A stretch of 40,672 nucleotides of DNA from an uncultured Granulosicoccaceae bacterium. Lineage in GTDB: Bacteria > Pseudomonadota > Gammaproteobacteria > Granulosicoccales > Granulosicoccaceae. The notes under the pieces were generated by a model, which did not search any database, had not been told where the DNA came from, and saw nothing but the letters and a program-made list of their open reading frames with translations. Below, one piece after another: positions 1-40,672 of the stretch. The DNA lies in assembly GCA_938003855.1 (NCBI GenBank), contig CALKXD010000093.1, positions 1 to 40,672 of the forward strand, written 5' to 3'. The position numbers and the translations under genes are program-made. Positions within the stretch are counted from its first letter, which is position 1. Each line of letters begins with the position of its first letter.

Positions 1-276
1 CGGTGGGATTGAAATGAATTGTAAAGGAGGTATACATCGCAACAGCACCTTTGTTATAAGTTTATTGCAGAAAACTTTGGCAATTGAGCCGTCACAAGTT
101 TTCACAATGCGATGTGTTTGCAAAGCCACGGTACCCGGTACTCCCCCGTGATCTGCGATCGCCATGTGTCTATTTCCTAAAGCCTGAACAGACAATAGTA
201 AATTTTAGCGTCGCGATTCATTTTGGATCTGTGGCCGGTTAGTTAAATCGATGGAATATCTAAGGTAGCGAAAGGG
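1..276. other. Left-edge non-coding stretch upstream of the panE-like gene
   Basis: No convincing gene is seen here. One plus-strand frame stays open from the edge to about 153, but the peptide is short and not recognised, so at best it is the tail of a gene cut by the window. Positions 23-31 carry a near-perfect anti-SD match (AAAGGAGGT) with no ATG, GTG or TTG at a useful distance; the next possible codon is ATC followed by a stop after seven codons. The last 30 bases hold an A/G-rich ribosome binding site (AAAGGG) directly before the ATG at 277. Confidence 0.4.
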
Positions 277-1200
277 ATGAGAATTGTAATTTTTGGCGCC
301 GGCGGCGTCGGTGGGTACTTTGGCGGACTGCTCGCGAAACGCGGACACTCGGTTACCCTGATTGCGCGGGGCGAACACCTGCGTAGTATTCAGTCCGGCG
401 GTTTGCATGTCATTAGTCCAGCCGGAAACTTCCATATACATCGAATAAATGCGACGGATAACCCGGTGTCTATCGGCTATGTCGATGCCGTTATCGTTGC
501 GGTGAAAGGATGGCAGTTAAAAGAAGCGGCAGAGCAGATTCGACCCATGCTCGGGCCCGAATCGATGGTGTTGCCGTTACTCAACGGGGTGGACGCACCT
601 GCATTGCTTGCCGCTGAGCTGGGGGCTGATCGTGTACTGGGCGGGTTGTGCGGGATCATGTCGTTGATAGATTCTCCCGGTGTTATTCGCCATGTGGATT
701 ATGATCCATTCATCACGCTGGGGGAACCAAATGGCAAGCTGACTGCAAGAGCAAAAGAGCTGGCATCGGTATTGTCAGATGCGGATATCAACACGACGTT
801 ATCTGATAACATCACCCGGGCGATGTGGAATAAGTTTTTATATATCGCCCCGACCAGTGGAGTAACGTCAGTGGCGCGTGTGCCTATTGATGTCGTCCGA
901 GATGTCCCTGAGACGCGAGCTTTGCTGGAGGCCGCTGTCCGTGAGGTGATCGCAGTTGGGTCGGCGGTTGGGCAGTCGTTTGTCGAAGAGGATTTTGATC
1001 GCGTTATGGAGATTGTCGACAGCACACCGGTAGGTGGAACGACCTCAATGCAACGTGATATTCAAAAGGGTAATCGTGCTGAAGTTGAAACGCAAACCGG
1101 TACCGTTGTTCGATACGCGCAGCGCACCGGAATTGCCGTGCCTGTTAATCAGTCTATCTACGCGGCGTTGCTACCGCAGCAATTGAGTGTTGGACAATAG
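277..1200 (+). CDS. 2-dehydropantoate 2-reductase family protein (PanE/ApbA-like)
   Basis: A 307-residue protein of the ketopantoate reductase family, which reduces 2-oxo acids such as ketopantoate with NADPH in the cytoplasm. The N-terminus carries the Rossmann dinucleotide motif GAGGVGG at residues 7-13. Family active-site positions are present: LNGV with Asn103, and Lys186 in WNKF at the start of the helical C-terminal domain. The length is normal for the family. The start is the ATG directly after AAAGGG. No pantothenate genes are nearby; the gene stands alone and converges on flagellin. Many PanE paralogues act on other 2-oxo acids, so the fold is firm but the substrate is not. It could equally be a catabolic 2-hydroxyacid dehydrogenase. 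Confidence 0.88.
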   Translation: MRIVIFGAGGVGGYFGGLLAKRGHSVTLIARGEHLRSIQSGGLHVISPAGNFHIHRINATDNPVSIGYVDAVIVAVKGWQLKEAAEQIRPMLGPESMVLPLLNGVDAPALLAAELGADRVLGGLCGIMSLIDSPGVIRHVDYDPFITLGEPNGKLTARAKELASVLSDADINTTLSDNITRAMWNKFLYIAPTSGVTSVARVPIDVVRDVPETRALLEAAVREVIAVGSAVGQSFVEEDFDRVMEIVDSTPVGGTTSMQRDIQKGNRAEVETQTGTVVRYAQRTGIAVPVNQSIYAALLPQQLSVGQ

Positions 1201-1239
1201 ATATGGCTTGTCGGGGGATCAGTGCTATTTAGCTTGGAG

Positions 1240-1265
1240 AAAAGGGAGGCGGCGAGCCGCCTCCC
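1240..1265 (-). terminator. Rho-independent terminator of flagellin
   Basis: A perfect 9-bp GC-rich stem pairs 1244-1252 (GGGAGGCGG) with 1257-1265 (CCGCCTCCC) around the loop CGAG. Read on the minus strand it is followed at once by TTTTCTCC (1243 downward), the layout of an intrinsic terminator. It begins 27 bases after the flagellin stop codon. On the plus strand no T-run follows, so it mainly serves flagellin and not the converging panE-like gene. Confidence 0.85.
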
Positions 1266-1292
1266 GGTTAGCGATGTGCCGGATGTGGCCTG

Positions 1293-2108
1293 TTAGCCGA
1301 GGAGGCTAAGAACACCCTGTGGCGAAGAGTTGGCTTGAGATACCATTGCAGTACCAGCCTGTTGCAGGATTTGAGCACGCGTCATGTTGGCAGTTTCTAC
1401 TGCGAAGTCTGCGTCGACAATCCGTCCTCTTGCTGCGGCCTGGTTTTCCATGCCTACCTGAAGGTTATTGATGGCGCTGCTGAACTGGCTTTGCGCCGCA
1501 CCCAGTGTTGCGCGTTCGGTGGTGACCAGGTCGATGGCAGTATCCAGTAGACCGATCGCTGTGTCTGCCAGAGCTGCCGTCGAGATATCGCCCGTAGTAG
1601 CTGATGCTGCAGTTGCAGCATTAGTGGTATCTACCCCGAGCGTCTCACCGCTGTTGGCTCCGACCTGAAAAACGATGTCACCTGCATCGGCATCAAGAAT
1701 AGCCATGCCGTTAAACTTGGTAACCGCTCCGATGCGATCAATGTCTGTATTCAGCGCCTGGAATTCTGCGTCAAGGTTAGCCCGGTCACCCGTGCTGTTG
1801 GTTCCATTAGCTGATTGAACGGCAAGCTCTCTCATGCGTTGCAGCATGTTGCCAATTTCATTCAGACCTCCTTCTGCAACCTGAGCCATTGATATTGCAT
1901 CATTGGCGTTGCGAATCGCTACATTCATGCCTTTTACCTGACCATTCATGCGCTCGGCGATTGCAAGGCCTGCAGCGTCATCACGTGCGCTGTTGATGCG
2001 CAAGCCTGACGACAGACGTTGTAAAGCCGTTTGCATGCTTCCCTGAGTAGAGTTCAGGTTACGCTGTGCAGTTAGCGAAGGAACGTTGGTATTTATTGTT
2101 TGTGGCAT
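1293..2108 (-). CDS. fliC: Flagellin
   Basis: Structural subunit of the flagellar filament, exported through the flagellar type III apparatus. From the start chosen here it has 271 residues, a short flagellin. Both conserved ends are clear: the N-terminal D0/D1 helices start MPQTINTNVPSLTAQ and hold LQRLSSGLRINSARDDAAG, the stretch seen by TLR5 in related flagellins. The C-terminal helix ends in QANSSPQGVLSLLG. The variable middle (about residues 130-190) is Ala/Thr-rich and short, so the outer D2/D3 domains are almost missing. The open frame runs 23 codons further upstream, but ATG 2108 is preceded by GGAGAA at 2114-2119 with 5-base spacing and fits the family N-terminus. No other flagellar gene is in the window. 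Confidence 0.97.
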   Translation of the reverse strand: MPQTINTNVPSLTAQRNLNSTQGSMQTALQRLSSGLRINSARDDAAGLAIAERMNGQVKGMNVAIRNANDAISMAQVAEGGLNEIGNMLQRMRELAVQSANGTNSTGDRANLDAEFQALNTDIDRIGAVTKFNGMAILDADAGDIVFQVGANSGETLGVDTTNAATAASATTGDISTAALADTAIGLLDTAIDLVTTERATLGAAQSQFSSAINNLQVGMENQAAARGRIVDADFAVETANMTRAQILQQAGTAMVSQANSSPQGVLSLLG

Positions 2109-2213
2109 TAAACTTCTCCGTGAATTTTTATAATTGTTGTTTCCGTACAGTTGCTGCATCAGTATGCCTTGCAACAACTTTTGTAACGACCCTGCCTGTT
2201 TCTGCTTGATCCC

Positions 2214-2241
2214 TCATTGCTGAGAACACTGGTTAACTTTA
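2214..2241 (-). promoter_or_regulatory. Possible sigma-28-like flagellin promoter
   Basis: On the minus strand about 105 bases upstream of the flagellin start lies TAAAGTTA (top 2234-2241), a good match to the FliA -35 box TAAAGTTT. After 12 bases follows a weak -10 candidate, AGCAATGA (consensus GCCGATAA, about four matches). The spacing is slightly long. Flagellin genes are usually FliA-dependent, which supports the call, but the -10 match is poor. Confidence 0.25.
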
Positions 2242-2587
2242 GTGATGCAAGTCACTGATAGTGCGAGGGAATAGGGGAAAAAATTTATTTTTGCCTTTTT
2301 GTCCTACAGTTTAGCGATCAACGTAGGAGCAGGGTTTGTGCTGGTGCGGGCTTCGACAGTTCAGTTGCGTGTCCGCTATGGCACCGGTGAGATTGGTTGT
2401 GGGCCAGGTAATATTCGACTGTTGAGCGGTAATCGAGCAGCGGCTCGTGAATCGTTTATCGGGAAGATTTGCGTGGTGCCTATCCAGCACTACTTGTCTT
2501 TCAGAGGGGATCCGGTTTTGAGGTTGCCATGATACACCGTGTACTGGTTGCTTATTGAGATACCACAGTCTGCTCTGTGGGTCGCCG

Positions 2588-3739
2588 TCACTCCAGACGA
2601 TAAACTTTCCCATTGTCCGAGTCGGTAAGCAGGTAGATGAAACCATCCGGGCCTTGCCGTACATCGCGAATTCTGCCGAGCTCACCGGCCAGTAGTCGTT
2701 CTTCGTGACTGACACTTTTGTCCTGCAGTTCAAGACGCGCAATGAGTTGATACTTGAGCGCACCCACCAGCAGGTTGCTCTGCCAGTGCGGGTATTTATC
2801 GCTGCTGACGATAGCCAGACCGGACGGGGCGATTGACGGATCCCAATAGGTGACCGGCTGCAGCATGCCCGGTTGGCTGGAGCCGATACCTATTCGGGTG
2901 CCACTGCCGTAGTTAACGCCGTAGGTTATGGTGGGCCATCCGTAGTTTTGTCCGGCCAATACCTGATTGAGCTCGTCGCCGCCCTGTGGTCCGTGCTCGT
3001 GCGCCCACAGTGTGTTGGTTTTGTTGTCATACGCCAGGCCTTGAACGTTGCGATGGCCGATGCTGTAAATCTCCGGCCGTGCGGCGGCGTCATTCACAAA
3101 CGGATTGGTGGTCGGAATGCTACCGTCGGCGTGCAGTCTGATAATCGAGCCGTGATGCTGATCGAGTCGCTGAGCGGTTTTTTTTGAGCCGCGATCTCCG
3201 AGTGAGATGAACAGCATGTTGTTTTGATCGAACGCAAGCCGTGAACCAAAGTGACGGCCGCCCCCTGTTTTTGGTAACGCCTTGAAGATCACCTGCACGT
3301 CGGTCAGTGAGTTGCCGTCAAGCGTGCCATACAAAACCTCTGTGCCATAGCCCCGGGTATCTTTGCCAACGTAGGACAGGTAGACCCGTTGGTTGTTAGC
3401 GAAGTCGGGATGCAACGCGACATCCAGTAGTCCACCCTGGCCAGTGGCGGCTATTGCGGGTAATCCGCCAATCGGCTGTGGTAACAACCGACCGTCGATA
3501 ACACGCCTGAGAGAGCCGGAGCGCTCGGTTACCAGCCAGTCTCCAGCTGATATAAACGCGATGGACCACGGATGATCCAGACCACTGATTAATTCACGCG
3601 CATTGATCTTTTGTTTTTCTGTGTCCACGGTCACGCTGGTGCCGGCCGCGGCCACAGTCTGAGCTAAACAGAGGTGGGTAGCCACGGCGGTGCCGAGTAA
3701 TAATGTCGTCGCAACGTTGAGTGGACTGACCGGTTTCAT
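2588..3739 (-). CDS. Secreted PQQ-dependent sugar dehydrogenase family protein (Asd/YliI-like)
   Basis: A soluble glucose/sorbosone-dehydrogenase-type beta-propeller, expected in the periplasm, where family members oxidise aldose sugars with PQQ. An N-terminal signal peptide is visible (hydrophobic run about residues 7-30, ending near VAAAG). Family stretches follow: LDHPWSIAF, TGQGGLLDVALHPDF, GSRLAFD, GHRNVQGLAYD, HEHGPQGGDELN and the closing GPDGFIYLLTD. The length of 383 is typical. ATG 3739 is preferred over 3745 because GGAG lies 7 bases upstream of it and only one base from the other. It follows the aminotransferase by about 100 bases on the same strand and may be the last gene of that run. 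The substrate is unknown, and no PQQ biosynthesis genes are in the window. Confidence 0.88.
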   Translation of the reverse strand: MKPVSPLNVATTLLLGTAVATHLCLAQTVAAAGTSVTVDTEKQKINARELISGLDHPWSIAFISAGDWLVTERSGSLRRVIDGRLLPQPIGGLPAIAATGQGGLLDVALHPDFANNQRVYLSYVGKDTRGYGTEVLYGTLDGNSLTDVQVIFKALPKTGGGRHFGSRLAFDQNNMLFISLGDRGSKKTAQRLDQHHGSIIRLHADGSIPTTNPFVNDAAARPEIYSIGHRNVQGLAYDNKTNTLWAHEHGPQGGDELNQVLAGQNYGWPTITYGVNYGSGTRIGIGSSQPGMLQPVTYWDPSIAPSGLAIVSSDKYPHWQSNLLVGALKYQLIARLELQDKSVSHEERLLAGELGRIRDVRQGPDGFIYLLTDSDNGKVYRLE

Positions 3740-3843
3740 GCGCATGCTCCAATGAGAGTTTGGCGGTTATTGGATCATAGTGCCGCTTGCAACGTGATTA
3801 CCGATATCCGGTGGGTGCGTCGTTGAGTTGTGCGGCAGGCAAA

Positions 3844-4971
3844 TCATCGGTCGCTGGTAAATTCTTCCAGACTCTTTAGTAAGCGGTTGTTGTGAGCAGG
3901 CAGGGATACCGAAAACCGGATGAAGTGCTCAAGGCCGGCCTCGCGTGTCTGATTCACCAGCAGCCCGGCATCATCAAACAGGTGATTGGCCATGTCAGCG
4001 GCCGACTCTGCTGTGCCACTCGATACCATCAGGAAGTTGGCGCTGCCTGAAATGACCACAAGGCCCGTGTGTGTCAGTGCCCGGGCGATCCGCTCGCGCT
4101 CTTCGACGATTTGTGCGACTTGCAGGTTTATATGATCGCGCACGGCAAGTGATGCGACCGCCGCTGCCTGGGCGGCGGCGTTGGCTGTGCCCATACCGCG
4201 AGCGGCGTACAGAGATGGAATCATCCACTGTGGCGCGTGCAGCCAGCCGATGCGAAGACCTGCCAGGCCAAAAGCCTTGGAGAATGTTCTGGTAACAACC
4301 ACGTTTTCGTGCGAGTCGACCAGATTGTGCATCTGCGCGCAGTAGTCTAGCCCGGCGAATTCACCGTAGGCAAGATCGATCACCAGCACCACGTTGTTTG
4401 GCAGTTGGCCGGCCAGGCGGGTAACTTCAGCCGGGGTGATCATAGTGCCGGTCGGGTTGTTGGGGTTGGCGAGAAATACAATGCTGGTGGTATCGGCCAC
4501 GCAGGCAAGCAAGCTATCGACATCGGTGGTGAAGTTATTCTCGGCAGCTTTCGTTAACGTGGCACCGACCCGGTTGGCAACGATAGGAAATTGAATATAG
4601 CCATACTCCGGGATCAGTATCTCTGTTTGATCGTTGGCAAAAACACGTCCAATCACGTCGAGCAATTCTTCCGAGCCATTGCCGACGATCAACTGATCAG
4701 GGTCGAGTGCGTAGCAGTCGCCCAGTGCGGCCCGTACCGCTTCACACGAGGGGTTGCCGTAGAAGTTAGCATTGTCTGTTGTTGTGTTGATTGCCTCTAG
4801 AACTGATTCGTGAGGTGCAAACGGCAGTTCATTGAAGCTTAGGTCGATCACCGGCAGGCCTTTCGGCTGAATGCGGGACTCGCGCTGACGAATGGTCAGT
4901 GGGGTGATGAAAGTCCGGGGGCGGGCTGTAGTCATTCGTTTTATAGTCGCAGGTTGTCGCTTGGTTACCAC
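3844..4971 (-). CDS. HisC-like class I/II aminotransferase
   Basis: A PLP-dependent fold-type I aminotransferase of the histidinol-phosphate aminotransferase/CobD group. Visible elements are NPNNPTG at 169-175, Asp199 and Tyr202 in IDLAYGEF, the PLP lysine Lys232 in TRTFSKAFGLAGLRIGW, and Arg240 for the substrate carboxylate. The start used is GTG 4971, which overlaps the stop of the upstream cupin gene by 7 bases, so translation is probably coupled; ATG 4935 is an alternative without a better ribosome site. No other histidine genes are near, and the partners are a cupin protein and a PQQ enzyme opposite a TRAP operon. A catabolic amino-donor role is therefore more likely than histidine synthesis. 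That is inference. Confidence 0.87.
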   Translation of the reverse strand: MVTKRQPATIKRMTTARPRTFITPLTIRQRESRIQPKGLPVIDLSFNELPFAPHESVLEAINTTTDNANFYGNPSCEAVRAALGDCYALDPDQLIVGNGSEELLDVIGRVFANDQTEILIPEYGYIQFPIVANRVGATLTKAAENNFTTDVDSLLACVADTTSIVFLANPNNPTGTMITPAEVTRLAGQLPNNVVLVIDLAYGEFAGLDYCAQMHNLVDSHENVVVTRTFSKAFGLAGLRIGWLHAPQWMIPSLYAARGMGTANAAAQAAAVASLAVRDHINLQVAQIVEERERIARALTHTGLVVISGSANFLMVSSGTAESAADMANHLFDDAGLLVNQTREAGLEHFIRFSVSLPAHNNRLLKSLEEFTSDR

Positions 4972-6101
4972 TGACTGTGGGTGTTTGTGGTAAATGCTCC
5001 GGGCAACGATACTTCAAGTATCTCCAGATTCGGGGATACCTCACTGAATTGCGTTTTGGTGCCGGGCGGAATCACAAACGCATCTCCCGCAGTCAGCTGC
5101 TGCTCAGGTTGTTGGTCGGCCTTCAGACTGACTGACCCGTCCATCACAAATGAAAACAGAATATCGCAACTGTGGCTGTTGATCTCAGTCGCGATGATGC
5201 TCGAGTCACTTTTGATTACCTGCACATCAGCAACGCCGCTGGTGGCGTCGAGTATGCCGGTGCGCCGCCGGCTAAAACCCGGTAGACGTGCTGGCTGCCA
5301 GCGGGCATTGGCCTGCTGGTGGTGGCAGAATCGCTGGCCGCTGAAGTTGCGCTCTGGTTTCAACTCAGTGGTTGGCAGCTCCATGTCGTGGTCGATGGTG
5401 GTGATGTGCTCGGCAGGGACGCCTATTTCAATGACCTCGAGGTTGTCGGATGATTCCAGTACGCGATGGCGAATCTCCGGCGGTTGAATCACGCAGTCGC
5501 CAGCGCTGAGAATAAACGGCGGGCCCTGATCTTCGTAGACCAGTCTTACCCAGCCGTGGTAGCAGTAAATCAGCTGAAAACCGACCGTATGGTAGTGGAC
5601 CATATCAGGCACCGGTCCGCCGTCGGGGATGCGGATGTGGGAGGCGATTATTTTTCCACCCAGCCGGTCCGGGATCAGATCGCGGTAGTGCATGCCGGCT
5701 CTGCCGATTACCCACGGAGCTTCATCGACCAGCCGTCGCACAACAAACGCATGGCGGGTCTCGGGCTGACACAGCGGCGGGTCGGCTTCGGCGAACTCGA
5801 TTATGGTGCCGTTGGGGGCCTGCAGTACGGTATCGGTGTGGTGTGCAAAACCGGCCGCCCGCGGTTGCAGCAGGCGCAGTGTGCCCGGTGCCTCAGTAGC
5901 CCCTCTTTCCAGCCGCAATCGCAGTCCGTACCCGGAGATCACCGCGACTGACGGATCGTCAGCGGGAAATATCTGGTCGAGTCTGAATCCAAGTTTGCCG
6001 GTGAAAAAAGGCAGGTCCTGTTTTAGATCGGCGCTGGGCAGGCGGATTTCGGCGCTGACGATGCTGTCGGCCAGGTGATTGTCTTCGGTGATGGTGGTAA
6101 T
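4965..6101 (-). CDS. VOC-cupin-cupin three-domain protein
   Basis: Three beta-barrel domains in one chain. Residues about 11-100 form a VOC/glyoxalase-like half-module (SAEIRLPSADLKQDLPFF, closing with GTIIEFAE). Residues about 150-245 form a first cupin with HYH and later PPEIRH. A second cupin (about 290-370) contains LTAGDAFVIPPGT but lacks the usual HxH pair, so it is probably structural or a degenerate metal site. The enzyme activity is unknown. The frame opens further upstream to TTG 6233, but those 44 codons have no ribosome site and do not resemble the family. The best start is the ATT at 6099-6101, placed 7 bases after AGGAG (6109-6113). It overlaps the aminotransferase start and is divergent from dctP, so it probably works in the same pathway. 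Confidence 0.78.
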   Translation of the reverse strand: MTTITEDNHLADSIVSAEIRLPSADLKQDLPFFTGKLGFRLDQIFPADDPSVAVISGYGLRLRLERGATEAPGTLRLLQPRAAGFAHHTDTVLQAPNGTIIEFAEADPPLCQPETRHAFVVRRLVDEAPWVIGRAGMHYRDLIPDRLGGKIIASHIRIPDGGPVPDMVHYHTVGFQLIYCYHGWVRLVYEDQGPPFILSAGDCVIQPPEIRHRVLESSDNLEVIEIGVPAEHITTIDHDMELPTTELKPERNFSGQRFCHHQQANARWQPARLPGFSRRRTGILDATSGVADVQVIKSDSSIIATEINSHSCDILFSFVMDGSVSLKADQQPEQQLTAGDAFVIPPGTKTQFSEVSPNLEILEVSLPGAFTTNTHSQW

Positions 6102-6113
6102 TGTGCTGCTCCT
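6099..6113 (-). promoter_or_regulatory. Shine-Dalgarno with ATT initiation codon
   Basis: On the minus strand AGGAG (6113-6109) is followed by 7 bases and then ATT ACC ACC. No ATG, GTG or TTG exists in this frame near here; the only canonical start is TTG 6233, with no SD. This spacing is ideal for initiation. Bacteria do use AUU in a few genes, notably infC, as an autoregulatory device. Confidence 0.5.
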
Positions 6114-6311
6114 GACGACAGTGGGGGGCTCGCGATCGGGGCCGGGCGCGTGCGCGGGGTAGGTGAAGTGTCTGGCGCAGACACGCAGTGACCAAATTGC
6201 GAGATTCGGCTTGAAGCCCGACTGAATATACAATAGCCTGAGTCGCAGGCAAACATGCCCTGACAGACCACACCGCCCGGCGTCTAAGGAGCGGTGACAA
6301 TCGGAGAGAAA

Positions 6312-7328
6312 ATGAAAGCACTAATAAACGTTCGCAAGGCCACGCTCGGTACGTTGGCGGTGGCGGCACTGTCACTGTCGTCCGGGCTGGCGCAGGCGGT
6401 AGACAAAGTCACTGCAGTGCACGCGTTCCCCCCGTTTCTGGTTTACACCAAAACCTTCCTGGCTATGGTTGATGACATCAACAAGCGTGGCGAAGGCGTG
6501 GTTGAAATCACCGTGCGCGGCGGTCCCGAGGCGATTGGCATGTTTGAACAGCCAAATGCCGTGCGCGATGGTGTGGTCGATATGGTCCACACCCCCGGCA
6601 GTTTCTACGGTGCCTCGGTGCCGGAGATCGACGCTATGGTTGCTGCGCGCAAGACCCCGATGGAAGTGCGTGCCAATGGTGGCGCTGACCTAATGAGTCA
6701 GATGCACCAGAAACGCTTCAATGTGCATCACCTCGGCTGGATTGACGGTGGTGTTCAATTTCATATCTACAACGCCCAGCCGTTTAAGTTCGGCGATGAT
6801 GGCGTCGTTGATCTGACCGGGGTCAAGCTGCGCGACAACCCGATCTACCACGCCTTCTTTGAGGCACTGAACGCAACCACAGCCTCCATGCCATCAACAG
6901 AAGTCTATGCGGCTCTTGAAAAAGGCGTGGTTGATGCCAGTGCCTGGACGTCTATTGGCCTGATGGATCTGAAGTGGGATAAATTCGTCAAGTACCGTAT
7001 CGACCCTGCATTCTATAACACCGACCTCGGTGTGATTTTCAACAGTGATAGCTGGGATGCGCTGTCACCGGAATCACAGAAACTTATTTCCGACGTCGTC
7101 ATCGAGTGGGAAGAGAAGTCCTGGAGCGATCGTCAGGCCGATATCGTCGCCGAAGCCGCTGAGCTGCAAAAGCGCGGAATGGAATTTGTCCCGATGTCTG
7201 AAGAAGCCTCTGCCAAATACCTGCAGATGGCTGACGATGCCTCGTGGGCCCGCATGAAGGGACGCTTCGAAAAAATGGGCGGTGACAATGCCTATGACGA
7301 ATTGCGCAGCCTGTATTACGGCGACTAG
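6312..7328 (+). CDS. dctP: TRAP transporter substrate-binding protein (DctP family)
   Basis: Periplasmic solute receptor of a tripartite ATP-independent periplasmic (TRAP) transporter, which delivers a carboxylate-type ligand to the QM membrane pair. The 338-residue protein starts with a signal peptide (KALINVRKATLGTLAVAAL, cleaved near LAQA). Family features include the stretch VKLRDNPIYHAFFEALNATT, whose Arg is the expected carboxylate clamp, and EVYAALEKGVVDASAW. ATG 6312 has GGAGA just upstream; a GTG at 6294 is in frame and also follows AAGGAG, but would add six residues before a complete signal peptide. The ligand cannot be read from sequence. It heads an operon with dctQM and three catabolic genes, so the ligand is probably their substrate. 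Confidence 0.95.
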   Translation: MKALINVRKATLGTLAVAALSLSSGLAQAVDKVTAVHAFPPFLVYTKTFLAMVDDINKRGEGVVEITVRGGPEAIGMFEQPNAVRDGVVDMVHTPGSFYGASVPEIDAMVAARKTPMEVRANGGADLMSQMHQKRFNVHHLGWIDGGVQFHIYNAQPFKFGDDGVVDLTGVKLRDNPIYHAFFEALNATTASMPSTEVYAALEKGVVDASAWTSIGLMDLKWDKFVKYRIDPAFYNTDLGVIFNSDSWDALSPESQKLISDVVIEWEEKSWSDRQADIVAEAAELQKRGMEFVPMSEEASAKYLQMADDASWARMKGRFEKMGGDNAYDELRSLYYGD

Positions 7329-7756
7329 CGGGACGGCTCACGGCGGGACGCTTGAGCGGGCGGCAGCATGCTGCCGGCCTCTGGCGTCCCGACGGTGCGT
7401 ACCGGGGGTTTTTTGATGCGTTTGAACCGGGCCCTGATACAAGTTGTTTTACTATGGCACCCTGCAGCGCCCCGGAGACCTACTGCGCCGGATTTGCACC
7501 CAACCGATCCGTCGGTGGCCTTGCAGCGCTGCGGCTGCTGATTAAGCAACTGCAGTCTGGAGTCATTAATCAGATGCGTTGTGTACACAGCCTGGACCGA
7601 CGCAACACAACACTGGTGTTCCGGTGCTAACGTATCCAGCATCGACCATTGGCCGGCAATAGTTATAAGTCAGCAGAGCACAGCGGTGTTCTGCCCAATC
7701 GCGGTGTCTTGCTATTGCCGCAACACTCTATTACTTAAGCGATACCACTCAGACTC
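7329..7756. other. 428-base spacer between dctP and dctQ
   Basis: An unusually long gap inside a TRAP operon. Open frames on both strands here are short, have poor ribosome sites and match nothing recognised, so I call it non-coding. Its left end carries a two-tier hairpin and a T-run. It probably serves to cut dctP expression off from, or raise it above, that of the membrane genes. A second promoter before dctQ is possible but no clear boxes were found. Confidence 0.5.
7344..7414 (+). terminator. Hairpin and T-run after dctP, possible attenuator
   Basis: An 8-bp stem pairs CGGGACGC (7344-7351) with GCGTCCCG (7384-7391). Inside it lies a perfect palindrome, GGCAGCATGCTGCC (7362-7375). A short CGGT/ACCG pair (7393-7404) and GGGG then lead into TTTTTT at 7409-7414. 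It starts 16 bases after the dctP stop. Partial termination or 3'-end protection would give more receptor than permease, as is usual in transport operons. Confidence 0.5.
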
Positions 7757-8251
7757 ATGCGACTGATTGATAAAATTTGCGATCTGCTGGCAGTGCTGGC
7801 AGGCGTCTATCTGGTGGCAATCATGTTTGCGATTGTGTTCCAGGCGACTATGCGCTCGTTTGGTTACTCGGGGTCGTCGCATGTTTTTACGTTTTCCGAG
7901 TATGGACTGCTGTATATCGTGATGGCCGCCTCGCCGTGGCTGGTGCGCTTAAAAGGCCATGTCTATATAGAGATGCTAACGGCCGCACTGCCAAGGTCAA
8001 TCGCCCCGGCTTTTTCCCGCGGGGTGACAGTTATCTGCGTGATTATCTGCCTGATGCTTGTCTGGTATACCGGTGAGGCCACCCTTAAAGCGTACACCAG
8101 GAGCGACTACGATATGCGCTCACTCGATATGCCTAAGTGGTTGCTGCTTGGTGCGATGCCGGTGTGTTTCGCCTTGATGGCCTGTCAGTTTATGCGTTTT
8201 GTATTTGGCGAAGACACGCTGCATACCGGTGAAGCAGGAGTGCACGAGTAA
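7757..8251 (+). CDS. dctQ: TRAP transporter small permease (DctQ family)
   Basis: Small membrane subunit of the TRAP transporter, 164 residues, the usual size. Four hydrophobic segments are visible at about residues 7-29, 47-65, 85-108 and 126-148, matching the four-helix DctQ topology, with the family feature SPWLVRLKGHVYIEM after the second. DctQ bridges the DctM transport subunit and helps dock the receptor. The ATG follows a weak ribosome site. It comes 428 bases after dctP and 34 bases before the dctM start chosen here, so QM are co-transcribed. Confidence 0.92.
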   Translation: MRLIDKICDLLAVLAGVYLVAIMFAIVFQATMRSFGYSGSSHVFTFSEYGLLYIVMAASPWLVRLKGHVYIEMLTAALPRSIAPAFSRGVTVICVIICLMLVWYTGEATLKAYTRSDYDMRSLDMPKWLLLGAMPVCFALMACQFMRFVFGEDTLHTGEAGVHE

Positions 8252-8285
8252 TGCTCTGCCTGAACCGTTCGGCCGGACAGTACTG

Positions 8286-9623
8286 ATGGAATGGTATACC
8301 GCACTTGGCTTTTTACTGGGCCTGGTACTATTTTTTATGTTTATCGGTGTGCCGGTGGCGCTCGCTTTCCTTGCGGCAAATATGGTCGGTGCCGCGTATT
8401 TCATGGGCGGTAATGGTGATATTTTTACTCAGATGTCGCGCGGTATCGGGCAGCTGGCCAATAATGCGGTTCCCACGGTTACCACGTTTAACTTAATGCC
8501 CGTGCCGATGTTTCTATTGATGGGTGAGATCTTCTTTTTTACCGGCCTGGCCAATCGCATGTTTGGCGCTATTGACAAACTGATGGGGCGAATCCCCGGT
8601 CGCCTGTCGTTTGTGACCGTAGCCGGTGGTACAGCGTTCGCCACATTGTCAGGGTCATCGATGGGTTCAACGGCGCTGCTCGGCTCGCTGATGGTGCCGG
8701 AGATGCAAAAGCGCGGCTACAAAAAACATATGGCGATTGGTCCCATTCTGGGTACCGGTGGACTGGCGATGCTGATACCGCCGTCTGCGCTTGCGGTGCT
8801 GCTGGCAACACTGGCTAACCTCGATGTTGGACAACTGCTGATTGCCGGAATTCTACCCGGTCTGATACTGGCGTGCTTTTACGCCATTTTGATTCTGATC
8901 ATGTGCCTGATTGATCCGGATGCCGCGCCACCCTACGAGGTAGAGAGCATAAGCTGGGGCAAAAGGCTGATGCTGTTTATCACTGATGTACTGCCAATGA
9001 TGTCGATTGTATTCGGAGTCATTCTGTTGATTATGAAGGGTATGGCAACGCCGTCGGAGTCTGCCGCATTTGGCTGTCTCGGTGTGCTGTTGCTTGCAGC
9101 AATTTATCGCAAGCTGACCGTCAGCAATGTAATTGCGTCGGTAAAAGGTGCGTTGCGGGTGACGGTCATGGCGTTGTTGATTATCTTTGGTTCAGCCACT
9201 TTTTCTTCGCTGCTGGCGTTTTCCGGCGCGAGTGCCGGTTTGATCAACTGGGCGACCGGCTTTGAACTGGCACCGGTGGTAATGCTGCTGGTGATGTTTG
9301 GTATTTTGCTGATCCTCGGTATGTTTATGGATCAATTGTCGATGATGCTGTTGACCGTGCCTATTTTTTTCCCGCTGGCGCAGACCCTCGACTTTAATCT
9401 AATCTGGTTCGGCGTTATCACCTTGCTGGCACTTGAAATCAGTTTCACCACACCGCCATTCGGCCTGTTGCTGTTTGTCATGAAAGGAGTGTCAGCACCT
9501 GGCACAACAATGCGTGATATCTATATGGCGGCGCTGCCGTTTATGGGGTGTGCCATCCTGCTTGTCGGCTTGCTGATTATCTGGCCCGGTATCGCACTCT
9601 GGTTGCCGGGTTTAAGTCAGTAA
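8286..9623 (+). CDS. dctM: TRAP transporter large permease (DctM family)
   Basis: Sodium-coupled transport subunit of the TRAP system in the inner membrane. The 445-residue protein has about 12 hydrophobic segments. Clear family stretches are GVPVALAFLAANM near the N-terminus, FATLSGSSMGSTALLGSLMVPEM, GGLAMLIPPSALAVLLA and, near the end, MDQLSMMLLTVPIFFPL and SFTTPPFGLLLFVMKGV. The frame extends up to 8199, overlapping dctQ, but ATG 8286 starts exactly where DctM proteins begin and is preferred. It imports the ligand captured by the DctP protein encoded upstream and is followed by three enzymes likely to act on the imported compound. Confidence 0.95.
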   Translation: MEWYTALGFLLGLVLFFMFIGVPVALAFLAANMVGAAYFMGGNGDIFTQMSRGIGQLANNAVPTVTTFNLMPVPMFLLMGEIFFFTGLANRMFGAIDKLMGRIPGRLSFVTVAGGTAFATLSGSSMGSTALLGSLMVPEMQKRGYKKHMAIGPILGTGGLAMLIPPSALAVLLATLANLDVGQLLIAGILPGLILACFYAILILIMCLIDPDAAPPYEVESISWGKRLMLFITDVLPMMSIVFGVILLIMKGMATPSESAAFGCLGVLLLAAIYRKLTVSNVIASVKGALRVTVMALLIIFGSATFSSLLAFSGASAGLINWATGFELAPVVMLLVMFGILLILGMFMDQLSMMLLTVPIFFPLAQTLDFNLIWFGVITLLALEISFTTPPFGLLLFVMKGVSAPGTTMRDIYMAALPFMGCAILLVGLLIIWPGIALWLPGLSQ

Positions 9624-9718
9624 CAACGACGCGGAGAAAATAATCACTGGCCGGCGCTTGCGCGATGCGCTGGACCACAGCGCAGTGTGCCTTGTCTGCA
9701 TCGGGAGCAAACCCACCT

Positions 9719-10492
9719 ATGAAAATCTGGTATCAAAGTTATGTTGATGCTGAACATGGTCAGTCGTATTGGGATTCGCTGCAGGCGCATCTGGATACCA
9801 TCATTGATCCCGGCACCATCGTCGATATCAAAGGCATTACCCCACACGATTCCTACGCACACCCGATTGTTGAATTTCGCTGCGCCCGGGAGGTAATCTG
9901 CAATGCGGTGAAAGCCGAGCAGCAAGGCTATGACGCCTTTGTGGTCGGGCACTTTCAGGATGCCGGTCTCTATGAAGCGCGCTCAGTTGTAGACATACCC
10001 GTGGTTGGGCTGGGCGAGTCCTCCATGCTGTATGCCTGTCAGCTGGGGCAGCGCATTGGTATCGTGACGATAAACCCCCGCTATATTTCATGGTTCCATC
10101 AGCAGATTGTTAAATACGGCCTGGCGGATCGGGTCACCGGCGTCCATGCAATGACATTCCAGCCTGGCCAGATCCTCGATGCATTTGGCGACGACGACAA
10201 ACTGCGTATGGTCGAAAACCTCTTTGAGCAGCAGGCACTGCCGCTGGTCGAGCAACAAATAGATGTACTGATACCCGGGGGTGGTATACCAATGCTGTTG
10301 TTTTCACAGATTCAACAGCATAACGTCAATGGTGCACCGGTAATCAATGGAATCCCTATTGTGGTGAAGATGGCCGAAATGGCGGTGAAGCTCAGGCAGA
10401 CCACCGGGTTGTCCGCCAGTCGCGTGTCTGACTTCAAAAAACCACCCGCCGAAGTACTCCATGAGTTCATGACCCACCCCAGGGGGTTGTAA
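9719..10492 (+). CDS. Asp/Glu/hydantoin racemase-fold protein lacking both catalytic cysteines
   Basis: A 257-residue member of the Asp/Glu/hydantoin racemase superfamily. These enzymes use two cysteines on opposite sides of the active site to move a proton at a carbon next to a carboxylate. The fold is clear: YDAFVVGHFQDAGLYEAR, then VDIPVVGLGESSMLYA and RIGIVTINP. However, the first cysteine position (GCF in hydantoin racemase) is His78 in GHF. The second (GCAGM) falls at Gly188 in PGGGIPM. It is therefore unlikely to be a two-base racemase and may be a lyase, isomerase or decarboxylase. ATG 9719 is chosen because the family N-terminus KIWYQS starts there; the frame opens at 9665. It sits 95 bases after dctM and 5 bases before the next gene. 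Confidence 0.85.
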   Translation: MKIWYQSYVDAEHGQSYWDSLQAHLDTIIDPGTIVDIKGITPHDSYAHPIVEFRCAREVICNAVKAEQQGYDAFVVGHFQDAGLYEARSVVDIPVVGLGESSMLYACQLGQRIGIVTINPRYISWFHQQIVKYGLADRVTGVHAMTFQPGQILDAFGDDDKLRMVENLFEQQALPLVEQQIDVLIPGGGIPMLLFSQIQQHNVNGAPVINGIPIVVKMAEMAVKLRQTTGLSASRVSDFKKPPAEVLHEFMTHPRGL

Positions 10493-10497
10493 TCACT

Positions 10498-11106
10498 GTG
10501 ACCGAAACCCGCTATGCGGCCAGCGCCACTGGCCTGCTGATTGTTGATTTGCAAAATGATTTTCTGCACCCGGATGGTGCCTACGGCAGAGCAGGGCAAA
10601 CCGCCGATGCGATTGCGCGTTTGCCGGATACCGTGTTACCGGTGGCGAATGCCTTGCGCGACGCCGGCGGCTGGGTTATCTCGACGCAGTTTACATTGGT
10701 GCCGGGTAAAGCCGGCGAGCCCTTCCTTGCGGCGCACCTCAGGCAGCTGAGGCCTTTCCTCGGTAAAGGGGATTTTGCACCGGGCCGGTGGGGGCACCAA
10801 CTGGTCGATGTTCTGCAACCGGCCGACCTCACCGTAGAGAAGGTTGCCTACTCGGCGTTTTATCAGACGCGGATGGAATTTGTACTTAAAAAAGCCGGCA
10901 TCCGCCATCTCTATATCTGTGGCATTGTCACTAACGGAGGGGTCGCCTCCACCGTGCGTGCGGCCCATGTCAGAGACTTTGCCGTCACCGTGCTGAGTGA
11001 CGGCTGTGCTGCATTTTCGTCGCAGGCACATGACAACGCCATCGCTGATCTTGCCAGTCTGGGCACTGTGTGCAGTTGTGCGCAGGCATTGGCGGATCTG
11101 CGCTGA
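10498..11106 (+). CDS. Isochorismatase-fold hydrolase with Gly in place of the catalytic Cys
   Basis: A 202-residue protein of the isochorismatase/nicotinamidase fold. Asp17 (LLIVDLQNDF) and Lys115 (VEKVAYSAFYQT) of the Asp-Lys-Cys triad are in place. In the third motif, where cysteine hydrolases read GVATDVCV, this protein reads GIVTNGGV (142-149), putting Gly148 at the nucleophile position. True isochorismatases such as EntB and PhzD also have Gly there (GVYAHIGC) and hydrolyse a vinyl ether instead of an amide. A non-amidase reaction is therefore likely, but the substrate is unknown. No siderophore or phenazine genes are near. The start is GTG 10498, five bases after the racemase-like gene; the next gene follows after 3 bases, so the three are one transcription unit. 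Confidence 0.87.
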   Translation: MTETRYAASATGLLIVDLQNDFLHPDGAYGRAGQTADAIARLPDTVLPVANALRDAGGWVISTQFTLVPGKAGEPFLAAHLRQLRPFLGKGDFAPGRWGHQLVDVLQPADLTVEKVAYSAFYQTRMEFVLKKAGIRHLYICGIVTNGGVASTVRAAHVRDFAVTVLSDGCAAFSSQAHDNAIADLASLGTVCSCAQALADLR

Positions 11107-11109
11107 GCT

Positions 11110-12525
11110 ATGACTGAAATACTCACAGATGACGGACTGACCTATGACCTTGAAACCACTTGTCTGGTTATAGGGGCGGGAGCCTGCGGGCTGGTTGCAG
11201 CACTAGCGCTTGCAGATGCCAACGTCGAGACCCTGGTGCTTGAGCGTGATGCCCGTCCCAGTGGTTCAACTTCCATGTCGTCCGGTTTTATACCTGCCGC
11301 TGGTAGTCACCTGCAGCGGTCGCGTGGTGTTTCGGATAGCGCCGAATTATTTGCCGACGATTTAAAACGCAAGGCCCACAATGAAGCCGACCCCGCTATT
11401 GTTCGCGTGGTTACTGAAAACAGCGGTGTGGTACTGGACTGGCTGGCGCAGTCACACGGACTTGAGTGGGTATTACTGGAAGATTTTCTATATCCCGGTC
11501 ATTCAGCTCACCGTATGCACGCAGTTCCGGAAAAAACCGGTGCCGGTTTACACAGTCGTCTGATGGCGGCGTGTGAGAATGCCGGAGTAAACATTGCCAC
11601 CAATGCGTTGGTCGATGCGCTGATTATCGATGACCGGCAGCACACCGCACCTGTGGTGCGCGGTGTGCGTGTTAAACGGCCCGATGACAGTGTTGAGCAT
11701 ATTCGTGCATCGGCTATTGTACTTGCTTGCAACGGGTATGGCGCAAATCCGGCGCTGATGAAACGCTTCATCCCCGAGATGGCAAGCGCGCACTATCATG
11801 GTCATGCAGGCAATACCGGCGATGCGGTTTTATGGGGCGAGGCATTGTCGGTGCCGCTGCAGCACACCGGGGCTTATCAAGGGCATGGATCACTTGCTGC
11901 CGGACACAATATACTGATTACCTGGGCCTTGATGATGGAAGGCGGAGTGCAGGTTAATGCGCTCGGTCAGCGCTTTTCCAACGAGCATGGCGGGTACTCC
12001 GAACAAGCCGTGCATGTTCTCAGTCAACCCGCAGGCAGTGTTTTTAATATCTACGATCAGCGACTGCATCAACTGGGTATGACATTTCCTGATTATCGCG
12101 AAGCCTGTGACGCCGGGGCGGTGATTGACGCTGCTACCGTAGAGGGCCTGGCCGGCCGGTTATCAGTGCCTGTGGATGCCCTTGCCGGGACACTGCACGA
12201 GGTGGCCGCGCTTGCCACTGATAATGCCACCGATAGATACGGGCGTCAGTTCAGCGCTGAGCACAAGTTAGCCGCACCCTACTATGCGATCAAAGTTGCT
12301 GCGGCTGTTTTCCATACGCAGGGTGGCCTGACCATAGACCCTGACGCGCGCGTGCAGCACAGCAGTGGTTCACCCGTCGGCGGTTTGTATGCGGCGGGTG
12401 GCGCGGCCTGTGGTGTTTCCGGAGCCACAGTGGCCGGCTATCTATCGGGCAATGGCCTGCTGACAGCGGTGGTACTGGGAAAAATAGCCGCTGACTGCGC
12501 AGTGAATGATTTGCCGATCAGTTAA
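11110..12525 (+). CDS. FAD-dependent oxidoreductase, fumarate reductase/KstD-like
   Basis: A 471-residue flavoprotein of the FrdA/flavocytochrome c/ketosteroid dehydrogenase superfamily, which moves hydride between FAD and an activated C-C bond. The FAD dinucleotide motif VIGAGACGLVAALALA lies near residues 20-35 and is followed by the acidic ribose-binding LVLERD. The family signature GSTSMSSGFIPAAG comes next. The C-terminus closes with GGLYAAGGAACGVSGATVAGYLSGNGLL, which contacts FAD. There is no signal peptide, so it is cytosolic. Being the last gene of the TRAP operon, it probably oxidises or reduces the imported carboxylate or its product, as tricarballylate dehydrogenase TcuA does. The substrate is not readable. 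Confidence 0.9.
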   Translation: MTEILTDDGLTYDLETTCLVIGAGACGLVAALALADANVETLVLERDARPSGSTSMSSGFIPAAGSHLQRSRGVSDSAELFADDLKRKAHNEADPAIVRVVTENSGVVLDWLAQSHGLEWVLLEDFLYPGHSAHRMHAVPEKTGAGLHSRLMAACENAGVNIATNALVDALIIDDRQHTAPVVRGVRVKRPDDSVEHIRASAIVLACNGYGANPALMKRFIPEMASAHYHGHAGNTGDAVLWGEALSVPLQHTGAYQGHGSLAAGHNILITWALMMEGGVQVNALGQRFSNEHGGYSEQAVHVLSQPAGSVFNIYDQRLHQLGMTFPDYREACDAGAVIDAATVEGLAGRLSVPVDALAGTLHEVAALATDNATDRYGRQFSAEHKLAAPYYAIKVAAAVFHTQGGLTIDPDARVQHSSGSPVGGLYAAGGAACGVSGATVAGYLSGNGLLTAVVLGKIAADCAVNDLPIS

Positions 12526-12565
12526 CCTGCAGGCAGTAGAGAGTCATCAGCGATGTTTTCCCGGA

Positions 12566-12829
12566 TTAAGCCACATTGATCTGTAACCTCGTTGCTTGCA
12601 GTGCAAACCCGACAACGGTGGTTTCACACGACCAGTTAATAACCCGAAGACCAGAGTGGTCGACCAGCACACCGGCATCGTGCTGGATTCGTTTCCAGTG
12701 ACTGTATACCGTTATCACTTGCGGGTGAGTACCATAGACGAGTCTGTCCGGCCGTAGGGGCGTTGTGGTCAGGTGTCTGCTAACGCTATAGACGGCCAGG
12801 TACTGAATGGTGCTACTCTGGTCCGGCAT
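12566..12829 (-). CDS. Uncertain small ORF, 87 residues
   Basis: Not recognised. It fills the gap between the flavoprotein gene and the ClpP-like gene on the opposite strand. Codon choice looks like that of neighbours (many GTC, CTG, GAC), and the product is a soluble mixed-charge peptide with no signal or membrane segment. Against it: no ribosome site before the ATG, no family resemblance, and a possible longer GTG start that overlaps the next gene. If it is not real, the interval 12526-12846 holds nothing else I can identify. Confidence 0.28.
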   Translation of the reverse strand: MPDQSSTIQYLAVYSVSRHLTTTPLRPDRLVYGTHPQVITVYSHWKRIQHDAGVLVDHSGLRVINWSCETTVVGFALQATRLQINVA

Positions 12830-12846
12830 TTTAAAAAATAACGCTG

Positions 12847-13674
12847 ATGAACCCACTTAAACTGATTGCCGGACATTGGCGGGGACAGTACGATCTGTTC
12901 CTGACTTTGCTGCTGATCGTACTGGGTTTGCGGATTGGTGTCGGCTGGTTGCAGCCGGGTATTCCGGTCGGGTTATTGATACCCTGGCTTGGGTCAAGTG
13001 CTGTGTTGCTGGTGTGGCAGGTGGTAGGGGCGCTGCGGGCAGGGGATAATCACCTCAAGGTCCGTGGTGACATGATGCTGTACTGGTGCACTATTATCGC
13101 TGTGGTGGTTGCCGTGGTACTGGCGGGCATGCAGACGCTCGACGGGCTATCGCGTGTTAATCCGCCGATTGAAAAGCAGCAGCCAACGGTTGCAATGCTA
13201 CCGCTGGCTGATGACGGTAAGACGGTATATCTGTCCGGTGATCTAGGATGGGACTTGCGTCGGTCGTTTCTAAAAACACTGGATCACTCCCCCGATGTTA
13301 AGACGGTTCAGCTGCAGAGTAACGGTGGGTTGGTGTTTGTCGGGCGGGCGCTGGCATTGGCGATTACCGATCGCGGGCTTAATACGCGTACCGAGGGTAC
13401 CTGCTACTCGGCTTGTACCATTGTATTTATGGCCGGAGTACAACGCACGCTGGGTAAACAGGGGGTGCTCGGTTTTCATCAATATGCCATCGATTCCCTG
13501 GACAAAACGCCACTGGTGTCAATCGGTGGTGAGCAACATGCCGACCGACTGGCGTTTGCACGTCAGGGCGTATCGGAAGATTTTCTGCGTCGTGTTTTTG
13601 ATGCGGGCCATAGCGACATGTGGTTTGTTGGCGCGGCCGAGTTGCACGGCACCGGGGTGTTGACAACAGATTAG
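12847..13674 (+). CDS. Membrane-anchored ClpP/crotonase-fold protein (COG3904-like)
   Basis: A 275-residue protein with three N-terminal membrane helices (about 17-36, 41-61 and 78-96) and a soluble domain from about 115 to the end. The domain resembles ClpP-fold serine peptidases of the COG3904 type: VQLQSNGGLVFVGRALALA supplies the oxyanion-hole SNGG (158-161), and TCYSACTIVFMAG puts the candidate nucleophile Ser188 between two cysteines. GFHQY offers His211 as the general base. Helix topology places the domain either in the periplasm or cytoplasm depending on insertion. The substrate is unknown; membrane-protein quality control is one idea. It stands alone, with no ribosome site visible, and converges on the gamma-glutamyltransferase gene. 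Confidence 0.72.
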   Translation: MNPLKLIAGHWRGQYDLFLTLLLIVLGLRIGVGWLQPGIPVGLLIPWLGSSAVLLVWQVVGALRAGDNHLKVRGDMMLYWCTIIAVVVAVVLAGMQTLDGLSRVNPPIEKQQPTVAMLPLADDGKTVYLSGDLGWDLRRSFLKTLDHSPDVKTVQLQSNGGLVFVGRALALAITDRGLNTRTEGTCYSACTIVFMAGVQRTLGKQGVLGFHQYAIDSLDKTPLVSIGGEQHADRLAFARQGVSEDFLRRVFDAGHSDMWFVGAAELHGTGVLTTD

Positions 13675-13839
13675 GCAAATGTAGCCACTGGCTTTGCGAC
13701 AGCGTACCGGGACAGTACTATCAGAGCTGCACACGCTACTGTGTTACCCGCTATTTACCGCAGGATTCACCAACCGGGTGCATTGACCACAAAGAGAAAA
13801 CCCTGTCGCCGCTGGGGCTCCCGCGCAGACAGATGTCTG

Positions 13840-15420
13840 TCAGCTCGCGGCGGCCACAGCGGCCCAAGGCGATGAGACAAATGCACCACCGCTGAAGCTT
13901 CCGTCTGTATTTTTACCGACGATATTCGGGCAGGCAAATAGTGCCGGATAGACACCGTTGGGTACACGCATCACGCTTGCGTCGGTTTCAATGCTCGCGG
14001 CTATATCGGCATTGAGTGTTTCGTCGACGCAGATTATCGGCGCACCACTGACGTCTATTCTACCCTGATGCATGGCATCATCAATCGACATACCATAGTC
14101 ACTGATAAATGAAATCAGCTGCATTACTGATGGCATGATTCGGCGGCCTCCCGAGGCTCCCAGTGCATAGCGTGCGCCGTCGGCGGTGGTAAATTGCGTT
14201 GGGCACATATTAGAAAGCGGTCGTTTACCGGGGGCGATGGAGTTGGGCCGGCCAGAGCGGGGGTCAAACCACATCATGCCGTTGTTCATTAGTATACCGC
14301 TGTGCGGAAGCATCACTTTACTGCCGAACACCGACAGCAGTGTTTGCGTGAGTGACACCATGTTACCGGCGGCATCAACGGCACTGATATGGGTCGTGCA
14401 GGCGGGTGAGTCGCTGTCGTCGAGATCGCCCATGGTGGTCAGCCGGTGCTCGTAGGCTTCCTGCAGTGAGCTTGCGTAAGCCTGATAGGCAGGTGTATCC
14501 GGTTGCCCGGACGCCGGTTGCCAGCGCTGTTGCAAACGCTGCAGGGTATCGCATAGCGTCGGGCCTGCGGTCATGCCCGGCGCTGCATGAATGACCGCAT
14601 CGCGATAGCGGTGCTCGTCAGCGGCGGCCTGAATTGTCTGGTACTGCGCCAGGTCGGCAGCGCGCAATGAGCTGCCAATGGTGGCGGCGTCGTCACTAAT
14701 CCGCTGCGCGACTTCACCGTGGTAGAAGTCGTCAGCGCCACGCTCTTGCAGTGTTTCCAGTGTTGCGGCCAGTTGGCCCAGCATGATCCGTGGCACCGGA
14801 CCGCCCCATTCGCCGGCAGGTACAAAGCCGCCGGGCAGGTAGCGTGCGGCGCTTTCGGGGTAGCGGGACAGCGTCGCCGCGGCCGAGGCAATTTTAAGCG
14901 TTGCGTACCAGTCTACCGCCATGCCGTTGCGGGCGCTTTTGATTGCCGGGGCAATGAGGTCGCCGAACGACAAACTGGCAAAGCGCTTTGCAGCAGCATT
15001 GATACCGGCCAGATAGCCCGGCGTGGCAATTGACATCGGTCCGTAGACATTGCGGTTGTCCAGCACCGAGGGCCAGCCGAACAGATCGTTGTCCTGACCG
15101 GCGGTCACCGGGTAGTCAGCCGGGTCAGCGCCAAGTGGCGCACGCATGCCGAATTCAAAAGCGTGGGTGGTGCCGGTGGCCGCTTCGAAATACAGCAGAT
15201 TGCCGCCACCGCCAAGCCCGCTCATCCAGGGCTCGACGGTGCCTATCATCAGGCTGGTAGTGAGTGCCGCATCCATGGCATTGCCGCCCGCGCTGAGAAC
15301 AGCGGCTCCGGCGTCCGACGCGGCATGGTGCTGACTGGCCACCAGGCCTTTACTGCCGTGCACTGCCGGTTTGCGTAGATGCCAGGTTTCGACGTTCTTC
15401 CAGCGGGTATCTTGCGTCAC
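13840..15420 (-). CDS. Gamma-glutamyltransferase family protein, cytosolic
   Basis: An Ntn-hydrolase of the gamma-glutamyltransferase family, 526 residues, normally self-cleaved into large and small subunits. The large-subunit motif VASQHHAASDAGAAVLSAGGNAMDAA (split across 27-52) and GGGGNLLYF (70-78) are present. The cleavage threonine is Thr342 in CTTHISAVD, followed by GNMVSLTQT and by SGGRRIMPSVMQ. Unlike exported GGTs there is no signal peptide, which points to a cytosolic paralogue such as those acting on cephalosporin-like or other gamma-glutamyl or amide substrates. GTG 15420 is the start used, with no clear ribosome site. It is divergent from the aldolase gene. A functional tie to the glutamine-synthetase-like gene 7 kb away is possible but not shown. 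Confidence 0.92.
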   Translation of the reverse strand: MTQDTRWKNVETWHLRKPAVHGSKGLVASQHHAASDAGAAVLSAGGNAMDAALTTSLMIGTVEPWMSGLGGGGNLLYFEAATGTTHAFEFGMRAPLGADPADYPVTAGQDNDLFGWPSVLDNRNVYGPMSIATPGYLAGINAAAKRFASLSFGDLIAPAIKSARNGMAVDWYATLKIASAAATLSRYPESAARYLPGGFVPAGEWGGPVPRIMLGQLAATLETLQERGADDFYHGEVAQRISDDAATIGSSLRAADLAQYQTIQAAADEHRYRDAVIHAAPGMTAGPTLCDTLQRLQQRWQPASGQPDTPAYQAYASSLQEAYEHRLTTMGDLDDSDSPACTTHISAVDAAGNMVSLTQTLLSVFGSKVMLPHSGILMNNGMMWFDPRSGRPNSIAPGKRPLSNMCPTQFTTADGARYALGASGGRRIMPSVMQLISFISDYGMSIDDAMHQGRIDVSGAPIICVDETLNADIAASIETDASVMRVPNGVYPALFACPNIVGKNTDGSFSGGAFVSSPWAAVAAAS

Positions 15421-15571
15421 AGGAGTTGTCCGGTTAAATACGGGATATCTACTATTCAGTATCTTACGCCGTCACGCAACGATGACGTGTTTGCAGCGAT
15501 GCAGCAGTCGAATACAATGACACGCAAACAGCAGATGGCTGTTGCCCTGCAACATAAAGAGAAGCAAGCAC

Positions 15572-16234
15572 TTGAGCGAAGCAAAGAAACGCAAGAAAAT
15601 TATCAGATTGTGTATCGAGATGAATGATACCGGCCTCAATCAGGGCACATCAGGCAATATCAGTGCGGTACACAAGGGCAATATGCTGATCACGCCCAGT
15701 GGTATTCCCTACGAAGAGATGCACCCCGATCAGATTGCCAGAATGCCGCTCGCCAGTGATTCGGACGAATGGGAAGGCCCGTGTAAGCCGTCGTCCGAGT
15801 GGCATTTTCACCGTGCAATCCTCAATAGTAACCCCGGCTTTGGCTCGGTGGTTCATACGCACTCTGCGTTTTCGACCATCCTGTCTATCTGTGGTCTGGA
15901 TATTCCGGCATGCCACTACATGATCGCAGCGTTTGGTGGTAACTCTGTGCGATGTGCCGACTACCAGACGTTTGGCACTCCAGAGCTTACGGACAGTATT
16001 TTGAAAGCAATGAAAGATCGCTCTGCCTGCCTGATGGGTAATCACGGTATGGTGGTGGCAGGTAAAAATCTGGACAAAGCGATGTGGGCGGCGGTAGAGC
16101 TGGAAACATTGTCGATGCAGTATTACCACGCCAAAATGCTGGGCGGCATGAAGCTGCTGGCCGACGATGAAATGGATCGGGTCGTCGAGAAATTCAAAAG
16201 CTACGGGCTGCAGGTAAACAAGGACGCCGGGTAG
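15572..16234 (+). CDS. Class II aldolase (L-fuculose-phosphate aldolase-like)
   Basis: A zinc-dependent class II aldolase/AraD-FucA family protein of about 220 residues. MNDTGLNQGTSGNIS is the phosphate-binding entrance region and matches a well-known subgroup. HTH in VVHTHSAFST and the later His in MGNHGMVVAGKN supply zinc ligands, and Glu in PSSEWHFH fits the catalytic acid. Family members cleave sugar phosphates to DHAP plus an aldehyde, though relatives process other hydroxy acids. No ATG exists at the N-terminus. TTG 15572 is the likely start, after the purine-rich AAGAGAAGC; TTG 15542 is the alternative and lacks better signals. It is divergent from the gamma-glutamyltransferase gene, so their promoters share about 150 bases. 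Confidence 0.88.
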   Translation: MSEAKKRKKIIRLCIEMNDTGLNQGTSGNISAVHKGNMLITPSGIPYEEMHPDQIARMPLASDSDEWEGPCKPSSEWHFHRAILNSNPGFGSVVHTHSAFSTILSICGLDIPACHYMIAAFGGNSVRCADYQTFGTPELTDSILKAMKDRSACLMGNHGMVVAGKNLDKAMWAAVELETLSMQYYHAKMLGGMKLLADDEMDRVVEKFKSYGLQVNKDAG

Positions 16235-16254
16235 GCGCTCCGTGCGGGGCGACT

Positions 16255-16282
16255 CAAGTACCCGGCATCAAGTACCCGGCAT
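16255..16282. repeat. 14-bp perfect tandem duplication
   Basis: CAAGTACCCGGCAT occurs twice head to tail at 16255-16268 and 16269-16282, right after the aldolase stop codon. It looks like a simple slippage duplication; no function is evident. Confidence 0.7.
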
Positions 16283-16473
16283 AATGATCGATACAATGGC
16301 CGGAGGCCGGTCATTCGGCAGAGGGAGTGTGAGTCGACGCGACACCTCATGGTGCATAGCGCTGCACCCGGGTGGCCGATTAGGTCAGGGCTAACCGCGA
16401 TACTGCGGTGTCAGTTGCCAGCGCCATCGAAATACCGATCAGTGGCACCTTGCAGCGACCGATCATGCGGATC

Positions 16474-16535
16474 GTATCCACAGAAACGGCAGTGCAAAAA
16501 CGCCATTGCCCTATCGCATTATCCACAGTTGATAA
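16474..16535 (+). promoter_or_regulatory. DnaA-box-like cluster
   Basis: TTATCCACA at 16519-16527 is a perfect match to the strong R1-type DnaA box. It is part of an inverted element in which TTATC (16519-16523) and GATAA (16531-16535) are mirror arms, so a second, weaker box reads in from the other strand. A further near-match, GTATCCACA, lies at 16474-16482, 45 bases away. Neither dnaA, dnaN nor gidA is near, so an origin is unlikely; DnaA titration or gene control is possible. Confidence 0.35.
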
Positions 16536-16881
16536 GAGTACAGTTGGTCCGCCCGGGAGTAACACCGCAACGCGCCGTAGCGATAGCCGGTGGTGCAATT
16601 GCAATGTGTCACTGTGGCGGGTGCTGTGGTGGTTCTGAAGGTCATGTCCCTGCAATGGCAGATCAGCTCCCGGTCAGTCCCGCCGGTTCCGTTGCTGTTA
16701 CCTGCGGTTTTACAGGTTGATCGCGGTTGCGGTCATCAGGCTTGATTGGCTTTTAAGCGTTGTTGTTTTCTATTCCTACCGCGAATATCAACGGGATTGC
16801 TCAAGCTAACTGCGGGAGTGTCGTCAAATGGAGATATGCAATAGTTGAATATTCTCATTTTTTAGGGGGTCAGGTTTGTTG

Positions 16882-16898
16882 CGGGAAATGATTTCCCG
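16882..16898. promoter_or_regulatory. 17-bp palindrome, candidate operator
   Basis: CGGGAAAT, one G, then ATTTCCCG form perfect 8-bp arms with a single central base. It lies 52 bases before the chemoreceptor start, in typical operator position. The binding protein is unknown. Confidence 0.5.
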
Positions 16899-16950
16899 AG
16901 TGACAGATGCTGACTCTTAACCAAACTAAAACCAAATACAAAGGATTGTC

Positions 16951-18726
16951 ATGGTAAATGTGCTTAAGCGCCTGCTGTCAGCCGCTACAGGCAGTGGCTC
17001 CGATGCGATAGACAAGCAGCGTCTGCACGATTATGCCTGTCAGGTTGAATCAATAAACCGCGCGCTTGCGGTGATCGAGTTTGAACTTGACGGAACCATC
17101 GTGAGTGCAAATGCGAACTTTCTCTCAGTGATGGGTTACACCGAAAGTGAAGTTGTCGGTCAGAAACACAGCATGTTTGCCGAGGCCGGTTTAGCAAACA
17201 GCCCGGAATACAGCCGGTTCTGGGCCCGATTGAATGACGGGGTGTTTGAATCGGGTGAATTCAAGCGCATTGCCAAAGGCGGCCGCGAAGTCTGGATCCA
17301 TGCAACCTACAACCCGATCACTGACGAGTCAGGTAAAGTTTACAAGGTGATCAAGTATGCCAGTGATATCACCGCTGAAAAACTTCGCGGCGTTGACTCG
17401 GATGGTCAGCTGGACGCGATCAGCAAATCACAGGCGGTAATCGAGTTTGACCTGAACGGCAATATACTCACTGCCAACGAAAATTTCCTGAGCACGCTTG
17501 GCTATAGCCTCAGTGAAATCATCGGTAGACATCATCGCCAGTTTGTTGATTCAGAAACAGCCAACAGCCGCGAGTACCAGGACTTCTGGCAATCACTGAA
17601 ACACGGAACGTATCAGTCCGGAGAGTTTAAACGCATAGACAAGTCCGGCAAGGTTGTCTGGATTCAGGCGTCTTATAATCCGATCCTTGATCTGAATGGT
17701 GCACCGTACAAAGTGGTTAAGTTTGCCGCAGATATTACGGCGCAAAAAGAACTGCAGGGGACGATTACCAATGTGCTTAGGCAAACATCCGAGATTGTTG
17801 AAGGGATGGCGCGCGGGGATTTGTCCAGCCGTCTGGAAGGAAACTTCAGCGGTGAATTTGCTCAATTACAAGCTTCTGTCAATGAGTGCATCGAACGGAT
17901 GAACTCCACTCTGGCTGAAATCAACGGGCTGGCGACACAAGTCAGTATCGACTCCAATGAAATTGCGGACGGTAACAACACACTGAATGCCCGTGCGTTG
18001 GCACAGGCGTCAACAGTGGTCGAGACCTCGTCAAGTATTCATCAGTTGACCACCACCGTGCAGCAAAATGCAGAAAACGCACACAACGCCAGCCAGCTGG
18101 TGACCACGGTGTCCGATCAAGCGCGCAAAGGTGGTGATATTGTCGAGAAGGCAGTGCAGGCGATGGGGCAACTGCATGAGTCGAGCAACGATATTTCAGA
18201 GATTATCGGTGTGATCAACGAGATTGCTTTCCAGACTAATCTGCTGGCGTTGAACGCATCAGTCGAGGCCGCCCGGGCTGGTAGTCAGGGCCGGGGTTTT
18301 GCGGTTGTCGCAAGTGAGGTGCGGGATCTGGCCGGTCGCAGTGCAACAGCGGCGAACCAGATCAAAGATATCATTGAAAGCAGCGGCAAGCGGGTGAACG
18401 AGACCAATGAACTGGTGGCCCGTTCGGGTAAATCACTCAAGGAAATAGTGGCCGGCATAGATAAAGTGACGAGTATCGTTGGTGATATTGCCACTGCCAG
18501 TAAAGAGCAGTCTTACGGTATCGGTGAAGTCAACAAGGCCATAGTGCAGATCGATGAACTGACACAGCAAAATACGATTATCGTCGAGAAAGCCTCACAG
18601 GCCAGTGAAAACCTGAAGAATGAAGCTACTGAGTTAACCACGCTGGTATCGAGCTTCAAACTGGATAACGCGGGCCATAACGGCCAACGCGCGGCGGTTG
18701 GTGTTACTCAGCGCAAAGCGGCCTAA
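16951..18726 (+). CDS. Soluble methyl-accepting chemotaxis protein with two PAS domains
   Basis: A cytoplasmic chemoreceptor of 591 residues with no membrane helix. Two related PAS domains occupy about 35-145 and 157-265; each ends in the PAC-like pattern SGEFKRI...VWI.A.YNPI...Y KVVK/IK..DIT. A HAMP-like linker follows ([19 protein letters not shown], 281-299), then the signalling coiled coil. The receptor tip that contacts CheA/CheW is at [20 protein letters not shown] (424-443). The arrangement resembles Aer-type redox/energy sensors and Pseudomonas BdlA, which controls biofilm dispersal. PAS ligands (heme, FAD, none) cannot be read. ATG 16951 has AAAGGA 5 bases upstream. No che genes are near; it probably feeds a remote pathway driving the flagellin-based filament. 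Confidence 0.95.
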
Positions 18727-18746
18727 GACTGCAGGTGCTTTATAGT

Positions 18747-18773
18747 CTACCCCCGCCCGCCGCGCGGGGGTAG
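18747..18773 (+). terminator. Strong hairpin after the chemoreceptor
   Basis: A perfect 10-bp stem pairs CTACCCCCGC (18747-18756) with GCGGGGGTAG (18764-18773) around a 7-base loop, 20 bases after the stop codon. No T-run follows, so it is either an imperfect terminator or a 3' stabilising structure. Confidence 0.6.
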
Positions 18774-18887
18774 TCAGCCACTAGTCTGGTTTGCACCGGT
18801 ATCTGACAGAGTGGTTTGGTGTGTGGTTCACCGTGTTGCTGTGGTGTTATCATCGGTGTCACAGTCGCTTGTTTGTCAGGTCGGAAA

Positions 18888-20246
18888 TTGAAACACTACT
18901 CGTGCGATACCGTGATTATCGGAGCCGGCATTGTTGGAGTCTCGACGGCTTATTATCTGGCAAAACACGCCCCTGATCAGCGCATACTAGTGCTGGATGC
19001 CGGGCAGCCGATGGCGTTTACCTCTGCACAGTCGGGAGAAAACTACCGTAACTGGTGGCCGCACCCGGTGATGACCGCATTCACTGATCGCAGTATCGAT
19101 CTGATGGAGCAGCTTGCTGGCGACTCAGATAATCGCATCAACATGAACCGTCGCGGTTACGTACTGGCCACACGCTCGGATGATGTTGATCAATTGATGA
19201 CAGAGTTGCACACCGGTTATAGCGAACTTGGCGGCAATGCAATCCGGGTCCATGACAACGCCGCTGCAAAAAGCTATCAACCACCGCTGTTGCCAGAATG
19301 GATGCGAGCGCCTTCCGGGGTTGATGTGCTGCGTGATCAACGACTGATCCGCAAGACGTTTCCATCTTATGACCCCACGTTGCAAACCGTTGTGCATGTG
19401 CGTCGCGCCGGTGCGATCAGCGGTCAGCAGATGGGGCAAATCATGCTCGAGCACTTCAGACAGGCGGGCGGGATACGGGTAGCCGGTCGCGTACAGTCGA
19501 TCAAAACAGGTGACGGATTTTGTCTTGAGCTTGCCGACGGGTCGGTCACGGCCGGGCAGTTAGTCAATGCAGCGGGACCGTTTGTCAATACCATCGCTTC
19601 CATGCTTGGCACCGCACTGCCAGTGACCAACACTCTGCAGCAGAAGATTGCCTTTGAAGATACCGCAAGTGCCATACCGCGTGCTATGCCGTTTTCTATA
19701 GATCTTGATGAGCAGATAATAGACTGGGACGAGGAAGAAACCGCACTGCTGGCTGATGATCCGCAATTTGCCTGGCTGACAGAGCAGATGCCGGGGGCAA
19801 TACATTGCCGTCCCGATGGTGGTGATGACGGCCGCTGGATAAAGCTTGGCTGGGCCTTTAATAATACAGAATCGCAGCCGGTCTATGAGCCGCAATTTGC
19901 GGACAACTTTCCCGAGATAGTGTTGCGCGGGGCTGCGCGCTTAAACCCATCATTGAAAGCCTATTACGGGCGACTGCCACGCACCATGCACCACTACGGT
20001 GGCTACTATACGCTGACAAAAGAGAATTGGCCGTTGATAGGGCCGATGGCTGCAGAGGGTAGTTACGTGGTCGGTGCTATGTCAGGGTTCGGTACCATGG
20101 CGGCCTGTGCCGCGGGTGAGTTGTGTGCGTGTTGGGTTGCTGGCGCGGCGCTACCAGACTACGCAGCAATGCTGTCTCCGGCGCGCTATCATAACGCGGC
20201 ACTTATGGCAGAGCTTAATGCGATGTCGAGTCGCGGTATTCTATAG
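18888..20246 (+). CDS. DAO-family FAD-dependent oxidoreductase
   Basis: A flavoprotein of the glycine/D-amino-acid/sarcosine oxidase superfamily, about 452 residues, cytosolic. The FAD-binding motif VIIGAGIVGVSTAYYLAKH lies at the N-terminus, with LVLDAGQP supplying the acidic ribose contact. TSAQSGENYRNWWPHPVM follows, and the C-terminus closes with MSGFGTMAACAAGELCACW. Family members oxidise secondary or primary amines of amino acids to imines, with electrons going to oxygen or a carrier. The frame opens at 18816, but TTG 18888 is preferred: KHYSCDTVIIGAG is the normal family beginning and AGG lies upstream. It converges tail to tail on a TauD dioxygenase gene with a 48-base gap. The substrate is unknown. 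Confidence 0.88.
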   Translation: MKHYSCDTVIIGAGIVGVSTAYYLAKHAPDQRILVLDAGQPMAFTSAQSGENYRNWWPHPVMTAFTDRSIDLMEQLAGDSDNRINMNRRGYVLATRSDDVDQLMTELHTGYSELGGNAIRVHDNAAAKSYQPPLLPEWMRAPSGVDVLRDQRLIRKTFPSYDPTLQTVVHVRRAGAISGQQMGQIMLEHFRQAGGIRVAGRVQSIKTGDGFCLELADGSVTAGQLVNAAGPFVNTIASMLGTALPVTNTLQQKIAFEDTASAIPRAMPFSIDLDEQIIDWDEEETALLADDPQFAWLTEQMPGAIHCRPDGGDDGRWIKLGWAFNNTESQPVYEPQFADNFPEIVLRGAARLNPSLKAYYGRLPRTMHHYGGYYTLTKENWPLIGPMAAEGSYVVGAMSGFGTMAACAAGELCACWVAGAALPDYAAMLSPARYHNAALMAELNAMSSRGIL

Positions 20247-20294
20247 CGGCGTGTGCTTCACAGGCGCGTGCGCCGGCCTCAGCGGGCGTGCGGT

Positions 20295-21134
20295 TCATCC
20301 AGACAGGGATTCACCTTCAATGGTAATTCGGTGCATCAATCGGCGTTCACCGGGGTAGTCGTTTAATGCCTTGTGCCAGGTGGCGCGGTTATCCCAGAAA
20401 GCCACTGAGCCATCTTGCCAGTTAAAGCGGTGCTGGAACAATTCAGCCTGACAATGGTGGTAGAGCAGTTCCAGCAAAGCGGTGCTTTCATCTGCCGGCA
20501 GTTCGTTGATGTGCAGCGTGAACTGCGGATTTACATAGAGTGCCTGCCTGCTGCTGATCGGGTGGCGAATAACCACCGGGTGTATCGCATTCTGAGTCGC
20601 CGCGTCACTGTTGTGAAAGCGCGCTGACAACGCTTGTCTGTCAGTGCCCTCGTGTGCCTTTTTGCCAAAAACGTGTCGGCTCGAATGCGTGGCCGTTAAT
20701 CCATTCAGTGTTTTTTTCATGGATTCGTCAAGCGCATCGTAGGCCGCAAACATACTAGCAAAAAGGGTGTCGCCACCTGAACCCGGTAAGTCCCTTGCGA
20801 CGAGGATAGAGCCAAGCGCAGGAATTTGATCGTAGCTGTGGTCGGTGTGCCACAACTCACCGATATTCTTTTGCTGGTCGGGTTCCTTCAGTACCTGGGC
20901 TATTTGCGGAAAATCTGATAACGGAGTGAAAAAACGGTTGATGTTGATATGACCGAAATGCCCGGCCAGTTTGATGTGGTTTGCGCAGGTGAGCGATTGA
21001 TCGCGGAAGAATAGTACGCCATGCTCACCTAACGCCTGCTTTAGAACGCCGGTCTCTGAGGCCTGCAGCTTGTTAAGGTTAACGCCGGTAACATAAGCGC
21101 CGGCATTATCAGCAGCGTTTACTGTGACAGGCAT
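20295..21134 (-). CDS. TauD/TfdA-family Fe(II)/2-oxoglutarate dioxygenase
   Basis: A non-heme iron dioxygenase of 279 residues that couples 2-oxoglutarate decarboxylation to hydroxylation of a small organic acid. The facial triad is complete: His96 and Asp98 in ELWHTDHSYD and distal His254 in FWDNRATWHKALNDY; Arg264/265 in GERRLMHRI bind 2-oxoglutarate. The nearest well-known relatives act on taurine, 2,4-D and similar compounds; the substrate here is open. The frame starts at 21149, but ATG 21134 has a perfect AAGGAG (21141-21146) 6 bases upstream and is the true start. Its promoter region is separate from the small ORF that follows. Pairing with a DAO flavoprotein suggests degradation of an N- or S-containing substrate. 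Confidence 0.93.
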   Translation of the reverse strand: MPVTVNAADNAGAYVTGVNLNKLQASETGVLKQALGEHGVLFFRDQSLTCANHIKLAGHFGHININRFFTPLSDFPQIAQVLKEPDQQKNIGELWHTDHSYDQIPALGSILVARDLPGSGGDTLFASMFAAYDALDESMKKTLNGLTATHSSRHVFGKKAHEGTDRQALSARFHNSDAATQNAIHPVVIRHPISSRQALYVNPQFTLHINELPADESTALLELLYHHCQAELFQHRFNWQDGSVAFWDNRATWHKALNDYPGERRLMHRITIEGESLSG

Positions 21135-21373
21135 AGAATTCTCCTTCATGTAAGGGGGCTGGCACCGGGTGAAACTGCGTGAAAGCCGTCGGGTCGAGAG
21201 GCACGGGCAAACATATCAAATCAGACGACACGGGTAAATTGCCGCTCGGTTGTACGTGCTGTGTTTTGGAACTCGCCAGCGGAACGGTTACCCCGGTGGG
21301 TTGAGTGTATTTGCGTTGTCAGCAGAATTCTTTTAGTTTTCAGTAACGCAAGCCTGAAACGTTTGACTTAATA

Positions 21374-21568
21374 TTGAAGCAGAGTGAAGTATACCTCGGC
21401 GAGTACCCGACCCGGATCGCAGATATTGCCAGCGCAGACTGTCATTGTGTGCGGGTGTGTTCGCCGGGCGCTGAAGAAAAAGTGGCCCGTGGATGGAAGC
21501 TGATCACCTTTGGCTATGGCAAGCCTTTCTGTGCCGTTGCACCACACAAAAAACGAGTAAACCTGTAA
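21374..21568 (+). CDS. Uncertain small ORF, 64 residues
   Basis: Not recognised. It begins with TTG in the 717-base interval between the TauD gene and the nucleotidyltransferase gene. The peptide has three cysteines and a basic, aromatic-rich end (GWKLITFGYGKPF, then HKKR). No clear ribosome site precedes it. Codon use is ordinary for the window. The rest of the interval, 21135-21373 and 21569-21851, shows nothing beyond possible promoter DNA. Confidence 0.28.
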   Translation: MKQSEVYLGEYPTRIADIASADCHCVRVCSPGAEEKVARGWKLITFGYGKPFCAVAPHKKRVNL

Positions 21569-21851
21569 TGCTACGTTGGTGCAGAATTACCGGATCCGGC
21601 CGGATTGCTTGTCGGCACCGTCCGGTCTATGCGGCATATTACGTTACACCGGGCCGGAGATATAAGTGATGAGGTTATCGCATTGGTGCGAGCATCGGTA
21701 TTATCGGCAAAGCACCGCAGTGGTAGAGCCGGCCGGGCTGCAAGTGCGGTATCGCGGCGAGGTAACTGCCGGTGAGCTAAAATCAGGTCGGGTATGCTGC
21801 ACCCGTCAATGCTACGCACTATGTTTTTACTGATCCGACCCGTTAACCTGT

Positions 21852-22661
21852 TTGAGCAAACCCGTGACTATTGATAATCGTATCCGCCAGGAGATTCTTA
21901 GACGTATAGAAGGGGCGGAGGCAGAGCATAACGTAAAAGTTATCTACGCCTGTGAATCCGGCAGTCGCGCTTGGGGGTTCGCCTCACCTGATTCAGACTA
22001 CGATGTCAGGTTTATCTATGCGCATCCGGCTGACTGGTATCTGTCGTTTGATGTGGAGCGACGCCGCGATGTTATCGAGTATCCGATTGTTGACGATATA
22101 GACATCGGCGGTTGGGATATTCGCAAGGCACTCTATTTGTTCACTCGAACCAATGGTGCACTGCTCGAGTGGATTAACAGCCCGATAAGATACTGCGAGG
22201 TTGGCAGTTTTGCGGAAGAAATGCGCCAGCTTGCGCCTGCGGTATTGAATGATATCGCCCTGAAGTATCACTACAGCCATATGGCCCGAGGCAATGCCGG
22301 AGATCAGCTGGCAAGGGATAAAGTGCGGCTGAAAAAGTATTTCTATATCCTCCGCCCGCTGTTGGCAATTCGCCATATCGAGTCTGGCCTGGGTGTGCCG
22401 CCGGTACGCTTTCAGGCGCTGCTCGAAGCAGTAGCCCCCCGGCATCTCAAGGCGCCGGTCTATGACCTGATTGAGCTGAAAAAAAACACCCCGGAAATTG
22501 GCAGCGGTGAACATATCGTCGAAATTGACGAGTTTATCTTCTCTGAGCTGGCCAGGCATGAGGGAGTGCTGACCGGACAGGGAAGGCCGGATATCCACGA
22601 TACACAGTCCACAACAGAGGCGTTAAATGGTATTTTTCGAGCGGCTATAGCATCGGTGTAG
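21852..22661 (+). CDS. Predicted nucleotidyltransferase (COG3541, pol-beta superfamily)
   Basis: A 269-residue member of the DNA polymerase beta-like nucleotidyltransferase superfamily. The nucleotide-binding GSRAWG (37-42) is followed by DSDYD (47-51), giving metal ligands Asp49 and Asp51. The C-terminal half is helical (HYSHMARGN, LKKYFYILRPLLAIRHIE), the arrangement of the COG3541 group in which some members attach NMPs and one, RlaP, acts in repair of rRNA ends in another organism. The target here is unknown. TTG 21852 is the longest start; GTG 21864 is an alternative, and neither has a strong ribosome site. The gene is isolated and converges on the glutamine-synthetase-like gene 98 bases away. 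Confidence 0.82.
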   Translation: MSKPVTIDNRIRQEILRRIEGAEAEHNVKVIYACESGSRAWGFASPDSDYDVRFIYAHPADWYLSFDVERRRDVIEYPIVDDIDIGGWDIRKALYLFTRTNGALLEWINSPIRYCEVGSFAEEMRQLAPAVLNDIALKYHYSHMARGNAGDQLARDKVRLKKYFYILRPLLAIRHIESGLGVPPVRFQALLEAVAPRHLKAPVYDLIELKKNTPEIGSGEHIVEIDEFIFSELARHEGVLTGQGRPDIHDTQSTTEALNGIFRAAIASV

Positions 22662-22747
22662 TGAGAGGTTGTTGTCGTCCCGGGCTGATGCAGGGATTGG
22701 CCGGTCGGTTGCAGCGCGTACCTCTCTCGAGGGACGCTGCAGGCAAT

Positions 22748-22778
22748 CTATCGCGGCAATCAAATTCTGCCGCGATAG
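22748..22778. terminator. 11-bp perfect hairpin spanning the stop codon of the GS-like gene
   Basis: CTATCGCGGCA (22748-22758) and TGCCGCGATAG (22768-22778) are exact inverse complements around a 9-base loop. The loop contains the stop codon of the leftward GS-like gene (22760-22762), so the last coding codons make one arm. No T-run follows on either strand. It lies between two converging genes and may end or protect both transcripts. Confidence 0.6.
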
Positions 22779-24100
22779 GTGTCAATCTCGAACTGTCTGC
22801 CCTCGCTGGTGATCAGTGCGTATTCCTGCTTTTTGCAGTTAAGGTAGGCCTCTCTGAATAAAACCGGTAGCAGGTTTTTGATAAAGCTGCTTTCTTCAAA
22901 GGCGTTGATCGCTGATGGCATACTGCAGAGCACATTAGCGAAATTCTGATCATACGAGGTACCGGTGACAGGCTCAGGGGGTGATAGTTTGTGATCGATG
23001 CCATTAAGTGCAGCCATTAGCACGCTGCTGACCAGCAGGTAAGGATTGGCATCAGCGCCGGCGACGCGATACTCGATGCGTCGAGCAGAACAGTTACCGC
23101 CGGGTATTCTGATTGGTACCGTGCGGTTATCGTAGCCCCAGCAGATTCCGGTTGGTGCATAGGAGTTAGGCTGGATGCGACGATAAGAACTCACGTGCGG
23201 AGCGCAGAATAAAACCAGCTCATTGAGTCGGTCTAACAGACCGCCCACCGCGTGTAAAAGCACTGTGTCACCGACCTCTGTGCCATTGTCAAAAATGTTG
23301 CGACCGCTGCTGTCGAGAACACTAAAGTGCATATGCTGGCCAGAGCCATCCAGGTCGGCGTAGGGCTTGGGCATATAGGTCAGACCCAAACCGTGCTTGA
23401 GCGCGACATCCCGCATGATCAACCGCATATAGGCCATGTCGTCAACGGCTTTGTAGAGGTCCTTGCTGTGGTTGAGGTTGATTTCAAACATGCCGGGTCC
23501 GTTTTCACTGAGCACTGAGGTGGTGTCGATACCAGCGTCATGGCAGTGGTCGCGAATGTCATTTAGAAGTGGTGCAAAGTGCTGCAGATCGACAATTGAC
23601 CCGCACTCACGACCGGTCAGTCGCTCACCGCTTAGTGGTGATTTCGGCGGTGTGGTGGTCGCTTCGGTTAGATCGTATAGATAAAACTCAACTTCCAGTG
23701 CGACCACTGGCTGCCAGTCACGCCGGTGGTAGGCATCGATGGTGGATTGGATCAAATGGCGGCAACCGGTTTGCACCGGGGTGCCGTCGTCCATCAGGAA
23801 GTCGGCCGGGACAATGGCGATATCGTCTGCCAGAACACTGCGATACGGGGTACGACCGGTCGGGCACAGAACGATATCGCGGTCACCGCTGCCGTCGACT
23901 TGTGAGCAGCCGTCTATCTCATTGCCTAGAATATTGACGCTGGGCGTCGACAGCGCCATGCGTACTTCGCCGTTTGATACTTTGGCAGCATCCCGTGCGG
24001 GTACGCTTTTGCCGCGCATGACGCCATTGACATCCGGTGCGGCAAGTAACAGTGTGTTGATACCGCGCTGCGATTGCAGCCACTGCATGAGGTTAGACAT
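22760..24100 (-). CDS. Glutamine synthetase-like gamma-glutamyl-amide ligase
   Basis: A type I/III-like glutamine synthetase superfamily protein of 446 residues. Such enzymes activate glutamate with ATP and join it to ammonia or an amine. Visible elements are the beta-Grasp start (APDVNGVMRGKSVPA), the metal-binding ALEVEFYLYD and SENGPGMFEINLNH, the ATP/metal motif GSGQHMHFS, and the substrate/phosphate loop NSYAPTGICWGYDNRTVPIRIP. This sequence style is nearer to PuuA and GMA synthetase than to housekeeping GlnA, and no adenylylation tyrosine motif was seen. ATG 24100 overlaps the stop of the upstream amine-dehydrogenase-like gene by 8 bases (ATGTCTAA), which implies coupled translation; the frame itself extends to 24178. 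The most likely role is capture of the amine released by its partner. Confidence 0.9.
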   Translation of the reverse strand: MSNLMQWLQSQRGINTLLLAAPDVNGVMRGKSVPARDAAKVSNGEVRMALSTPSVNILGNEIDGCSQVDGSGDRDIVLCPTGRTPYRSVLADDIAIVPADFLMDDGTPVQTGCRHLIQSTIDAYHRRDWQPVVALEVEFYLYDLTEATTTPPKSPLSGERLTGRECGSIVDLQHFAPLLNDIRDHCHDAGIDTTSVLSENGPGMFEINLNHSKDLYKAVDDMAYMRLIMRDVALKHGLGLTYMPKPYADLDGSGQHMHFSVLDSSGRNIFDNGTEVGDTVLLHAVGGLLDRLNELVLFCAPHVSSYRRIQPNSYAPTGICWGYDNRTVPIRIPGGNCSARRIEYRVAGADANPYLLVSSVLMAALNGIDHKLSPPEPVTGTSYDQNFANVLCSMPSAINAFEESSFIKNLLPVLFREAYLNCKKQEYALITSEGRQFEIDTYRGRI

Positions 24101-26177
24101 TGATATCAGATGTTGCCAGTGCTGCCATGTCTTCGCGGTACAGCAGTGGCTCGCCGGTGCTGCCAAAAGCGCGTGCATAGGCGTGCCCTGAATACACGCT
24201 GTTTGCGATCAGCCCGGGCGTCAGGCAGTCGCCGATGCGTGTGATGCTGCTGATACCGGCGTCGGCCCAGCGTTCCTTGCTGGCATTGAGTTCATTCCAC
24301 AGAGATTCATCGGGGCTGCGCGAGGTCACCGACACCAGCTTGCCACAGGCGATCTCGCGAGTCCTGCCGGAGTAGCCACACTCAAGAGTCAGGCTGTCGT
24401 CAGACATACCATGCAGTGAGTGCAGTGGTATGATTTCGACATCGAGATCAATCAGTCGACGCTGTATGCGTTCTTGTTCAAGGGTGTTGTCGCTCCATGG
24501 TGCTACCACCGGGCTCGGGGTGACAAAAACGGTTTTGATACCAAAGCCGGCCACAAGCTCTGCCAGTACGCTGGCCATATAGAAACGGTCGTCGTCAAAG
24601 ATGACCACCGTGCCGCCACCGCTGCATGCCTCCTGACCGTGCAGCATCAGATCATCAGGTGTTAACACCCGTGTCTGATCCAGATACGCAAGCGGCAGAC
24701 GATGGACCCGGCCAACGCCGTCGCGACGCCAGGTCGCACCGGTGGCAATAGCGACATGCGCAATACCGAAGTCGAGGATATTGTCAGCGCTTAGCTTGCT
24801 CTGCAGGTACATCTCTACGTTGGCTTTTTGCTGCAACTGCCAGACTCGCCAGTCACGCACCCGGCTCCACGCCGCAAGTCCCGGAAGTTTGCTCTCCAGT
24901 CGCACCCGGCCACCCCAGTCGTGGCCGGCCTCGGACAGTGTCACATGAACCCCGCGCTGAGACAGCGCCCGGGCGGCTTCGAGTCCGGCGGGTCCGCCGC
25001 CGACGATCAGGCAGGTCTGATCCCCCGGCAGTGACGGGATTACCTCCGGGTGCCAGTCACGTCGCCATTCCTCGCCCACAGCCGGGTTTTGCGTGCAGCG
25101 CATGGGCACATTGGTGTTGTCACCGGAGACGCAGATATTGCAACCTATGCATTCGCGAATGTCCTCAATGCGCCCGGATTCAATTTTGTTTGGCAGGAAA
25201 GGGTCGGCGATAGAGGGCCGGGCAGCACCGATTAAGTCGAGCACACCACTGCTGACGACCCGCACCATCGTGTCCGGCGAGGTGTAGCGTCCGACCCCGA
25301 CCACCGGCTTGGTGGTGACTGATTTAACAAAGCCGGTGTAGCGCTCCTGATAGCCTTCCTGAGAAAACCGTGAGCTCTGGCTGTCGTTCGACCAGTCAGA
25401 CAGGTTGACGTCCCACAGATCGGGCAACTCGGCCAGTGCTTCTATGATGTCGCGGGCTTCGCCGTCATGCTGCAGGCCCTCATCCCCCAGTAACTCGTCC
25501 ACTGCCAGGCGCACGGCCACAGCGCAGGTGTCACCAACCGCCTCTTTGGTGTCGGTGATCACTTCGCGAAACAGGCGCAGCCGGTTTTCCAGAGAGCCGC
25601 CATATTCGTCACTGCGGTGGTTATAGCGTTTCAGTAAAAAGTGCTGTAGCAGTGTCATGTCGTGACCGGCATAGACATAGATAATGTCAAAGCCCGCGTC
25701 CCGACCGCGAATAGCAGCTGCTTTGTGCCAGCGCCGGAACTCGGCGATGTCATTTTTGCTCATGCCGCGGGCCTGTATCGGGTCCTCTGGAATAATCACC
25801 TGTGCGGACGGACTCAACGGTGAGCAACGTGTGTAGCGGTTACTGGTATGCAGACCATTGTGGACCAGCTGAATCGCGGCCAGGCTGCCGTGCTCGTGTA
25901 CGGCATCTGTCATCAGGCGAAGGGCAGGGATATCACGCTCATCCCAGATACGCGCTTCATTTGCGGGTGTGATATCAGTCGAGGGGTGAATCTCTGATTC
26001 CTGAGTTGAGACGACCCCCCAGCCACCTTCCGCTTTAATCCCGCGGAACCTGGCTTCGCTGCGTGGGAAGCGATAGCCCATGCCGGTACAATGAGGCACT
26101 TGATAGAACCGGTTCGGTGTGGTCACCGGGCCGATTTTTACCGGCTCAAACAGGATATCGTATCTTGGATCTCGCAT
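24093..26177 (-). CDS. Trimethylamine/dimethylamine dehydrogenase-like iron-sulfur flavoprotein
   Basis: A 694-residue relative of trimethylamine dehydrogenase (TMADH), with an FMN TIM barrel (1-340), a 4Fe-4S site and a C-terminal dinucleotide-binding half (VGGGPAGLEAARAL). Residue numbering matches TMADH closely: Cys30 aligns with the 6-S-cysteinyl-FMN attachment site, and Tyr169, His172 and Asp265 with its Tyr169/His172/Asp267. Cys343, Cys346, Cys349 and Cys361 bind the cluster (ECIGCNICVSGD...MRCTQN). In the substrate bowl Tyr60 of TMADH is Glu60 here; Trp264 is kept as Trp262, and Trp355 is lost. The substrate is therefore probably not trimethylamine itself but another secondary or tertiary amine. 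Family members dealkylate amines to aldehyde plus smaller amine and pass electrons to ETF. It is coupled to the GS-like gene downstream. Confidence 0.93.
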   Translation of the reverse strand: MRDPRYDILFEPVKIGPVTTPNRFYQVPHCTGMGYRFPRSEARFRGIKAEGGWGVVSTQESEIHPSTDITPANEARIWDERDIPALRLMTDAVHEHGSLAAIQLVHNGLHTSNRYTRCSPLSPSAQVIIPEDPIQARGMSKNDIAEFRRWHKAAAIRGRDAGFDIIYVYAGHDMTLLQHFLLKRYNHRSDEYGGSLENRLRLFREVITDTKEAVGDTCAVAVRLAVDELLGDEGLQHDGEARDIIEALAELPDLWDVNLSDWSNDSQSSRFSQEGYQERYTGFVKSVTTKPVVGVGRYTSPDTMVRVVSSGVLDLIGAARPSIADPFLPNKIESGRIEDIRECIGCNICVSGDNTNVPMRCTQNPAVGEEWRRDWHPEVIPSLPGDQTCLIVGGGPAGLEAARALSQRGVHVTLSEAGHDWGGRVRLESKLPGLAAWSRVRDWRVWQLQQKANVEMYLQSKLSADNILDFGIAHVAIATGATWRRDGVGRVHRLPLAYLDQTRVLTPDDLMLHGQEACSGGGTVVIFDDDRFYMASVLAELVAGFGIKTVFVTPSPVVAPWSDNTLEQERIQRRLIDLDVEIIPLHSLHGMSDDSLTLECGYSGRTREIACGKLVSVTSRSPDESLWNELNASKERWADAGISSITRIGDCLTPGLIANSVYSGHAYARAFGSTGEPLLYREDMAALATSDINV

Positions 26178-26418
26178 TCTTCAGAGGCTCGCAACTGGAT
26201 GAATCTTGTGGCGGTCCGGGCGGTGTGTCCAATCGTTTTGCTGAACGCCATCGCGGCCCGGGTTTCATGCCTCGATTCTACAGCCAACGGGTCGAGTCCA
26301 CATACCAGCGTTAGGCATTACGGGTATTTGTGGCAGAGCTGCAATTTGCTTGCGTGTTTGCACGTCATTGCCGTGTTGCGGGGCACGCAAACCAGCGTCA
26401 CTGCTGTGCCGGGCAGGG

Positions 26419-27147
26419 TTAGCTGCCTGCCGGGCCGGGCGCAAGCGTGGCTTGCTGAAGAGCCGGATCATCGGCGCGCAGCACGACGGTGACTTCACGG
26501 CCGGTATTGGTGCCGATGTAGTCACTTGCTGCTACCAGCAGCAACGGCAATGTTGCTCTGATGTCGGGGGTTGCCACCGACGTGCGCGCACGCGTGGCCC
26601 ACAGGGCCGGTTGACTGTCGTTTGAGTCTATGGCCCGGGCTTCAAGGGTAATAAAAGTCCGGTAAGAGGTAACCACGGTATAGCGGGGGCTGTGGAAGGG
26701 ATCCCGGAACGGGTCCCGATGGCGTCTGACCCACTCGGTGCACGTGCCCTGATCGTTGCGCCGCAGGCACTGGCGAGGCGGACGGAAAAAGTCGTCGTTT
26801 CGAAACGGCGTGGTTACGGTCCGTTGCTGTCGGCTGGTGCCGTAGTTTACGGCAATTTCCACGGTGGCAGGTTCGCGGGCCGTTGCCGGCAGCATGCCCC
26901 GCTTTGCCAGCGCGGCATCAATATGTGCCGAGTACTCCAGAAAATGCAGGTCGGTTTCATCGACACCGGCGACGGCGGACTTTAAAGTGTATCTGGACTG
27001 CGCGAGGTTGCCGCCGGAACCGATGCCATCAATGCCGACCGTGATGCTCGGCAGGAACGTACAACCGCTCACAACCGTAAGCAGCGACAGCATAGCGAGT
27101 GCGTGGACTAGACGGGATCTTGAGCCTGCCCGGGCGATATGGCGCAT
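26419..27147 (-). CDS. DUF4136-like lipoprotein
   Basis: A 242-residue predicted lipoprotein. A basic start and hydrophobic run lead to the lipobox VVSGC with Cys29 as the lipidation site. The mature part resembles DUF4136 proteins: a dyad pattern with YTLKSAVAGVDETDLHFLEYSAHIDAALAKRGM, a stretch of alternating hydrophobic strands and an acidic/arginine-rich loop (about 125-150, RRHRDPFRDPF). DUF4136 lipoproteins are common envelope proteins of unknown function. The ATG at 27147 has only a weak ribosome site. It stands 241 bases from the amine dehydrogenase gene on the same strand with its own upstream region, so it may not belong to that operon. Confidence 0.7.
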   Translation of the reverse strand: MRHIARAGSRSRLVHALAMLSLLTVVSGCTFLPSITVGIDGIGSGGNLAQSRYTLKSAVAGVDETDLHFLEYSAHIDAALAKRGMLPATAREPATVEIAVNYGTSRQQRTVTTPFRNDDFFRPPRQCLRRNDQGTCTEWVRRHRDPFRDPFHSPRYTVVTSYRTFITLEARAIDSNDSQPALWATRARTSVATPDIRATLPLLLVAASDYIGTNTGREVTVVLRADDPALQQATLAPGPAGS

Positions 27148-27683
27148 AACAGAGTTTCTCAGACAACTTTAAAACAGTATGGTTACACTGAGGGTGGGGT
27201 TAATCAACTGTGGTTAAACAGCCGCATTGTTAACTGCCGTAAACAATGCCGGATGTCGGGTGATTTGCGCTGCGGGCCGGTCTTAGGCACCTCACACACC
27301 AAATACGGCACAAGTGCGATCAAAATTGTTGCCCGGTACCAACGGTGTGTACCTTCGGAGCAGAGAAAAAACGTGGCCGATGCGCATACCCGGTGTGCCG
27401 GGTTCTGCGGTACGGACAACACAACCGTGATCGGGTGATAATCAGGGGAGGAGTACTCTCATAATACGAAGGATCCCTGCTACCGCAAAGGTATTGTCAG
27501 CCAGATGACCTTGGCGGATACAATGATCTATACTGGATAAAAATACAGTGTTAATTTAGCGCCTGCAGCAATCAGACGCCAGGGCAACATAACCCCCTTG
27601 CGGCTACATTGCGTTGCAAGGACGTTCGCGGTTAACATCCTCACCGGTGCGATAAAATAGGTTAGATATCAGGAGTATTGCCA
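27148..27683. other. 536-base intergenic region between divergent genes
   Basis: It divides the leftward lipoprotein gene from the rightward leader ORF and secreted protein. No coding sequence is supported; the short frames here are unrecognised. An AT-rich patch near 27520-27560 and a weak TTGTCA...TACAAT pair near 27495-27525 (19-base spacer) are the only promoter-like signals. Confidence 0.45.
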
Positions 27684-27731
27684 ATGTCAGTTTTTTACAG
27701 GAATGTGCGCGTTCCAGAGCCGTGTTTATGA
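27684..27731 (+). CDS. 15-residue leader peptide ORF overlapping the next start by ATGA
   Basis: ATG 27684 follows AGGAG (27671-27675) at 8-base spacing, the best ribosome site in this locus. It encodes MSVFYRNVRVPEPCL and stops at TGA 27729-27731. The ATG of the secreted-protein gene is at 27728, so the two overlap as ATGA. That gene has no good ribosome site of its own, so it is probably translated by termination-reinitiation from this ORF. The peptide has no recognised function. Confidence 0.5.
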   Translation: MSVFYRNVRVPEPCL

Positions 27732-28222
27732 AAACCGGTTTGCTATCCCTGGTGCTGGCTCTCGGCGTCGGCATGCTTCCCGGAACATCCTCGGGCCTCG
27801 GGACACCGGCACGCCAGATTGTTGAACAGGTCGAGTCAGACTATGCCCGCTATCTGGGAAGTTGGTCTGGCACTGTCGATCAGCCGGGCTACGGCAAGTA
27901 CCCGGTGACAATCCTTCTCAGGGAAATAGAAGGACAACTGTCAGGCAAGGTCAATTACCCCGGCTTAACCTGCGGTGGATCACTCAGTAATGCCCGCATA
28001 GAGGGTGATGCTCTAATATTTGTTGAATCAATATCCGGCGGCAATTGCATAAGCGGCGGGGTAGTTACCTTAGTACCAAAAGACAATAAAATCTTACACT
28101 GGAAATGGTTTGATCCGGCCACCGGTCGTTTGATAGCAACCGGAGAACTCACTCTGGATGCCGAACCCGTCAAAAACCAACCCCCGAAAGCGCTTTGCGG
28201 CACGGCGGTTTGTACTGATTAG
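27728..28222 (+). CDS. Secreted hypothetical protein, beta-barrel-like
   Basis: A 164-residue exported protein of unknown function. The N-terminal signal peptide runs to about residue 23 (LLSLVLALGVGM, then cleavage after the Gly/Ser-rich part). The mature part has a repeat-like strand pattern: YLGSWSGTVDQPGYGKYPVT, then NYPGLTCGGSL and GGNCISGGVVTLVP, then WFDPATGRLIATGEL. It resembles a small extracytoplasmic calycin-type barrel domain also seen in secreted domains of other bacteria, but that comparison is from memory. Four cysteines (CGG, NC, LCG, VCTD) could form two disulfides. ATG 27728 or GTG 27722 both lack a good ribosome site; coupling to the leader ORF is the likely solution. Confidence 0.7.
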   Translation: MKTGLLSLVLALGVGMLPGTSSGLGTPARQIVEQVESDYARYLGSWSGTVDQPGYGKYPVTILLREIEGQLSGKVNYPGLTCGGSLSNARIEGDALIFVESISGGNCISGGVVTLVPKDNKILHWKWFDPATGRLIATGELTLDAEPVKNQPPKALCGTAVCTD

Positions 28223-28397
28223 AGGTGTCGTTGTCAGTAGACATTTGCGTGGCACCTGTCCTGACCCCCGCCACACGTTGATCGACCTATTCATCCACCT
28301 CCCTCAATTCTGTTACTCCGCCTGTGGTGTGAGTAATTTCTATATACACCGGAAAATACATTGATTAAGTACTTTTCTGCACCGTGAACATCAGACT

Positions 28398-28943
28398 ATG
28401 GAAAAAATCGAACTGCAACCGGGACATTTCAGCTTACCGGTTAAGGCAAATCTTGTAATTCAGCATTGCAAGGTAGCTGCCGAAGAAATCTGCTCTCACA
28501 GTGATGACTATGGTGGCATTCCGGAGTTCGTCCCTGCAGACGGGCTGACGGCCTGGCAATTGTTAAACTCGGTGGTCAGGCAATCTCTGCCGGGCCGCGA
28601 GCTAAACTTCTGCGAGTGGGGGTCGGGCACGGGTCTGGTGACACTTTTAGCCTCGCTGACGGGTATGTCGGCTACCGGAATTGAAATCGACGAAGACCTG
28701 ATTGATCTGTCCCGTGATGTCTCCAGGCAGTTTTCTGTACCAGCGTCGTTTGTTCACGGCAGCATTTACCCCAAAGACAACCAGAATCCACTGCTCGACT
28801 ATAACGACGTGGATCTGTTTTTTGCCTATCCGTGGCCCAGTCAGATTGTGAAAATGATTGACCTCTTTAAACAGGTCGCAGCCCCCGGCGCAATTTTCGT
28901 GTGCTACCACGGAGGCCGGAACTATCGCGTACTGCAACGCTGA
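28398..28943 (+). CDS. Class I SAM-dependent methyltransferase-like protein
   Basis: A 181-residue protein with the first half of a Rossmann methyltransferase. Motif I is EWGSGTG at 73-79, followed by a helix and GIEIDEDL (94-101), where Glu96 should bind the SAM ribose. Later VDLFFAYPWP (138-147) corresponds to the motif IV position, with aromatic Tyr-Pro-Trp-Pro in place of a DPPY type motif. It is shorter than most family members (about 200-260) and ends soon after the seventh-strand region. The substrate is unknown. The ATG lacks a strong ribosome site. It lies 175 bases after the secreted-protein gene and may be expressed with it. Confidence 0.75.
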   Translation: MEKIELQPGHFSLPVKANLVIQHCKVAAEEICSHSDDYGGIPEFVPADGLTAWQLLNSVVRQSLPGRELNFCEWGSGTGLVTLLASLTGMSATGIEIDEDLIDLSRDVSRQFSVPASFVHGSIYPKDNQNPLLDYNDVDLFFAYPWPSQIVKMIDLFKQVAAPGAIFVCYHGGRNYRVLQR

Positions 28944-28964
28944 ACCGTCTCGAGTGACGGTTCA
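28941..28964 (+). terminator. 9-bp hairpin at the methyltransferase stop codon
   Basis: TGAACCGTC (28941-28949) pairs with GACGGTTCA (28956-28964) around TCGAGT. The stop codon TGA is the first triplet of the stem. Only a short A/T stretch follows, so termination may be weak or Rho-assisted. Confidence 0.5.
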
Positions 28965-29282
28965 AATCTGCTGTCTGGTGGTGCCGCAGACCGGAGCGTA
29001 GCGGTATCTGCTCACTCCGGTCATTCAATGGCCAAATGCACTGCCTGCTCGAATTTTCTGATCACCCGAAGTTGTTAGCGCTGTCTATCAGCGTGTTACG
29101 AAACAGGATCTAACAGCTAACTGAGGGCGGATCGGCTAGCGCTGGAATCACATTGCTGCTTGAGTTACGCAATCCAGTCAATAGGTTCTGTTGAAATGTC
29201 TGTGCGACGGTGACTGTTCGGCGATACCTGTAACAGAAGGCCGTCGTGATTCAGATTGCCCGCTGTTTACAGAGATCATCTA
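28965..29282. other. 318-base non-coding gap before the SDR gene
   Basis: No gene, repeat or RNA was recognised in this stretch. It presumably carries the SDR promoter; the only ribosome-site candidate is a weak AGAGA just before ATG 29283. Confidence 0.4.
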
Positions 29283-30110
29283 ATGACTTTACTGGCAGGA
29301 AAAGTAGCTCTGGTTACCGGCGCATCAGCGCCGAACGGAATCGGCCGGGCGATAGCTCATGCGTTGGCAGCGAGCGGGGCGTCGGTGGTGGTCACCGATG
29401 TGGCCGGTGACTTTATCGCCGGTGATGAGGTTTATGATAAAACCCTGTTACTGCACGCGCTGGTTGAAGACATTGAACATAACGGATCTTCAGCGCTTGG
29501 CCTGACTTTGGATGTGACGAATAGCCGCGATATTGATCAATGTGTTGAAGCGACTCAGGCCCGGTTTGGTCGAATTGACATATTAGTAAATAACGCGGGT
29601 TCGATTGTTGGTGCGGACAATTTTTTATCAACAACCGCTGAGCAGTGGGAAGCGAGTTTCCGCGTCAATGTGCTTGGCCCGATGCTGCTGTCGAAAAAGG
29701 TTATTCCGTTGATGCGCGACAATGGTGGCGGACGCATAATCAATATTGGATCTACCGGCAGTCTGGGGGCCGAGGCCGGGTTCGGTGCGTATACCGCCAT
29801 GAAGCATGCGCTGGCAGGGTTAACTAAAACACTGGCGGCTGAATTCGGAGTGGATGGAATATTGTGCAATACGGTGTGCCCGGGATACATCAACACCGAT
29901 ATGCACAGGGCGGCCAATACCCGATTAGCCGGTGAGCACGGGATCAGCGTAGAAAAAATGAAACAGCAGCGCTATGCCAGGGTGGCTGTCAGGGACGCTG
30001 GAACACCACAGGACGTGGCCAGCGCAGTGGTTTATCTGGCCGGCCCTGACTCCGTCTATGTCACCGGTATTAATCTGCCAGTCAGCGGTGGCGTGCCGTT
30101 CGGGATATAG
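29283..30110 (+). CDS. Short-chain dehydrogenase/reductase (SDR, classical type)
   Basis: A classical SDR of 275 residues, cytosolic, using NAD(P)H to interconvert an alcohol and a carbonyl. The cofactor motif TGASAPNGIG (12-21) is slightly extended; NNAG (103-106), the catalytic serine region IGSTGS with Ser157, and YTAMK with Tyr170 and Lys174 complete the active site. Asp39 after strand 2 suggests NAD(H) preference. The C-terminal PGYINTDMHRA and DSVYVTGINLPVSGG are typical. The frame opens at 29256, but ATG 29283 begins at the family N-terminus. It sits alone 250 bases before the korC-like gene. The substrate cannot be deduced. Confidence 0.93.
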   Translation: MTLLAGKVALVTGASAPNGIGRAIAHALAASGASVVVTDVAGDFIAGDEVYDKTLLLHALVEDIEHNGSSALGLTLDVTNSRDIDQCVEATQARFGRIDILVNNAGSIVGADNFLSTTAEQWEASFRVNVLGPMLLSKKVIPLMRDNGGGRIINIGSTGSLGAEAGFGAYTAMKHALAGLTKTLAAEFGVDGILCNTVCPGYINTDMHRAANTRLAGEHGISVEKMKQQRYARVAVRDAGTPQDVASAVVYLAGPDSVYVTGINLPVSGGVPFGI

Positions 30111-30361
30111 TCGTCGGTATAAAATACCTATCCGTCGCCAGGGCTTCGGGTGGCTGGCAGGTGGCACTGCAGGGTGTTACACCGGTATATCAGTGTACTG
30201 CGTTCCATTGTCTGTCCAATAGCTGACACAAATGGTCGTGTGCGGTTTACTTTCGGTGGTCATCATCCTATAGTTCTTCGGCAATTGAGAGAGGAATTTG
30301 CAAGCCCCGGAGCCTGCATGATAAACCACCATCAGTTCAGTCCTGGAGCGGTAGCCGTAAA

Positions 30362-32158
30362 ATGAAACCTACCAATTCGTCTGACCCGGATCATTTTCAT
30401 CGGGTTGTCGATTGTCAATGGGGCTGTCCGGCTCATACTGACGTCCCTCGTTATATTCGGCAGATTGCGCAAGGGGATTTTACCGGCGCTTATCTGGAGA
30501 ACCGCAAATCCAACGTTTTTCCCGGAGTGCTCGGTCGAGTATGCGATCGTCCCTGCGAACCGGCCTGCCGGCGTGGTCGGCTGGACGAAACACCGGTGGC
30601 TATCTGTCGTCTGAAGCGCGTCGCGGCCGATCTGTCTGATGATATCCGCGATAAATTACCACCCAAAGGACCCTCCAACGGGAAGCGTATCGCCTGTGTC
30701 GGTGCAGGGTGTGCCTCACTGACAGTGGCGAACGATCTTTTGCCGCTTGGTTATGACATTACTATATTTGAGCAGCACGACAAACCCGGCGGCTTGATGC
30801 GCACCAATATCCCATCCTTCCGGCTACCCGCTGAGGTGCTCGATGATGAAATAAACCTTATCGTTGAACGCGGCGTCGATCTGCGCCTGAATACCGCTGT
30901 CACCAGCATGACAGAACTGCTCGATGAAGGCTTCGATGCTGTGTTTGTCGGCACCGGTGCGCCGCGTGGCAAAGACCTGGAACTGCCCGGCCGGCACGAC
31001 TCCGACCGCATTCATATCGGTATTGACTGGCTTGAATCAGTCGCCTTCGATCACACCGAAGAGATCGGTGAAAATGTCTTGATAATCGGTGTTGGCAACA
31101 CCGCCATGGACTGCTGCCGGTCAGCACTGCGGCTGGGCGGTAAAAATGTCTCGGTACTGGCTCGCAAGCCACGCGGGTGGTTTAAGGCCAGCGCCTGGGA
31201 GCTGGAAGATGCCGAAGAGGAAGACGTCAGCATTCTCATTAATCATTCACCAAAAGCGTTCATCGTGGAAGACGGCGTGCTCAAGGGTATGACCTTCGAC
31301 AAACTCCACTACGATATCACTGATAACAACAAACTATCCAAACCACAGGTACTGGAAGAAGTCTTTCTGCCCTGTGATGATGTGATCCTTGCTATCGGCC
31401 AGGACAATGCATTCCCGTGGATCGAGCGCGATATCGGCATGCGCTTTAATCAATACGATGCACCGGATGTTGATGAAGTCACGCACGGGGTGGAAGTACC
31501 CGGCGTCTTCTTTGGTGGTGACTCCGCCTTTGGTCCTAAAAATATAATCTGGGCGGTAGAGCACGGCCACCGGGCGGCGATCTCTATTCACAAGTATTGC
31601 GCTGGTGAGGACATCACTGAGCGTCCGGCGCGCGGCATGAATCTATTGTCGACCAAAATGGGTATCCACGAGTGGAGCTACTCAAATGACTTTGATGATT
31701 CAGAGCGCCGCCAGATGCGGCATGTGGAGCTGACCGAGCGATTTAAGAATATTCGCATTGAAGTTGAACTGGGGTTTGATCCTGAGCAGACAGCGCGCGA
31801 AGTAGAACGCTGCCTTAACTGCGATGTGCAGACGGTCTTCAGCGCCAAAGACTGTATCGAGTGTGACGCGTGCATGGATGTGTGCCCGGTGTATTGCCTG
31901 ACCATCACCGACAACTGTGACGAAGCCGATCTGCGCACGCGCCTGCGAGCGCCAGCGTCCAACGCCGAACAGATTCTTTTTGTCTCTGATGCCTTACCGC
32001 AAACCGGCAAGGTCATGGTCAAAGATGAAAACCTGTGCATACACTGCGGTTTGTGTGCCGAGCGCTGTCCCACCGGTGCCTGGGATATGCGCAAATCACA
32101 ATTGATCATTCCCTACGCTACAGATAAAGAAGGCCGATGTCAGCTAACAACCGGGTAA
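30362..32158 (+). CDS. GltD-like FAD/NAD(P) and iron-sulfur subunit of a 2-oxoacid oxidoreductase (KorC-like)
   Basis: A 598-residue electron-transfer flavoprotein. The N-terminus is like the glutamate synthase small subunit, with cysteines 18, 22, 61, 65 and 69 for 4Fe-4S clusters. A first dinucleotide fold has VGAGCASLTVA (113-123) and a second has ENVLIIGVGNTAMD. The C-terminus adds two ferredoxin clusters, Cys498/501/504/508 and Cys559/562/565/569. It can thus link NAD(P)H to ferredoxin-level electrons. It precedes korA and korB, overlapping korA by 22 bases, as in the korABC set described for Thauera aromatica, where the extra subunit connects 2-oxoglutarate oxidation to NADP. ATG 30362 follows GGAG at a rather long distance. 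Confidence 0.88.
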   Translation: MKPTNSSDPDHFHRVVDCQWGCPAHTDVPRYIRQIAQGDFTGAYLENRKSNVFPGVLGRVCDRPCEPACRRGRLDETPVAICRLKRVAADLSDDIRDKLPPKGPSNGKRIACVGAGCASLTVANDLLPLGYDITIFEQHDKPGGLMRTNIPSFRLPAEVLDDEINLIVERGVDLRLNTAVTSMTELLDEGFDAVFVGTGAPRGKDLELPGRHDSDRIHIGIDWLESVAFDHTEEIGENVLIIGVGNTAMDCCRSALRLGGKNVSVLARKPRGWFKASAWELEDAEEEDVSILINHSPKAFIVEDGVLKGMTFDKLHYDITDNNKLSKPQVLEEVFLPCDDVILAIGQDNAFPWIERDIGMRFNQYDAPDVDEVTHGVEVPGVFFGGDSAFGPKNIIWAVEHGHRAAISIHKYCAGEDITERPARGMNLLSTKMGIHEWSYSNDFDDSERRQMRHVELTERFKNIRIEVELGFDPEQTAREVERCLNCDVQTVFSAKDCIECDACMDVCPVYCLTITDNCDEADLRTRLRAPASNAEQILFVSDALPQTGKVMVKDENLCIHCGLCAERCPTGAWDMRKSQLIIPYATDKEGRCQLTTG

Positions 32159-33978
32159 ATGACTTTGTAATCAAGCTGGCAAACGTCAACGGCACGGGAT
32201 CGGCAAGCTCGAACGGGCTTCTGATGAAGTCTATATTCCGCATGGGTATCCCGGTGGTTGGCAAGAATTTTTTTCCATCCAATATTCAGGGGTTGCCCAC
32301 CTGGTATGAGATCCGGGTAACCAAAGACGGCTATACCTGCCGTACCGGTACCACTGACATTATGGTGGCGATGAACGCCGAGACCTATGCTGCTGACCTC
32401 GCCGAATTGCGACCCGGCGGTTTTTTGCTCTACGACTCCACCTGGCCGCGCCGGGGGCTCCACGAACGCGACGACATTACCACGCTTGGTGTTCCGCTGT
32501 CCGGCATGTGCAATGAAGCATTCGAGTCTGCGCGGGCTAAAGTGCTGATGAAAAACGTTGCCTATGTAGGCGCGCTGGTGGCACTGCTCGATATAGAAAT
32601 GCCAGTGGTCGAGCAGTTGCTGGAAGAAACATTCTCCTCCAAATCCCATTTGATGGATGCAAACCTGCAGGCCATCCGGATGGGCTACGACTATGCAATC
32701 GAGCATTTCAGCTGTCCGCTGGATTTGCGACTCGAGCGTATGGATAAAACCGACGGTTACGTGATGGTCGATGGCAACACTACCGCAGGTCTGGGGTCGG
32801 TCTACGCAGGAGCCACCGTCGTCAGCTGGTACCCGATTACGCCATCTACCTCACTGATTGATTCCTACAGTATTTTTTGCCGGCAACTGCGGGTAGACAA
32901 AAGCCCCGACGGTAAGCCTGTGAATAATTACTGCGTAATTCAGGCCGAGGACGAGCTTGCCGCGATTGGCATGGTGCTGGGAGCCAACTGGAACGGGGCC
33001 AGAGCATTTACGTCTACCAGCGGGCCGGGTATCTCCCTGATGAGTGAGTTTCTAGGGCTTGCCTACTATGCTGAAATTCCAGCGGTTATTTTTGATGTGC
33101 AGCGAGTGGGACCGTCTACCGGTATGCCGACCCGCACACAGCAGTGTGACATCACCGCTGCGGCCTATGCTTCACACGGTGATACCCGACACGTACTGTT
33201 GTTTCCGGCCGACCCCACCGAGTGCTTTGAGATGGCGTTAAATGCGTTTGATCTGGCTGAACGACTGCAAACGCCTGTGATTGTCTTGTCCGACCTCGAT
33301 ATCGGTATGAACGACTGGATGATTCCGGAAATTCAGTGGGACGATACCTATCAGCCTGATCGCGGTAAAGTGTATGACGCTGCGGCCCTGCGTGATATGG
33401 ATAAATTTTATCGCTACCTCGATGTAGACGGCGACGCCATTCCCTGGCGCACACTGCCGGGTGTGGATGCCACCGGTGCCTATTTTGTGCGAGGTTCTGG
33501 TCACAATCAGTATGGCGGGTACACCGAGAAGTCTGACGAATACCAACAGGTGCTTGATCGGTTGCGTCGCAAGTCAGCCACTGCCGCGTCACTGGTGCCT
33601 GCGCCGGTGATCGAGCACGGTGCTGATGTCGGAGGTGAAAAAAACTGGGCAGTGCTGTCGGTCGGCAGTTGCCACGGTGCCATTGTAGAGGCGCGTGATC
33701 GGCTCGCCAATGAGCAGGTGTCGTTTGACTACCTGCGCTTAAAGGCATTTCCGTTTGATGACTCAGTCAGAGACTTTATTTTAACCTATCAACGGGTGTT
33801 TGTGATTGAGCAAAATCGCGATGCGCAACTGCGTCAGTTACTGGTGAATGAATTAGAGATCGACCCGGCCAGACTGGTGCCGTTGCTATCCTATGATGGC
33901 ATGCCCGTTGGCAGTGACTTCATCGTCGAGGCTGTTAAAAAAGAGTTGCAGCAACAGGAGGCGGCTAACGCCGGCTAA
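32137..33978 (+). CDS. korA: 2-oxoacid:ferredoxin oxidoreductase subunit alpha, gamma-alpha fusion
   Basis: A 613-residue subunit that fuses the gamma domain (about 1-190) with the alpha domain, as in KorA. Gamma contributes IKLANVNGTGSASSNGLLM and PTWYEIRV. The alpha part holds DGNTTAGLGSVYAGATVV, then SWYPITPSTSLID and QAEDELAAIGM, where the conserved Glu activates TPP, and TSTSGPGISLMSEF. With KorB it oxidatively decarboxylates a 2-oxoacid with CoA, giving acyl-CoA, CO2 and reduced ferredoxin. 2-Oxoglutarate is the likeliest substrate, on family resemblance only. ATG 32137 follows AGAAGG and overlaps the previous gene by 22 bases. Confidence 0.93.
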   Translation: MSANNRVNDFVIKLANVNGTGSASSNGLLMKSIFRMGIPVVGKNFFPSNIQGLPTWYEIRVTKDGYTCRTGTTDIMVAMNAETYAADLAELRPGGFLLYDSTWPRRGLHERDDITTLGVPLSGMCNEAFESARAKVLMKNVAYVGALVALLDIEMPVVEQLLEETFSSKSHLMDANLQAIRMGYDYAIEHFSCPLDLRLERMDKTDGYVMVDGNTTAGLGSVYAGATVVSWYPITPSTSLIDSYSIFCRQLRVDKSPDGKPVNNYCVIQAEDELAAIGMVLGANWNGARAFTSTSGPGISLMSEFLGLAYYAEIPAVIFDVQRVGPSTGMPTRTQQCDITAAAYASHGDTRHVLLFPADPTECFEMALNAFDLAERLQTPVIVLSDLDIGMNDWMIPEIQWDDTYQPDRGKVYDAAALRDMDKFYRYLDVDGDAIPWRTLPGVDATGAYFVRGSGHNQYGGYTEKSDEYQQVLDRLRRKSATAASLVPAPVIEHGADVGGEKNWAVLSVGSCHGAIVEARDRLANEQVSFDYLRLKAFPFDDSVRDFILTYQRVFVIEQNRDAQLRQLLVNELEIDPARLVPLLSYDGMPVGSDFIVEAVKKELQQQEAANAG

Positions 33979-33983
33979 CTGAA

Positions 33984-35039
33984 TTGAGCTATATTACTAA
34001 ACCCGCGATCACCCATCCCGATCTCCCTCGTAACGCCGTCGGACTGACATTGCGTGATTACGAAGGCAGTATGTCGACGCTGTGCGCAGGCTGTGGTCAC
34101 GACTCTGTATCCGCCGCCATTATGCAGGCCTACTTTGAGCTCGCCATAGAGCCTCACCGGGTGGCCAAGGTATCGGGCATCGGCTGTTCCAGTAAAACAC
34201 CCACCTATTTTCTAGGTGGCGCGCATGGCTTTAATTCAGTGCATGGTCGAATGCCATCGATTGCCACCGGGGCAAATGCCGCCAACCGCCAGTTGCAATA
34301 TATCGGTGTGTCCGGTGACGGTGATTCTCTGTCAATCGGTCTTGGTCAGTTTGCGCATGCAATCCGTCGCAATGTAAATATGCTCTATATGCTCGAGAAC
34401 AACGGTGTCTATGGATTAACCAAAGGGCAGTTTTCAGCCAGCGCTGACAAGGGCAGCAAAGCCAAAAAAGGTGACGCTAATGCCTACTCTCCGATTGATC
34501 CCGCGTTGCTGGCGATCTCTCTGGGCTGCACCTTTGTGGGTAGAAGTTTTTCCGGTGATAAAGAACATCTGGTGCCGCTCATTAAAAGTGCCATCAGTCA
34601 TTCGGGCTTTGCGTTGCTCGATATCATTTCGCCCTGCGTCACTTTTAATGACCATGAAGGTTCCACCAAAAGCTATGCGCATACCCGCGAGCATATGCGG
34701 GAAACTGTCTATGCAGACTTTGTCGGTCAGCACGAAGAAATCGTCACACGTGTTGAGCCCGGTGAATATCGGCAGGTCACCATGCACGATGGCAGTCGGG
34801 TCGGGTTGCGCCGCGTCGATGACACCTATGATCCCACCGACCGGATTTCAGCGATCTCCTACATTGAGAAGTATCGAGCCGGGGGTGCCGTGGTCACAGG
34901 CCTGCTCTATGTTGAAGAAAGCAGCGAAGATATGCACAGTACGCTGGGCAGTGCTGAACAGGCCATGAGTGATCTGCCATACGAAAAACTCAATCCCGGT
35001 GCAGAAGCCCTGAAGCGGATACAGGCGCGCTGGCGCTAA
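33984..35039 (+). CDS. korB: 2-oxoacid:ferredoxin oxidoreductase subunit beta
   Basis: The TPP- and cluster-binding beta subunit, 351 residues. Cluster ligands Cys34 and Cys37 (LCAGCGHD), Cys68 (GIGCSSK) and Cys218 (ISPCVTF) are all present, and the TPP motif runs from GDGDSLSIGLGQF (111-123) to ENNGVYGLTKGQ with Asn139/140. Start TTG 33984 is the only usual start codon after the in-frame stop at 33966; a strong AGGAGG at 33957-33962 lies further upstream than ideal, inside the end of korA. The gene follows korA by five bases and converges on the EamA gene with a gap of nine bases. Confidence 0.94.
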   Translation: MSYITKPAITHPDLPRNAVGLTLRDYEGSMSTLCAGCGHDSVSAAIMQAYFELAIEPHRVAKVSGIGCSSKTPTYFLGGAHGFNSVHGRMPSIATGANAANRQLQYIGVSGDGDSLSIGLGQFAHAIRRNVNMLYMLENNGVYGLTKGQFSASADKGSKAKKGDANAYSPIDPALLAISLGCTFVGRSFSGDKEHLVPLIKSAISHSGFALLDIISPCVTFNDHEGSTKSYAHTREHMRETVYADFVGQHEEIVTRVEPGEYRQVTMHDGSRVGLRRVDDTYDPTDRISAISYIEKYRAGGAVVTGLLYVEESSEDMHSTLGSAEQAMSDLPYEKLNPGAEALKRIQARWR

Positions 35040-35048
35040 GCGGCAGAG

Positions 35049-35999
35049 TCAGCTTTGTGGCGGTATCAATGCGCGTGCGCCGCGTCGTTGCATCCCAAGC
35101 CGATGTTCGCGAAGTACGATCAGGCAGCCGGCAAGGATAACTATTGCCGCACCACACAGCACGATACCAGTGGGTATTTCGTCGAACAGTAAATAGCCGA
35201 TGATCAGTGCAAACAGCATTGAGGTATATTCAAACGGTGCAATCACGGCAATCTCTGCGTGGCGATAACTCTCGGTCAGAAAGATCTGACCTATACCGCC
35301 CAGCAACCCTGCTGTGACCAGCAGAGTGGTCTCGGTTACGCTCGGCCAGGCCCACCCGAAAGGCAATGTCGCCAGAGCGAGGCCGGCTGAACTGATCGAG
35401 AACCAGAATACAATCGCTGATGTTTTCTCGGTACGAATCAGGTTTCTGACAAATACCTGTGCAAGCGCTGACAGCACCGCCGCGCAGGCGCAGGCAAGTG
35501 CGCCGAGTAGCTCGCGGGAATTATCCGTTGTACCGGTCGGGTCGACAGCGCCCTCTGATATCAGTCGCGGTGACAGCACCAGCATCACGCCGACAAAACC
35601 AAGCAGCACTGCAGTCAGCCGATACAGGCGTACTTTCTCGCCAAGGAACATTGCCGCGAATACCGTGACCAGCAGTGGTGCTGCGTAGCCGATGGCGACC
35701 GCCTCTGACAATGGCAGCCGGGTTAGCCCGACAAAACCCAGTGCCATCGCGCTGGTGCCGATCAGGCCCCGCCATAAATGACTGAATGGATCTTTGGTGG
35801 CGAGTTGCGCCGGCAGCGTTTGCAGCGATCCGCTGCGCCAGATGATCCAGAGTAGAATTGGCGGTATCGCAAACAGTGAGCGAAAGAACACCGCCTCGCC
35901 CGCGGGAATTGCGCCTGCTGTCTGCTTGATGCAGGCAAACATCATCAGAAACAGCACGACTGAGAATACTTTAAAACCGATACCGCGAAGAGGATTCAT
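35049..35999 (-). CDS. EamA/DMT-family transporter
   Basis: A drug/metabolite transporter superfamily protein of 316 residues with about ten hydrophobic segments in two EamA repeats. The first repeat covers about 5-145, including EAVFFRSLFAIPP and GEKVRLYRLTAVLLGFVGVMLVL. The second covers about 160-305, with GGIGQIFLTESYRHAEIAVIAPFEYTSMLFALI (split) and GYLLFDEIPTG. Relatives export amino acids, nucleosides or other metabolites, and the substrate cannot be predicted. Start ATG 35999 has no clear ribosome site. The product is an inner-membrane protein. It converges on korB and shares no obvious pathway with it. Confidence 0.92.
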   Translation of the reverse strand: MNPLRGIGFKVFSVVLFLMMFACIKQTAGAIPAGEAVFFRSLFAIPPILLWIIWRSGSLQTLPAQLATKDPFSHLWRGLIGTSAMALGFVGLTRLPLSEAVAIGYAAPLLVTVFAAMFLGEKVRLYRLTAVLLGFVGVMLVLSPRLISEGAVDPTGTTDNSRELLGALACACAAVLSALAQVFVRNLIRTEKTSAIVFWFSISSAGLALATLPFGWAWPSVTETTLLVTAGLLGGIGQIFLTESYRHAEIAVIAPFEYTSMLFALIIGYLLFDEIPTGIVLCGAAIVILAGCLIVLREHRLGMQRRGARALIPPQS

Positions 36000-36161
36000 T
36001 GATTGAGATCATAAGGACGGAAAAAAACATCAGCCAGCGTCTGACCCGGCAGATGCCTCGATGCAACGGGGTAATCTATTGCTAGCGACCGGTGAGCGCG
36101 CGCCTGCAGACAACCGTCTGGCACGGAGGCCGCCTATTTACATAGCTTTGCGTTGTCCGGC

Positions 36162-36920
36162 TTAGTTGCGCCAGCTACTGTCGGTGAGGTCGAGCTGTTG
36201 TTTCATTTGCTCGAAGTGTGCAATCGACATGTCGGTGTAGTCGTCCCAGCCGGCTGCGGTTTTTTCGGCGAGGTCATCGTCCATGATACTCAACGGCTGA
36301 CCGGTGGAATATGCCAGAACCATGGTGCGTGCCGCGCGCTCGAGAAAATACAGTTGATCAAACGCTTCGGCGACTGTTTCAGCGGCAACAGACACGCCGT
36401 GGTTGCCCATCATCATGATTGAATGATTGCCGAAGGCGCTGGCAATACGTTGTCCTTCGGCATTGTCGTCGGCGATACCACCGAAAGACAGATCGACGGC
36501 AACGCGGTTGTAAAAGCGTGCCGTGTTTTGATCAATCGGCTTGATGACCGGGTCTTTTAAACCGCACAGAGCGGTGGCGTAGGGCGGATGGCAATGCAGC
36601 AGCACGCGTGCCTGCGGGACCGCTGCATGGATGTTGCCGTGGATACACCAGGCCGACGGGTCGGGTGCGTTGTCTGATGTCATCACGGTATCGTCGTCGG
36701 TGTTCAGCAGTAACAGGTCGCTGGCACAGAGGCTGGCAAAATGTTTCCAGCGCGGGTTGAGCAAAAAGGTTTTGCCATCGTCTGATACCGCAGCACTGAA
36801 ATGGTTGGCGACGGATTCATGCCAGTCGAAGTGCACCGCCAGCCGAAAAGCGGCGGCCAGGTCTATCCGCAGCTGTTGTTCATCGATTGCCTTTTGCGAT
36901 GTGTTCGCGTTGCTGCTCAT
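36162..36920 (-). CDS. Class II aldolase/adducin family protein
   Basis: A 252-residue protein of the class II aldolase/adducin family, larger than the L-fuculose-type gene at 15.6 kb. HESVANHFSAAV is the phosphate-site entrance, HCHPPYATA (zinc His pair) follows ARVLLHCHP, and GNHGVSVAAETVAEAF gives the third zinc His. These are the pattern of the family, whose members include aldolases, decarboxylases and dehydratase-like forms acting on hydroxylated substrates. ATG 36920 has AAGG 7 bases upstream. It is divergent from the aspartate dehydrogenase gene. The reaction is not predictable. Confidence 0.88.
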   Translation of the reverse strand: MSSNANTSQKAIDEQQLRIDLAAAFRLAVHFDWHESVANHFSAAVSDDGKTFLLNPRWKHFASLCASDLLLLNTDDDTVMTSDNAPDPSAWCIHGNIHAAVPQARVLLHCHPPYATALCGLKDPVIKPIDQNTARFYNRVAVDLSFGGIADDNAEGQRIASAFGNHSIMMMGNHGVSVAAETVAEAFDQLYFLERAARTMVLAYSTGQPLSIMDDDLAEKTAAGWDDYTDMSIAHFEQMKQQLDLTDSSWRN

Positions 36921-37378
36921 AGCGCGCCTTGAATAGTGTTGCCGGGGGTGACGGTGTAGATTGCGCTACTTTAATTCAACCGCAAATTGAATGCTACGCT
37001 GCCCTTGCTTTAATGAGTTTATAGTTTTTAAAGGCGGTATGAACAGCCAGACCCGGAAGTACCACGGCAATCACCGGTCTGACGATTCCTTCCATCATTG
37101 ACGGAGGCCGGGCCATTGCGGTTAAAAACGCCGGAGCGTAGAGGCAGGTCCGGTTTTTTGTGCCATGGTCCCGCTGGTAGAGATTAAAAAAATACTAAAA
37201 ATGCTGATGGTGACAAAAAACAAAGACCACGGGTGCGTGAAAGGAGCAGAAACGTCTGTTGAAAGTGTCAGAGACCGCGACAGCCGATACTTGTCAGAAG
37301 CGACAGCCGATATTTGGTATCTTTTATAGTGTCGGGGCCGTATTTCGGTCTGTGCTTACCGCTGCCAGCGAGGATAAG
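36921..37378. other. Upstream region of the aspartate dehydrogenase gene
   Basis: A 458-base stretch between divergent genes. A short ORF at 37039-37101 (20 residues, four His, AAAGG upstream) is followed by a weak hairpin CCGGA/TCCGG at 37131-37153 with T6 at 37154-37159, a leader-plus-terminator arrangement. Two 13-bp direct repeats lie at 37277-37312. A longer in-frame extension of the dehydrogenase from TTG 37259 (with AAAGGAG at 37240-37246) also falls here. Confidence 0.4.
37277..37312. repeat. 13-bp direct repeats spaced by two helical turns
   Basis: GCGACAGCCGATA occurs at 37277-37289 and again at 37300-37312, exactly 23 bases apart and so on about the same face of the helix. They lie 67-102 bases upstream of the dehydrogenase start chosen here. 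Paired regulator half-sites are a reasonable guess; if the longer start is used, they would be inside coding sequence. Confidence 0.6.
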
Positions 37379-38206
37379 GTGATCAACATAGACAAAAAAA
37401 GTGACGTCAAGGTGGCCATTGGCGGTTTAGGTGCCATCGGGCTTGAGGTGGCGCGTTGTCTGGATGCTGGTGGCATCCCCGGAATGGCGCTTGGGGCTGT
37501 GGCGGTGCGCGATCAGGAAAAAGCGCGGAGAAACACGGCAGCGTTCCGGCGACCGGTTGGTCTGGTATCGATAGATCAGTTAGGTGCAGAGGCCGATATC
37601 GTCATCGAGTGCGCACCGAAAGCGGTATTCACCGAGATCGCCGAATCCGCCATCAGTCGCGGTAGAACCTTTATGCCGCTGTCAGTAGGTGCGCTGCTGG
37701 ATCATTCGCACTTGCTCGAAGATGCCAGTCGCCACGGTGCTGTTATCTATGTTCCCACTGGCGCGCTGCTGGGGCTGGACGCTGTCAAGGCCGTTGCGGA
37801 AGGCGGGGTTAACAGCATAAGCCTGGTCACCCGCAAGCCACCGGACGGTTTACGTGGTGCCCCCTATCTACTGGAAAACAACATCAGTGTTGATAACCTC
37901 ACCCGGGCCACGCAGGTGTTCGGCGGCACTGCCCGTGAAGCTGCCAGAGCGTTTCCAGCTAATGTGAATGTTGCAGCGGCTCTGGCACTGGCGGGTATTG
38001 GCCCTGACCGAACCACCGTAGAGGTTTGGGCAGACCCGTCGGTTAATCGGAATATGCACACGATTAATGTCGATGCTGATGCCTCTGGTTTTACCATGAG
38101 CATTCAAAACGTGCCAAGCGAAACGCCTGCCACGGGAAAAATCACAGCGCTCAGTGTCATTGCCGCGTTGCGTCGCTTTACGGCAACGCTGGTGGTGGGC
38201 ACCTGA
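37379..38206 (+). CDS. nadX: L-aspartate dehydrogenase (NadX-like, DUF108)
   Basis: A 275-residue protein of the aspartate dehydrogenase family, which converts L-aspartate to iminoaspartate/oxaloacetate plus NH3 with NAD(P). The Rossmann motif GGLGAIG (15-21) is followed by IVIECAP. Conserved catalytic-domain stretches are VPTGALLGLDAV, RKPPDGLRGAPYL, FPANVNVAAALALAG and VWADPSVNRNMHTI, with catalytic His227. GTG 37379 is preferred: it has GAGG 5 bases upstream and gives the usual family length, whereas the TTG at 37259 would add 40 residues. The enzyme can supply NAD synthesis or aspartate catabolism; no nad genes are near. Confidence 0.9.
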   Translation: MINIDKKSDVKVAIGGLGAIGLEVARCLDAGGIPGMALGAVAVRDQEKARRNTAAFRRPVGLVSIDQLGAEADIVIECAPKAVFTEIAESAISRGRTFMPLSVGALLDHSHLLEDASRHGAVIYVPTGALLGLDAVKAVAEGGVNSISLVTRKPPDGLRGAPYLLENNISVDNLTRATQVFGGTAREAARAFPANVNVAAALALAGIGPDRTTVEVWADPSVNRNMHTINVDADASGFTMSIQNVPSETPATGKITALSVIAALRRFTATLVVGT

Positions 38207-38221
38207 AAACAGCGGGCGGTA

Positions 38222-38770
38222 TCAGTCGAGCAATCCAGTGGGGTCACCATCAATGCTTAATAGATTTTTCTTTTTCCAGAATGCCTCGACTCCGTCTTGT
38301 CCCATGTTTTCGTACCAGGGTACAAGATCTGTTTCGGCACGGTGCCGGAGCAGGGACATCTCAGGCACACCACTGCCGCAGGCGGTTGTTACCAGATCTA
38401 TGTCCAGCGTAAAAATATTTCGTGCACCGGCATAGTCAGGAAACAACCGGTAAAGCTGTTCCCATTGCTGATCCCGCGGATGTACCACGCTTGCGGTTCC
38501 ATACAAACGCAGGATCAGATGATCGCCGGAAAAAGCGCAGAACATCAGCGTCATTCTGGGTTGTTGCCGTATATGGGCGGCGGTCTCGTTACCGCTGCCG
38601 GTAACGCTGAGCCAGATGATTTGCTGGCTATTGATTACCTTCAGTGAATCCAGGCCCTTTGGCGACAGGTTAACCCGTCCGTCGGCAGCTGCAGTGGCGA
38701 CAAAAAACAACGATTGCTGTTTGATAAAAGAAACCAGTGTATTGTTCAGTTGTGTTGCTTTGATGCCCAT
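38222..38770 (-). CDS. Pyridoxamine 5'-phosphate oxidase family FMN-binding protein
   Basis: A 182-residue split-barrel flavoprotein of the PNPOx-like family. GRVNLSPKGLDSLKVI supplies the FMN phosphate region, SGNETAAHIRQQPRMTLMFCAF the typical strand-helix part, and a C-terminal WKKKNLLSIDGDPTGL is visible. Such proteins bind FMN, F420 or heme and act as reductases; most are of unknown substrate. The start ATG 38770 has GGAG 5 bases upstream, so the longer in-frame start at 38812 is rejected. It converges on nadX with a gap of 15 bases and is divergent from the BLUF gene, with 156 bases between starts. Confidence 0.85.
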   Translation of the reverse strand: MGIKATQLNNTLVSFIKQQSLFFVATAAADGRVNLSPKGLDSLKVINSQQIIWLSVTGSGNETAAHIRQQPRMTLMFCAFSGDHLILRLYGTASVVHPRDQQWEQLYRLFPDYAGARNIFTLDIDLVTTACGSGVPEMSLLRHRAETDLVPWYENMGQDGVEAFWKKKNLLSIDGDPTGLLD

Positions 38771-38926
38771 TGTGTCTCCGCCGACCAGGTTTGTTCGCAG
38801 ACAGCCTAACAACCCGCTACTGACAGCGTGATGTCAGTAGAGATGTGACTGTGCCTGATCATTACACTCAAGTTTACAAAGTTGTGGTCGTAAACATGCG
38901 GTTTAGACCAATGGAGAATTAATCGC

Positions 38927-39421
38927 ATGGATGCGGCATCGAATTGGGATCAGGCTCGTTTAGACGCCGAAGTCGAACTCGACCCTGCCTACCAGCTCCT
39001 CTATATAAGTGCTGCGAAGCACGAGTTCTCAGAGTCCGAGCTAGAGCAATTGCTGACCGCTGCGCGGACAAACAATGACGCCCTCAATGTGACCGGAATG
39101 CTGCTGTACCATGAAGGGTCGTTTATACAGGCACTTGAAGGACCTCAAGAGCAGGTTGAGCAACTGTATAAAAAGATCGGCACAGATTCGCGACACGTAG
39201 AAACAAAAGTTCTCTACCGGGGCGATGTCCCGGATCGCAATTTTAAAAACTGGTCAATGGGATTTTTCAGATCCAGTCAGTCGTCTGCTGCAAATCTCGA
39301 GGGATTTCATCAATTTTTGCGCACCGGGTTTCGAAGTGGTTCAAAAGAAGATGAGGGGCTGGCTCGCAAAGCGCTGCTGGCATTCCGCGAAGGGAAATGG
39401 CACGCCGCTGACCAGGGTTAG
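38927..39421 (+). CDS. BLUF-domain blue-light sensor, stand-alone
   Basis: A 164-residue protein consisting of one BLUF domain (about 22-115), a flavin-binding photoreceptor fold that responds to blue light. The five key residues of AppA recur at a constant offset of +5: Tyr26 (Tyr21), Asn50 (Asn45), Gln68 (Gln63), Trp109 (Trp104) and Met111 (Met106). Typical stretches are LLYISAAKHEF, NVTGMLLYHEGSFIQALEG and NWSMGF. It has no EAL, cyclase or other output domain, so it is a short BLUF protein that must signal by binding a partner. ATG 38927 has GGAG about 12 bases upstream. It is divergent from a PPOX-like flavoprotein. Its target is unknown. Confidence 0.96.
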   Translation: MDAASNWDQARLDAEVELDPAYQLLYISAAKHEFSESELEQLLTAARTNNDALNVTGMLLYHEGSFIQALEGPQEQVEQLYKKIGTDSRHVETKVLYRGDVPDRNFKNWSMGFFRSSQSSAANLEGFHQFLRTGFRSGSKEDEGLARKALLAFREGKWHAADQG

Positions 39422-39532
39422 GGATACGGCCCGACCGGCTATCCCGTTAACAACCTGTAGTACTGTTTCTGAAGCCTCCAAAGCGCATCAGTAAGGCCAG
39501 GGAACACGGCCATGGCATCCGGTGACACGTCG

Positions 39533-39703
39533 TCATCGTGTCATGACCCGTGCTTCTCCCTCGAGAGTGTGTGTGACTGCAGCGTGGTCAAGTTCGGGTG
39601 AGCGGAACAACCAGTAAATAACGCAGAAGAAAGTGGCGCAGTTGATGATGTCTGCTGCAATGCCGTCGTAGCGCCTGCCCGTGATATCCGGGGGGAGTCC
39701 CGG
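39533..39703 (-). pseudogene. Possible decayed membrane-protein remnant
   Basis: In one minus-strand frame about 56 codons are open, without any usual start codon, and use codons like the neighbouring genes. They read GRRYDGIAADIINCATFF and then a hydrophobic CVIYWLFRSPELD, so one membrane helix with a charged tail. The frame ends at TGA 39533-39535 and is closed upstream by TAA 39704-39706. It may be the end of a truncated gene. The region around it, 39422-39985, holds nothing else I can support. Confidence 0.25.
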
Positions 39704-39985
39704 TTAGTGCATTTATACCTATTCACTTTCGCAAGGCAACCGGGCACTGGCGGTGGCGTTGTATTTACCGATAAAAAATTTAAATGAAGAAGCAGCAAAG
39801 GCAGAGGGGTAGCTTGCCGGTGCTTGTAACGTGTGGCGGCGGGCGGTTCATACAACATGCTGTTGCGCGACGGCTGACTGCCGGTTAGTGCAGGACAGCG
39901 TCGTTAACCATTGTTTTGCGCCCGGGGGCGCACGGTTGACGGGAATTGGCTCAAACAGCCCGTCGCAGATGATTGTCGACAAAGG

Positions 39986-40189
39986 CTATTTTTTGTTGGC
40001 GTCGGATTTATTATAAGCCAACACGGGTACTGAGAAGTCGATGTCTACATCCCGTGGGATTTTACGCCGGTCGTACTGCCCCTGCCACGGGTGACTCGCA
40101 GCCTTGATCGAAATCTCACTGGGATCGATGTGGGTTTTGCGGGTTTTCTTTTTATAGCTGTCTTCTTCGGGTATCAAATCGAAGTCCAT
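39986..40189 (-). CDS. Small lysine-rich hypothetical protein, 67 residues
   Basis: Not recognised. The chain is hydrophilic, with acidic and lysine-rich stretches (MDFDLIPEEDSYKKKTRKTH) and a mixed end (VDIDFSVPVLAYNKSDANKK). It has no signal or membrane segment. ATG 40189 is used, with purine-rich AAAGAGAG about 10 bases upstream; a longer frame from 40234 adds 15 residues. Codon use is normal. It could be a small regulatory or cofactor-binding protein. Confidence 0.45.
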   Translation of the reverse strand: MDFDLIPEEDSYKKKTRKTHIDPSEISIKAASHPWQGQYDRRKIPRDVDIDFSVPVLAYNKSDANKK

Positions 40190-40598
40190 AGCGGATGCTC
40201 TCTTTCGCGTGCTGAATTTTAATTGTCTGTTCAACTATCGGGTATCGGTCAATTAGTGTTTTTTTTTAGCCGACTGCCTGCCACCGACGGTATCGAGTTA
40301 CCGGCGGCGTCGGTTTGCGGCCATAATCGCAGTCGATTGGTCGCCCGGCAGATCAACGGATTAGTACCTATCCGGAAACAGGGTGTCGCAAGGATCATTC
40401 AGGTGGGTGAGATGTTGCCCACCCCATGGAGGCGCTTAGTTATTCTTAAGTAACTGCCGGTGGTTGGCAAAAGAGTGCGTGCCTGAGCGGTACGCAGTTG
40501 CGCTTTGTTTCTGGATGGGCACTGATTAGTCATAACAACTGAAATCTCCCCCCGGGGAATTTGCGTAAACCGGGCGGCACGTGGAAGGAAAACAGCTG
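40190..40598. other. Intergenic region before the last gene
   Basis: About 409 bases with no gene supported. A T9-type run near 40256-40265 and GC-rich short inverse stretches near 40550-40575 are present, but no complete terminator or promoter could be assigned. Confidence 0.35.
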
Positions 40599-40672
40599 AT
40601 GACCTACAAAATATTATGGGCTCCGTTGCGGTGGACCGAAGACCGGCATATCGAGCCCGACAGTGTCGGGGA
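40599..40672 (+). CDS. Start of a gene cut by the right edge
   Basis: An ATG at 40599 has AAGGAA about 11 bases upstream and opens a frame that continues without stop to the window end (MTYKILWAPLRWTEDRHIEP and on). Only about 24 codons are visible. The product is not recognised; its beginning looks like a cytosolic protein. The call rests on the start, ribosome site and open frame alone. Confidence 0.5.
   Translation, partial: MTYKILWAPLRWTEDRHIEPDSVG

Follow-up and report, generated by a model that had tools for sequence, protein, structure and literature searches.

Cysteine-free subfamilies of the racemase and isochorismatase folds, encoded behind a TRAP importer in a Granulosicoccaceae genome, and their probable place in two catabolic modules

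The ring of hydantoin and of allantoin, a five-membered lactam, bears an acidic C-H, and racemases of the hydantoin type shuttle its proton between two cysteines. In allantoin racemase this catalytic pair is Cys79/Cys184 (PMC12661438). Arylmalonate decarboxylase (AMDase) has the same fold and is also devoid of one of the two cysteines: it keeps Cys188 and has Gly74. Among proteins of the isochorismatase fold, RutB and the biuret and triuret hydrolases BiuH and TrtA carry an Asp-Lys-Cys triad; EntB and PhzD have Gly in the place of this Cys, beside Asp and Lys. The third described system of concern here is the iad type of locus, involved in the catabolism of indole-3-acetate and indole: IadA/IadB, which serve as its markers, are the subunits of indolepyruvate ferredoxin oxidoreductase, IadCDE form a Rieske oxygenase system, IadF is a CoA ligase, IadG a thiolase, IadH and IadJ are dehydrogenases, and IadI is annotated as a kynurenine formamidase (PMC9613470, PMC12633357). 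The iad gene lists in the papers that we consulted (Variovorax, Bradyrhizobium, Ruegeria pomeroyi) name no racemase-fold gene and no TRAP importer; Variovorax relies on ABC binding proteins.

The locus analysed here lies on a stretch of 40,672 nucleotides (hereafter the window) from an uncultured Granulosicoccaceae bacterium. On its forward strand, the genes of a TRAP importer—the solute-binding subunit DctP (6294-7328; Pfam PF03480; signal-like N terminus, start codon uncertain), the small permease DctQ (7757-8251; PF04290) and the large permease DctM (8241-9623; PF06808)—precede those of a racemase-fold protein, Rac (9719-10492; PF01177, 84 bits), of an isochorismatase-fold protein, Iso (10498-11106; PF00857, 135 bits), and of an FAD-dependent dehydrogenase of the fumarate reductase/tricarballylate dehydrogenase type (11110-12525; PF00890), whose NCBIfam matches, TcuA and flavocytochrome c, are both under the cut-off. 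Rac counts 257 residues from a start at 9719 that is common to all its relatives, and Iso 202 residues from a GTG start; only five bases separate the Rac stop from Iso, and three the Iso stop from the dehydrogenase gene. A scan of 6100-12900 for sigma-70 promoters and terminators returned about as many sites as shuffled sequence. Divergently, on the reverse strand, are encoded a HisC-like aminotransferase (3844-4971; PF00155), which recurs near Rac in 17 of the 81 loci surveyed, window counted, and a double-cupin protein (4965-6233; PF07883/PF05899), found in 3 of these 81, all from the closest relatives. The locus closest to the window is that of ‘Chromatiales bacterium (ex Bugula neritina AB1)’, where Rac is 92% identical and the order Rac, Iso, FAD dehydrogenase is kept; in five related genomes the DctM encoded near a Rac-type gene is 88-95% identical to that of the window. 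A gamma-glutamyltransferase-like gene (13840-15420, reverse strand) adjoins the operon, in the genome of the Bugula symbiont as well.

The predicted model of Rac (pLDDT 86.8) has the Asp/Glu racemase fold: it matches the Klebsiella allantoin racemase KpAllR (3qvk) with a Z of 26 and an rmsd of 2.8 over 237 residues, and the two-domain fold of the allantoin and hydantoin racemases (KpAllR 3qvj, PfAllR 5lfd, PhHydR 2eq5) corresponds to Rac over its full length, at Z 22-26. The catalytic residues, on the other hand, are exchanged. The gapless phmmer alignment with 3qvj/3qvk places His78 (codon 9950-9952, forward strand) on the first catalytic cysteine, Cys79, and Gly188 (10280-10282, forward strand) on the second, Cys184. 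A previous sequence-only reading of this DNA had pointed out these two residues and Gly148 of Iso, and all three were confirmed by direct indexing and by alignments to allantoin racemase, EntB and RutB. The substrate contacts of KpAllR (Asn12, Thr118, Thr119) are incomplete too: the Thr118 equivalent is retained as T117, whereas Ile118 stands at the place of Thr119, and YQSYVD has replaced the INPN motif of allantoin and hydantoin racemases, to which Asn12 belongs. The Glu of the family is kept as E100. AMDase shares the fold at a Z of about 16, below allantoin racemase, and its pattern is Gly then Cys, whereas Rac has His first and Gly second. Our search of the literature on cysteine-free racemases gave no relevant match.

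We detected 276 relatives of Rac and analysed the loci of the closest 80 (67-92% identity, one genome per species). H78 and G188, together with E52, R54, C55, D81 and E100, are invariant in 80/80 of them. H78 and G188 are also invariant at 37-40% identity, in Rhodococcus, Nonomuraea, Agrobacterium and Pukyongiella, a set of relatives that includes Actinomycetota and Rhizobiales. In a tree that also included eleven further PF01177 proteins of related genomes, almost all retaining the usual first cysteine, Rac forms one clade (100/100 support) on a long branch apart from the cysteine racemases. As read from these alignments and this tree, the His78/Gly188 combination is a fixed feature of an old and discrete subfamily, and ancestral to it; no NCBIfam model covers Rac. 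One apparent variant of His78 within the same genome (L162) was an alignment artefact, since the full-length alignment gives it a normal Cys. Plasmid p1 of Pukyongiella litopenaei (L029) bears two Rac-type genes (10001-10774 and 14550-15356), 58% and 39% identical to Rac of the window, which flank genes for a thiolase, an SDR and a cyclase, with a 3-hydroxyanthranilate dioxygenase gene and an IorA gene nearby.

Iso compares with two groups of described enzymes. Its model (pLDDT 78) finds RutB, triuret hydrolase and biuret hydrolase as best matches while isochorismatase domains rank lower; in both sequence and fold the closest solved structures are RutB, TrtA and BiuH rather than EntB or PhzD; Iso is about 23% identical to EntB, and its TNGG loop recalls cysteine hydrolases. 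Asp17 (codon 10546-10548, forward strand) aligns with Asp37 of EntB and the catalytic Asp of RutB, and Lys115 (10840-10842, forward strand) with the conserved catalytic Lys, both being kept in EntB and RutB of E. coli. At the third column Gly148 (10939-10941, forward strand) stands where RutB has its Cys and EntB its Gly156, which gives Iso the Asp-Lys-Gly set of EntB and PhzD. The search for close relatives of Iso in 397 Pseudomonadota genomes delimited a clade of 15 members (E < 1e-77), separated by a sharp gap from the next tier (E > 1e-30). Asp17, Lys115 and Gly148 are present in 15/15 members, so the Cys of the RutB/BiuH/TrtA triad is replaced throughout; in the next tier, all the proteins examined have Cys except one with Ala. 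The Gly proteins form a single clade in the tree (99/99 support), and Gly148 thus is, as far as alignment and tree indicate, ancestral to the Iso subfamily and fixed there. To call it a loss is uncertain, because EntB also has Gly at this position; an AU test did not reject the grouping of Iso with EntB (p 0.36), the branch of EntB being very long. No gene for an isochorismate synthase, or for siderophore or phenazine synthesis, was recognised among the neighbours of Iso. In another locus (L221, 8263-9816; also L192), a PEP-mutase homologue adjoins a more distant protein of the isochorismatase fold, in which Ala (TTWAVES) replaces the catalytic Cys and which possibly represents one more cysteine-free branch.

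The conservation across both subfamilies excludes isolated decay or a sequencing error as the source of the substitutions. It also overturns the idea of two losses side by side, as the pair had been described: each substitution goes back to the ancestor of the subfamily that bears it, and proteins of the Rac and Iso types are for the most part encoded in different gene modules. That the pair is not a cysteine-dyad racemase with a cysteine amidohydrolase was probably right, to judge from the residues at the catalytic columns, and the names “aspartate/glutamate racemase” and “cysteine hydrolase” that databases give to many such proteins are contradicted by the same residues. A nicotinate-type reading, i.e. 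a maleate isomerase with a maleamate amidohydrolase, can be discarded since the defining cysteines are absent from both proteins.

The surroundings of Rac were scanned with reference proteins in the same 80 loci, so that the associations below concern the near part of the family, the closest 80 of 276 relatives. DctP and DctM genes together are found in 42/80 loci, in agreement with the link to a TRAP importer that had been proposed for the pair; an OctDH (octopine dehydrogenase family, PF02317) or a HADH (3-hydroxyacyl-CoA dehydrogenase) in 41/80; and at least two iad-type genes in 39/80. At least one link of these kinds (TRAP, OctDH/HADH or iad) is present in 69/80 loci and in none of 15 loci taken as controls, which surround other PF01177 proteins of the same and related genomes (Fisher p 7e-11, a value that overstates the evidence, as do the other neighbourhood and co-occurrence p-values, because the genomes are related and the samples not independent). 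The iad genes were identified by homology to an annotated Sulfitobacter locus, synteny and published roles. In many Alphaproteobacteria Rac stands within or adjoining iad loci: directly after IadJ in seven of the 80 and directly after IorB in seven, with full iad sets around it in Acidisphaera, Pseudolabrys, Rhodopila and others. The window has no iad gene within reach of Rac, and the link there spans contigs. The markers (IorAB, IadDE, an IadR-type MarR) are carried by another contig of the same genome (C174), which has the complete set of IorA-IorB, MarR and IadC-D-E-F-G-H-I-J, then HADH, OctDH and a tautomerase; by contrast, one related genome (G007) gathers on a single contig MarR-IadC...IadJ, one clear intervening gene and TRAP-Rac, with OctDH further on. 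TRAP-Rac thus appears set apart from the other iad-associated genes in the lineage of the window, the contigs being different there. The iad locus of C174 (L156, 11-18849) is that of a marine Granulosicoccaceae, and its MarR-IadC-J part occurs in the Bugula neritina symbiont too (L157).

These neighbourhoods indicate that Rac, together with the TRAP importer, OctDH and HADH, is an accessory gene of iad-type loci for indole-3-acetate and indole catabolism. The operon does not stand alone as a little-known one: Rac is tied to published iad-type loci, and the genome of the window has a full iad locus. Against this reading, the pathway should be able to run without Rac in Variovorax, since none of the iad papers that we consulted names it.

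The same data could nevertheless be read otherwise. TRAP, Rac, OctDH and HADH, together with the HisC-like aminotransferase, might form a separate pathway for another imported acid, for instance an aromatic 2-oxo or 2-hydroxy acid or an opine-like compound, and merely share genomic islands with iad. We regard this as possible, although less likely than not. Of 40 related genomes, 7 have Rac, 8 have OctDH and 7 have IadD; OctDH, present in 7/7 genomes with Rac, is a tighter companion than IadD, present in 5/7 (nominal p 4e-7 and 6e-4, which overstate the evidence for the reasons given above). Two of these genomes (G019 and G022) carry Rac and OctDH with no IadD, and one (G017) carries IadD and OctDH with no Rac; all three assemblies are incomplete. 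Likewise, loci of Nitratireductor, Hoeflea and others show TRAP, OctDH and HADH, iad genes being scarce or absent within 10 kb. Against this reading stand the position of Rac right behind IadJ or IorB in the loci mentioned above and the full iad sets around it elsewhere; besides, in the genome of the window OctDH and HADH adjoin IadJ and not Rac.

Iso belongs to other company. Within 1.5 kb of the gene in the 14 other members of its clade, HyuA is encoded in 13 cases, the FAD dehydrogenase in 12 and at least one of the two in 13, and the wider set comprises LeuC, LeuD, a PEP-mutase/isocitrate-lyase homologue, HyuB, HyuA, Iso and the FAD dehydrogenase, to which a GntR regulator, a tautomerase and a TRAP or ABC importer are often added. 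By gene context, Iso is a component of a module made of the FAD dehydrogenase, HyuA/HyuB, LeuC/LeuD and an enzyme of the PEP mutase/isocitrate-lyase type. Members of the ATP-dependent family of HyuAB have been predicted to be lactamases in indoleacetate metabolism (PMC5214803); as to the module itself, the literature that we searched gave no relevant description. The window's genome has HyuA, HyuB, LeuD and LeuC on a further contig (C64), with a CoA-transferase and an HMG-CoA-lyase-like gene. This cluster (L228, 7420-16953), arranged as HyuA-HyuB-LeuD-LeuC-CoA transferase III with the HMG-CoA-lyase-like gene divergent, has the same gene order in L229 and resembles the missing half of the Iso module. 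In Ruegeria, Phaeobacter, Sulfitobacter and further Alphaproteobacteria of marine origin, no more than 10 kb separates the Rac module from the Iso module. The pair was searched for across genomes, as had been advised, and it recurs: ten loci have it, window counted, a few of them with only the FAD dehydrogenase or only Iso within the stretch that was fetched. The surroundings of the pair are more aptly seen as an accessory branch of indole catabolism of the iad type, joined to a second, apparently undescribed module.

Judging from sequence and gene context, we put at about even the chance that Rac and Iso are working members of old cysteine-free subfamilies from two catabolic modules joined behind one TRAP importer, Rac acting in iad-type indole catabolism through proton transfer by His78 on an oxindole, and Iso as an EntB-like hydrolase in a cyclic-amide/dicarboxylate pathway. 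In Rac, the site of hydantoin and allantoin racemases would have been rebuilt, with His78 replacing one cysteine as the lone acid/base. With one His and no second base, the protein appears suited to one-sided proton transfer, and would be a one-base tautomerase or epimerase, not a racemase with two bases. The reaction could be a tautomerisation, an epimerisation by exchange or the protonation that follows the cleavage of a bond. The proton moved might be the one on C3 of an oxindole; dioxindole and 2-oxindole-3-acetate are plausible substrates because they carry an acidic carbon analogous to that of hydantoin. The nearest solved relatives of DctP are 4mnc/4mni (E 9.7e-49), which we take to be a benzoylformate-bound protein. 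Isatinate, on the iad route, is 2-aminobenzoylformate, and the import of an isatinate-like acid would fit this assumption.

For Iso, the residues of EntB type may donate a proton to an activated C=C or C=N bond to which water adds, with no cysteine thioester. Its substrate could derive from a cyclic amide opened by HyuA/HyuB or from a double bond that the FAD dehydrogenase introduces. Ring opening of the amide by HyuAB would give a substituted succinate, which the FAD dehydrogenase, LeuCD and the isocitrate-lyase-type enzyme might dehydrogenate, hydrate and cleave. The more specific proposal that the His78/Gly188 subfamily is a new type of cofactor-free, His-based enzyme for an oxindole or isatin intermediate of the iad route, and the Gly148 subfamily a cysteine-free hydrolase of an undescribed HyuAB-LeuCD-lyase pathway for cyclic amides, is tentative, and in our opinion somewhat more doubtful than the general one.

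A classical pair of cysteine racemase and amidase is disfavoured, and the invariant Cys55 (codon 9881-9883, forward strand) would permit a substitute thiol in Rac. Rac might in this case still be a thiol-type racemase or epimerase, where Cys55, perhaps with His78, takes the place of the ancestral dyad. This third cysteine is conserved in the 80 closest of the 276 relatives and at 37-40% identity, within the invariant motif E52-x-R54-C55, and in the predicted model it belongs to a helix (49-68) that precedes the strand leading to His78. At this column, however, the cysteine-dyad racemases have other and mostly hydrophobic residues, and the substrate-binding motif INPN is missing from Rac as well, which makes such a mechanism unlikely. 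The view that Rac, Iso or both are non-catalytic, i.e. pseudoenzymes with a role in binding, scaffolding or sensing, starts from the disappearance of the canonical nucleophiles, which is the usual sign of a pseudoenzyme, and appears still more improbable given the strong conservation of polar residues at the expected site of the pocket, the EntB-like catalytic set of Iso and the constancy of the operon partners.

If Rac and Iso are the working enzymes that we favour, the TRAP importer, Rac, OctDH and HADH would be a candidate set for uptake and for steps that are unassigned in auxin and indole catabolism, across marine Granulosicoccaceae, Roseobacteraceae and soil Alphaproteobacteria, and the Iso module, with its FAD dehydrogenase, HyuAB, LeuCD and lyase, would outline a pathway of its own. 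A Variovorax plasmid (L230, 32-8807) shows a comparable grouping, in which genes in the order HyuA-HyuB-CaiB-enoyl-CoA hydratase-HMG-CoA lyase stand beside a racemase-family gene that is 32% identical to Rac and falls outside the Rac subfamily proper.
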